From: Candidatus Moranbacteria bacterium CG_4_9_14_3_um_filter_44_28
Lineage (GTDB): Bacteria > Patescibacteriota > Minisyncoccia > Moranbacterales > UBA11712
Reading direction: 5' to 3'
Assembly: GCA_002790655.1 (NCBI GenBank)
Contig: PFVO01000010.1
Span: 1 to 42,837, forward strand
Length of the DNA: 42,837 nt
Notes under the pieces: generated by a model
Databases searched by the model: none
What the model was told of the DNA's origin: nothing
The model's input: the letters and a program-made list of their open reading frames with translations, nothing else
Position numbers and translations under genes: made by a program
Part shown: positions 1 to 42,837 of the stretch, piece by piece
Layout of the letters: the number at the start of each line of letters is the position of its first letter
Position numbering within the stretch: the first letter of the stretch is position 1

Positions 1-56
1 CCCGTGATTTCCAGGATGAAAACCTGGCGTCCTAGGCCGGGCTAGACGAACGCGGC
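1..56 (-). tRNA. tRNA-Glu (UUC), partial, 3' part cut by window edge
   Basis: Reverse complement GCCGCGTTCGTCTAGCCCGGCCTAGGACGCCAGGTTTTCATCCTGG... has a Glu-type D-arm and a CCAGG-TTTTCAT-CCTGG anticodon arm (TTC). Confidence 0.85.
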
Positions 57-173
57 ATATTAAAAAAACAGCAACTACAGCGATAATCATAACGAAAATA
101 GGAGAATTAGTCAATAATATTTGCTTTTTTCCCGCCCGAAATGCTAGAATTCAGAACTGATTAATTCATCTTT

Positions 174-1862
174 ATGCCCAAAAACGATACCGAAGTCTCA
201 CAACCGATAAAAGATTTTCTCAAGGTTTTTCAGGAAGAAACAGCCAAGTTCGAAGAAATTTCCGAAGAAAAAAAGGAAGAAAAAATAGAAACTGAAGAAG
301 CAAGCGAGAGCATAGCTCTTTTTTATGAGAAAATCCGCCGGCTTATTGAATACAAGGACGACCACCTCATCAAAAGAAGCGCTATTCAAAGAATCCTCAA
401 GCGCAATCTCATCATTGAATGGCGCCAGAGCGATTTCACCGGGCAATTTATAAACGAACTCGTTATGGCCGGCTACCTGAACCGCGAGCAAGCCGGCGAT
501 GAAGCAAAATCCGAAGTCGCACGAATTATCGGGAAGTATCAGGCTCTTTTCAAAAATCTTTACAACATTGAGCTCCGCCGCTGGCTGGTTGGAGTGGCTT
601 CCTGCGAAATCGAGGAAATCCTTTTCCCTCAACCGGTGAAAAAGGCGCTGGTAAGAGCGTTGTTTCAATCACTGGAAAATAAAATCGTCGTCCAAAATGA
701 ACCCCGCACCACAGAAAGCCGCGGGGAGAGGGCTGTGGTGCGGGGTGAAAATGATTCCACCGACCGGGAAATTCAAATCTATCTGGCCAGTCTCCGCTCT
801 CTCGTGAAAGTGGACAACGTCACGCTTGGTTTTGTTCTTCTCAAGATTTATCTCCCGGAATGGTTCCAAAAAAATACAAAGAAAAAATCTTATTCGACAA
901 GAGAACTTTTTTTGCTGAAAAAGAAGATTGAAAAGAAACTCGCGTCCCCTCTTATGTTTCGGATCGCCGTTGCCATAAAGAGAACAGCTTTGTATTTCAA
1001 CATCTTCTATGAAACTACATTGAGAAATGCCGGAAAAGCTGGAGCGATCACCGAGGATCCGGAAGCGCTTCGCTTTGCGGTTCAGCTGACTTGCGGCCAA
1101 ATTTATGATCAAGAAATGAAAAGATTTAAAAAGCGGGTCAGGCGCAGTCTGGCGTTTCTTGTCATCACCAAAGTGCTTTTGGCGATTTTCCTGGAATATC
1201 CTTACGCAAAATACGTTCTGGGCAACGTCGTCTGGCTTCCGATTTATATCAATCTTCTCTTTCCCCCGCTTTTCCTTGTCCTTCTTTCCGCGACTGTGTC
1301 AAAGCCCGATTCCAAAAATTCGGCTCTCATTGCCGAGGGTGTCGAAGGCGCAGTTTACAACAGCGGAAAAAACAAAGAAAAAATAATCGTCAAGACCAGC
1401 TTGCCCCGCACCACAGCGTCAGGCTGGCAGATGTGGCTTCCTGTGATGCGGGGTGAGAAAAAAAGTTTCTCGGCAATTTTCCTGGATTTGTTTTTCTTTT
1501 TGACTTTTGGGCTGTCATTCGGGCTGGCTGTCTGGGTTTTGCATTTTTTGAAGTTTGATTTGCCGGCCATTCTGATATTTCTTTTTCTCGCGAGCGTCGT
1601 GAGTTTCTTCAGCGCTTTGGTCCGCCAGCCGATTCGCGATTTGGCTGTGATGAAAGAAAGAGAGGGATTGATCACCACTCTTCTCGATACTCTCTTTTTG
1701 CCATTTGTGCGCATCGGAAAATGGATGACGGAAAACTTTTCCAAAGTCAACATTTTTCTTTTTATTTTCGACGTTTTCATTGAAGCCCCTTTCAAGGTTT
1801 TCGTCCGCTTCGTCCAAAATTGGGCGGGATTCATTCGAAAGAAAAAAGAGGAAATGATATAA
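174..1862 (+). CDS. hypothetical membrane protein (562 aa), soluble N-terminal half, several C-terminal TM segments
   Basis: Long ORF with hydrophobic segments; contains two in-frame palindromes (701-746, 1404-1453). Confidence 0.8.
   Translation: MPKNDTEVSQPIKDFLKVFQEETAKFEEISEEKKEEKIETEEASESIALFYEKIRRLIEYKDDHLIKRSAIQRILKRNLIIEWRQSDFTGQFINELVMAGYLNREQAGDEAKSEVARIIGKYQALFKNLYNIELRRWLVGVASCEIEEILFPQPVKKALVRALFQSLENKIVVQNEPRTTESRGERAVVRGENDSTDREIQIYLASLRSLVKVDNVTLGFVLLKIYLPEWFQKNTKKKSYSTRELFLLKKKIEKKLASPLMFRIAVAIKRTALYFNIFYETTLRNAGKAGAITEDPEALRFAVQLTCGQIYDQEMKRFKKRVRRSLAFLVITKVLLAIFLEYPYAKYVLGNVVWLPIYINLLFPPLFLVLLSATVSKPDSKNSALIAEGVEGAVYNSGKNKEKIIVKTSLPRTTASGWQMWLPVMRGEKKSFSAIFLDLFFFLTFGLSFGLAVWVLHFLKFDLPAILIFLFLASVVSFFSALVRQPIRDLAVMKEREGLITTLLDTLFLPFVRIGKWMTENFSKVNIFLFIFDVFIEAPFKVFVRFVQNWAGFIRKKKEEMI
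701..746. repeat. palindrome ACCCCGCACCACAG-(18 nt)-CTGTGGTGCGGGGT inside the 562-aa CDS
   Basis: 14-bp perfect arms; same arms and loop length as the uvrA copy. Confidence 0.95.
1404..1453. repeat. palindrome CCCCGCACCACAG-(24 nt)-CTGTGATGCGGGG inside the 562-aa CDS
   Basis: 13-bp arms with one mismatch; same family as 701-746. Confidence 0.9.
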
Positions 1863-1873
1863 TATGAGCGACT

Positions 1874-3577
1874 ATGTTCCCAATGACCAATTTGGAGAAA
1901 ATTTTCAAACAACGCTGGGATTATCTGATTTTGCTTTTCATAGTTGCGTTAGCCGCCGCCATCCGCCTCTATCATTTCCACGACTGGCTCTATTTCGCCA
2001 TGGATCAGGCACGGGATGGAATGCTCACTCGCGAGACTTATGAAAACGGCGCTTCGACTCTTCCGCTTCTCGGTCCGCGGGCAGCGGGAACTTTCCTGCG
2101 ACTCGGGCCGATTTTCTATTACTTCCAATATATTTCAGCAAAAATTTTTCATTCCACCGATCCGGCAGTATTGGCTTATCCGGATTTCCTTTTTTCAGTT
2201 CTTTCTATTCCGCTTTTCTTTTTCTTTTTGCGCTTGTACTTTCAAAAAGCAGTTTCACTTCTTGTGACGGCGGTTTGCGCTTTTAGCTTCATTGCCATCC
2301 AGTATGGGAGATTCTCCTGGAACCCGAATTCCATTCCTTTTTGGATTCTGCTCGTGTTTTTTGCTCTTCTCAAATTTTCCCGCTCCAAGGATGGCAAGCA
2401 AAAATATGCATGGCTTGCAGTAATGGCAGTTGCTTGGAGCGTTGTCAGCCAGCTTCACTTTCTGGTTTTTGTGACTATTCCGATCCTCGTCGTCGTTTTT
2501 CTTGCCTGGAACAGGAATATAAAAAAAACGGGACTCAAGGGTGCGCTCCTCGTGCTTCTCATCCTTCTTCTTTTCTATCTTCCGGTGATTCTAAGCGACC
2601 TGAAAACCGGCGGAGATAACGTGAAGCAGTTCGTTTTCGCTCTCAAAAACAAACCGCAGGCGGATTATTCTTGGCCGCAGAAATTTTTCCAGAATTTCAT
2701 AAACCACGGGAATTATTATACGCTTTATCCGACTTCCTATATCAGCCGGACAGGGAAAACATCCATGCTGGCTGGCCTTATATTGATTTTTGCCACTCTT
2801 CTCAAGATGTTCTGGATGTTCTGGGAAGAAAAAAATGAAAGCCGTAAAGCCTTTCTTCGCCTGATTTTCATCTGGTTTTTCGGATTTTTTCTGCTTCTCG
2901 TTCCATTTGCCTTTCAAATCCGTCCCCGTTTCTTTTTCCCGGTTTTCTTTTTGCCGTTTGTGTTTTTTGCTTTCTGGTTTGAATGGCTCTTAAACTGGAA
3001 AAAGGGAAAGTATCTCGGCTGGGCACTTGCGGCAGTTGTATTTTTGGCAGTTTTAACTCTCAATTCAGAAGCGACTTTCAGCTGGTACAAAAGCCTTGCC
3101 GAAGAAAAAGATCCCGAACCGTGGCTGGGACGGATGCTGGTTATTCAGCAGTTTCATAACGTGAAGGTTTCACAGCTCAAGAAGTTATCGGAGTACTTGC
3201 GTAAAAGAAGCGCCGAAGAAGGAAAAATTTTTGAAATTCACGGAATCATGACTTATCGCGTTCCGGTTCAGTATTTTCTGGAAGCCGATCCGCCGGTTGA
3301 TTACGGCCTCATCACCAAAAGCGACAAGGACTCGTCAAAACTTTATTTCGCGATGACTTCCGACAAAGACGGCTACGGCGCGGTTCCCGCCGACATCCGG
3401 GCCAAATTCAATCTGGTTGCGACTCATTCCTTCAGTTATCGCCTGAAGCTGTATGAACTGGAACTCAAGGAAATCCAGCCGGAATATAAAAAAGAGAAGA
3501 AATCAGACAGCGGGAGCAGTGAAGAAAAGAAACCAAGACCGAAGAGAAAGGAGAGGGTGAATTGGGAAGACTTATAA
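1874..3577 (+). CDS. ArnT/PMT-like (GT39-type) membrane glycosyltransferase
   Basis: Multi-TM protein; N-terminal AIRLYHFHDWLYFAMDQARDG resembles dolichol-P-mannose mannosyltransferase-type GT-C enzymes. Confidence 0.7.
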   Translation: MFPMTNLEKIFKQRWDYLILLFIVALAAAIRLYHFHDWLYFAMDQARDGMLTRETYENGASTLPLLGPRAAGTFLRLGPIFYYFQYISAKIFHSTDPAVLAYPDFLFSVLSIPLFFFFLRLYFQKAVSLLVTAVCAFSFIAIQYGRFSWNPNSIPFWILLVFFALLKFSRSKDGKQKYAWLAVMAVAWSVVSQLHFLVFVTIPILVVVFLAWNRNIKKTGLKGALLVLLILLLFYLPVILSDLKTGGDNVKQFVFALKNKPQADYSWPQKFFQNFINHGNYYTLYPTSYISRTGKTSMLAGLILIFATLLKMFWMFWEEKNESRKAFLRLIFIWFFGFFLLLVPFAFQIRPRFFFPVFFLPFVFFAFWFEWLLNWKKGKYLGWALAAVVFLAVLTLNSEATFSWYKSLAEEKDPEPWLGRMLVIQQFHNVKVSQLKKLSEYLRKRSAEEGKIFEIHGIMTYRVPVQYFLEADPPVDYGLITKSDKDSSKLYFAMTSDKDGYGAVPADIRAKFNLVATHSFSYRLKLYELELKEIQPEYKKEKKSDSGSSEEKKPRPKRKERVNWEDL

Positions 3578-3593
3578 ATTTAAACTTTGAAAT

Positions 3594-4349
3594 TTGACAA
3601 TGAACTCTGAAAAAAAATATAAAGATGAATCCTTTTTCTTTAGAGGTGATAATAATATCGGTATCCTTCTTCTCCACGGCTGGACTTCTCCTCCCGACGA
3701 GATGCGGCCGCTCGCGAAATATCTCAATTCTTTCGGCTACACTGTTTCGGCGCCGCTCCTCACCGGACACGGCACCCGACCCGAGAATTTAAGGGGTATT
3801 ACCTGGCACGATTGGCTTCGCGATAGCCGCAAGGCTCTCAAGAAACTAAAAAAGTACGCGGATAAGATTTTTGTCGGCGGGATTTCAATGGGCGGAAATC
3901 TGGCCATGTTTTTTTCAGAGGATGAAAATGTTTCCGGAATTATTGCTATGGGTCCCTCGGTCAGATATAAATTCCATAATTTGGCGAAACTCTCCATTTT
4001 TTTGATGGGGCTTACGAAAACCTACCGGAAAAAATATCATCCGCCCTGGGTTCGCAAAAAAATGGGGAAGCGGAAAGTATATCCGTATTACCCAATCGAA
4101 AGCGCCAAAACCGTCGTTGAACTTGCCGAGGAAACAAGAAAATTTCTCCCCAGAATAGAAAAACCGATTCTCATTATGCAGTCAACGACCGATCATATGG
4201 TTTCCAAAAAATCACCGAGGATTATTTTCGAAAACGTAAAGTCAAAGATAAAAGAAATTTTTTGGGTGGAGAATGTGTATCATGTGTTTGTGCGGGAGCC
4301 AAAGGTGTGGGAGAAAATATATAACTTTATTGCGAAAGTCGTTTTCTAA
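3594..4349 (+). CDS. alpha/beta hydrolase (carboxylesterase/monoacylglycerol lipase-like)
   Basis: ILLLHGWTSPPDEMRPLAKYL, nucleophile elbow GISMGG, C-terminal D/H region STTDHMVS...VYHVF. Confidence 0.85.
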   Translation: MTMNSEKKYKDESFFFRGDNNIGILLLHGWTSPPDEMRPLAKYLNSFGYTVSAPLLTGHGTRPENLRGITWHDWLRDSRKALKKLKKYADKIFVGGISMGGNLAMFFSEDENVSGIIAMGPSVRYKFHNLAKLSIFLMGLTKTYRKKYHPPWVRKKMGKRKVYPYYPIESAKTVVELAEETRKFLPRIEKPILIMQSTTDHMVSKKSPRIIFENVKSKIKEIFWVENVYHVFVREPKVWEKIYNFIAKVVF

Positions 4350-4356
4350 GAAATTT

Positions 4357-5538
4357 ATGAAAATCGCCATTTTCACCAACAACTACCTCCCTAATCCCTA
4401 CGGCGTTTCGGGTTCCGTCGAGAGTTTTCGAAAAGAATTTGAGAAATTGGACCACGAAGTTTTTATTTTCGCTCCGCGCTGGAAAGGATATAAGGACGAA
4501 AACCAAAACGTTTTTTGCTATCCGTCGCTTGATATTGAGATAAAAATAAAATTTCCGCTGGCGATTCCATATTCCCAAAAAATTTCTAAAATATTAAAAA
4601 ATCTCAATCTCGACATCATTCATTCCCAGCATCCGAATCTTCTCGGAAGCGCGGCGGCCAAGTGGGCGAAGAAAAAAAACATTCCCCTTGTTTTCACCTG
4701 GCACACGCTCTATGACCAATACGCCCATTTCATCCCTTTCGTCCCGCAACGTCTTGCCGCCTGGTGGGCGATCCGAAATGCCAGAAATTATGCCAACCGG
4801 TGCGACGCAGTAGTTACTCCCACGGAATCGGTGATTGAGATTATCAAAAAATGGGGAGTGACGAATGAGAATATTTATTCCGTGCCAACGGGAGTGGAAG
4901 AGGAACAATTTGCTGATCCGGATCGCAGGCAAATAAGGGAGAAATATGATGTTCAAGACGACGAAACTCTTCTGGTCTTGATTTCAAGACTAACTGCGGA
5001 GAAAAACGTTGAACTTTTAGTAAATGCCGCAATAGGAGTATTGCAAAGAAATAATCGCGTGAAATTTATGATATGCGGCGATGGATACCTAAAGGGCAAA
5101 TTGAAAGACATAGTTTTGAAAGAGAAGCTGGGAAATAGGATTATATTTGTCGGGGTTGTCCCGTCTGAAGAGAAAAAGAATTATTACGCCGCCGGAGATA
5201 TTTTCGTTTACGCTTCAAAGTCGGAAACACAGGGGATGATTCTCACCGAGGCGATGTATTCCGGGCTTCCCATTGTGGCAGTACGGGCAACGGGTGTGCG
5301 AGACATCGTCGAGAATGGCAAAACCGGATTTCTGGTTTCGGAAAACAAACAGGAATTTCAAGAGATGGTTGAGAAATTGATAAGCGATTCAGTTTTGAGA
5401 AAAGATTTTTCCGAAAATGCAAAGAAAATCGCACGGGAAAAATATACGTCTTCAGTTTGCGCCAAAAAAATGCTGGAAATTTACGAAAAGCTAAGCTTTA
5501 AAAGAAGTGAGCGGCAGCTCGCTTCAAGAAAAGCTTAG
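4357..5538 (+). CDS. glycosyltransferase family 4 (GT-B)
   Basis: MKIAIFTNNYLPNPYGVSGSVESF..., VPTGVEEEQF, SKSETQGMILTEAMYSGLPIVA; start chosen downstream of the track start (4273), which overlaps the upstream gene. Confidence 0.85.
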   Translation: MKIAIFTNNYLPNPYGVSGSVESFRKEFEKLDHEVFIFAPRWKGYKDENQNVFCYPSLDIEIKIKFPLAIPYSQKISKILKNLNLDIIHSQHPNLLGSAAAKWAKKKNIPLVFTWHTLYDQYAHFIPFVPQRLAAWWAIRNARNYANRCDAVVTPTESVIEIIKKWGVTNENIYSVPTGVEEEQFADPDRRQIREKYDVQDDETLLVLISRLTAEKNVELLVNAAIGVLQRNNRVKFMICGDGYLKGKLKDIVLKEKLGNRIIFVGVVPSEEKKNYYAAGDIFVYASKSETQGMILTEAMYSGLPIVAVRATGVRDIVENGKTGFLVSENKQEFQEMVEKLISDSVLRKDFSENAKKIAREKYTSSVCAKKMLEIYEKLSFKRSERQLASRKA

Positions 5539-5540
5539 CT

Positions 5541-6122
5541 TTGGAAAAAATGCGAAAAGTTCTTCCCCGAAAATTCTATTCCCGGAATACTCTGAAAGTT
5601 GCCCGAGACCTTCTTGGCTGTTTTTTAATCCGCGAATGCCGCGGAAAAATCTGGCGCGCGATGATCACCGAAACCGAAGCCTATCGCGGCGAAGACGATT
5701 TGGCCTGCCACGCTTCGCGCGGAAAAACTTCCAGAACGGAAGTGATGTACGGTGAGCCGGGACACACCTATGTCTATATGATTTACGGAATGTATTATTG
5801 CCTGAATATAGTGACCGAGCAAAAAGATTTCCCCGCAGCGGTTTTAATTCGGGGTGTGAAAATCATATCCTCCTCCCCTGCCCGAGGGGAGGAGTTAGAG
5901 GAGGGGTGGGAGCTAAACGGCCCCGGAAAACTCTGCAAATTTTTGCATATTGACCGAAAACTCAACAAATGGGATCTTACAAAAGGCAAAAAACTTTGGA
6001 TCGAAAAACCCACCCAAAATCCCGCCAAGCGGGATATCGTGGCGGGCAGGAGAATTGGCATCGACTACGCCCAACACTGCCGGGAATATTTGTGGAGATT
6101 TCAAATTGACTACCAAGACTAA
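5541..6122 (+). CDS. DNA-3-methyladenine glycosylase (AAG/MPG family)
   Basis: ARDLLGCFLIRE, ITETEAYRGEDDLACHASRG, GHTYVYMIYGMYYCLNIVTE, NGPGKLCKFLHID, RRIGIDYA. Carries two palindromic low-conservation inserts. Confidence 0.9.
   Translation: MEKMRKVLPRKFYSRNTLKVARDLLGCFLIRECRGKIWRAMITETEAYRGEDDLACHASRGKTSRTEVMYGEPGHTYVYMIYGMYYCLNIVTEQKDFPAAVLIRGVKIISSSPARGEELEEGWELNGPGKLCKFLHIDRKLNKWDLTKGKKLWIEKPTQNPAKRDIVAGRRIGIDYAQHCREYLWRFQIDYQD
5871..5911 (+). repeat. palindromic in-frame repeat in AAG gene (TCCTCCCCT-gcccg-AGGGGAGGA plus GAGGAGGGG)
   Basis: Perfect 9-bp inverted repeat 5871-5879/5885-5893; encodes SSPARGEELEEGW between IRGVKII and ELNGPGKLC. Confidence 0.75.
6020..6046 (+). repeat. 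nested palindromic in-frame repeat in AAG gene (TCCCGC-caa-GCGGGA within CCCGCCA...TGGCGGG)
   Basis: Inverted repeats 6020-6025/6029-6034 and 6021-6027/6040-6046; encodes NPAKRDIVAGR. Confidence 0.7.
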
Positions 6123-6157
6123 GTCTTAGGATAGTCCTAAGACTTAGTCTTTTTTAG
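6115..6157 (+). terminator. intrinsic terminator after AAG gene; stop codon lies in the stem
   Basis: AAGACTAAGTCTTAGGA-TAG-TCCTAAGACTTAGTCTT perfect 17-bp stem followed by a T-run. Confidence 0.9.
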
Positions 6158-6250
6158 GGCTTATACAAGGTATATTTATCCATTTGTTTCACAAGGCCGG
6201 CCAATCATTGACAAGCCTGTTTTTTTATTATTTTCAAAATTTTTTTGTTT

Positions 6251-6376
6251 TGTCATCCCGAGCGGAATTCCGCTTTAGCGGGATGAAGTCGAGGGATCTT
6301 TATGAATTACTTAATGGATAATCATTTATTATAATCCGGTAGATTCCTCTACTCGCTACGCTCGGTCGGAATGACA
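6251..6376. repeat. intergenic MITE-like palindromic element (TGTCATCCCGAGCG...CTCGGTCGGAATGACA), ~126 bp
   Basis: Terminal inverted repeats TGTCATCCCGAGCG / TGTCATTCCGACCGAG; matching inner arms AGTCGAGGGATCTT / AGATTCCTCTACT; related to 23732-23855. Confidence 0.8.
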
Positions 6377-6389
6377 ATTGTAAAGTTTT

Positions 6390-8477
6390 TTATTCCAAAT
6401 GCACTTCCTTATTCATTCTCTCCAAAACTTCTTTCAGCAACGGGAATTTTTCCAGTTTCGGGTCGAACTCGAAGAGACTTTGGGCTTCAATTCTAGCTTG
6501 TTGAATGAGTTTCACGTCTGACAAATGCTGCATGGCCGCGTCGGCGATTCCGGACTGACGCGTGCCGATGAATTGACCCGGGCCACGGATTTCGAGGTCA
6601 TATTCGGCAAGTTTGAAGCCGTCTTCGGATTCGAGAAGGGCTTTTAATCGTTTTTTAGTGTTCGCCGATGAAGAATCGGTGAATAAAAAGCAATGCGATT
6701 GCTTTTCGCTTCGCCCGACCCGGCCGCGAAACTGGTGAAGTTGGGCCAAACCAAATCTTTCCGAACCCTCAATAACCATAATCGTCGCGTTGGGGACATC
6801 CACGCCGACCTCGATGACGGACGTGGAAACTAAAATATTGTATTTTTTATCCTTAAAATCTTTCATTACTTTCTCTTTATCCTTCGGTTTCATTCGACCG
6901 TGGAGAAGGCCGATTTTCAAATCGGGAAAAATATCACTTGATAATCTTTCGTGTTCTTCCGTCGCGGCTTTACCCGAAATTTTTTCCGATTCCTCAATGA
7001 GAGGGAAAATGAAAAAAGCTTGCCGGCCGTTTTTTATTTCAGCGCGGATGAAATCATATACTTTTTCGCGATTAGCAGGAGTAATTATCTCGGTAATAAT
7101 TTTTTTCCGCCCTTTGGGGAGTTCATCCAAGATTGAAAGATCCAGATTTCCATAAAAAGCTAAAGCTAGAGTTCTTGGAATGGGAGTGGCAGTCATTGAT
7201 AATAAATGCGGCACGGAATTCTTTAGGTTATCTTTTAGATTAGCGGCCGCTTTCTGGAGCCTCGCGCGTTGCTCGACGCCAAAGCGGTGCTGTTCGTCAA
7301 TGACCACAAGCGCAAGATTTTTGAATTCCACCGATTCCTGAATGAGAGCGTGTGTTCCAATAAGAATTTTTATTTCCCCCCGCCCAACTTTCCCGAGAAA
7401 GTTGCGGCGAGTATTTTTCTTCCACACAGTCCGGCATTGGCTGTTGGTCAAAATGCCGACTTTTTGGGAAAAATTTTTGAATATTTTTTTGAAAGTTTCA
7501 AAATGCTGGATTGCCAACACTTCCGTCGGCGCCATAATGGCCGTCTGGTATCCGGCCATCATCGTCTCGAGCGCGGCAATGGCCGCCACAACCGTTTTTC
7601 CGGAGCCGACGTCGCCTTCAAAAAGACGGTTCATCGGATGCGGTTTCTCAATATCCTTCAAGATCTGAAAAGCGGACTTTTTTTGCGCGTCGGTCAGTTT
7701 GAACGAGAGATAACCAACAAAATCTTTGATTAGTTTTTCATTGAAAGGTATTTCTATCGCCCGGCTTTGCTCCCAGTCCTTTCTTGCCCGCACCGAAACA
7801 AGCTGAATGAGAAACATTTCTTCAAGGGCTACTCGTTTTTGAGCCTCTTTTATTTTTTCAAAACATGACGGAAAATGAAGCTCTCTAACAGCTTCTTTGA
7901 CACCGATTAATTCTTGCCTTTTGAGAATGGCGTTGGGAATAATTTCCGGAATTTCGTTTAGGTATTTGCCAAGAAGCTGGCTTATTTTCCATCTTATCCA
8001 TCTGGAGGTTACGCCTCTTGTTTCCGGATAAACGGGAACAATGCGCCCAGTATTGGTCGGGACGCGCTTGGCCAGCTCATAAGCCGGGTTTGACAAATAC
8101 AGCCCCTTGTTGTCCCAGTTGACTTTCCCGCTTAGGCGGACCCGGAAGTCCTTTTTTATATTTTGCAATATAAACGGCTGATTGAACCAAACAACTCGAA
8201 TTAATCCGGACTTGTCCTGCACGGCTGCTTCGGTGATTGTCATTCTTCTTTTCCAGGTACGGATATTTTGAATGTCGATTATTTTTCCTTCAACGGTCGC
8301 GGTCTGGTCGGGCTTCAAATCGGCTATCTTCGAGAGTTTGGAAAAATCGTCGTAGCGATGCGGGAAGAAATACAAAAAATCCCGAACCGTTCTCACCCCA
8401 AGCCGTTCGAGTTTTTTCAAATATTTTTTTTCGACAAAAGATACGTTTCGGAGAGGAATTTGAAGATTGTTTGTCAT
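6390..8477 (-). CDS. recG: ATP-dependent DNA helicase RecG
   Basis: FEGDVGSGKTVVAAIAALE, DEQHRFGVEQR, SMTATPIPRTLAL, VGVDVPNATIMVIEGSERFGLAQLHQFRGRVGRS. Start taken at MTNNLQIPLRN, because the track start (8507) lies in the tRNA. Confidence 0.95.
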   Translation of the reverse strand: MTNNLQIPLRNVSFVEKKYLKKLERLGVRTVRDFLYFFPHRYDDFSKLSKIADLKPDQTATVEGKIIDIQNIRTWKRRMTITEAAVQDKSGLIRVVWFNQPFILQNIKKDFRVRLSGKVNWDNKGLYLSNPAYELAKRVPTNTGRIVPVYPETRGVTSRWIRWKISQLLGKYLNEIPEIIPNAILKRQELIGVKEAVRELHFPSCFEKIKEAQKRVALEEMFLIQLVSVRARKDWEQSRAIEIPFNEKLIKDFVGYLSFKLTDAQKKSAFQILKDIEKPHPMNRLFEGDVGSGKTVVAAIAALETMMAGYQTAIMAPTEVLAIQHFETFKKIFKNFSQKVGILTNSQCRTVWKKNTRRNFLGKVGRGEIKILIGTHALIQESVEFKNLALVVIDEQHRFGVEQRARLQKAAANLKDNLKNSVPHLLSMTATPIPRTLALAFYGNLDLSILDELPKGRKKIITEIITPANREKVYDFIRAEIKNGRQAFFIFPLIEESEKISGKAATEEHERLSSDIFPDLKIGLLHGRMKPKDKEKVMKDFKDKKYNILVSTSVIEVGVDVPNATIMVIEGSERFGLAQLHQFRGRVGRSEKQSHCFLFTDSSSANTKKRLKALLESEDGFKLAEYDLEIRGPGQFIGTRQSGIADAAMQHLSDVKLIQQARIEAQSLFEFDPKLEKFPLLKEVLERMNKEVHLE

Positions 8478-8480
8478 GGA

Positions 8481-8553
8481 CGCGCCCTGAAAGATTCGAA
8501 CTCTCAACCTCCTGGTCCGAAGCCAGGCGCTCTATCCATTGAGCTAAGGGCGC
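8481..8553 (-). tRNA. tRNA-Arg (UCG)
   Basis: GCGCCCTTAGCTCAATGGATAGAGCGCCTGGCTTCGGACCAGGAGGTTGAGAGTTCGAATCTTTCAGGGCGCG; acceptor GCGCCCT/AGGGCGC; loop CTTCGGA gives anticodon TCG; CCA not encoded. Confidence 0.93.
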
Positions 8554-8609
8554 AAACACCCGGATAACCTAGCAAAAAAACAAAAACTGGTCAATGTATA
8601 CAAAATATC

Positions 8610-8626
8610 ATCCCGCGAAGCGGGAT
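8610..8626. repeat. mini-palindrome ATCCCGC-gaa-GCGGGAT
   Basis: Perfect 7-bp stem, 3-nt loop; same style as the 6020-6034 palindrome. Confidence 0.7.
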
Positions 8627-8653
8627 ACCAAAATTTTTAATTTTTAATTTTTG

Positions 8654-8965
8654 TTAGAATCCTTCCGGGAAAAACAAATCCCGGCCGCTGTATTTTTCCC
8701 CGCTTTGCAATCTCTCTTCCTTGATCTTCAGAAGATTGACGGCCTTTTCATAACTTTCTTTGTCAAAAGAAAAAACGGATTGTTCTTGAATATAGCTTTG
8801 TTTTTTCTCTTCGCTCCAACTGGCTTTGATTATATACTTGTTCCAGACCCAAAAAGCGTAAACCGAGGCGGAAATCAGCGCGGCAAAATAAAGCCAGCGC
8901 AGAGCATATTTTCCAATCGTTTTGGAAATTTCTATTATTTTGTTTTTCGCGTTATTTTGTCCCAC
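8654..8965 (-). CDS. small membrane protein in pilus locus, hypothetical
   Basis: 103 aa with one TM helix; overlaps the pilO-like gene end by 14 nt. Confidence 0.65.
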   Translation of the reverse strand: MGQNNAKNKIIEISKTIGKYALRWLYFAALISASVYAFWVWNKYIIKASWSEEKKQSYIQEQSVFSFDKESYEKAVNLLKIKEERLQSGEKYSGRDLFFPEGF

Positions 8966-9689
8966 GGCTGTATATGATAACCAATAAACTGAATTTCACG
9001 GTCTTGTCCTGGGCTTGAGAACCACCGCCTGCTGTTTGAGTACCGGCTGACAGAGCGCCTGTTCCCGAGCTGCCTGTCTGGCTGCTAACTTTTCCCGCTG
9101 AAAGATCGAGCGTCAAAACCCTCACGAAATACGGCAGATTTTCCATCCCCTCAAGAAAATTCATAATCGAGGAAAAGGACCCGGTGACTTCAAGATTAAA
9201 GGCCGGATGAACTTTGAGCTTGGAAATTTCATCGGCCTTGGCAGATTCGCCGGACTGGTCTTTGTTTTCAGAATTTGGTTTCTTTTTCACTCCCTCTTCT
9301 TCATCCGCCGCGGCATTGCCCGGTTTTGGCTTTAATTGATCCAATTTAACTTTGTTTAGATCGGCCGCTTCCACTTTAATCTGGCAGGAAGTATCGCTGG
9401 CTGCTTTTTCAAGAGCGCGGAAAAACGGCACCGCTTCGTTTTTCTCCAAAAACACGGCTTCCATTTTTTCTCTTTGATCTTCGATACCGGCCAGCTCCTT
9501 TTTGAGCTTGAATATTTTGTCGCCTTTTTCCTGGCGAATGAAAGAATCAAGTTTTTCCTTTTGAACCGCTTCGGCTGTTTCCCTTATTTTCGGAATTTGG
9601 ACAAAGAAAATAAGCCAGACCAAACCCAGCGTTACAATACTGACGAACAAAACTGCAAGAATCAATTTTCTGTCTATCTTTTTCATCAT
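8952..9689 (-). CDS. pilO: type IV pilus assembly PilO-like protein
   Basis: N-terminal TM, coiled-coil, C-terminal EVTGSFSSIMNFLEGMENLPYFVRV typical of PilO; synteny with pilN/pilM. Confidence 0.8.
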   Translation of the reverse strand: MMKKIDRKLILAVLFVSIVTLGLVWLIFFVQIPKIRETAEAVQKEKLDSFIRQEKGDKIFKLKKELAGIEDQREKMEAVFLEKNEAVPFFRALEKAASDTSCQIKVEAADLNKVKLDQLKPKPGNAAADEEEGVKKKPNSENKDQSGESAKADEISKLKVHPAFNLEVTGSFSSIMNFLEGMENLPYFVRVLTLDLSAGKVSSQTGSSGTGALSAGTQTAGGGSQAQDKTVKFSLLVIIYSRGTK

Positions 9690-9692
9690 CTT

Positions 9693-10241
9693 TTAGGGTT
9701 GATTTAGATATTTTTTATCCAAGTCTGCTTCCACCTCAAAATTGAAATCCTTTGGCGAGACAACGTTGGAGACCGGCGATGTTAGATTTTTGAACCCCTC
9801 TGTTTTGAGTTTTTCCTGAAACTCCAAAAAGGCTTCCCGGGTTTTGGAAAATCCGGCTATTTTCATATGCTCCTTTTCAACATGAATCAGTGTCAGCTTA
9901 ATCCCTGCCGGAGCCGCTTGAGTGATCTGCAAAAATACTTTTGACCAGCGCGGGGTTTCCCCGGAGATTTTGTTTATTTTCTGGGAAAGGGAGTTGATAT
10001 TTACCAAAAAACTCTCCGCTTGTTCTGATTCTTTGCTAAAATTTTGCCGGCGGCTTTGGGAATCATCCCTGGCCAGTTTATAATCCGCGTTAAGTGTTAT
10101 TTGAGTGATAATAAGGATGCTTAACAGGACGACCAAAGCGAAAAAAATTGAAAAGCCAAAGCGCAAAATCGCGCCGATTTTTTGCTCGAGCATTCTTTCT
10201 TTTTTTTGCTCGTCGGGAATGATATTTATGTTAATTTTCAT
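9693..10241 (-). CDS. pilN: type IV pilus assembly PilN-like protein
   Basis: MKININIIPDEQKKER..., TM helix, GFSKTREAFLEFQEKLK; between pilM and pilO. Start adjusted from track. Confidence 0.8.
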   Translation of the reverse strand: MKININIIPDEQKKERMLEQKIGAILRFGFSIFFALVVLLSILIITQITLNADYKLARDDSQSRRQNFSKESEQAESFLVNINSLSQKINKISGETPRWSKVFLQITQAAPAGIKLTLIHVEKEHMKIAGFSKTREAFLEFQEKLKTEGFKNLTSPVSNVVSPKDFNFEVEADLDKKYLNQP

Positions 10242-11305
10242 AAGCAATCGTTTGCCTTCATTGCTAGACCCACCGCCGTCGCAAACGGGCAAATGTCCCG
10301 GACGACTTCGGCGGGCAAATCCTTGGAAATCCCCAGCCCCTTTGCCGGGCTGCCAAGAATCACTTGTCCTTTGATTCTCTTCGAAAGATAATCGGCCATA
10401 TATCTCAAAAGCGATCCTCCGCCCGAGAGAATAATACTCTCCACTTGGCTGTTTGGATCAATAGAATCCGCATAAAACACCAATGATTTTTCAATTTCAC
10501 GAGCCAAATTTTCAAGAAGCGGGTTATAGATGTTATAAAGCATGTCGTCTTTTTGCATTTTCCCGAGGCCGTATTTCGCCTTAAGCTCTTCTGCTTTTTC
10601 CCAACTCACTCCTAGCCCCTTTTGGAGCGCGTCGGTAAAGGTTTTGCCGCTTACCGGCAGGCTCGAGGTAAAATAAGGAATTTGATTCCTGCAAACAGAT
10701 ACACTCGTTACATCCGCTCCGACATCAACAATAAGGGTTGTCTTGACTTCCTGTTCCGAAGTCAAACTTCTTATCGTAGCGATTACGTCCACTTCCGCCG
10801 CCAAAGGAAAAAGTTTTGCTAATCTCATGGATTCATAGTATCCATCAGCTATTTCTTTGGGAACCGCCACAACCAAGACTTCTTCGTTTTTTTCTTTGGA
10901 TTCGATCACTTGCCAGTCCAAATAAACTTTGTCGGCGGAAACCGGAATATTGGCTTCCGTTTCCCACTTGACGGCTTCAACGGCTTCCTCTCTGGTCATC
11001 TTTGGAATCTGAATCGTGCGGATAAAGGACTTCGACTCGGGAATGGAAAAAACAACAAATTTTGATTTGATTGGCCTGGGCTTTGCCGAAGCCAAAAGTC
11101 CGCCGATTTCATTCGCCAGTTCCTGCTTATTCACAACCTGCCCATCCTGTATGATGCCTTTTTTCATCTGCCTTGCCGCGCAGGAGACAACTTCGGCGCC
11201 CTTTCGGGTTTTTTTGAGCATGATTGCCTTGAGCGAGCTGTCCTCAATCTCAAGCCCGAATCCATTCGGCCTGATCCCCAATAAATTGTACAATAATAAA
11301 CTCAT
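10238..11305 (-). CDS. pilM: type IV pilus assembly protein PilM
   Basis: FGLEIEDSSLKAIML, LIVDVGADVTSVSV, ILSGGGSLLRYMADYL. Start MSLLLYNLLG preferred over track start (11323), which lies in a repeat. Confidence 0.88.
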   Translation of the reverse strand: MSLLLYNLLGIRPNGFGLEIEDSSLKAIMLKKTRKGAEVVSCAARQMKKGIIQDGQVVNKQELANEIGGLLASAKPRPIKSKFVVFSIPESKSFIRTIQIPKMTREEAVEAVKWETEANIPVSADKVYLDWQVIESKEKNEEVLVVAVPKEIADGYYESMRLAKLFPLAAEVDVIATIRSLTSEQEVKTTLIVDVGADVTSVSVCRNQIPYFTSSLPVSGKTFTDALQKGLGVSWEKAEELKAKYGLGKMQKDDMLYNIYNPLLENLAREIEKSLVFYADSIDPNSQVESIILSGGGSLLRYMADYLSKRIKGQVILGSPAKGLGISKDLPAEVVRDICPFATAVGLAMKANDCL

Positions 11306-11317
11306 CTCGTCCGCAAT

Positions 11318-11399
11318 GATCAATGATCAATAATCAATGATCAAAAAATTATTTTATAAAATTATTGTTCTTTGTTCACTGTTTACTAATCACTGAAAA
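11318..11399. repeat. TGATCA-rich repeat followed by GTTCACTGTTTACTAATCACTG segment
   Basis: ATGATCAATGATCAATAATCAATGATCA ... TTGTTCACTGTTTACTAATCACTG; same architecture as 18231-18309. Confidence 0.75.
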
Positions 11400-12914
11400 T
11401 CACAGTTCCTGCCACAGATCAATCTGATATTTATCCCCAGTCGGAAAAAACGGCGGCGGCCAGTAAATCAAATTGTTGTCGAAAGTGATGTTTCGCGTTT
11501 CATAGCCCGAAACCCGCTGGCCGGTTTGAGTATTAATCCAGGAGAATCCGTATCTTTGCTTGGTGACAATCGCCCCATAAACGGTTATCGTGTCCCGCAG
11601 ATAATATTCCGGCGGAGAACTATAGTAATCTCTTCCTACTCTTCCACGCCGCGCCAAGAGCGCCGCGTCAATTTCCAAGTCATTTTCACTATAAAGACCG
11701 ACAGTCACGTTGTCCTGCGCGAGGAGTCCCAAAATGTCACGGCCATCCTTATTAGTATAAAGTATATCGTTGTTAATATAAATATCCTTGTCATGCCCCG
11801 GCGGCTCCGGCTCTCCCGGATTTTCCATCAGATCCGCCGCCACCACTGACAGATGTTCGCTGTCAATGCGCCCCTCAACCCAGGCGTGATTTTCCACGAA
11901 AATCAAGCCGCTATCCGGAACGTCATATGTAACCGCCGGCGTGGTCTCCTGGAGAATGCGATAGCTTCCTGTGCCATAGCTGGTTACCATTGAAACGGAA
12001 ATTGTGTCATTACCTTCGCCCGCCTGGGGATTGAAAATGAGATGGTAACCGTCTACTGCTTTGTTATTAACGGTGATTTCGCGCCAGCTGCAACTTCCTC
12101 CGCCGCAATACCAGTCTCTTACTGTGCCACTCACTTTATCCTGCCCAAGATATAATCCGCCGTCCTCCGGCCCGGAATAATCTTTGGCCAGATTCAGATT
12201 GGCAATTACCGCAGAAAAGTTTTGCTCCGGAACCGGAAAACGTTTGCCGGCCAGAAATCTCTCGGATTCAGGAGGATTGTTGGTCCACACGCCGTCATGC
12301 CAGCCCCGCACGTCCTGATCCTGAATCCAGTATGTTTCCGGCCAGGCAGTCACCAGATGGTGCGCAACACCGTCGAATTGAACCCCGCCGTTAGAATGAA
12401 CCTGGCCGTAAACCTCGGTTCCCGCGCCGAAGCGTATATTGCTGTCCGCAAGAACCACATATTCGCACCAGGCTGGTTTCCTGAAACGGACTTGGATTGT
12501 CCTTTTTTGATTCGGATTCTTGTTGGTCCAGCCAGTCGATTTGACGGTGATTATCGAAGAGCCGGACGGAGGCTTGGTGACTTCCAGGCTGTATTTCCCG
12601 AACGCGCTCACACCGGGATTGGGATAATCCGCCTCGTAAGCGTTATTTGTCCCGACCCCTATCGGTGCGGGAACGCTGTTCCAGAATTGATCCACTTCCC
12701 TCGCCGTTTTTCCCTCAATCATATGCGCCAAATACCAGCGGTACCAGTATACTCCGGCTTCCGCGGTCTGAAATGCCTGCTCGCGGGTATTCACCCTGCG
12801 GCTGTTCTTGTCCTGCGCAACGATAAAAGTAAATAGTCCCAAAAGAACTGTCGCTCCGATGGCGGCGATTATGATGATGAATATGAGAGCAGAGCCTTTG
12901 TTGTTTTTGTCCAT
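11400..12914 (-). CDS. PilX-like prepilin/minor pilin-type surface protein (504 aa)
   Basis: N-terminus GSALIFIIIIAAIGATVLLGLFTFIVAQD...AFQTAEAGVYWY resembles PilX_N; long beta-rich C-terminus with Trp/Tyr/Gly. Confidence 0.7.
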   Translation of the reverse strand: MDKNNKGSALIFIIIIAAIGATVLLGLFTFIVAQDKNSRRVNTREQAFQTAEAGVYWYRWYLAHMIEGKTAREVDQFWNSVPAPIGVGTNNAYEADYPNPGVSAFGKYSLEVTKPPSGSSIITVKSTGWTNKNPNQKRTIQVRFRKPAWCEYVVLADSNIRFGAGTEVYGQVHSNGGVQFDGVAHHLVTAWPETYWIQDQDVRGWHDGVWTNNPPESERFLAGKRFPVPEQNFSAVIANLNLAKDYSGPEDGGLYLGQDKVSGTVRDWYCGGGSCSWREITVNNKAVDGYHLIFNPQAGEGNDTISVSMVTSYGTGSYRILQETTPAVTYDVPDSGLIFVENHAWVEGRIDSEHLSVVAADLMENPGEPEPPGHDKDIYINNDILYTNKDGRDILGLLAQDNVTVGLYSENDLEIDAALLARRGRVGRDYYSSPPEYYLRDTITVYGAIVTKQRYGFSWINTQTGQRVSGYETRNITFDNNLIYWPPPFFPTGDKYQIDLWQEL

Positions 12915-12919
12915 AATGC

Positions 12920-13120
12920 GATGCTAATCTGCGAATAAATGCCTGCCCGAAATGCTTTGATTGTTATCGAAGTGATTACAAAATAACAAGCTAATAAGTT
13001 TATCGAGGAATAACAAATGTGGACAGAGGCATTTCAAAGCAGGCGGGCTAATCAACGAATCACGAATTTTATTCGCACATTCGCAATTCGTTGATTCGCA
13101 TTTATTTGCGGATTCGCATC
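12920..13120. repeat. large imperfect palindromic intergenic element (201 bp)
   Basis: Outer arms GATGCTAATCTGCGAATAAATGC (12920-12942) and GCATTTATTTGCGGATTCGCATC (13098-13120), 20/23 complementary; inner arms GCCTGC/GCAGGC, GAAATGC/GCATTTC, AATCAACGAAT/ATTCGTTGATT. Confidence 0.8.
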
Positions 13121-13124
13121 ACAC

Positions 13125-13757
13125 CTACCAGTTATCTTTTAAATTTCTCAGCATTACATATGATTCGAGACGAATATTGTTCGGCGCCCGGAACGGATCG
13201 ATATTGACATACGCGTCAACCTTCACGAGCCTGATATCCGCAACGGGAGAAACCGGAGCCGCTAGCGGATTATTGACCTGATCCGCTGGATAGTCGGTGT
13301 TGAAATAGCTGAATATAGGCTGCACGGCGCTATTCACTACAGATTCGGCTATCGTTGTCACCGTTTCATCACCCGCCGGATATGACGGAGGCGTACCGCT
13401 GGGATTGCTTATGCCTCTTTTTATCAAATTATTTTCCAGATAATAATGAACTTTTTCCGTGACATTGTCTTTGTCCACATCGGAATAAAAAATAAAATCA
13501 AAATCGTCCGCGGATTCTATGGGATATGCTCCCGTGTCGGACTGCCGCATGCCCCGGATATCCTCGATTATGTATTTCAGGCTGTGCTCCACCGCGGCCA
13601 CCGACATTCCCTGCTCCATCGCGAATCCGTAGTTTTTGTATATCCGGTGCAGAACATAAACCGAACTGAACATCATCAGAATAAAAATGAACATGGCAAT
13701 GAGCATTTCAACGAGAGTCATGCCACTTTGAGCAAACTTTTCGGCTTTGATTCTCAT
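13125..13757 (-). CDS. prepilin-like protein with N-methylation motif (PilW/PilJ-like)
   Basis: FAQSGMTLVEMLIAMFIFILMMFSSVYVLHRIY: type IV pilin-like G/MTLVEM signal. Confidence 0.82.
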   Translation of the reverse strand: MRIKAEKFAQSGMTLVEMLIAMFIFILMMFSSVYVLHRIYKNYGFAMEQGMSVAAVEHSLKYIIEDIRGMRQSDTGAYPIESADDFDFIFYSDVDKDNVTEKVHYYLENNLIKRGISNPSGTPPSYPAGDETVTTIAESVVNSAVQPIFSYFNTDYPADQVNNPLAAPVSPVADIRLVKVDAYVNIDPFRAPNNIRLESYVMLRNLKDNW

Positions 13758-13774
13758 TAATCTCTGGCTATTTA

Positions 13775-15142
13775 TTATTCCGGGAGCAATTTTATTTCTT
13801 TTTGAGTTAGTTGATTGATATCTACCGTTCCGGAATAACTCTGAAATCCGGAAGCGGACACCTCAAGATTGTACTGCCCGGCAGTCAGAGTAACGGGAGG
13901 ATCAACAACGGGCGGGAAAAAAACTTGTCCTGCTACCCCAGTGACGAGAGTCTGATCAAAACTTGCACCGTCCCAGACGCGGACACTGGCGCCGTTGATT
14001 CTTTCACCGGTGGCGTCGTTGAAAACTTTTACTACAAGCGAATCAACGGCGTTGTCAGCTATAATCAGGGTTAGAATCGCATCCTGGTCGGGAACAAGTG
14101 AAAACGGCATCAGCGGCGTTTCAGCACCAATCAAAGTAAAGCCAGGCTCGCTGACTGTCAGGGTATAATTTCCGGGCGATGCATCATTCAGCGTATAATT
14201 TCCCCCGCTGTCCGTTTCTGAATTAATGTTATGTTTATAAACCGTCTCGGAAACCTGCGGAGGGTCAACAACGGTCTGCCCCAAAATTCTTCCTCCCTCG
14301 AGATTGAAATTCACATTTGGGACGATTTGATCGTTTATGTTTTTCGATACGAGACTGATGCTCCCAAGTTTGTCTATAATAATCGCTTTGCTGTTAAGCT
14401 CCCCCTCAATGACGGAGCCGTGCAAATCGACCGGCTCATAGGAGGGATTAGTGGGATAAGGCGGCAAAGTTGCGACGGTTTCATACCCACTCTTCGACAC
14501 GGAAAATTCGTAAGTCTGGTCCCCAACTGGCATACCCGCCAGAAGGATGCTTCCCGTGGAATCAGTTTGGAAATTATCTTCATAGCGCGGATCCAATACG
14601 TTGTTTTCTATATGAACACTCGCTCCTTCGATTCCCACTCCCGTGCTGTCAATGGTATTGAAACGCAAAGTGCCTCCTCCCGACTCACTCTCCACGCCGT
14701 TGGGAACAATGTTGGATACCAGAACAACTCCTTTCCCCAACTGAATGCCACCCCAGGTCACTTCAACTCGAGCCTCGCGAAAGTCCCTTGAAACTCCATT
14801 ACTGTCATTTGGAACTACTCCATCTAGGGGATCATCTATGTATCTGATAGTCGTTTGCACATTGAACTTCTGATTGCTTTTCCAGACCGTCTCGTTTTGA
14901 GGGAGACTGCCGCTGGGAATTCCCCCTTGCGTTCCAATGTCGGCGTAATTCATGTTGCGGATAATTTCCATTTTTTCATTTGCCAATTCCGTTGCCGCGA
15001 TTCGGTGCTTCGACTGCGCCAAAGACTTCAAGCCCGCGCTGAAAGAACCATAGATCGATATCGTCACTATGGAAAAAATGAAAACCGCCGCGATAACTTC
15101 GAGAATGGAAAACCCTGATTTGGTTTTTGTTTTTGCTTTCAT
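13775..15142 (-). CDS. prepilin-like protein with three carboxypeptidase-regulatory/Ig-like domains
   Basis: KSGFSILEVIAAVFIFSIVTISIYGSF prepilin signal; then three repeats of the GxxIxGAxVxIxx...T(D/G)xxGx...L...Y.L.VS..GF/Y type. Confidence 0.78.
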   Translation of the reverse strand: MKAKTKTKSGFSILEVIAAVFIFSIVTISIYGSFSAGLKSLAQSKHRIAATELANEKMEIIRNMNYADIGTQGGIPSGSLPQNETVWKSNQKFNVQTTIRYIDDPLDGVVPNDSNGVSRDFREARVEVTWGGIQLGKGVVLVSNIVPNGVESESGGGTLRFNTIDSTGVGIEGASVHIENNVLDPRYEDNFQTDSTGSILLAGMPVGDQTYEFSVSKSGYETVATLPPYPTNPSYEPVDLHGSVIEGELNSKAIIIDKLGSISLVSKNINDQIVPNVNFNLEGGRILGQTVVDPPQVSETVYKHNINSETDSGGNYTLNDASPGNYTLTVSEPGFTLIGAETPLMPFSLVPDQDAILTLIIADNAVDSLVVKVFNDATGERINGASVRVWDGASFDQTLVTGVAGQVFFPPVVDPPVTLTAGQYNLEVSASGFQSYSGTVDINQLTQKEIKLLPE

Positions 15143-15204
15143 TTAACCGTTACTTCGTAAATCATGCAATAAACGCAACTTGTCTTTTTTTAAAAATATT
15201 CGTG

Positions 15205-15252
15205 GCATTCGCAATTCGTTGATTCGCATCTATTCGCGGATTAGCATCACAC
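15205..15252. repeat. copy of dispersed repeat GCATTCGCAATTCGTTGATTCGCATCTATTCGCGGATTAGCATCACACCT
   Basis: Near-identical to 13075-13124 and 38618-38666; abuts the pilC stop codon. Confidence 0.85.
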
Positions 15253-16461
15253 CTACATTTGCTCCATCACCGAATACATCGGCAAGATCATCGAGACGGC
15301 AAAAAAACCGACGGCCGAGCCAATGATGACCATCAAAACCGGTTCTATGATCGAGGAAAGATTCTTGGTCATCTGGTTGATTTCGCTTTCATAGAATCTC
15401 GCCAGATTCAGAAGCACGTCGACCGTTTTTCCTGTTTCCTCCCCTACCTCCATCATCTGGACGGTAAGAACCGGGAAAATCCGGGGATATTTGGCCAGCC
15501 CTTCGTGAATCGGTTTTCCTTTCTCGACTTCTTCGCTTATTTGCCAGAGAGCCTTTTTATAGGAATCATTCGTCAGAGTTCTGGAAATGATTTTCAGCGA
15601 TTCAACAACAGAAACCCCGCTTTTTGTGAGTGAGCTGTAGATACGCACGAAACGCGCGTTATTCACCTTTATCACGACATTTCTTATCACCGGAGTTCTG
15701 AAAAAAACGAAGTTAAAAACCTTTTTCCCTATTCTGGACTTGAAGAAAACGACAAGCGCCGCCACGACGAAAATGATGCCAAAAAGAACCAGCCATTGGT
15801 GAGTGGACATGAAATCGCTGGCGGCGATAATCATCCGCGTCGAAAATGGAAGGGTTGTCTGGATATCGGAAAAAACCGTCGTCAGTTTGGGGACAACGTA
15901 CATCATCATGGCAATTCCGACTGCGATCATAACCAAAACAATCACCGCCGGATAATACATCGCCCCTCTCACCCGGCTCAAAAGAGTATGCTCCTTTTCA
16001 AGCTGGTTGGCCAGAAGCACCAGAACTTCCTCAAGATTTCCGCCAACTTCTCCGACCCGGACCATATTGACCGACAATTCATCAAAGACCGGGTGTTTTT
16101 CGAGGCTATCCGCCAGGCTGTTTCCCATTTTGACATCCCGACCCAACTCTTCCAGGATTCTCCTGAATTTCCTGCTCTTTGACTGATTTGAAATAACTTC
16201 AAGCGATTTTGGGAGGGAAAGCCCCGAAGAAAGCATTACCCCCAGATGCTTGGCAAACATCATTTTGTCTTTGAGCGATACACCGGAAAACATCGGGAAT
16301 TTTGTTTCCTTTTCTTTTTTCTCTTCCTTTTCTGTTATCGCCGTCACAAAGAAACCTTCCGTGCGAAGCGCCTCAACAACCGATCTTTTGTCTTTCCCTT
16401 CGATATCTCCGCTTTTTATTTCTCCTTCCGAGCTTTTAGCAATGTAATTGAATGTAGGCAC
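15253..16461 (-). CDS. pilC: type IV pilus inner-membrane platform protein PilC/GspF
   Basis: FAKHLGVMLSSGLSLPKSLEVIS...; VRVGEVGGNLEEVL...; MMEVGEETGKTVDVL; IIEPVLMVIIGSAVGFFAVSMILPMYSVMEQM. Confidence 0.95.
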   Translation of the reverse strand: MPTFNYIAKSSEGEIKSGDIEGKDKRSVVEALRTEGFFVTAITEKEEKKEKETKFPMFSGVSLKDKMMFAKHLGVMLSSGLSLPKSLEVISNQSKSRKFRRILEELGRDVKMGNSLADSLEKHPVFDELSVNMVRVGEVGGNLEEVLVLLANQLEKEHTLLSRVRGAMYYPAVIVLVMIAVGIAMMMYVVPKLTTVFSDIQTTLPFSTRMIIAASDFMSTHQWLVLFGIIFVVAALVVFFKSRIGKKVFNFVFFRTPVIRNVVIKVNNARFVRIYSSLTKSGVSVVESLKIISRTLTNDSYKKALWQISEEVEKGKPIHEGLAKYPRIFPVLTVQMMEVGEETGKTVDVLLNLARFYESEINQMTKNLSSIIEPVLMVIIGSAVGFFAVSMILPMYSVMEQM

Positions 16462-16487
16462 GACAATTATATAAAAATAATTTGATA

Positions 16488-18227
16488 TTAATCTTCTGTT
16501 ACTCTCAAAATTTCCTCAATTGATGTCACTCCCTGAATAGCTTTTATCATCCCGTCTTCGATCATTTTTATCATTCCTTCTTTTTGGGCTTGCTTTTCTA
16601 TGTCATCGCTGGTAGCCTGCTTGGCAACCATCTCCGAGATTATCTCCGTCATTTCAAACACTTCGAAGATGCCGATTCTTCCCTTGTATCCCTCTTGGCG
16701 GCACCGGGAGCAGCCGCTGGGGCGATAAAAAGAAATCTTTGACCAGTCGCGGCTCCCGGAAATTTCTTTTCCGAGCAAATTGTTTTTGAGCGCCACATCG
16801 AAAATTCTTTCCAAATCAATCTGTTGTTTCAAAGAATTGACAAGTTCGTCGTCCAGACTATACGCTTGCCGGCAATCGGAACAAAGCCGCCGTACAAGTC
16901 TCTGCGCCATCACCACGTTGACCGTCGAAGCCACCAAAAACGGCTCCGCTCCCATGTCAAGGAGGCGCGGGATAGCTCCCGCCGCGCTGTTGGTGTGAAG
17001 CGTCGAAAGAACCAGATGCCCCGTCATTGCCGCATGAATCGCGATATCCATCGTTTCCTCGTCCCGAATCTCACCCACCATTATTATGTCAGGATCCTGG
17101 CGAAGAAGCGCCCGCAACCCATGGGAAAAGGTAAGTCCTATCGGCGGATTGACCTGGGTCTGGTTGATCCGGAACATTTTGTATTCAATCGGGTCTTCGA
17201 CCGTCGAAATATTCACCTGCGGCACGTTCAAAATATCCATAATCGTATAAAGCGTCGTCGTCTTTCCGGATCCGGTCGGGCCGGTCACCAAAATCATTCC
17301 ATTCGGTTTCTTGATGGCCTGGTGAACCTGCTCGAGCGGCTGTCCCCAAAGACCCATCCCCTCAAGCGTGAGACCCTTTGATGACTCATCAAGAAGACGC
17401 ATAACGACTTTTTCCCCCGAATAAACCGGGAGGATTGATACGCGAAAAGCTATTCTGCGGTCGTCCTGCTCGATTTTGAAGCGTCCGTCCTGGGGCAGGC
17501 GATGCTCATCCAGTTTCAAATTCGAGAGTATCTTTATGCGCGCCACAATGCCGTCGAGTACCGCTTTCGGGAGAGTCATGGCATCGTGAAGCAGACCGTC
17601 AATCCGGTAGCGAACTCTGACTTCTTTTTCGTCAGGTTCGATATGAATGTCACTGGCCTCCTGCAGGACGGCGTGTTTTAGGAGCGTGTCAACAATCCGG
17701 ATTACCGGGAGATCTTGAGCAGCTTTTTCCAAATCTTCCACTCCCGAAACCTGGGCCGTGCTTTTTTCAATAATGTCCCCAAACTCGGCTTTGAGGCTCT
17801 GCTCGTACTGCTTGAGCGCGTTCGTGATTCCCTCCTCGGTCGTGATGCAGGGAGCAATCTTAAGGCCTGTTTTTTTCCGGATGAAATCAATTGTCTGCAG
17901 ATCCTCGGGATTAAGCATCGCCACCTTAAGCTCTCGATTGGTCTTTTTGAAAGCGACAATTTTATATTTTTTCGCAATAGGCTCAGGAATAAGCTGCAGA
18001 ACCTCTTTAGGAATGATTTCTTTTTCGAGATTTACGAAAGGGATGCCGAGAATGTAGGAATAAAGCTGGCGGATTTGATCGGCGTCCATCAGTTTTTTTT
18101 CCACCAAAACATCCCCCAGTTTTTTTCCGGTTTTGCCGCTTTCCTCGACGGCTTGATTTATTACGTCCTCGCTGACAAGGCCGGCATCAAGTATGAAACT
18201 TTTTAGACGCTCGTTATCAACATACAT
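16488..18227 (-). CDS. pilB: type IV pilus assembly ATPase PilB/GspE with MshEN N-domain
   Basis: GPTGSGKTTTLYTIM, DPDIIMVGEIRDEETMDIAIHAAMTGHLVLSTLHTN, Cys motifs CSDC...CSRC. Confidence 0.95.
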   Translation of the reverse strand: MYVDNERLKSFILDAGLVSEDVINQAVEESGKTGKKLGDVLVEKKLMDADQIRQLYSYILGIPFVNLEKEIIPKEVLQLIPEPIAKKYKIVAFKKTNRELKVAMLNPEDLQTIDFIRKKTGLKIAPCITTEEGITNALKQYEQSLKAEFGDIIEKSTAQVSGVEDLEKAAQDLPVIRIVDTLLKHAVLQEASDIHIEPDEKEVRVRYRIDGLLHDAMTLPKAVLDGIVARIKILSNLKLDEHRLPQDGRFKIEQDDRRIAFRVSILPVYSGEKVVMRLLDESSKGLTLEGMGLWGQPLEQVHQAIKKPNGMILVTGPTGSGKTTTLYTIMDILNVPQVNISTVEDPIEYKMFRINQTQVNPPIGLTFSHGLRALLRQDPDIIMVGEIRDEETMDIAIHAAMTGHLVLSTLHTNSAAGAIPRLLDMGAEPFLVASTVNVVMAQRLVRRLCSDCRQAYSLDDELVNSLKQQIDLERIFDVALKNNLLGKEISGSRDWSKISFYRPSGCSRCRQEGYKGRIGIFEVFEMTEIISEMVAKQATSDDIEKQAQKEGMIKMIEDGMIKAIQGVTSIEEILRVTED

Positions 18228-18230
18228 AAA

Positions 18231-18309
18231 GCTGATGATCAGTGATCAATGATCAGTGATCAATAAAAAATGCTGTTCACTGTTCACTGTTCACTGCTCA
18301 CTGATTACT
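18231..18309. repeat. TGATCA/TTCACTG imperfect palindromic repeat
   Basis: GATGATCAGTGATCAATGATCAGTGATCA ... TGTTCACTGTTCACTGTTCACTGCTCACTGATTACTG. Confidence 0.75.
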
Positions 18310-18688
18310 GCTTCAGGTTTTCCTTCACCTTTTCCAAAACATCCTTGAGGCTAAAGTCTGATTTTACCATAAAGGTTGTCGCGCCAAGATCCAAAGCTTT
18401 TTGGACGTTGTCAATTTCCTCCAAATTGGTGAGTATCAGCACCGGGATATTTTTCGTCGCCTCACCTTTTTTGATCGTCTCAAGAATCTCATAACCGTCT
18501 TTTTTCGGCAGGATTATGTCAAGCAGAATCAAATCCGGTTTTCCCGCGGCAAGTTTCAGAATTCCTTCCTCGCCGTCAAACGCGGAAGCGACCTGATACC
18601 CCGCCTGACCCATAATCTCAACGAGAGCATTCTGAAGAGAACGATCGTCTTCGATAATGAGAATTTTCTTTTTTGGCAAATTGTTCAT
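18305..18688 (-). CDS. stand-alone response regulator receiver protein
   Basis: KILIIEDDRSLQNAL, DLILLDIILPKKDGYE, VLILTNL, MVKSDFSLKDVL. Confidence 0.9.
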   Translation of the reverse strand: MNNLPKKKILIIEDDRSLQNALVEIMGQAGYQVASAFDGEEGILKLAAGKPDLILLDIILPKKDGYEILETIKKGEATKNIPVLILTNLEEIDNVQKALDLGATTFMVKSDFSLKDVLEKVKENLKQ

Positions 18689-18706
18689 AATATTATGTTT
18701 ACAAAA

Positions 18707-19648
18707 TTAAATCGCCGGCAAACTGACATAAAACGTAGAGCCTTTCTCTGCTTCACTCTCGAACCAAACCTCGCCGCTAAAGTGTTTGAGAATTGCCTTA
18801 ACCAGATAAAGGCCCAGCCCAACGCCTTCAGTTCGATATCTTGATTTATTGTCGCTCCGAAAAAATTTTTCGAAAATTCTGCCATGCTGATAGCGGGGAA
18901 TACCCACGCCCCAATCCCGAACAACAAAGAGAACTTTTTTCTTTTCCGGGTACAGCTTTATCTCCACTTTTCCGCCATCATAGGAATATTTCACAGCGTT
19001 GGAAATGAGATTTTCCATTATGATTTTCATCTTTTTTGGATCGATGTAAATTTGAGGCAGATTAGCGTCGAATTTTTTTATCACTTCAACATCTTTTAAT
19101 TTTATCAAATGCCTCAAGTCATCAATAATCTCTTCGGCAAGCGGAACGAGATTTATGTTTTCCATATGAAACACGGAGCGCCCCTGATCAATGCGAACCA
19201 CTTCAAGAAGATCACTGACGAGTTTTAGCATTTTGTCATTTGATTTTTTCACATTCTCAAGAAATATTTTCTGCTTCTCGCTTATTTTGCCATTTGCTTC
19301 CGTTTCTAAAATTTCCAAATTCCACCTCACTGCGGAAAGGGGAGTGCAGAGCTGATGGGAAATAATGGAAATAAATTCACTTTTCATAATATTGGCTTCT
19401 GCAACTTTTTCGAATCCTCGGACAACAAAATTTCCAACAGTGAAAATTATCATTCCCACTGCCGAAACACTCACTATCGTGACTGTTTCGTTGTCGAACC
19501 ATTTGGAAACTAAATATGTTCCGAACATAGCCACGATGGTCAAAAAACCCATTGCCAAAAACAAAAAATTCGGGCACTGCCAAAGGCCAAGGTTGTATTT
19601 CTTGCACCTCGCGATGAAATTCAAATCATCAAGCAACTTCCAAAACAA
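18707..19648 (-). CDS. membrane histidine kinase (HisKA/HATPase_c)
   Basis: TM segments; SEFISIISHQLCTPLSAVRWNLEIL (H-box); NLISNAVKYS (N); VRDWGVGIP (G1); GVGLGLYLVKAIL (G2). Confidence 0.92.
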   Translation of the reverse strand: MFWKLLDDLNFIARCKKYNLGLWQCPNFLFLAMGFLTIVAMFGTYLVSKWFDNETVTIVSVSAVGMIIFTVGNFVVRGFEKVAEANIMKSEFISIISHQLCTPLSAVRWNLEILETEANGKISEKQKIFLENVKKSNDKMLKLVSDLLEVVRIDQGRSVFHMENINLVPLAEEIIDDLRHLIKLKDVEVIKKFDANLPQIYIDPKKMKIIMENLISNAVKYSYDGGKVEIKLYPEKKKVLFVVRDWGVGIPRYQHGRIFEKFFRSDNKSRYRTEGVGLGLYLVKAILKHFSGEVWFESEAEKGSTFYVSLPAI

Positions 19649-19694
19649 GGTTTTTGTTTTTACGACTTAACCCGTAATAATTATACCACAAAAC

Positions 19695-19738
19695 AAAAAA
19701 TCCCTCTAGCGGGGGATCTCCCGTCAGGGAGACCGCTG
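19695..19738 (-). terminator. intrinsic terminator of purH
   Basis: Minus strand AGCGGTCTCCC-tgac-GGGAGATCCCCCGCT followed by AGAGGGATTTTTTGTTTTG. Confidence 0.7.
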
Positions 19739-19740
19739 AT

Positions 19741-21369
19741 TCAATGCCCGAAAAATCCTCTGGCTATCTTATCTGGAAGCTGGACAAGTGTGATTCCCTT
19801 ATCTTGGCAAAGTTTTTGAACTTTTTCATCACCCACCGACCCGGAAGTGGAAAAAATAGCTTTAACTCCCGCTTTAATCAGCGTCCCGGGACCGTCTGGG
19901 AGCGGGAAAAAGCTGTCACTCGAGGCTACTGCGTCTTGCGTGTTATGCCCGGCGTCTTTGGAGCGCTTGATTGCCAGTTCACAGCACCCCACCCGATCTT
20001 GTTGACCGACACCGTTGCCGATGAGTTTTGCGTCTTTAACCAAGGTAATCGTATTTGAATTCGACGTCGCCGAAACCGCCCAAGCCAACAATAAATCCCC
20101 CTTATTTCCCCAATTCCCCCAATCCCCCTGATTCCCAAAAACTTTCACTTCCGGATTTGCAAAATCCAAAACAAAAGTATAATTCGGCTGAATCAGAAAC
20201 CCCCCTCGCACATAGCGAAATCTTTTTTCTCGGTCTAAACTATTTTTACTAATGTCAGCTAAAGCAGAGTTAACTATAAAACGGCACTTGTCTTTTTTGC
20301 GCCTTGAAAGCTCGAGAGCTTTTTCCGAAAAGCCGGGTGTTATAATCCCGTCTAATAATCTTCTCTGCCCCCCATCCATTAGGTGAGTTAGTAATGTTTC
20401 CGCCTCCTCCTCGCCAAAATCGAAATTGAACATTGCCAGTCCCCCAAAGATCGCCCGCGGATCGCCTTCGACTACTTTTTTAATTACTTCAATTTCATCG
20501 TCGCCATAGGCCGCGCCGCAGCAATTGCCATGTTTCACCGCCAGACCATAATATTTCGCGGGGATATTATTCACGTCGAACGCCGTCGCGAGATGAGTTA
20601 TCGTCTGGAGCATACGGTCAACATCGCAAAGATTGTTGTAGCTCGGCGCCATTTCGGTGAGAACTTGGAACTTATCCAGTGCTAGCGGATCGTCATTCTT
20701 CGTTGAATATAATCTTCCCGGCACTTGCCATGCGTTTTCTCCATATAAAGTTTCAGCAACTTGTTCTCCGACAATTCCGGAATATTTTTTCTTCGAATGA
20801 AACTTGGCCGATTCGAGGCAGTATTTCGCCACGACATATTCAGCCTTCGCCGCCAGCTCTCTTATTTTTTCTTCCCCGATTTCCCCCATCTTTCCAATTT
20901 CCCCAATCACCCAATCCCGATCCGCCGGATCGCAAATTACAATCCGCCCGCCTTTGGCCGCCGACCGCAATAAAGTCGGCCCGCCGATGTCGGTCGCTTC
21001 GATCACAGATTCGTAACTGGCGTCTGATTTCGCAATTGCTTCTTCCAGCGGATACAAATCAACGCAGACCAAATCAATAAAAGGAATCCCCAATTTCCCC
21101 AACTCTCCCATATCTCCCTTATTTCCCTTCCTCGCCAAAAGCCCCGCGTGAATTTCCCGCGAAAGCGTGACGACCCTGTGTCCAAGTATTGCTTTCCCAC
21201 CAGCCAATTCCGCCACATCCCTGACTTTTACACCCTTCTCCGCCAAATATTTCGCCGTCCCCCCCGACGCCAAAATCTCCCAGCCCAAATCAACAAGGTC
21301 TTTCACGAATTTTTCGATGCTGTCTTTGTGATAAACAGAAACTAAAGCGGTTTTTTTCTTCATAATCAT
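19741..21369 (-). CDS. purH: bifunctional phosphoribosylaminoimidazolecarboxamide formyltransferase/IMP cyclohydrolase
   Basis: ALVSVYHKDSIEKFVKDLVDLGWEILASGGTAKYL, KYYGLAVKHGNCCGAAYG, SDSFFPLPDGPGTLIKAGVKAI; contains G-rich repeat-coded linkers. Confidence 0.92.
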   Translation of the reverse strand: MIMKKKTALVSVYHKDSIEKFVKDLVDLGWEILASGGTAKYLAEKGVKVRDVAELAGGKAILGHRVVTLSREIHAGLLARKGNKGDMGELGKLGIPFIDLVCVDLYPLEEAIAKSDASYESVIEATDIGGPTLLRSAAKGGRIVICDPADRDWVIGEIGKMGEIGEEKIRELAAKAEYVVAKYCLESAKFHSKKKYSGIVGEQVAETLYGENAWQVPGRLYSTKNDDPLALDKFQVLTEMAPSYNNLCDVDRMLQTITHLATAFDVNNIPAKYYGLAVKHGNCCGAAYGDDEIEVIKKVVEGDPRAIFGGLAMFNFDFGEEEAETLLTHLMDGGQRRLLDGIITPGFSEKALELSRRKKDKCRFIVNSALADISKNSLDREKRFRYVRGGFLIQPNYTFVLDFANPEVKVFGNQGDWGNWGNKGDLLLAWAVSATSNSNTITLVKDAKLIGNGVGQQDRVGCCELAIKRSKDAGHNTQDAVASSDSFFPLPDGPGTLIKAGVKAIFSTSGSVGDEKVQKLCQDKGITLVQLPDKIARGFFGH

Positions 21370-21460
21370 ATTCTTCCATTTCGAAACAAAAAAATCAAGA
21401 AAAAAAACTGGCTCCGGCCTTGCGAGTCAAGCCTTTTAAAAACCGATTTTCTAATTTTTC

Positions 21461-23218
<1,758 letters not shown>

Positions 23219-23356
23219 TTAAATTATTAATTTCCAATTTAGAATAAATTTTAAATGGCTTAATTTTGAATTCAATCATTAGATCTTGATTCGAAATTCA
23301 AAATTCAGAATTCAAAATTGGCACTCACAGTGCCCGACTGCCAATCGCAATAGATA

Positions 23357-24475
23357 TTATAGAAAATCTTTTTTACTTGTCGAGGCTTTGAATTTTTCTA
23401 ATATTCCCGGTCCCTGCGGTTCGGGGAGGAATACCAAATTTTCGTCGTCATATTCGACATATCCTCCTTTCTTATACGTCAGCGGGTTGCGTTTAATCCG
23501 CGCGATTTGCTTTCGCTTGAGCCAGGATTCTATTCTATCGCCAAATATAAAATTTAGCAAGACTTCGCGGGGCTTTTGAATAAATCGGCTGAATCGGCTG
23601 TGTTCCATATAATATTTGGATGGTTTTAATTCTGAAAACTTAAAATTAGGTTTAAATTTTTTCATCCATTCAATATTTGCTTCGCCAAATTGACAAAAAA
23701 CACTTTTTTTTGTCATCCCGCACTCATTTTTTGTCATCTCGACCAAGTCCCGATTTATCGGGACGCGCGGAGAGATCTGTGTCGAAATTGCATGGCTAGC
23801 CAATGCTTTATTTACATAGATTTCTCGACTCCGCTCCGCTCCGCTCGGGATGACAAGAGAGTCAAATATTGGGTATATGAAAGAATATTCGTTCGCGGCA
23901 AAAAGGTCTTGGCGCTTGATTTCGAGGCTTCCGGTGGTAATGAAATAATTCAAACAAATCCGGTTTTTTATTTTATCACCATGCCGCCGCTTGCCAAGCA
24001 AGTGCACCGCGAGCGTCACCAACAATCTCCCCGTCCAGATTCTTCCTTTCTCTAATACTACGAGAAAATCAATATCGCTGTTCTTTTCCGGATTCTTCAT
24101 CGCCAGCGTTCCGGTTACGGCAACCATTCGCACAAACGGCACGAACCGCAGCCACCAAGCCACGCGCTCGGCGATTTTGTATTTGGCGATTGAATTTTTG
24201 TCGTTTTGGATTCTTTGCTCAACCAGAGTCTTGCGTCCTCTCAAAAAATAAAATCCCCGAAATTCTTCAATATGCTTTTTCAACTCCTTGCTCTCAAGAG
24301 CTTCGATAATTTCACCCAGGCTTATTTGGACATTCGATGTCCAAGTCCAATTGGACATCGAATGTCCATCAATCACGGTCAAATATTTCCAAACCTCAAA
24401 GGAAGTAAGGGGAAAATTCAGAATGTCGCAATAGATAATCGTATTTAGTATATTTTTTGTAATTTGAGATTGCAC
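23357..24475 (-). CDS. nucleotidyltransferase-like protein carrying two in-frame palindromic inserts
   Basis: VAVTGTLAMKNPEKNSDIDFLVVLEKGRIWTGR (GS-type NTase signature), continuous 372-aa ORF. Confidence 0.75.
   Translation of the reverse strand: MQSQITKNILNTIIYCDILNFPLTSFEVWKYLTVIDGHSMSNWTWTSNVQISLGEIIEALESKELKKHIEEFRGFYFLRGRKTLVEQRIQNDKNSIAKYKIAERVAWWLRFVPFVRMVAVTGTLAMKNPEKNSDIDFLVVLEKGRIWTGRLLVTLAVHLLGKRRHGDKIKNRICLNYFITTGSLEIKRQDLFAANEYSFIYPIFDSLVIPSGAERSREIYVNKALASHAISTQISPRVPINRDLVEMTKNECGMTKKSVFCQFGEANIEWMKKFKPNFKFSELKPSKYYMEHSRFSRFIQKPREVLLNFIFGDRIESWLKRKQIARIKRNPLTYKKGGYVEYDDENLVFLPEPQGPGILEKFKASTSKKDFL
23732..23855. repeat. MITE-like palindromic element (TGTCATCTCGACC...CCGCTCGGGATGACA) inside the CDS
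   Basis: 124 bp, termini TGTCATCTCGACC/TGTCATCCCGAGCGG; translated as LVIPSGAERSREIYVNKALASHAISTQISPRVPINRDLVEMTK; related to the intergenic copy 6251-6376. Confidence 0.85.
24327..24368. repeat. perfect palindrome TGGACATTCGATGTCCA-agtccaat-TGGACATCGAATGTCCA inside CDS
   Basis: 17-bp perfect arms, 8-nt loop; 42 nt = 14 codons. Confidence 0.9.
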
Positions 24476-24497
24476 AAACCTAATTTAAAATTCAAAA

Positions 24498-27401
24498 TTA
24501 TCGCATATATTTCCCCGTCCACGTTTTCGCCCTCGCCAATTCTCTCGGCGTCCCGGAAAATATGACGTATCCGCCTTCTTCTCCTCCTTCCGGACCGAGC
24601 TCAATCACCCAATCGGTAGAGCGGATAACGTCGAGATTGTGTTCGACAACGATAACTGTGTTTCCTTTTTCAACTAGTTCATCCAAAATCGCAAGAAGCC
24701 GTGAAACATCCTCGAAATGCAGTCCGATGGTCGGTTCGTCAAGAATATACAAGGCTTTCCCGTTTGTTCGGCGGGCAAGTTCGGTTGAAAGTTTGATTCT
24801 CTGCGCTTCCCCACCCGAGAGATTCATGGCTGATTGACCTAGTTTCAAATACCCCAGACCGACTTCGCTCAAAGTTTTTAGTTTTTCGACTACCAGCGGG
24901 AAGCGGTGAAAAAACTGAAGAGCATAATCAATGCTCATATCAAGAACTTGAGCAATATTTACTCCCTGATACTCAACTTCAAGAGTTTTTTGGTTGTATC
25001 GCGAACCCTCACAAGCCTCGCAGGGCGCGTAAAGATCCGGCAAAAGATGCATTTCAATTTTTTTCTGCCCTTCCCCCTGACAAACTTCGCAACGGCCGCC
25101 TTTCATATTGAAGCTGAAGCGCGAAGGCAAAAATCCCCGTTTTTTCGCCTCGTCCGTTCCGGCAAAGATTTCCCGGATCAGAGAAAACACACCCGTATAA
25201 GTGGCCGCGTTTGAGCGGGGCGTGCGCCCGATCGGCGACTGGTCAATGCTCACAACTTTGGAAACATTTTCCAACCCCTTTATTTTTTTGTGCTTCCCCG
25301 GTATGTCTTTTGCTCTTGAGAAATGTTTGCGCAATGCCTTTGTGAGAATATCTTCAACTAAGGTGCTTTTTCCCGATCCTGAAACGCCGGCCACAGCTAC
25401 CAGTTTCCCGAGCGGAATCGAAAAATTAATGTCCTTGAGATTATTTTCCCGCGCGCCGATTATCTCGATTTTCTTCCCGCTACCTTTGCGATAAACTTTT
25501 TTGTCAAAAACCTTTTTCTTTCCGCGCAAAAATTCTCCGGTCGAAGTTTTGGAGGAAACCAGCTTTTTGGCGGATCCTTCAAATATAATTTCTCCTCCAT
25601 CTTCTCCCGCACCGGGACCCATATCAATTATCCAGTCGGCCGAGCGGATGATTTTCCCATCATGTTCAACCACAATGACGCTCGATCCTTCCTGCTTCAA
25701 TTTCCGGAAAGTGTTTATTAGTCTTTCTGTATCGCGCTCGTGAAGACCAACTGTTGGCTCGTCGAGGATATATAAAATTCCAGTCAGCCCCGACCCGATT
25801 TGAGTGGCCAGGCGCACCCTTTGCGCCTCCCCACCGGAAAGAGAATTGGCACCCCGGGACAATTTCAAATAGCCAAGACCTGTTTCGCAAAGATGGCCGA
25901 CAATTTTCTCCGTTTCCCTGTAAATTTCATTAAATAGATTTTCTTCCGCCGAAGACAACTTTGCGCTTCTGATAATTTTTTTGATTTGCGAATTAAAATT
26001 ATCAAGGCTGATCTCGCAAATATCGTGAACGGATTTCCCGCCGATTTTCACCGCAAGTGTTTCCGGTTTTAAGCGTTTTCCCTCACAAACAGGGCAAGTC
26101 TTGATAATCATATATTTCTCGACTTCGCCCCGGACAAAATCAGAGCCGGCCTCTTTGTATTTTCGTTCGAGCATCGGCACAATTCCTTCGTAATTCAACT
26201 CTTTGTCTCCGTAAAGAATCGCACCGAGAGCCGCGTTATTTAAATCTTTTATAGGTTTATCCAAAGAAAAATTATACTCTTTTGACAGTACTTCGAGTAA
26301 CTTGTGATACCTGTTGTGGTTCCCCCCGCGCAGTCCCAGTCCGCTCCAGGGCTTTACTGCTCCTTCGCGAATGGAAAGATTTTTGTTGGGAATAATCTGA
26401 TCAATATCCACCTCCAGTTTTGTTCCAAGTCCCGAACAAGAGAGGCATGCTCCCTCCGGGCTGTTGAAAGAAAAATGGCGCGGCGTTATTTCGAAAATTG
26501 TTACTTCGCAATCACTGCAAACAAGATAGCGATTATATTTCTTTTCGGGGCCGCCGTCAAGCAAAGCGACGATAACTTCGCCTTGCCCCAGCTTCATGGC
26601 TGTTTCAATAGAATCAATGAGTCTCTCTCGGTCCTGAAAATTATTTGATATATTTATGCGATCAACCACAATTTCAAGACTTTCAATTTCCCCGTCGTCT
26701 TTTCCGAGATTCACCCCGCACCACAGCTTTACCTCCGCGACTCCCTGTGGTGCGGGGTGAATCTGATCGGAGGCAATAATTTTTTTGTTGATTCGAAGTC
26801 TCGCATATCCCGATTGCCAAATTTGGGAAATTTTTTGAGTTGCCTTTTCCTTCTCAATCTGGACTGGAGCTAAAATTGCAATCTGCTCCTTATTGCCTCT
26901 GTAAAGACCAATAACTTCTTCAGCCACTTCGCCGGCGGTTTTCCGCGAAAGCGGTTTTTGACATTTTGGGCAGTACGGTTTCCCGATTTGGGAAAACAAG
27001 ATGCGAAGATAGTCATAAATCTCCGTAATTGTGCCTACCGTCGAGCGCGGAGAGCGGTTGACATTCACCTGATTAATGGCAATTACCGGCGAAAGGTTTT
27101 CAATTTTGTCCACGTCGGGTTTGGCCATAACGTTCAGGAACTGCCGGGCGTAAGCTGACAAATTCTCAACATATCGGCGGTGCCCCTCGGCAAAAATCGT
27201 ATCAAACGCCAAAGACGACTTCCCTGATCCGGAAAGTCCGGTGATGACTACCAGTTTGTCGCGCGGAATCTTAACTGATATATTTTTCAAATTATTCACC
27301 CGCGCCCCTTTGACGATGAGATGCGATTTGTTTCCGCCAGATTTATTGGCGCCAGCCAGAGGCTGGTCAGCCTTTGGCTGAGATCCGCCTTTGGCGGACA
27401 T
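24498..27401 (-). CDS. uvrA: excinuclease ABC subunit A
   Basis: [103 protein letters not shown] at 27401 preferred; track start 27413 is GTG. Confidence 0.97.
26709..26762. repeat. perfect palindrome ATTCACCCCGCACCACAG-(18 nt)-CTGTGGTGCGGGGTGAAT inside uvrA
   Basis: 18-bp perfect arms, 18-nt loop, 54 nt = 18 codons ([18 protein letters not shown]); shares arms with 701-746 and 1404-1453. Confidence 0.95.
27334..27399. repeat. tandem mini-palindromes at the uvrA 5' end (CCAGCC-aga-GGCTGG, CAGCC-ttt-GGCTG, TCCGCC-ttt-GGCGGA)
   Basis: Three consecutive perfect hairpins with 3-nt loops, translated as [22 protein letters not shown]. Confidence 0.85.
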
Positions 27402-27643
27402 TTTATCTAACACGATATTATTATGAAATGATATTATATGCCCCCAATGAGAATCCCTGCTTGCCGGCAGGCAAAAGAAAACTGTTTATCCAGCTTCAGT
27501 TGCCAAGCAATAATTTAATATAGAAGCTATAAGCATTAAACTTTGATGAAGAAAAAAACCGAATCATTATTTCGCAACTGGGGCTGAACTAAGTGTTTAT
27601 TGTATAGCAGAAAATAAAAAAAGTAAAGCCCCGTGGTTAAACC

Positions 27644-27674
27644 AAAAACCCAAGAGCCGAGCTCTTGGGTTTCT
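27644..27674 (-). terminator. intrinsic terminator downstream of RNase J
   Basis: AAACCCAAGAGC-tcg-GCTCTTGGGTTT perfect 12-bp stem followed on the minus strand by TTGGTTTAACC. Confidence 0.85.
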
Positions 27675-27694
27675 TTTTTTCCAAAGACTTTTCG

Positions 27695-29398
27695 CTACAC
27701 CTCGATCATCACCGGCAAAACCATCGGGCGGCGCTGGGTTTTGGAATAGAGGAACTGGCCGACGACGTCGCGGATTTCGTCTTTGACGTAGGACCAGTTA
27801 ACGTTAGCATCCTTTGAGGTCGCGTGATGAACCACTTCTTTCACTTTCCTTTTAGTCGCGTTCACCAGATCAAAATTTTCTTTGACGTAGATGAATCCGC
27901 GGCTGGTTACCTGCGGCTCGCCGATGACGCGCTTGGTTTTGGAATCAATGATTGTCACAATCGTGAACATACCGTCGCGCGCCAAGATTTGCCGGTCGCG
28001 AAGAACCACCTGCCCAATATCGCCGACGCCCAGTCCGTCAACCATAACATAATTCGAAGGCGCTTTCTCTTCAGTAAGTTTCCCGTTCCCGCGATAGTCA
28101 AATTCAATCACCTGTCCGTTGTCCCCGAGAAAAATATTCTCCGGCTTCATTCCGACTTGTTCCGCCAGTTCTCCGTGGAGTTTTCGCATATAGAAATGGC
28201 CGTGAAACGGAATCAGGTATTTGGGCCGCAGGAGATTTATCATCATCTTGAGGTCCTCCTGACGGGCATGTCCGCCGGCGTGAACATCAAGTATTTCGGA
28301 ATGAATTACCCGCGCTCCTTTCCGGCATAACCCATCCTTGAGACTTTGCACTGTCCGCTCGTTTCCCGGAACAACCGAGGAAGAAAATATCACCGTGTCG
28401 TTTTTGTGGATTTTGACGAAGCGGTGTTCGCTGTTGATAATCCGCATCAGCACCGCTTTATCCTCGCCTTGCGCTCCGGTACAGATGATCGTCACTTTAT
28501 TGTCCGGATAATCATTGACTTCATTTATCGGAATGAGGGTGTTCTTTTTTACCTCAAGATATCCGAGTGTCCGCGCGATTTCCACGTTGGTCCGCATAGA
28601 ATAGCCGTCAATGGCCACTTTGCGGTTGTATTTTTCAGAAAGTTGAATGAGCTGCTGGATACGGGAAATCAGCGCCGCGAACGTTGCCGCGATGATGCGG
28701 CCTTCCATCTGTTCAAATATCTCATCAAGATTTTTCCTGATAGTTGACTCGGAAAGTGAATACCCCGGCGTCTGGCTGTCAGTTGAGTCACTCATAAGCG
28801 CGAGCACTCCCTCACTCCCGATGCGGGCGATTTTGGCAATATCGGCCGGCGCGTCCCCGACGGGGCTGTGGTCAAACTTGAAATCCCCCGTCACGACAAC
28901 CGTTCCCACGGGAGTAGTGATGGCCAGACCCACCGCGTCGGGAATAGTGTGATTGACGTGGAAAAATTCAATGTTGAAAGCGCCAAGAGACAGCCGGTCA
29001 ATCTTTTTCACCACTTTTACGTTGATGGGAATTTTGTACTCTTCCTGGCGCTTGAGAATGATTCCACGCGTGAGCTCGGTCGCGTAAACCGTGGGATTGC
29101 CGAGCTTGGGAATGAGATGCGGAATAGCCCCGATGTGGTCGTAGTGCCCATGGGTGATAATCACTCCGCGGATATTTTTTTCCTTGCCGCGAAGATAATC
29201 CGCGTTGGGGATTATATAGTCAATCCCTAGCATATCCTCTTCCGGAAACTGGAGTCCCATATCAACGATAATGATGTCTTTCCCGTATTCAAAGACAGTC
29301 ATATTGCGGCCGACTTCTTCGAGTCCCCCAATGGGGATAACTCTCAAATTGTTTTTGACGCTGGCTCTTCCGCCGCGTCGCGATCTTGTTGCAATCAT
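27695..29398 (-). CDS. rnj: ribonuclease J (metallo-beta-lactamase/beta-CASP)
   Basis: VIITHGHYDHIGAIPHL, VTGDFKFDHSP, SDSTDSQTPGYSLSE, DVHAGGHARQEDLKMMINLLRPKYLIPFHGHFYM. Confidence 0.96.
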   Translation of the reverse strand: MIATRSRRGGRASVKNNLRVIPIGGLEEVGRNMTVFEYGKDIIIVDMGLQFPEEDMLGIDYIIPNADYLRGKEKNIRGVIITHGHYDHIGAIPHLIPKLGNPTVYATELTRGIILKRQEEYKIPINVKVVKKIDRLSLGAFNIEFFHVNHTIPDAVGLAITTPVGTVVVTGDFKFDHSPVGDAPADIAKIARIGSEGVLALMSDSTDSQTPGYSLSESTIRKNLDEIFEQMEGRIIAATFAALISRIQQLIQLSEKYNRKVAIDGYSMRTNVEIARTLGYLEVKKNTLIPINEVNDYPDNKVTIICTGAQGEDKAVLMRIINSEHRFVKIHKNDTVIFSSSVVPGNERTVQSLKDGLCRKGARVIHSEILDVHAGGHARQEDLKMMINLLRPKYLIPFHGHFYMRKLHGELAEQVGMKPENIFLGDNGQVIEFDYRGNGKLTEEKAPSNYVMVDGLGVGDIGQVVLRDRQILARDGMFTIVTIIDSKTKRVIGEPQVTSRGFIYVKENFDLVNATKRKVKEVVHHATSKDANVNWSYVKDEIRDVVGQFLYSKTQRRPMVLPVMIEV

Positions 29399-29481
29399 TT
29401 TTGTAGTTTGTAGTTAGTAGCTAGTATAAATTATTAAGCATCTAGCTAGTAACAGATTTAATTAGAAGGCTAATTAGTTTG

Positions 29482-29565
29482 TGCCTTGGGGGAGAGTCGA
29501 ACTCCCAATCCCTTGCGAGAACATGGTCCTGAACCATGCGCGTATGCCAATTCCGCCACCAAGGC
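29482..29565 (-). tRNA. tRNA-Leu (CAG)
   Basis: GCCTTGGTGGCGGAATTGGCATACGCGCATGGTTCAGGACCATGTTCTCGCAAGGGATTGGGAGTTCGACTCTCCCCCAAGGCA; variable arm; anticodon CAG. Confidence 0.95.
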
Positions 29566-29588
29566 ATTTCGGGCAGGTCTGCCAGTTC

Positions 29589-29620
29589 CCCGCCTCGACT
29601 CGCCATCTCGGCGAGGCGGG
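29589..29620. repeat. palindrome CCCGCCTCG-(14 nt)-CGAGGCGGG near tRNA-Leu
   Basis: 9-bp arms; sequence similar to the reverse complement of the ssb linker 39640-39670. Confidence 0.75.
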
Positions 29621-29763
29621 CGCCACTCGCCCAAAAGAAACGAATAGCCAAAAATGGCTTAAGAAAGGGTAAATTTGAAGCAAATACCGATTTTTCCGGC
29701 TTTGGTTTTATTGAAAAAAAGTAGCTTGTAATCAAAAGATTCTAGCACAACCAATCTACTTTG

Positions 29764-30792
29764 TCAAACCTGTGTCAATTTTTTCTTCAATTCTTCCACC
29801 ATCTCTATTGGAGTGGGATCAATTTCGTATTTGAGAGCAAGGTAATATGACGCCCAGTAGCCGATTTGAAGAGTGGCGAAAATGCGGTATAACATTACAT
29901 CTTCGGGCATATCAACGATCGTCGAATCCACATCGTAATTCTTCAAAATATCAGAAGTAACTTTGATTCGCTTCAAATTGCCTGGATGATCTTTCTGATC
30001 CCGCAATATAATCAAATGAAATTTTCCCTGCAATTTTGTGAAACCAACCATCTCGTTATGGTTCAGTTCCGGGAAAAAATTCCAAAAGGCTGGCGTCTTG
30101 GCATTTTCATTGAGCATAATTTTCCAGATCATCGCCAGCGACTTGAATTTGGTTGAGCCGTAAATCACTGGTGTTTTTCCTACCAGTTCCCCCGCAACTT
30201 TTTCTCCCTGTTCCCGAAATTCTTTTTCGTTTTCTTTTAATTTATTCGCAGTCTCCTCAAATTTTTCTCGCTCGTCTTCGATCATCCCGGAATTTACCAA
30301 AATCTGGAATACCGCTGCCAAATTATAGCCCGTTGCCATTCTCGGCTGAATTCCCAAGGGCATCTTTACATAAGGAATATTATTTTTTTCGCAAAGTTCA
30401 AGAACTTTTCCTCCCGCCGCAATCCCGACGCAGGGAAGATTATTTTTTAATGCCTCTTCAAAAGATGAAATCGTCTCTTCTGTATTTCCTGAATAAGACG
30501 AAATTATATTGAGACAATTATCAAAGGCTTCCGGCGGAAGAGTATAAAAGCGATTCTGATAAACTCCGAAACGATGATTGGCCGATGGATTTTTGCGGAA
30601 TAAATCGTGAAGATAAATCCGAAGCAAATTCCCGGGAAGCGCCGAACCTCCCATGCCAGAGATCTCGATAGCTTTGAATTTGCCTTCAACTTTCACGTCT
30701 TTAGCCAATTCCAGACCCTTGATTAGTTGATCGGGAATATTTTTGATAACTTCATAGAGATTTTCTTTGTCAATTTTGTTTTGCATAAACAC
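29764..30792 (-). CDS. bifunctional phosphoglucose/phosphomannose isomerase-like (SIS domain)
   Basis: EISGMGGSALPGNLLRIYL, SSYSGNTEETISSFEEAL, FPELNHNEMVGF, YYLALKYEIDPTPIEMVEELK. Confidence 0.88.
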   Translation of the reverse strand: MFMQNKIDKENLYEVIKNIPDQLIKGLELAKDVKVEGKFKAIEISGMGGSALPGNLLRIYLHDLFRKNPSANHRFGVYQNRFYTLPPEAFDNCLNIISSYSGNTEETISSFEEALKNNLPCVGIAAGGKVLELCEKNNIPYVKMPLGIQPRMATGYNLAAVFQILVNSGMIEDEREKFEETANKLKENEKEFREQGEKVAGELVGKTPVIYGSTKFKSLAMIWKIMLNENAKTPAFWNFFPELNHNEMVGFTKLQGKFHLIILRDQKDHPGNLKRIKVTSDILKNYDVDSTIVDMPEDVMLYRIFATLQIGYWASYYLALKYEIDPTPIEMVEELKKKLTQV

Positions 30793-30794
30793 AA

Positions 30795-32468
30795 TTATTT
30801 TCTAATTCTTTTTGTCTTCATATACCATTCCGTCACATTGGCAAATCTTTTATCCGGCGTGTTCATCGAATTTATTTCAATCCCCTGAACTTTTTTGTTG
30901 GTTATGCAAAGATAATTGGGACTGTAGAGGAAAACCACTGGCACATCCTCGCTTACGCTCTGTTGAAATTCTTTGTACAACCCCATTCTCTTTTCATTGT
31001 CGGCCTCCTGTCTTATTTTTTCCAAAATTTTATCCACGCTCTGATTGGAATAGAGCGCCAGATTCAGTCCCGGATCTCTCGTCTGCGACGAGCTCCAAAA
31101 AGCGTACGGATCCGGATCGATGCCCAGCGTCTGACCGAAAAGAAGAGCTTCGTATTCCCTCGGACGGATGTAATTTTGCTGAACGTCGGCCGCGTCAAGA
31201 GACTCGACATTCACTTTCACTCCAATTGCTTCCCATTGTTTTTCTAGTATTTCCGCAGTCTGGGCCAAATCCGGCCAATCTGTCGCCACAAGTTTCACTT
31301 CCAGCGGCTGGCTGTCTTTTTTGCGAAAGCCGTCTTCGCTTTTTTTCCATCCTGCGTTATCCAAGGTCTTGTTTGCCTCATCGATATTATACTCAAATTT
31401 TTTTATGTCATCCGTCGCTCCAAATAATCCGGGAGGAATTGGAGAATAAATTTCCTTTCCCTCTCCTCCCAGAACTTCGTTTATGATCGCTTTTCTGTCA
31501 GTGGCAAGCGAAAGAGCTTTTCTCACGTCGCGATCAGCCAGAACCTTGCTCTTCTGCTGGTTGAGAAAAACCGCGAAATAGCGGGGAATGTTTATGGAAT
31601 GCACGTCCGCGCTGCGGCGGCTCTTGAGATCCTTAAGCCCCGAGGGGGACAAATAGCTCAAACCAAAAACTTGCTTGTTGTTATAGGCCTCAAGCATCGA
31701 ATCCTCGTCAAAATAGAAAGAAAAGCTGATCCGGCTAATGAAAGGTTTTTGGCCAAAATAATTTTCATTCACTTCAAGATCATAAGAAAGAATGTTGCCG
31801 TCCGGATCCTTCTCAAAATCCGAAAATTTGTATGGCCCTGTCCCGACCGGCCGAAGATTGTATTCGGCCAGTGGAAAATTCGCCGGCGCGATCGTCTCCC
31901 AGATGTGTCTTGGTAAAATGCCAATCGTCAGATTATTGAGAAAAAAAGCGTAAGGAGCCTGAAGAATGAAGCGCACCGTGCTTTCATCATCTGTTTCAAC
32001 GCCCACCCCCTGCCAGATCTGCCGCAGGGGACTTTTAAAGGCCGGATCCTGGATGGCCTGAATGGTAAAAAGAACATCATCAGCCGTAAAAGGCTCGCCA
32101 TCATGCCATTTCACATCTTTTTTCAACTTTATCGTATAGGTCAGCCCGCTTTTGTCAGTTTCATAATCCTCGGCAAGATCAGGAATGATTTTTCCGTCCG
32201 CGTCATATTTGAAAAGGCCGGAAAAAACAAGGGCGCACAGATCCTGATCGGCGTCGCTTCCCCGGGCAAGAATCGGATTGATATACATCGGCTGACCGAC
32301 AATTCCTTCGGAATAATCACCTCCCGGAACCGGAATGGGTTTTGTAAAATGATAATAAAACCCGACAACGGTTGCGATCAAAGAAGCAACCAAGACAAGA
32401 ATCAGAACATTGACCGTAATTTTCTCTTTGTGAGACAAAACTTGAGAAAGTCTCTGCCAAATACTCAT
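30795..32468 (-). CDS. ABC-type peptide-binding protein (SBP_bac_5), N-terminally membrane anchored
   Basis: GIVGQPMYINPILARGSDADQDLCALVFSGLFKYD, LKKDVKWHDGEPFTADDVLFT; N-terminal TM without an obvious lipobox. Start chosen as MSIWQRL. Confidence 0.9.
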   Translation of the reverse strand: MSIWQRLSQVLSHKEKITVNVLILVLVASLIATVVGFYYHFTKPIPVPGGDYSEGIVGQPMYINPILARGSDADQDLCALVFSGLFKYDADGKIIPDLAEDYETDKSGLTYTIKLKKDVKWHDGEPFTADDVLFTIQAIQDPAFKSPLRQIWQGVGVETDDESTVRFILQAPYAFFLNNLTIGILPRHIWETIAPANFPLAEYNLRPVGTGPYKFSDFEKDPDGNILSYDLEVNENYFGQKPFISRISFSFYFDEDSMLEAYNNKQVFGLSYLSPSGLKDLKSRRSADVHSINIPRYFAVFLNQQKSKVLADRDVRKALSLATDRKAIINEVLGGEGKEIYSPIPPGLFGATDDIKKFEYNIDEANKTLDNAGWKKSEDGFRKKDSQPLEVKLVATDWPDLAQTAEILEKQWEAIGVKVNVESLDAADVQQNYIRPREYEALLFGQTLGIDPDPYAFWSSSQTRDPGLNLALYSNQSVDKILEKIRQEADNEKRMGLYKEFQQSVSEDVPVVFLYSPNYLCITNKKVQGIEINSMNTPDKRFANVTEWYMKTKRIRK

Positions 32469-32490
32469 TGAAAAATATAGATCACAAGAA

Positions 32491-32721
32491 TTAAATTCCT
32501 TGGGACGAAAGATAAAATATGACCACTGAAAATCCAATAAAAAGCGCGCCCAAAACAATGCTTCCCCAGAACAAGAATTTTTCAAATCCTCTCTTGGTAT
32601 AATAGCCTCCAAAGTCTCCCCCAAAAGTCGCCGAAAGCCCTGCTCCCCTGTTCTGAAGCAGAATCGAAGCCGTAAGCAGTATCGAAATAATAATTTGTCC
32701 AAAAATTAATCCTTTTTCCAT
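32491..32721 (-). CDS. secG: preprotein translocase subunit SecG
   Basis: Two TM helices, LLQNRGAGLSATFGGDFGGYYTKRGFEKFLFW. Confidence 0.9.
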   Translation of the reverse strand: MEKGLIFGQIIISILLTASILLQNRGAGLSATFGGDFGGYYTKRGFEKFLFWGSIVLGALFIGFSVVIFYLSSQGI

Positions 32722-32727
32722 AATTTT

Positions 32728-33081
32728 TCAATGTTCATTTTCGCTAATAAGAGATGAGACGAGATAGTTTATCGTACTTATTACGACCACTGCCCAAAAA
32801 GCGGCTGTCCAGGTATCGATAATGAGAGTCCTTGCAACTTTAGCGGCTAAATTGAGCATAAGAACATTTATGACAATTGTAAATAGCCCGAGAGTAATCC
32901 AGATCAAGGGGGTGGAAATTATTTTTACTATTGGTTTTATGAAAAAGTTGATGAAACCCAGCACTGCGCCAGTGAGAATCAGCCATTTCCAATCGCCATA
33001 AAAATGGATTCCCGGTACCAGCCGCGCCGCCGCCCAGATACCGAGAGCGTTGGAGAGGACATGTATTATGAGTCGAAGCAT
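32728..33081 (-). CDS. YvlD-like / phage_holin_4_2-family membrane protein
   Basis: LGIWAAARLVPGIHFYGDWKWLILTGAVLGFINFFIKPIVKIISTPLIWITLGLFTIVIN. Confidence 0.85.
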   Translation of the reverse strand: MLRLIIHVLSNALGIWAAARLVPGIHFYGDWKWLILTGAVLGFINFFIKPIVKIISTPLIWITLGLFTIVINVLMLNLAAKVARTLIIDTWTAAFWAVVVISTINYLVSSLISENEH

Positions 33082-33136
33082 AGAAAATAATCTTAACGAA
33101 GACTAGCATATTAAAGATAAAAGTCAACAAACCAGA

Positions 33137-33266
33137 TAAATTTTCAATTTCTAATTTTCAATTTTCAAACAATGCTTAAATTTCTCAATTTTTCAATGAT
33201 TTTATTTTTGAAATTGATTCATTGGATCATTGAAAATTTTTTGAAAATTTGTAAATTGAAAATTTT
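33137..33266. repeat. AT-rich imperfect long palindrome (TTTTCAATTT / AAATTGAAAA type)
   Basis: AAATTTTCAATTTCTAATTTTCAATTTTCAA ... TTGAAAATTTTTTGAAAATTTGTAAATTGAAAATTTT. Confidence 0.7.
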
Positions 33267-33332
33267 GACAGAAAGCTTCCTTTAACTCTATTATAACCCT
33301 AGCTAACACCAATAATCAAGTAATCAAGACTT

Positions 33333-34310
33333 ATGCAAAAACGCATCTTCTCCGGCATTCAGCCTTCGGGCGTGCTTCATTTGGGAAACTATCTGGGGGC
33401 TATCAAAAACTGGATGGAACTTCAGGACAAATATGAATCAATTTTCTGCGTGGTTGATCTTCACGCTATCACCGTCCCGCAAAAACCGGAAGAGCTTCGC
33501 CAAAAAACGATTGAAGTCGCCAAAATATATCTCGCCGCCGGAATCAACCCGGAAAAATCAACCATTTTCGTCCAATCTCATATTCCCGAACACACGGAGC
33601 TGGCCTGGATTTTGAATACGATTACCAAAATCCCAGAGCTTGAACGAATGACCCAGTTTAAAGACAAATCTCAAGAATTCAGACAACATCTCAACGCCGG
33701 ACTGTTCAACTATCCCATTCTTATGGCGGCTGACATTTTGCTTTATGATACAAATTTAGTGCCGGTCGGCGAAGATCAGCTTCAGCACGTGGAAATTGCC
33801 CGTACGCTTGCCAAACGTTTTAATACTACGTTCGGAAAAACTTTTGTCATTCCCGAACCGTTTGTTGTCAAAGAAGGAATGAGGATTATGGGCCTTGACA
33901 ATCCAGCCCAAAAAATGAGCAAATCCGCCTCCTCGAAGTATAATTATATCGCCCTTACCGATTCCCCGGAAAAAATCCGCGAAAAAATCAAGCGGGCCGT
34001 CACTGACAGCGGAAAAACGATCAAATATTCCGACGACCAGCCGGCGATTAAAAACCTAATTAATATTTACGCTCTTCTCGACAACGCAAAGCCAAAAGAC
34101 ATTGAAGATGCTTATCACAAAAAAGGCTATGCCGAATTTAAAAAAGATCTGGCGGAAGTGATTGTTGACTTTTTGAAAGACTTCCAGCTAAAATACAATG
34201 ATATTGATGACAAGGAGGTCATGAGTATCCTTCAACAGGGCGCCGAAAAACTCCGGCCTCTGGCGGAGAAAAAGATGGAGGAAGTAAAGGAAAAAGTTGG
34301 GTTGATTTAA
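33333..34310 (+). CDS. trpS: tryptophanyl-tRNA synthetase
   Basis: RIFSGIQPSGVLHLGNYLGAIKNW, DLHAIT, MAADILLYDTNLVPVGEDQLQHVE, KMSKS. Confidence 0.97.
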   Translation: MQKRIFSGIQPSGVLHLGNYLGAIKNWMELQDKYESIFCVVDLHAITVPQKPEELRQKTIEVAKIYLAAGINPEKSTIFVQSHIPEHTELAWILNTITKIPELERMTQFKDKSQEFRQHLNAGLFNYPILMAADILLYDTNLVPVGEDQLQHVEIARTLAKRFNTTFGKTFVIPEPFVVKEGMRIMGLDNPAQKMSKSASSKYNYIALTDSPEKIREKIKRAVTDSGKTIKYSDDQPAIKNLINIYALLDNAKPKDIEDAYHKKGYAEFKKDLAEVIVDFLKDFQLKYNDIDDKEVMSILQQGAEKLRPLAEKKMEEVKEKVGLI

Positions 34311-34359
34311 AAATATAAAAGACAAAATATCTAGAAGGTGCGGATTATTGCGGATTATT

Positions 34360-34392
34360 AGCTCCCGACATCCGATGTTGGGAGCTTTCTTT
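34360..34392. terminator. hairpin between convergent trpS and manB-like genes (likely terminator)
   Basis: AGCTCCCGACATCCGATGTTGGGAGCTTTCTTTT; 12-bp stem with one G-U; 3' T-rich. Confidence 0.75.
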
Positions 34393-35738
34393 TATTCTCT
34401 GATTATTTTTAAAGCTTCGTTAACTTTTTCCTTCATCAATTCTTCCGTATTCGCTTCGAGATTCAACCGCAGAACCGGTTCCGTGTTTGATGGCCGGACA
34501 TTCAGCCACCAATCGGGAAATTCAATTTTCACTCCGTCGAGTTCCGAAATTTTTCCGTCAGAATATTTTTCCTTCAATTTATTTATTACTTCGTCTTTGT
34601 CCGCGACTTCACTGTTGATTTCCCCCGAGTGAAAATATCTTTTTACGTCTTTTACTAATTCTGAAATCTTTTCGCCTGTCTCGGCCATCAAGTTTAGGAG
34701 CATAATCGCCGCAAGTATCGAGGCCTCGGCCATATAGTTTTCCTTGAAGTAATAATGCCCCGAAAGTTCCCCGGCGAAAGCTCCGCCTTCATCGCGCATG
34801 ATTTTTTTGATATTGGCGTGCCCCACCGGACATTCGAGAGCCACACCGCCATTTTCTTCGATGAACTCTCTCACCGATTTTGATGATCGGAGATCATAGA
34901 AAATCTTGGCGCCGGGATTTTTTTCCAAAATCATCTTGGCAATCAATGCCGTTATCAGGTCCATCGGAATAATTTCGCCGTTTTCATCAATGAATCCTAC
35001 TCTATCGGCATCTCCATCGTAAGCAATGCCCAGATCGGCATTATTTTCCCGAACTTTTTCCTGCAAATCTTTTAACGTTTCGGTTTTCAAAGGATTGGCT
35101 TCATGGTTGGGAAATTTCCCGTCGAAATTGTCATAAAGCGTCACCAGTTCAATGTTATCGGGAAATTTTTTATAGATATCCAAATCCAAAATTCCCATCG
35201 CGTTGGCAAAATCAATCACAACCTTGAATTTTTTATCACCGAGATTGGCAAATGATGAGAAATAATCTATATAATCATTTTTTATTTCTTCTTTCGGAAT
35301 AATTTTCCCCTTTTTTCCCGCTTCAGGAAAATTTCCAGCCATAACTAAATCTCTGATTTCAAAAAGTCCGCTATTTTCTCCGATCGGCACCGCTTCAGCG
35401 CGGCATATTTTCATCCCGTTCCACTCGGCCGGATTATGAGAAGCGGTGAGAGAAATTGCTCCATCAATATCGAGTTTGCCAGAGGCAAAATAGACCATCG
35501 GCGTTGAAGCCAAGCCAATATCATAAACATCGGCTCCCTGTTCGGTTATCCCTTTTGCCAGAGCCCCGAATAACGCCAGGCTCGACTCGCGAATATCGCG
35601 CCCGACCGCGATTTTTTTCGCGCCGAGATATTGAACTATCGCCCGCCCAATTTTATAAACGACATCTTCGTTGATATCGGCGGGATAAATTCCCCGAATA
35701 TCATAGGCTTTGAAAATTTTCAGATTGATTTCTAACAT
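34392..35738 (-). CDS. manB: phosphomannomutase/phosphoglucomutase
   Basis: FKAYDIRGIYPADINEDVVYKIGRA, SLTASHNPAEWNGMK, AYDGDADRVGFIDENG, ELSGHYYF, VRPSNTEPVLRL. Confidence 0.93.
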   Translation of the reverse strand: MLEINLKIFKAYDIRGIYPADINEDVVYKIGRAIVQYLGAKKIAVGRDIRESSLALFGALAKGITEQGADVYDIGLASTPMVYFASGKLDIDGAISLTASHNPAEWNGMKICRAEAVPIGENSGLFEIRDLVMAGNFPEAGKKGKIIPKEEIKNDYIDYFSSFANLGDKKFKVVIDFANAMGILDLDIYKKFPDNIELVTLYDNFDGKFPNHEANPLKTETLKDLQEKVRENNADLGIAYDGDADRVGFIDENGEIIPMDLITALIAKMILEKNPGAKIFYDLRSSKSVREFIEENGGVALECPVGHANIKKIMRDEGGAFAGELSGHYYFKENYMAEASILAAIMLLNLMAETGEKISELVKDVKRYFHSGEINSEVADKDEVINKLKEKYSDGKISELDGVKIEFPDWWLNVRPSNTEPVLRLNLEANTEELMKEKVNEALKIIRE

Positions 35739-35796
35739 AACTCAAAATTTTACAAATTAATGGCACTTCGCTACCATTGTAGCAGAAGATTGATAA

Positions 35797-35833
35797 AACA
35801 TTCAATGTTAGGGAAACCCTAACATTGAATGTT
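35797..35833. repeat. perfect palindrome AACATTCAATGTTAGGG-aaa-CCCTAACATTGAATGTT in the divergent manB/manC intergenic region
   Basis: 17-bp perfect stem, 3-nt loop, ending 9 nt before the manC-like ATG. Confidence 0.93.
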
Positions 35834-35842
35834 GAAAAAATT

Positions 35843-36922
35843 ATGAAATTAGTCATTATGGCCGGTGGCCGCGGAACCCGTTTGTGGCCGATGAGCCGGC
35901 AAGGCATGCCGAAACAATTTCAAAAACTGGTTTCGAAGAAAACAATGCTTCAGGACACCTTTGAAAGACTCCTAAATATCGTTGAAGCAAAAGATATTTT
36001 TGTCTCAACGAATAAGGAATACGCCGAAATCGTGAAAAGCCAGCTTCCCGAAATGCCACCGGAAAATATCATTGCGGAGCCAGTGGGCAGAAGCACCGCG
36101 CCCTGCATCGCGCTTTCGGCGGCCATTATTTCCGCTCGTGGCAGAAATGAAACAATTGGTTTTTTTCCGGCAGATCATCTCATTAGAAATCCGGAAAACC
36201 TTCTCGAAGCTGTGAAGCAGGGAGAAAAACTTTTGGAAAATTACCCCGACCACCTGATCACCTTTGGTATCACTCCCACTACTCCGGATACCGGTTTGGG
36301 ATATATTGAAAAAAATGATCTTCTCGAGAAAATCGAATCTATTGAATTCTATAAAGCGAAAAGATTTGTGGAAAAACCGGATCTCAAAACAGCCCAGAAA
36401 TATCTAGGGTCAGGAAATTTTTACTGGAACAGCGGAATGTTCCTATTTAAAGTCAGTACAATCATCGAAAAATTCAAAGCTTATGTCCCGGATATTTATG
36501 CGCGCTTGGTGAAAATAAAATCAGCCGCCGGGACTGAAAATTTTGAAGCTGTCTTGAAAGAAGAATTTCCAAAAATGGACAAAGTCAGCATTGATTATGC
36601 CGTGATGGAAAACGAGCCAAATGTAGCCTTGGCACCCGTCACCAGCGACTGGAGCGATATCGGAAGCTGGACGGCCCTCAAGGACACTTTGATTGGAGAT
36701 AAAAAGAAACATCTAGTAAAAATTGAAGGAGAACATCTTGACTTTGACAGCGAAAACTTGCTCGTTTATGGCTCTGACAAACTTATCACCACTATCGGTG
36801 TCAAAGATTTGATTATCGTTGACACTCCCGACGCCATTCTCATTTGCGACCGGAACAAATCCCAGCTCGTTTCAGATGTAGTGAAAAAACTGGAAGAATC
36901 AGGGAAAATTAAGTATTTATAA
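35843..36922 (+). CDS. manC: mannose-1-phosphate guanylyltransferase
   Basis: MKLVIMAGGRGTRLWPMSRQGMPKQFQKL, FPADHLI, RFVEKPDLKTAQKYL, YWNSGMFLFK. Start ATG 35843 preferred over TTG 35825 inside the palindrome. Confidence 0.93.
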   Translation: MKLVIMAGGRGTRLWPMSRQGMPKQFQKLVSKKTMLQDTFERLLNIVEAKDIFVSTNKEYAEIVKSQLPEMPPENIIAEPVGRSTAPCIALSAAIISARGRNETIGFFPADHLIRNPENLLEAVKQGEKLLENYPDHLITFGITPTTPDTGLGYIEKNDLLEKIESIEFYKAKRFVEKPDLKTAQKYLGSGNFYWNSGMFLFKVSTIIEKFKAYVPDIYARLVKIKSAAGTENFEAVLKEEFPKMDKVSIDYAVMENEPNVALAPVTSDWSDIGSWTALKDTLIGDKKKHLVKIEGEHLDFDSENLLVYGSDKLITTIGVKDLIIVDTPDAILICDRNKSQLVSDVVKKLEESGKIKYL

Positions 36923-36927
36923 AATTC

Positions 36928-37971
36928 ATGAGCTTGAAAGTGGGCATCGTCGGCCTTCCTAATGTCGGGAAGTCCACTCTTTTCAAAGCCCTCACCAAAA
37001 ATCCGGTGGATATTGCCAATTATCCATTTTGCACCATTGAGCCGAATGTTGGGGTCGTTCGCGTGCCGGACGAGCGGCTTGATAAAATCGCAAAAATCGC
37101 CAAAGCGGAAAAAATCGTTCCGACGATTATTGAATTCGTGGACATTGCCGGACTTGTAAAAGGCGCGGCTGTTGGAGAGGGTCTCGGGAATCAATTTTTG
37201 GCGCATATTCGGGAAGTTGATGCCATCGCCCAAGTCGTTCGCGTGTTTGAGGACAAAAATATCACGCATGTTCACGAGAAAATCGATCCCCTGCACGATA
37301 TAGAAATCGTCAACACGGAACTGATCCTGGCTGATTTGGAAACAGTAAAAAAGAAAATCATCAAACTGGAGCAGGAGGTCCGCGGAATGAAAAAAGAGGC
37401 CGCGAAGAAACTGGAAATTACAAAGAAGATGGAAAAAATTTTACAAGAGGGAAAATTGGCGCAAGAACTAGAATTAGGCGAAGAAGAATACGAATTAATA
37501 AAAGACCTGTACTTGCTTACCTGGAAACCAATAATTTACGTTCTCAATAAAAAACAGGATGAAAAGATGGCCCCAGACCTGCCCCAGGATTATCCTTTTG
37601 TAGAGATCAACTTGAAAATCGAAGAAGAACTATCCGAGATGTCGAGCGAAGAAATCAAGGAATTAGGAGAAAAATCAAACCTGGATGAGCTGATTTTGAA
37701 ATGCTACGAAATTCTGGATCTTATAACCTTCTTCACCATCGCCAACCGCCAAGCCCAGGCCTGGACGGTGAAAAAAAATACCCCGCTTCCCAAAGCCGGC
37801 GGAGTGATTCATACTGATTTTTGCGAAAAATTCATCCGGGCAGACGTGATCAATTGGCAGAAACTCCTGGAAGCCGGTTCCTGGACCAAAGCCCGCGACT
37901 TCGGATGGCTCCGCACCGAAGGAAAAGAATATATCATTCAGGACGGGGATGTGGTGGAGTTCAAGATCTAG
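36928..37971 (+). CDS. ychF: YchF/OLA1 family GTP-binding ATPase
   Basis: KVGIVGLPNVGKSTLFKALT, NYPFCTIEPNVGVV, DIAGLVKGAAVGEGLGNQFLAHIREVDAI. Confidence 0.97.
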   Translation: MSLKVGIVGLPNVGKSTLFKALTKNPVDIANYPFCTIEPNVGVVRVPDERLDKIAKIAKAEKIVPTIIEFVDIAGLVKGAAVGEGLGNQFLAHIREVDAIAQVVRVFEDKNITHVHEKIDPLHDIEIVNTELILADLETVKKKIIKLEQEVRGMKKEAAKKLEITKKMEKILQEGKLAQELELGEEEYELIKDLYLLTWKPIIYVLNKKQDEKMAPDLPQDYPFVEINLKIEEELSEMSSEEIKELGEKSNLDELILKCYEILDLITFFTIANRQAQAWTVKKNTPLPKAGGVIHTDFCEKFIRADVINWQKLLEAGSWTKARDFGWLRTEGKEYIIQDGDVVEFKI

Positions 37972-38246
37972 GCCGCTTTGTTGGTGACATGAGATTTAGC
38001 CCGCACTCTTTTCAGTTCACCTAACACTCCTTTCGTCTCTGCTCCTATTTCTCCCAGTTGAGAATTCAGCTTTTGTATTTCTTCTGGACTTAAGTTTAAA
38101 TCATCTTCATTAAGAAGTTCTTTCGATAATTTAGCATTTTCCTCAAAAATTTTCTGAGTTTTTCGTATAACTTCTTCTTCTCTTTCTGTCAATTCTTGTT
38201 CGGGGCTAATTTGCGGCTCGAGATTAATCTTTTCTAGTTTAGACAT
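37968..38246 (-). CDS. hypothetical charged/coiled-coil protein (92 aa)
   Basis: ORF convergent with ychF (stop codons overlap). Confidence 0.5.
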   Translation of the reverse strand: MSKLEKINLEPQISPEQELTEREEEVIRKTQKIFEENAKLSKELLNEDDLNLSPEEIQKLNSQLGEIGAETKGVLGELKRVRAKSHVTNKAA

Positions 38247-38262
38247 AGATTTATATTATTCC

Positions 38263-38409
38263 TTAATTATTCTGAACTTTGCGAGCTTTATAAATAATCC
38301 GGGCAACCCTCTCCTGTCTCGTTTCTATATCCTCCAGCTTTTTCAGCGCCTTGCTATAGGCTTCTCTCATCCGCTCCAGATCCTTTTGCACTTTTTCCTC
38401 GTCAAACAT
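38263..38409 (-). CDS. possible 48-aa coiled-coil peptide (MFDEEKVQKDLERMREAYSKALKKLEDIETRQERVARIIYKARKVQNN)
   Basis: Manually translated short ORF, not in track; charged helical composition. Confidence 0.4.
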   Translation of the reverse strand: MFDEEKVQKDLERMREAYSKALKKLEDIETRQERVARIIYKARKVQNN

Positions 38410-38489
38410 ATCAAAATATCCAGTTATTACATTATAATCCTATCACAAGCGCAGAGGACTTGCCAAGACCCAGACGGTATGATAGACTC

Positions 38490-38585
38490 TCAATACAATT
38501 AAGAAAGTCCAAAGTTTCCCCGCCCCTCATGGGATTGGGAAATAAAATCCGCTAAGGAGGACTTTCTTTAGCGGAATTTTTTTTG
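38490..38585 (+). ncRNA. candidate structured leader RNA with intrinsic terminator upstream of rpsF
   Basis: AAGAAAGTCC (38501-38510)/GGACTTTCTT (38559-38568); TTTCCC/GGGAAA; TCCGCTAA (38548-38555)/TTAGCGGA (38568-38575) followed by T-run. Confidence 0.6.
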
Positions 38586-38589
38586 AGCA

Positions 38590-38666
38590 TGATGCTAATC
38601 TACAAATAATACTCGCTTATTCGCAATTCGTTGATTGGCATTTATTTGTAGATTTGCATCACACCT
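38590..38666. repeat. short hairpin copy of the GATGCTAATC...GCATCACACCT repeat
   Basis: TGATGCTAATCTACAAATAA (38590-38609) / TTATTTGTAGATTTGCATCA (38642-38661), 19/20 complementary; core TTCGCAATTCGTTGATT shared with 13080 and 15209 copies. Confidence 0.88.
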
Positions 38667-38667
38667 T

Positions 38668-39141
38668 ATGGAGTACGAACTTCTCTTTTTCATCTCTGTT
38701 TCCAATGAAGACCGGGTGGACATAATCAAAAAAGAATTGATTGAAATTTTGGAAAGCCTTGGAGCGAAACTCTTGGGCGATTTTACTGATATTGGAAAAA
38801 GGAAATTGGCTTATCCCATCAAGCGCGACACGCACGCTTTTTACAGCTGGGCGCGTTTCACGCTCGACGATGAAAACCGGAACAATATCCCCGAAATTAA
38901 TAAACGTATTTCATTAAATAATAAGATTACCCGTCATCTGATTGTCCGCGCCGACGAAATCGGAAAGCCGGCTTCCGTGGCCGCTCCGGAAACTGAAGTT
39001 GAAAAATTGGCCGCCGAAAAAATAAAGGCCGAAATCAAAAAACCACGGGCGAAAGCAAAGCCAGCCAAAAAGGAATCCAGAGCCGCTCTTTCTGAACTTG
39101 ACGAAAAATTGAGCGAGATTTTAGAAGAAACCCCGGGTTAA
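38668..39141 (+). CDS. rpsF: 30S ribosomal protein S6 with C-terminal Ala/Lys-rich extension
   Basis: MEYELLFFISVSNED...YPIKRDTHAFYSWARFTLD; followed by ssb and rpsR. Start adjusted from track (38635). Confidence 0.93.
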   Translation: MEYELLFFISVSNEDRVDIIKKELIEILESLGAKLLGDFTDIGKRKLAYPIKRDTHAFYSWARFTLDDENRNNIPEINKRISLNNKITRHLIVRADEIGKPASVAAPETEVEKLAAEKIKAEIKKPRAKAKPAKKESRAALSELDEKLSEILEETPG

Positions 39142-39149
39142 TTCAAAAT

Positions 39150-39810
<661 letters not shown>

Positions 39811-39816
39811 ATTAAA

Positions 39817-40044
39817 ATGGATCAACGACCACAGCCAATTGTCAAAAAATCCTGCTACTTTTGCGCCAATAACATCAATGCTATTGACTACAAAGATACG
39901 CAGCTGATGCGGCGTTTTATGAATTCGCAAGCCAAAATTGTCCCGCCCCGCCGGAGCGGAAATTGCTCCAAGCATCAGAGAATGATTGCCAAAACGATCA
40001 AGCGGGCGAGAGCAATGGCGCTTTTGTCATATACGATTAAGTAA
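39817..40044 (+). CDS. rpsR: 30S ribosomal protein S18
   Basis: KKSCYFCANNINAIDYKDTQLMRRFMNSQAKIVPPRRSGNCSKHQRMIAKTIKRARAMALLSY. Confidence 0.96.
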   Translation: MDQRPQPIVKKSCYFCANNINAIDYKDTQLMRRFMNSQAKIVPPRRSGNCSKHQRMIAKTIKRARAMALLSYTIK

Positions 40045-40604
40045 TGCTTTCTCTCTCCGACATCAAAACCGGGAAAACGATAACCCTCGCCGGCGAACCT
40101 TACGCCGTCATTTTTCACCAGCATTCCAAAATCAGCCGGGCCGGAGCGGTTTTGCGAACGAAGCTCAAAAATTTGCGAACGGGAGCTATTCTCGAAAAAA
40201 ATTTCCAGGGATCAGACAAAATCGAAGAAGCGGAAATTGGAAAGTCCAAAGCCCAGTATTTATACCGCGAAGGGAAAAATTATTTTTTTATGGATAACGT
40301 CAGTTTTGAACAATTTTCCCTTCCCAAGTCCGTTTTGGGAAATTTGACGAATTATTTAATCGATGGCACAGAAGTAATAATTCTGAATTATAATAACAAC
40401 CCGATCAACATCGAACTCCCAATTAAAATGGAATTTCGGGTCGCGGAAGCTCCGCCGGCCATTCGCGGCAACACCGCCGACGGCGGAACGAAACAAGTGA
40501 TGCTCGAAACGGGGATCAAAGTCTCAACGCCTCTTTTTATAAAAGAAGGCGACATCATCCGCATCAACACCGAAACGGGAGAGTATGCTGAACGAGCTAA
40601 GTAG
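40044..40604 (+). CDS. efp: translation elongation factor P
   Basis: DIKTGKTITLAGEPYAVI...AVLRTKLKNLRTG...FMDNVSFEQFSLP...VSTPLFIKEGDIIRINTETGEYAERAK. Confidence 0.96.
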   Translation: MLSLSDIKTGKTITLAGEPYAVIFHQHSKISRAGAVLRTKLKNLRTGAILEKNFQGSDKIEEAEIGKSKAQYLYREGKNYFFMDNVSFEQFSLPKSVLGNLTNYLIDGTEVIILNYNNNPINIELPIKMEFRVAEAPPAIRGNTADGGTKQVMLETGIKVSTPLFIKEGDIIRINTETGEYAERAK

Positions 40605-40627
40605 GTAAAAAACAGCTTATATAAAAC

Positions 40628-40664
40628 AAAAAGCGGCCGCTGTCAGCATGAAGCGCCGCTTTTT
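40628..40664. terminator. bidirectional intrinsic terminator between efp and recA
   Basis: AAAAAGCGGC...GCCGCTTTTT, 10-bp stem with A/T flanks. Confidence 0.88.
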
Positions 40665-40686
40665 ATAATTCTGCTAGTTTTACTAT

Positions 40687-41679
40687 TCACTCTTTCACTT
40701 TCTCTTTTATCGCTTTTAAAATATCGCCGTAAACTTTTGGATTTTCTTTGAGGAATGCTTTCGCTTTTTCACGGCCGACGCCGAGTTTTGTTTCACCGAA
40801 GGAAAATGAATTTCCGGTTTTGGCAACGACTCCGTATTTCACGCCCGTGTCAACCAAATCCCCTTCTTTCGAAATTCCTTCGTTATACATAATGTCAAAT
40901 TCCGCCGTCTGGAAGGGCGGGGCCACTTTGTTTTTCACCACTTTCGCCCGCACCCGGTTTCCGACAATCGCTTCTCCCTGCTTGATCTGAGCCGCACGGC
41001 GGACTTCGATGCGCACCGAGGAATAAAATTTCAAAGCCTGCCCGCCGGAAGTCGTTTCGGGATTTCCGAACATCACCCCGATTTTCATCCGGATCTGATT
41101 TATGAAAATAACCGTCACGTTTCCTTTCGCGACAATCGCCGTCAGTTTTCGAAGCGCTTGGGACATCAATCTTGCCTGCCGTCCGACATGATGATCGCCC
41201 ATTTCGCCTTCGATTTCCGCCTGCGGAGTCAGAGCCGCAACGCTGTCAATCACAATCACGTCCACTGCGTTCGAGCGCACCAAAGCTTCCACGATATCAA
41301 GCGCCTGCTCGCCGTTGTCAGGCTGGGATATCAAAAGATCATCCATTTTGACGCCGATTTTTTTGGCGTAAGCCGGATCAAGCGCGTGTTCGGCGTCAAT
41401 GAAAGCGGCCGTTCCCGTTTTTTGGGCGTTGGCGACAATATGAAGCGCGAGCGTCGTCTTACCCGATGCTTCCGGCCCGTAAATTTCAATGACGCGCCCG
41501 CGCGGAACTCCGCCGATTCCAAGCGCGATATCAAGCGAGGGAGAGCCGGTGAGAATGGCAGCGATGTCAACTTTTTTCACTTCCCCCAGCTTCATAATCG
41601 AACCCTCGCCGAAGCGGTCTTTTATCTCCTTCACAGTTTCTTCCAATATCGTTTCTTTATTCTCCTTATCTTTTGTCAT
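40687..41679 (-). CDS. recA: recombinase RecA
   Basis: [84 protein letters not shown]. Confidence 0.98.
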
Positions 41680-41689
41680 AAAGTTTGGT

Positions 41690-41812
41690 CATTATTAATT
41701 TTCAATTATCAATTTACAATTTACAATGAATTTTCAATGACTAAATTTTCAACGTTTGGAAATTGATAAATTGATCATTGATTGAAAATTGTGAATTGAA
41801 AATTGAAAATTT
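41690..41812. repeat. AT-rich imperfect palindrome (TTTTCAATTATCAATTTAC... / ...GAATTGAAAATTGAAAATT)
   Basis: Inverted repeat-rich intergenic sequence, same style as 33137-33266. Confidence 0.7.
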
Positions 41813-42823
41813 CTAATCGTTAGGCGTAAACACAATATCTCTCACTATCCCCGGCGTGTCGGCCAAAATCTTCTCCGCCTTGCCGTTCACCCGAATAAAA
41901 GCCTGATTGGCTTTTCCGCTGGTGAGGCAAAGTTCACTGCCAGCTTTGAATTCCTGAATCGCGCCAGGAAGCATCGTTCCGGAATAAACCAAGTTGCCGT
42001 CCGATTCAACCGAAAGCCAGGTCGGAAGAGAGTCGATTCTTACCGCGACTTTAACCCCGCTCTCTCTCTTTGAATTTTGCTCTCCGCTCACCTCGCCGCC
42101 GCTCCCGCTCTCGTTTTTCCCGCTCACGGCCATTTCCGGATTTTGATAATCCGATTTTACGTTGATAATTTGAGTAGCCGTTTTTCCAAAACGATTGACG
42201 GAGTTTATGGTTATCGTATTGAGTCCTCTCCGTAGAAAAATGTCTTCCTTGAACTCGCCGCTGTCGCTTACCACCACCGGCTGATCATTGATAGTCAGCT
42301 TTGCATCCTCATCGGTGAATCCGACAAGTGTTATTAAATTTCCTTCAACGCTGGCTTCGTTGCTTCCCGGTTGAGTGAGAACCAGCCGCGGGACCGCCGC
42401 GAAACGGCCAATTTCCTTGTAAAGATAGAAAAATCCTCCCAGCACAACAAGGGCGATAACTGCCGCCGTAATGATCTTGGGAGTGACGACAAAACGGGGA
42501 ACATATTTTGCCTTCGGGGGAGCGGCCGGCTTCCCGCCTCCATTCAAATTCATTTTTATATCCCGCTCCCGCGCGTAAAGACTGATGAGTTTTTTTGATT
42601 CAACTCCCAGAAATTCCGCATAACTGCGCAAAAACCCCCTGACATAGACATCCGGGGGAAGTGATTCATACTTTCCCTCTTCAATCATTTCAAGATACTT
42701 CACCGGAATTCTTGTTTCCCGCGAAACTTCGTGAAGAGTAATCCTTCCGTCACTGCGAAACTTTTTGAGCTGCTCGCCGAGGGTATAGGAGCCGACTTTT
42801 TTTCGAATGAAACCGCGAAACAT
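41813..42823 (-). CDS. RodZ-like helix-turn-helix membrane protein
   Basis: LGEQLKKFRSDGRITLHEVSRETRIPVKYLEMIEEGKYESLPPDVYVRGFLRSYAEFLGV (HTH_25-like), single TM, Ig-like periplasmic domain. Confidence 0.85.
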   Translation of the reverse strand: MFRGFIRKKVGSYTLGEQLKKFRSDGRITLHEVSRETRIPVKYLEMIEEGKYESLPPDVYVRGFLRSYAEFLGVESKKLISLYARERDIKMNLNGGGKPAAPPKAKYVPRFVVTPKIITAAVIALVVLGGFFYLYKEIGRFAAVPRLVLTQPGSNEASVEGNLITLVGFTDEDAKLTINDQPVVVSDSGEFKEDIFLRRGLNTITINSVNRFGKTATQIINVKSDYQNPEMAVSGKNESGSGGEVSGEQNSKRESGVKVAVRIDSLPTWLSVESDGNLVYSGTMLPGAIQEFKAGSELCLTSGKANQAFIRVNGKAEKILADTPGIVRDIVFTPND

Positions 42824-42837
42824 AATAAATGAAAACT

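Follow-up and report, generated by a model that had tools for sequence, protein, structure and literature searches.

A palindrome inserted in frame in a Moranbacteria membrane protein gene is probably a copy of a small MITE-like mobile element

The window analysed here, a stretch of 42,837 nt from Candidatus Moranbacteria bacterium CG_4_9_14_3_um_filter_44_28, contains near its left end an open reading frame (ORF) for a membrane protein that is interrupted by a palindrome. The first-pass annotation had described a palindrome with an 18-nt loop at 701-746, and its arms (701-714 and 733-746) were confirmed to be 100% complementary over 14 bp, including one flanking base; the exact ends, CCCC..GGGG, delimit an element of 44 nt (Table 1). 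The predicted RNA fold of this copy was -32.6 kcal/mol (z = -5.8 against dinucleotide shuffles), and the reading frame stayed open through it (..NEPRTTESRGERAVVRGEN..). The 562-aa ORF had no Pfam match, and its homologues in other genera, among the relatives compared, lacked both of its inserts. A loop core, CYCCGCGRCT, had been likened to that of a palindrome in uvrA and was found in both copies, and the uvrA copy (26713-26758) indeed carries the same arms read in another peptide frame (HPAPQ...WCGVN). Its flanking bases lengthen the uvrA palindrome to 20 bp.

Table 1. Location of the element copies in the window, and of the copies nested in tRNA genes
Feature	Location	Strand	Details
Host ORF, 562-aa membrane protein, family unassigned	174..1862	+	two in-frame element copies
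Left 4-bp target-site duplication, TGAA	698..701	+	from sequence and family-wide duplication statistics
Palindromic element, copy 1: CCCCGCACCACAG + 18-nt loop + CTGTGGTGCGGGG	702..745	+	net +48 nt, in frame
Right target-site duplication, TGAA	746..749	+	from sequence
Element, copy 2, 50 nt	1404..1453	+	same ORF as copy 1; one arm mismatch; flanks CTTG/TGAG; net +54 nt, in frame
uvrA, 971 aa	24498..27413	-	carries third copy
Element copy in uvrA	26714..26757	-	in frame; flanks TTCA/TGAA
tRNA-Val split in anticodon loop	host genome, C30		inner: complete, different tRNA-Val(gac); outer intact in G001 as Val(gac)
Ser(tga) nest	host genome, C39		intact orthologue in G003
Ala(tgc) nest	host genome, C14		inner Ala(tgc); outer with G3:U70 pair of Ala
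Asn(gtt) nest	host genome, C35		outer tRNA partial
Thr(cgt) nest	host genome, C11		one arm lost; outer tRNA partial
Ser(cga) in T-loop of Ser(cga)	G004		empty orthologue in G002, one base different
Leu(cag) in Leu(cag)	G001
Pro(cgg) in Pro(cgg)	Thermodesulfovibrionales genome
Leu(cag), Arg(ccg), Val(cac), Pro(cgg), Asp(gtc), Arg(cct) nests	380 genomes of the phylum		Arg(ccg): outer tRNA only partly preserved

The arm sequence YCCCGCACCA occurred exactly 51 times in the 794-kb genome (48 contigs) compared to once for a reversed control pattern, and paired arms occurred six times compared to none in the control, excluding a chance origin. In total, the host genome (G000) carried about 27 elements of 44-150 nt. 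Restriction of the copies to one gene family had been named beforehand as an outcome that would speak against conservation of the nucleotide structure, but copies were found in unrelated protein genes, within 23S rRNA, in tRNA genes and in intergenic DNA, on either strand. Proteins with in-frame copies were UvrA, TopA (two copies), RsmH, GpmI, a ComF-like phosphoribosyltransferase, a ThpR-like phosphoesterase (two copies), glycosyltransferases, a RibD-like reductase, a beta-helix-like protein and the product of the window ORF, those without a Pfam test being named by reading the sequence. The inserted peptides followed the pattern PRTT..VVRG or PAPQ..WCGV depending on frame, with PRTTESRGERAVVRGE as one predicted in-frame insert alongside that of TopA; as copies are read in different frames, at least two of them coding, conservation does not lie in the peptide. 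Beyond Moranbacteria, to which the relatives G001, G003 and G005 belong as members of the same family as the host genome, the element was found in Komeilibacteria, Yanofskybacteria, Omnitrophota, Nitrospirae/Thermodesulfovibrionales and Deltaproteobacteria. Matches in high-GC actinobacteria (Streptomyces, Frankia) may be due to chance, and we make no claim that they belong to the family, but they remain within the pooled counts of target-site duplications, covariation, frame and wobble pairs given below.

Copies shared the termini CCCC[G/T]CACCA...TGGTG[C/A]GGGG (CCCCGCACC-like ends), whereas the inner stem and loop were variable, giving lengths from 44 to about 170 nt. Among the roughly 140 distinct copies, drawn from many phyla, 24 were flanked by identical 4-mers, compared to 2.6 in shuffles (actinobacterial matches included), and this signal vanished when the comparison was shifted by one to four bases. 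The target-site duplication (TSD) is therefore 4 bp long, mostly of the form TNNA; it was still perfect in only about one-sixth of copies, and flank pairs of the CTTG..TGAA type recurred, both points counting against insertion of a mobile element. At the uvrA site the element was present in G000 and G001 with differing loops, and the site was empty in two congeners of the latter: G001 reads TTCA-element-TTCA where G005 and G007 have the plain sequence CAGCTTCA. Three genomes (G000, G002 and G004) carried the element at the topA site; G001 and G005 lacked it, and G007 had another palindrome there. The ComF site, both sites in the window ORF and one glycosyltransferase site were also empty in relatives. 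Clean empty sites in relatives and the 4-bp TSD show that these palindromes propagate as mobile DNA. We therefore consider it very probable that the palindrome in the membrane protein gene is a copy of a small, non-coding, MITE-like mobile element with a 4-bp TSD, whose in-frame copies are translated as a spacer. Movement would depend on a transposase acting in trans. No transposase or autonomous copy with these ends was found with exact arms in five genomes, where all arm pairs lay within about 170 nt of each other, and arm pairs spaced 0.4-4.5 kb apart in the collected loci enclosed no obvious transposase. Flank complementarity (8.8 crossing pairs compared to 7.9 +/- 0.5) did not support a preference for hairpin-loop targets beyond the tRNA cases described below.

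Insertion of such an element into a gene would be tolerated if it left the reading frame intact. Whether the frames are always open had been posed as a check: element length plus four was divisible by three in 52 of 73 coding copies, i.e. in most of them, compared to 24 of 61 others (P about 4e-11; actinobacterial matches included), and the arms of the window copies lacked stop codons in all frames. This suggests that in-frame insertions are tolerated and translated as a predicted spacer of roughly 15-35 residues; we infer translation from the open frames. The many natural pairs of filled and empty sites in core genes (topA, uvrA and rsmH) offer tests of how proteins tolerate insertions.

Elements with long loops often carried an intact tRNA gene. 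We identified 15 such copies in eight Patescibacteria genomes and one Thermodesulfovibrionales genome, of which 14 were situated in the D-, anticodon or T-loop of a tRNA gene or remnant that, as far as it could be read, matched the isoacceptor of the cargo (Table 1); the exception, carrying Arg(gcg), was not within any recognisable tRNA gene. For four nests (two of Leu(cag), one of Ser(cga) and one of Pro(cgg), the last being the most frequent of several readings), ARAGORN assigned the outer anticodon once the empty site had been joined; the remainder were read from the flanking halves or an intact orthologue. In the host genome, no intact gene besides the inner tRNA was found for the anticodons of Val(gac), Ser(tga), Asn(gtt), Ala(tgc) and Thr(cgt). 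We tentatively propose, at a little under even confidence, that long-loop members are self-rescuing cassettes, which break a tRNA loop, supply a complete but diverged tRNA for the same isoacceptor and leave the host dependent on them. tRNA loops would be favoured targets, and insertions there would persist by virtue of the cargo, which takes the place of the broken tRNA. If such insertions were frequent, survival of only those bringing their own replacement could account for the match between cargo and target; alternatively, a homology-guided process might produce it. Local duplication of a tRNA followed by later growth of hairpins, without any insertion of cargo, would also yield nests of the same isoacceptor, and tandem tRNA 3' fragments with hairpins nearby (C14, C32) fit this explanation. 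We nevertheless regard it as unlikely: inner and outer tRNAs were only 64-81% identical (six pairs, with broken loops filled by hand), which makes a recent local duplication improbable, the outer tRNAs matched intact sister-genus orthologues (G001 Val; G002 Ser(cga), with one mismatch; G003 Ser(tga)), and the arms around the nests were standard element ends. A literature search, the coverage of which excluded most subscription journals, returned no report of the element in Patescibacteria or of same-isoacceptor tRNA nesting, and we know of no precedent for a self-rescuing tRNA insertion of this kind. If the cassettes do rescue their own insertions, they would represent a new route by which a selfish element becomes essential, and one by which core tRNA genes could be replaced across lineages.

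Several further features of tRNA genes were observed. At C14:30400-31700 and in C32, tRNA genes were followed by duplicated 3' fragments with hairpins inside or alongside, the 3' part of tRNA-Lys being present as two tandem repeats. Broken outer tRNA genes often held a second, different palindrome around the D-loop (e.g. CCTGCCTGCCGGTAGGCAGG), and in Thermodesulfovibrionales palindromic elements were nested one within another. No intact tRNA-Phe or tRNA-Glu was found among 39 tRNA matches in the host genome (96.7% completeness), probably as a result of assembly gaps.

Pairing of the arms was maintained beyond the conserved termini. Compensatory change between the arms had been suggested as a check, with its absence counting against a conserved structure, and covariation was evident: inner stem positions 11-13 were complementary in 29, 29 and 27 of 31 family copies compared to 13.4, 18.4 and 9.4 expected, with similar complementarity in copies from other phyla. 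In the orthologous rsmH insert of six genomes, with arms aligned by hand, the stem was 100% paired (72 cells) and four pairs had changed on both sides. In topA, both 14-nt arms were identical across three genera while loops were only 51-71% identical and codons of unchanged residues agreed only about half the time. Such identity of the arms would not be expected from simple decay of an inserted element and weighs against the mobile-element reading. It is possible, then, that the hairpin is retained as a functional mRNA structure in stability, pausing or processing, with mobility accounting only for its origin, as the topA and rsmH patterns and the strong predicted folds would suggest. This appears distinctly unlikely, because the same palindromes occur between genes and on either strand, the same genes lack them in close relatives, and stems have decayed in some coding copies (gpmI and a glycosyltransferase of G001). 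Wobble pairs in the pooled stems comprised 12 G.U and 6 A.C (actinobacterial matches included). The arms could be kept paired by selection on the hairpin, by self-templated repair or by conversion between copies, and the data fit any of the three. The first-pass annotation had proposed that conservation acts on nucleotide or RNA structure rather than on protein sequence. The nucleotide part of this proposal stands, as the palindrome occurs in two coding frames, in RNA genes and in intergenic copies; selection on RNA structure does not follow from it, since the TSD and empty sites mark mobile DNA and self-templated repair can keep palindromes self-complementary.

A palindrome of this kind could also be a REP moved by a RAYT (Y1) transposase, given that REPs are GC-rich hairpins and that the host genome encodes three Y1_Tnp genes. 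Single-strand transposition by Y1 enzymes is not expected to generate a 4-bp target duplication, and the three RAYT genes were flanked by other palindromes (TAACCGAGAGC, GAGACGCAT and TTAAGGA types). As the element adjoined none of them, a RAYT origin was rejected and is judged improbable, more so than retention as an mRNA structure. Least credible of all is removal at the RNA level by intron splicing, or skipping as in a translational bypass element (byps): the element does occur in tRNA anticodon loops, where introns are found, and bypass elements are similarly hairpin-shaped, but byps are untranslated and do not keep the frame, whereas coding copies here are in frame and free of stops, which would be needless in an excised element, and D-, anticodon and T-loops are all hit. 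The anticodon loop of the Val gene is TCGACAC in its intact orthologue, and the T-loop of Ser(cga) is TTCGAAT in its own; excision could rebuild neither, which argues against splicing, and a self-splicing intron was rejected on these grounds and because an Rfam search of window positions 400-1700 matched no intron family, nor any other family.

The window contained other repeats. Near the N-terminus of UvrA (27330-27400) there was another in-frame repeat, which consists of small hairpins (GCCAAAGGC, CAGCCAAAGGCTG). UvrA of the relatives lacks it, and several stretches in other ORFs of G004 resemble it. Palindromes with TTAGG(A/G) ends at 6115-6151 and 35797-35833 were similar in form to those beside the RAYT gene of C40 and are possibly RAYT-associated REPs. 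A perfect 18-bp inverted repeat, TGGACATTCGATGTCCAA, was situated at 24327-24368 within a 372-aa ORF (23357-24475), and inverted repeats of the GCTAATCAACGAAT / TGATGCTAATCTAC type at 13047-13099 and 38590-38661, also found near C11:15550, form a separate repeat family.

Bacterial MITEs are non-autonomous, have terminal inverted repeats and duplicate their target site, with occasional in-frame fusions (PMC2229807). Like Correia/NEMIS, RUP, ERIC and YPAL, the element has terminal inverted repeats, a TSD of fixed size and in-frame fusions; in contrast, no parental transposon was found among the exact arm pairs or in the collected loci, inner stems vary yet remain self-complementary, and interiors are mostly unrelated between copies. 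It shares with group I and II introns and archaeal tRNA introns the interruption of tRNA anticodon loops, but differs from them in also hitting D- and T-loops, enclosing whole tRNA genes and leaving loops that excision could not restore, with no intron-family match at 400-1700. Its closest likeness in behaviour is to the Rickettsia palindromic elements (RPE), reportedly described by Ogata et al. in 2000 and 2002. RPE are palindromic repeats found in frame in proteins and in the genes for tmRNA and RNase P RNA, with their target-site duplication listed as "?" (PMC2229807, PMC10969869). As in the coding palindromes of Rickettsia, Wolbachia and Methanocaldococcus, the copies here are short, lie in frame in unrelated proteins and also occur in RNA genes; many palindromic copies, in-frame insertions in unrelated proteins, and insertions in 23S rRNA and tRNA genes were all found. 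In contrast to RPE, the element is as small as 44 nt, has a 4-bp TSD, uses at least two frames, spans several phyla and carries tRNA cargo. We suggest that it works like an RPE; the likeness is one of behaviour, and the element is not filed as an RPE. Although known chiefly from Rickettsia and Wolbachia, coding palindromes also occur in Patescibacteria and in several further phyla, and those described here form a single family with a measurable TSD.
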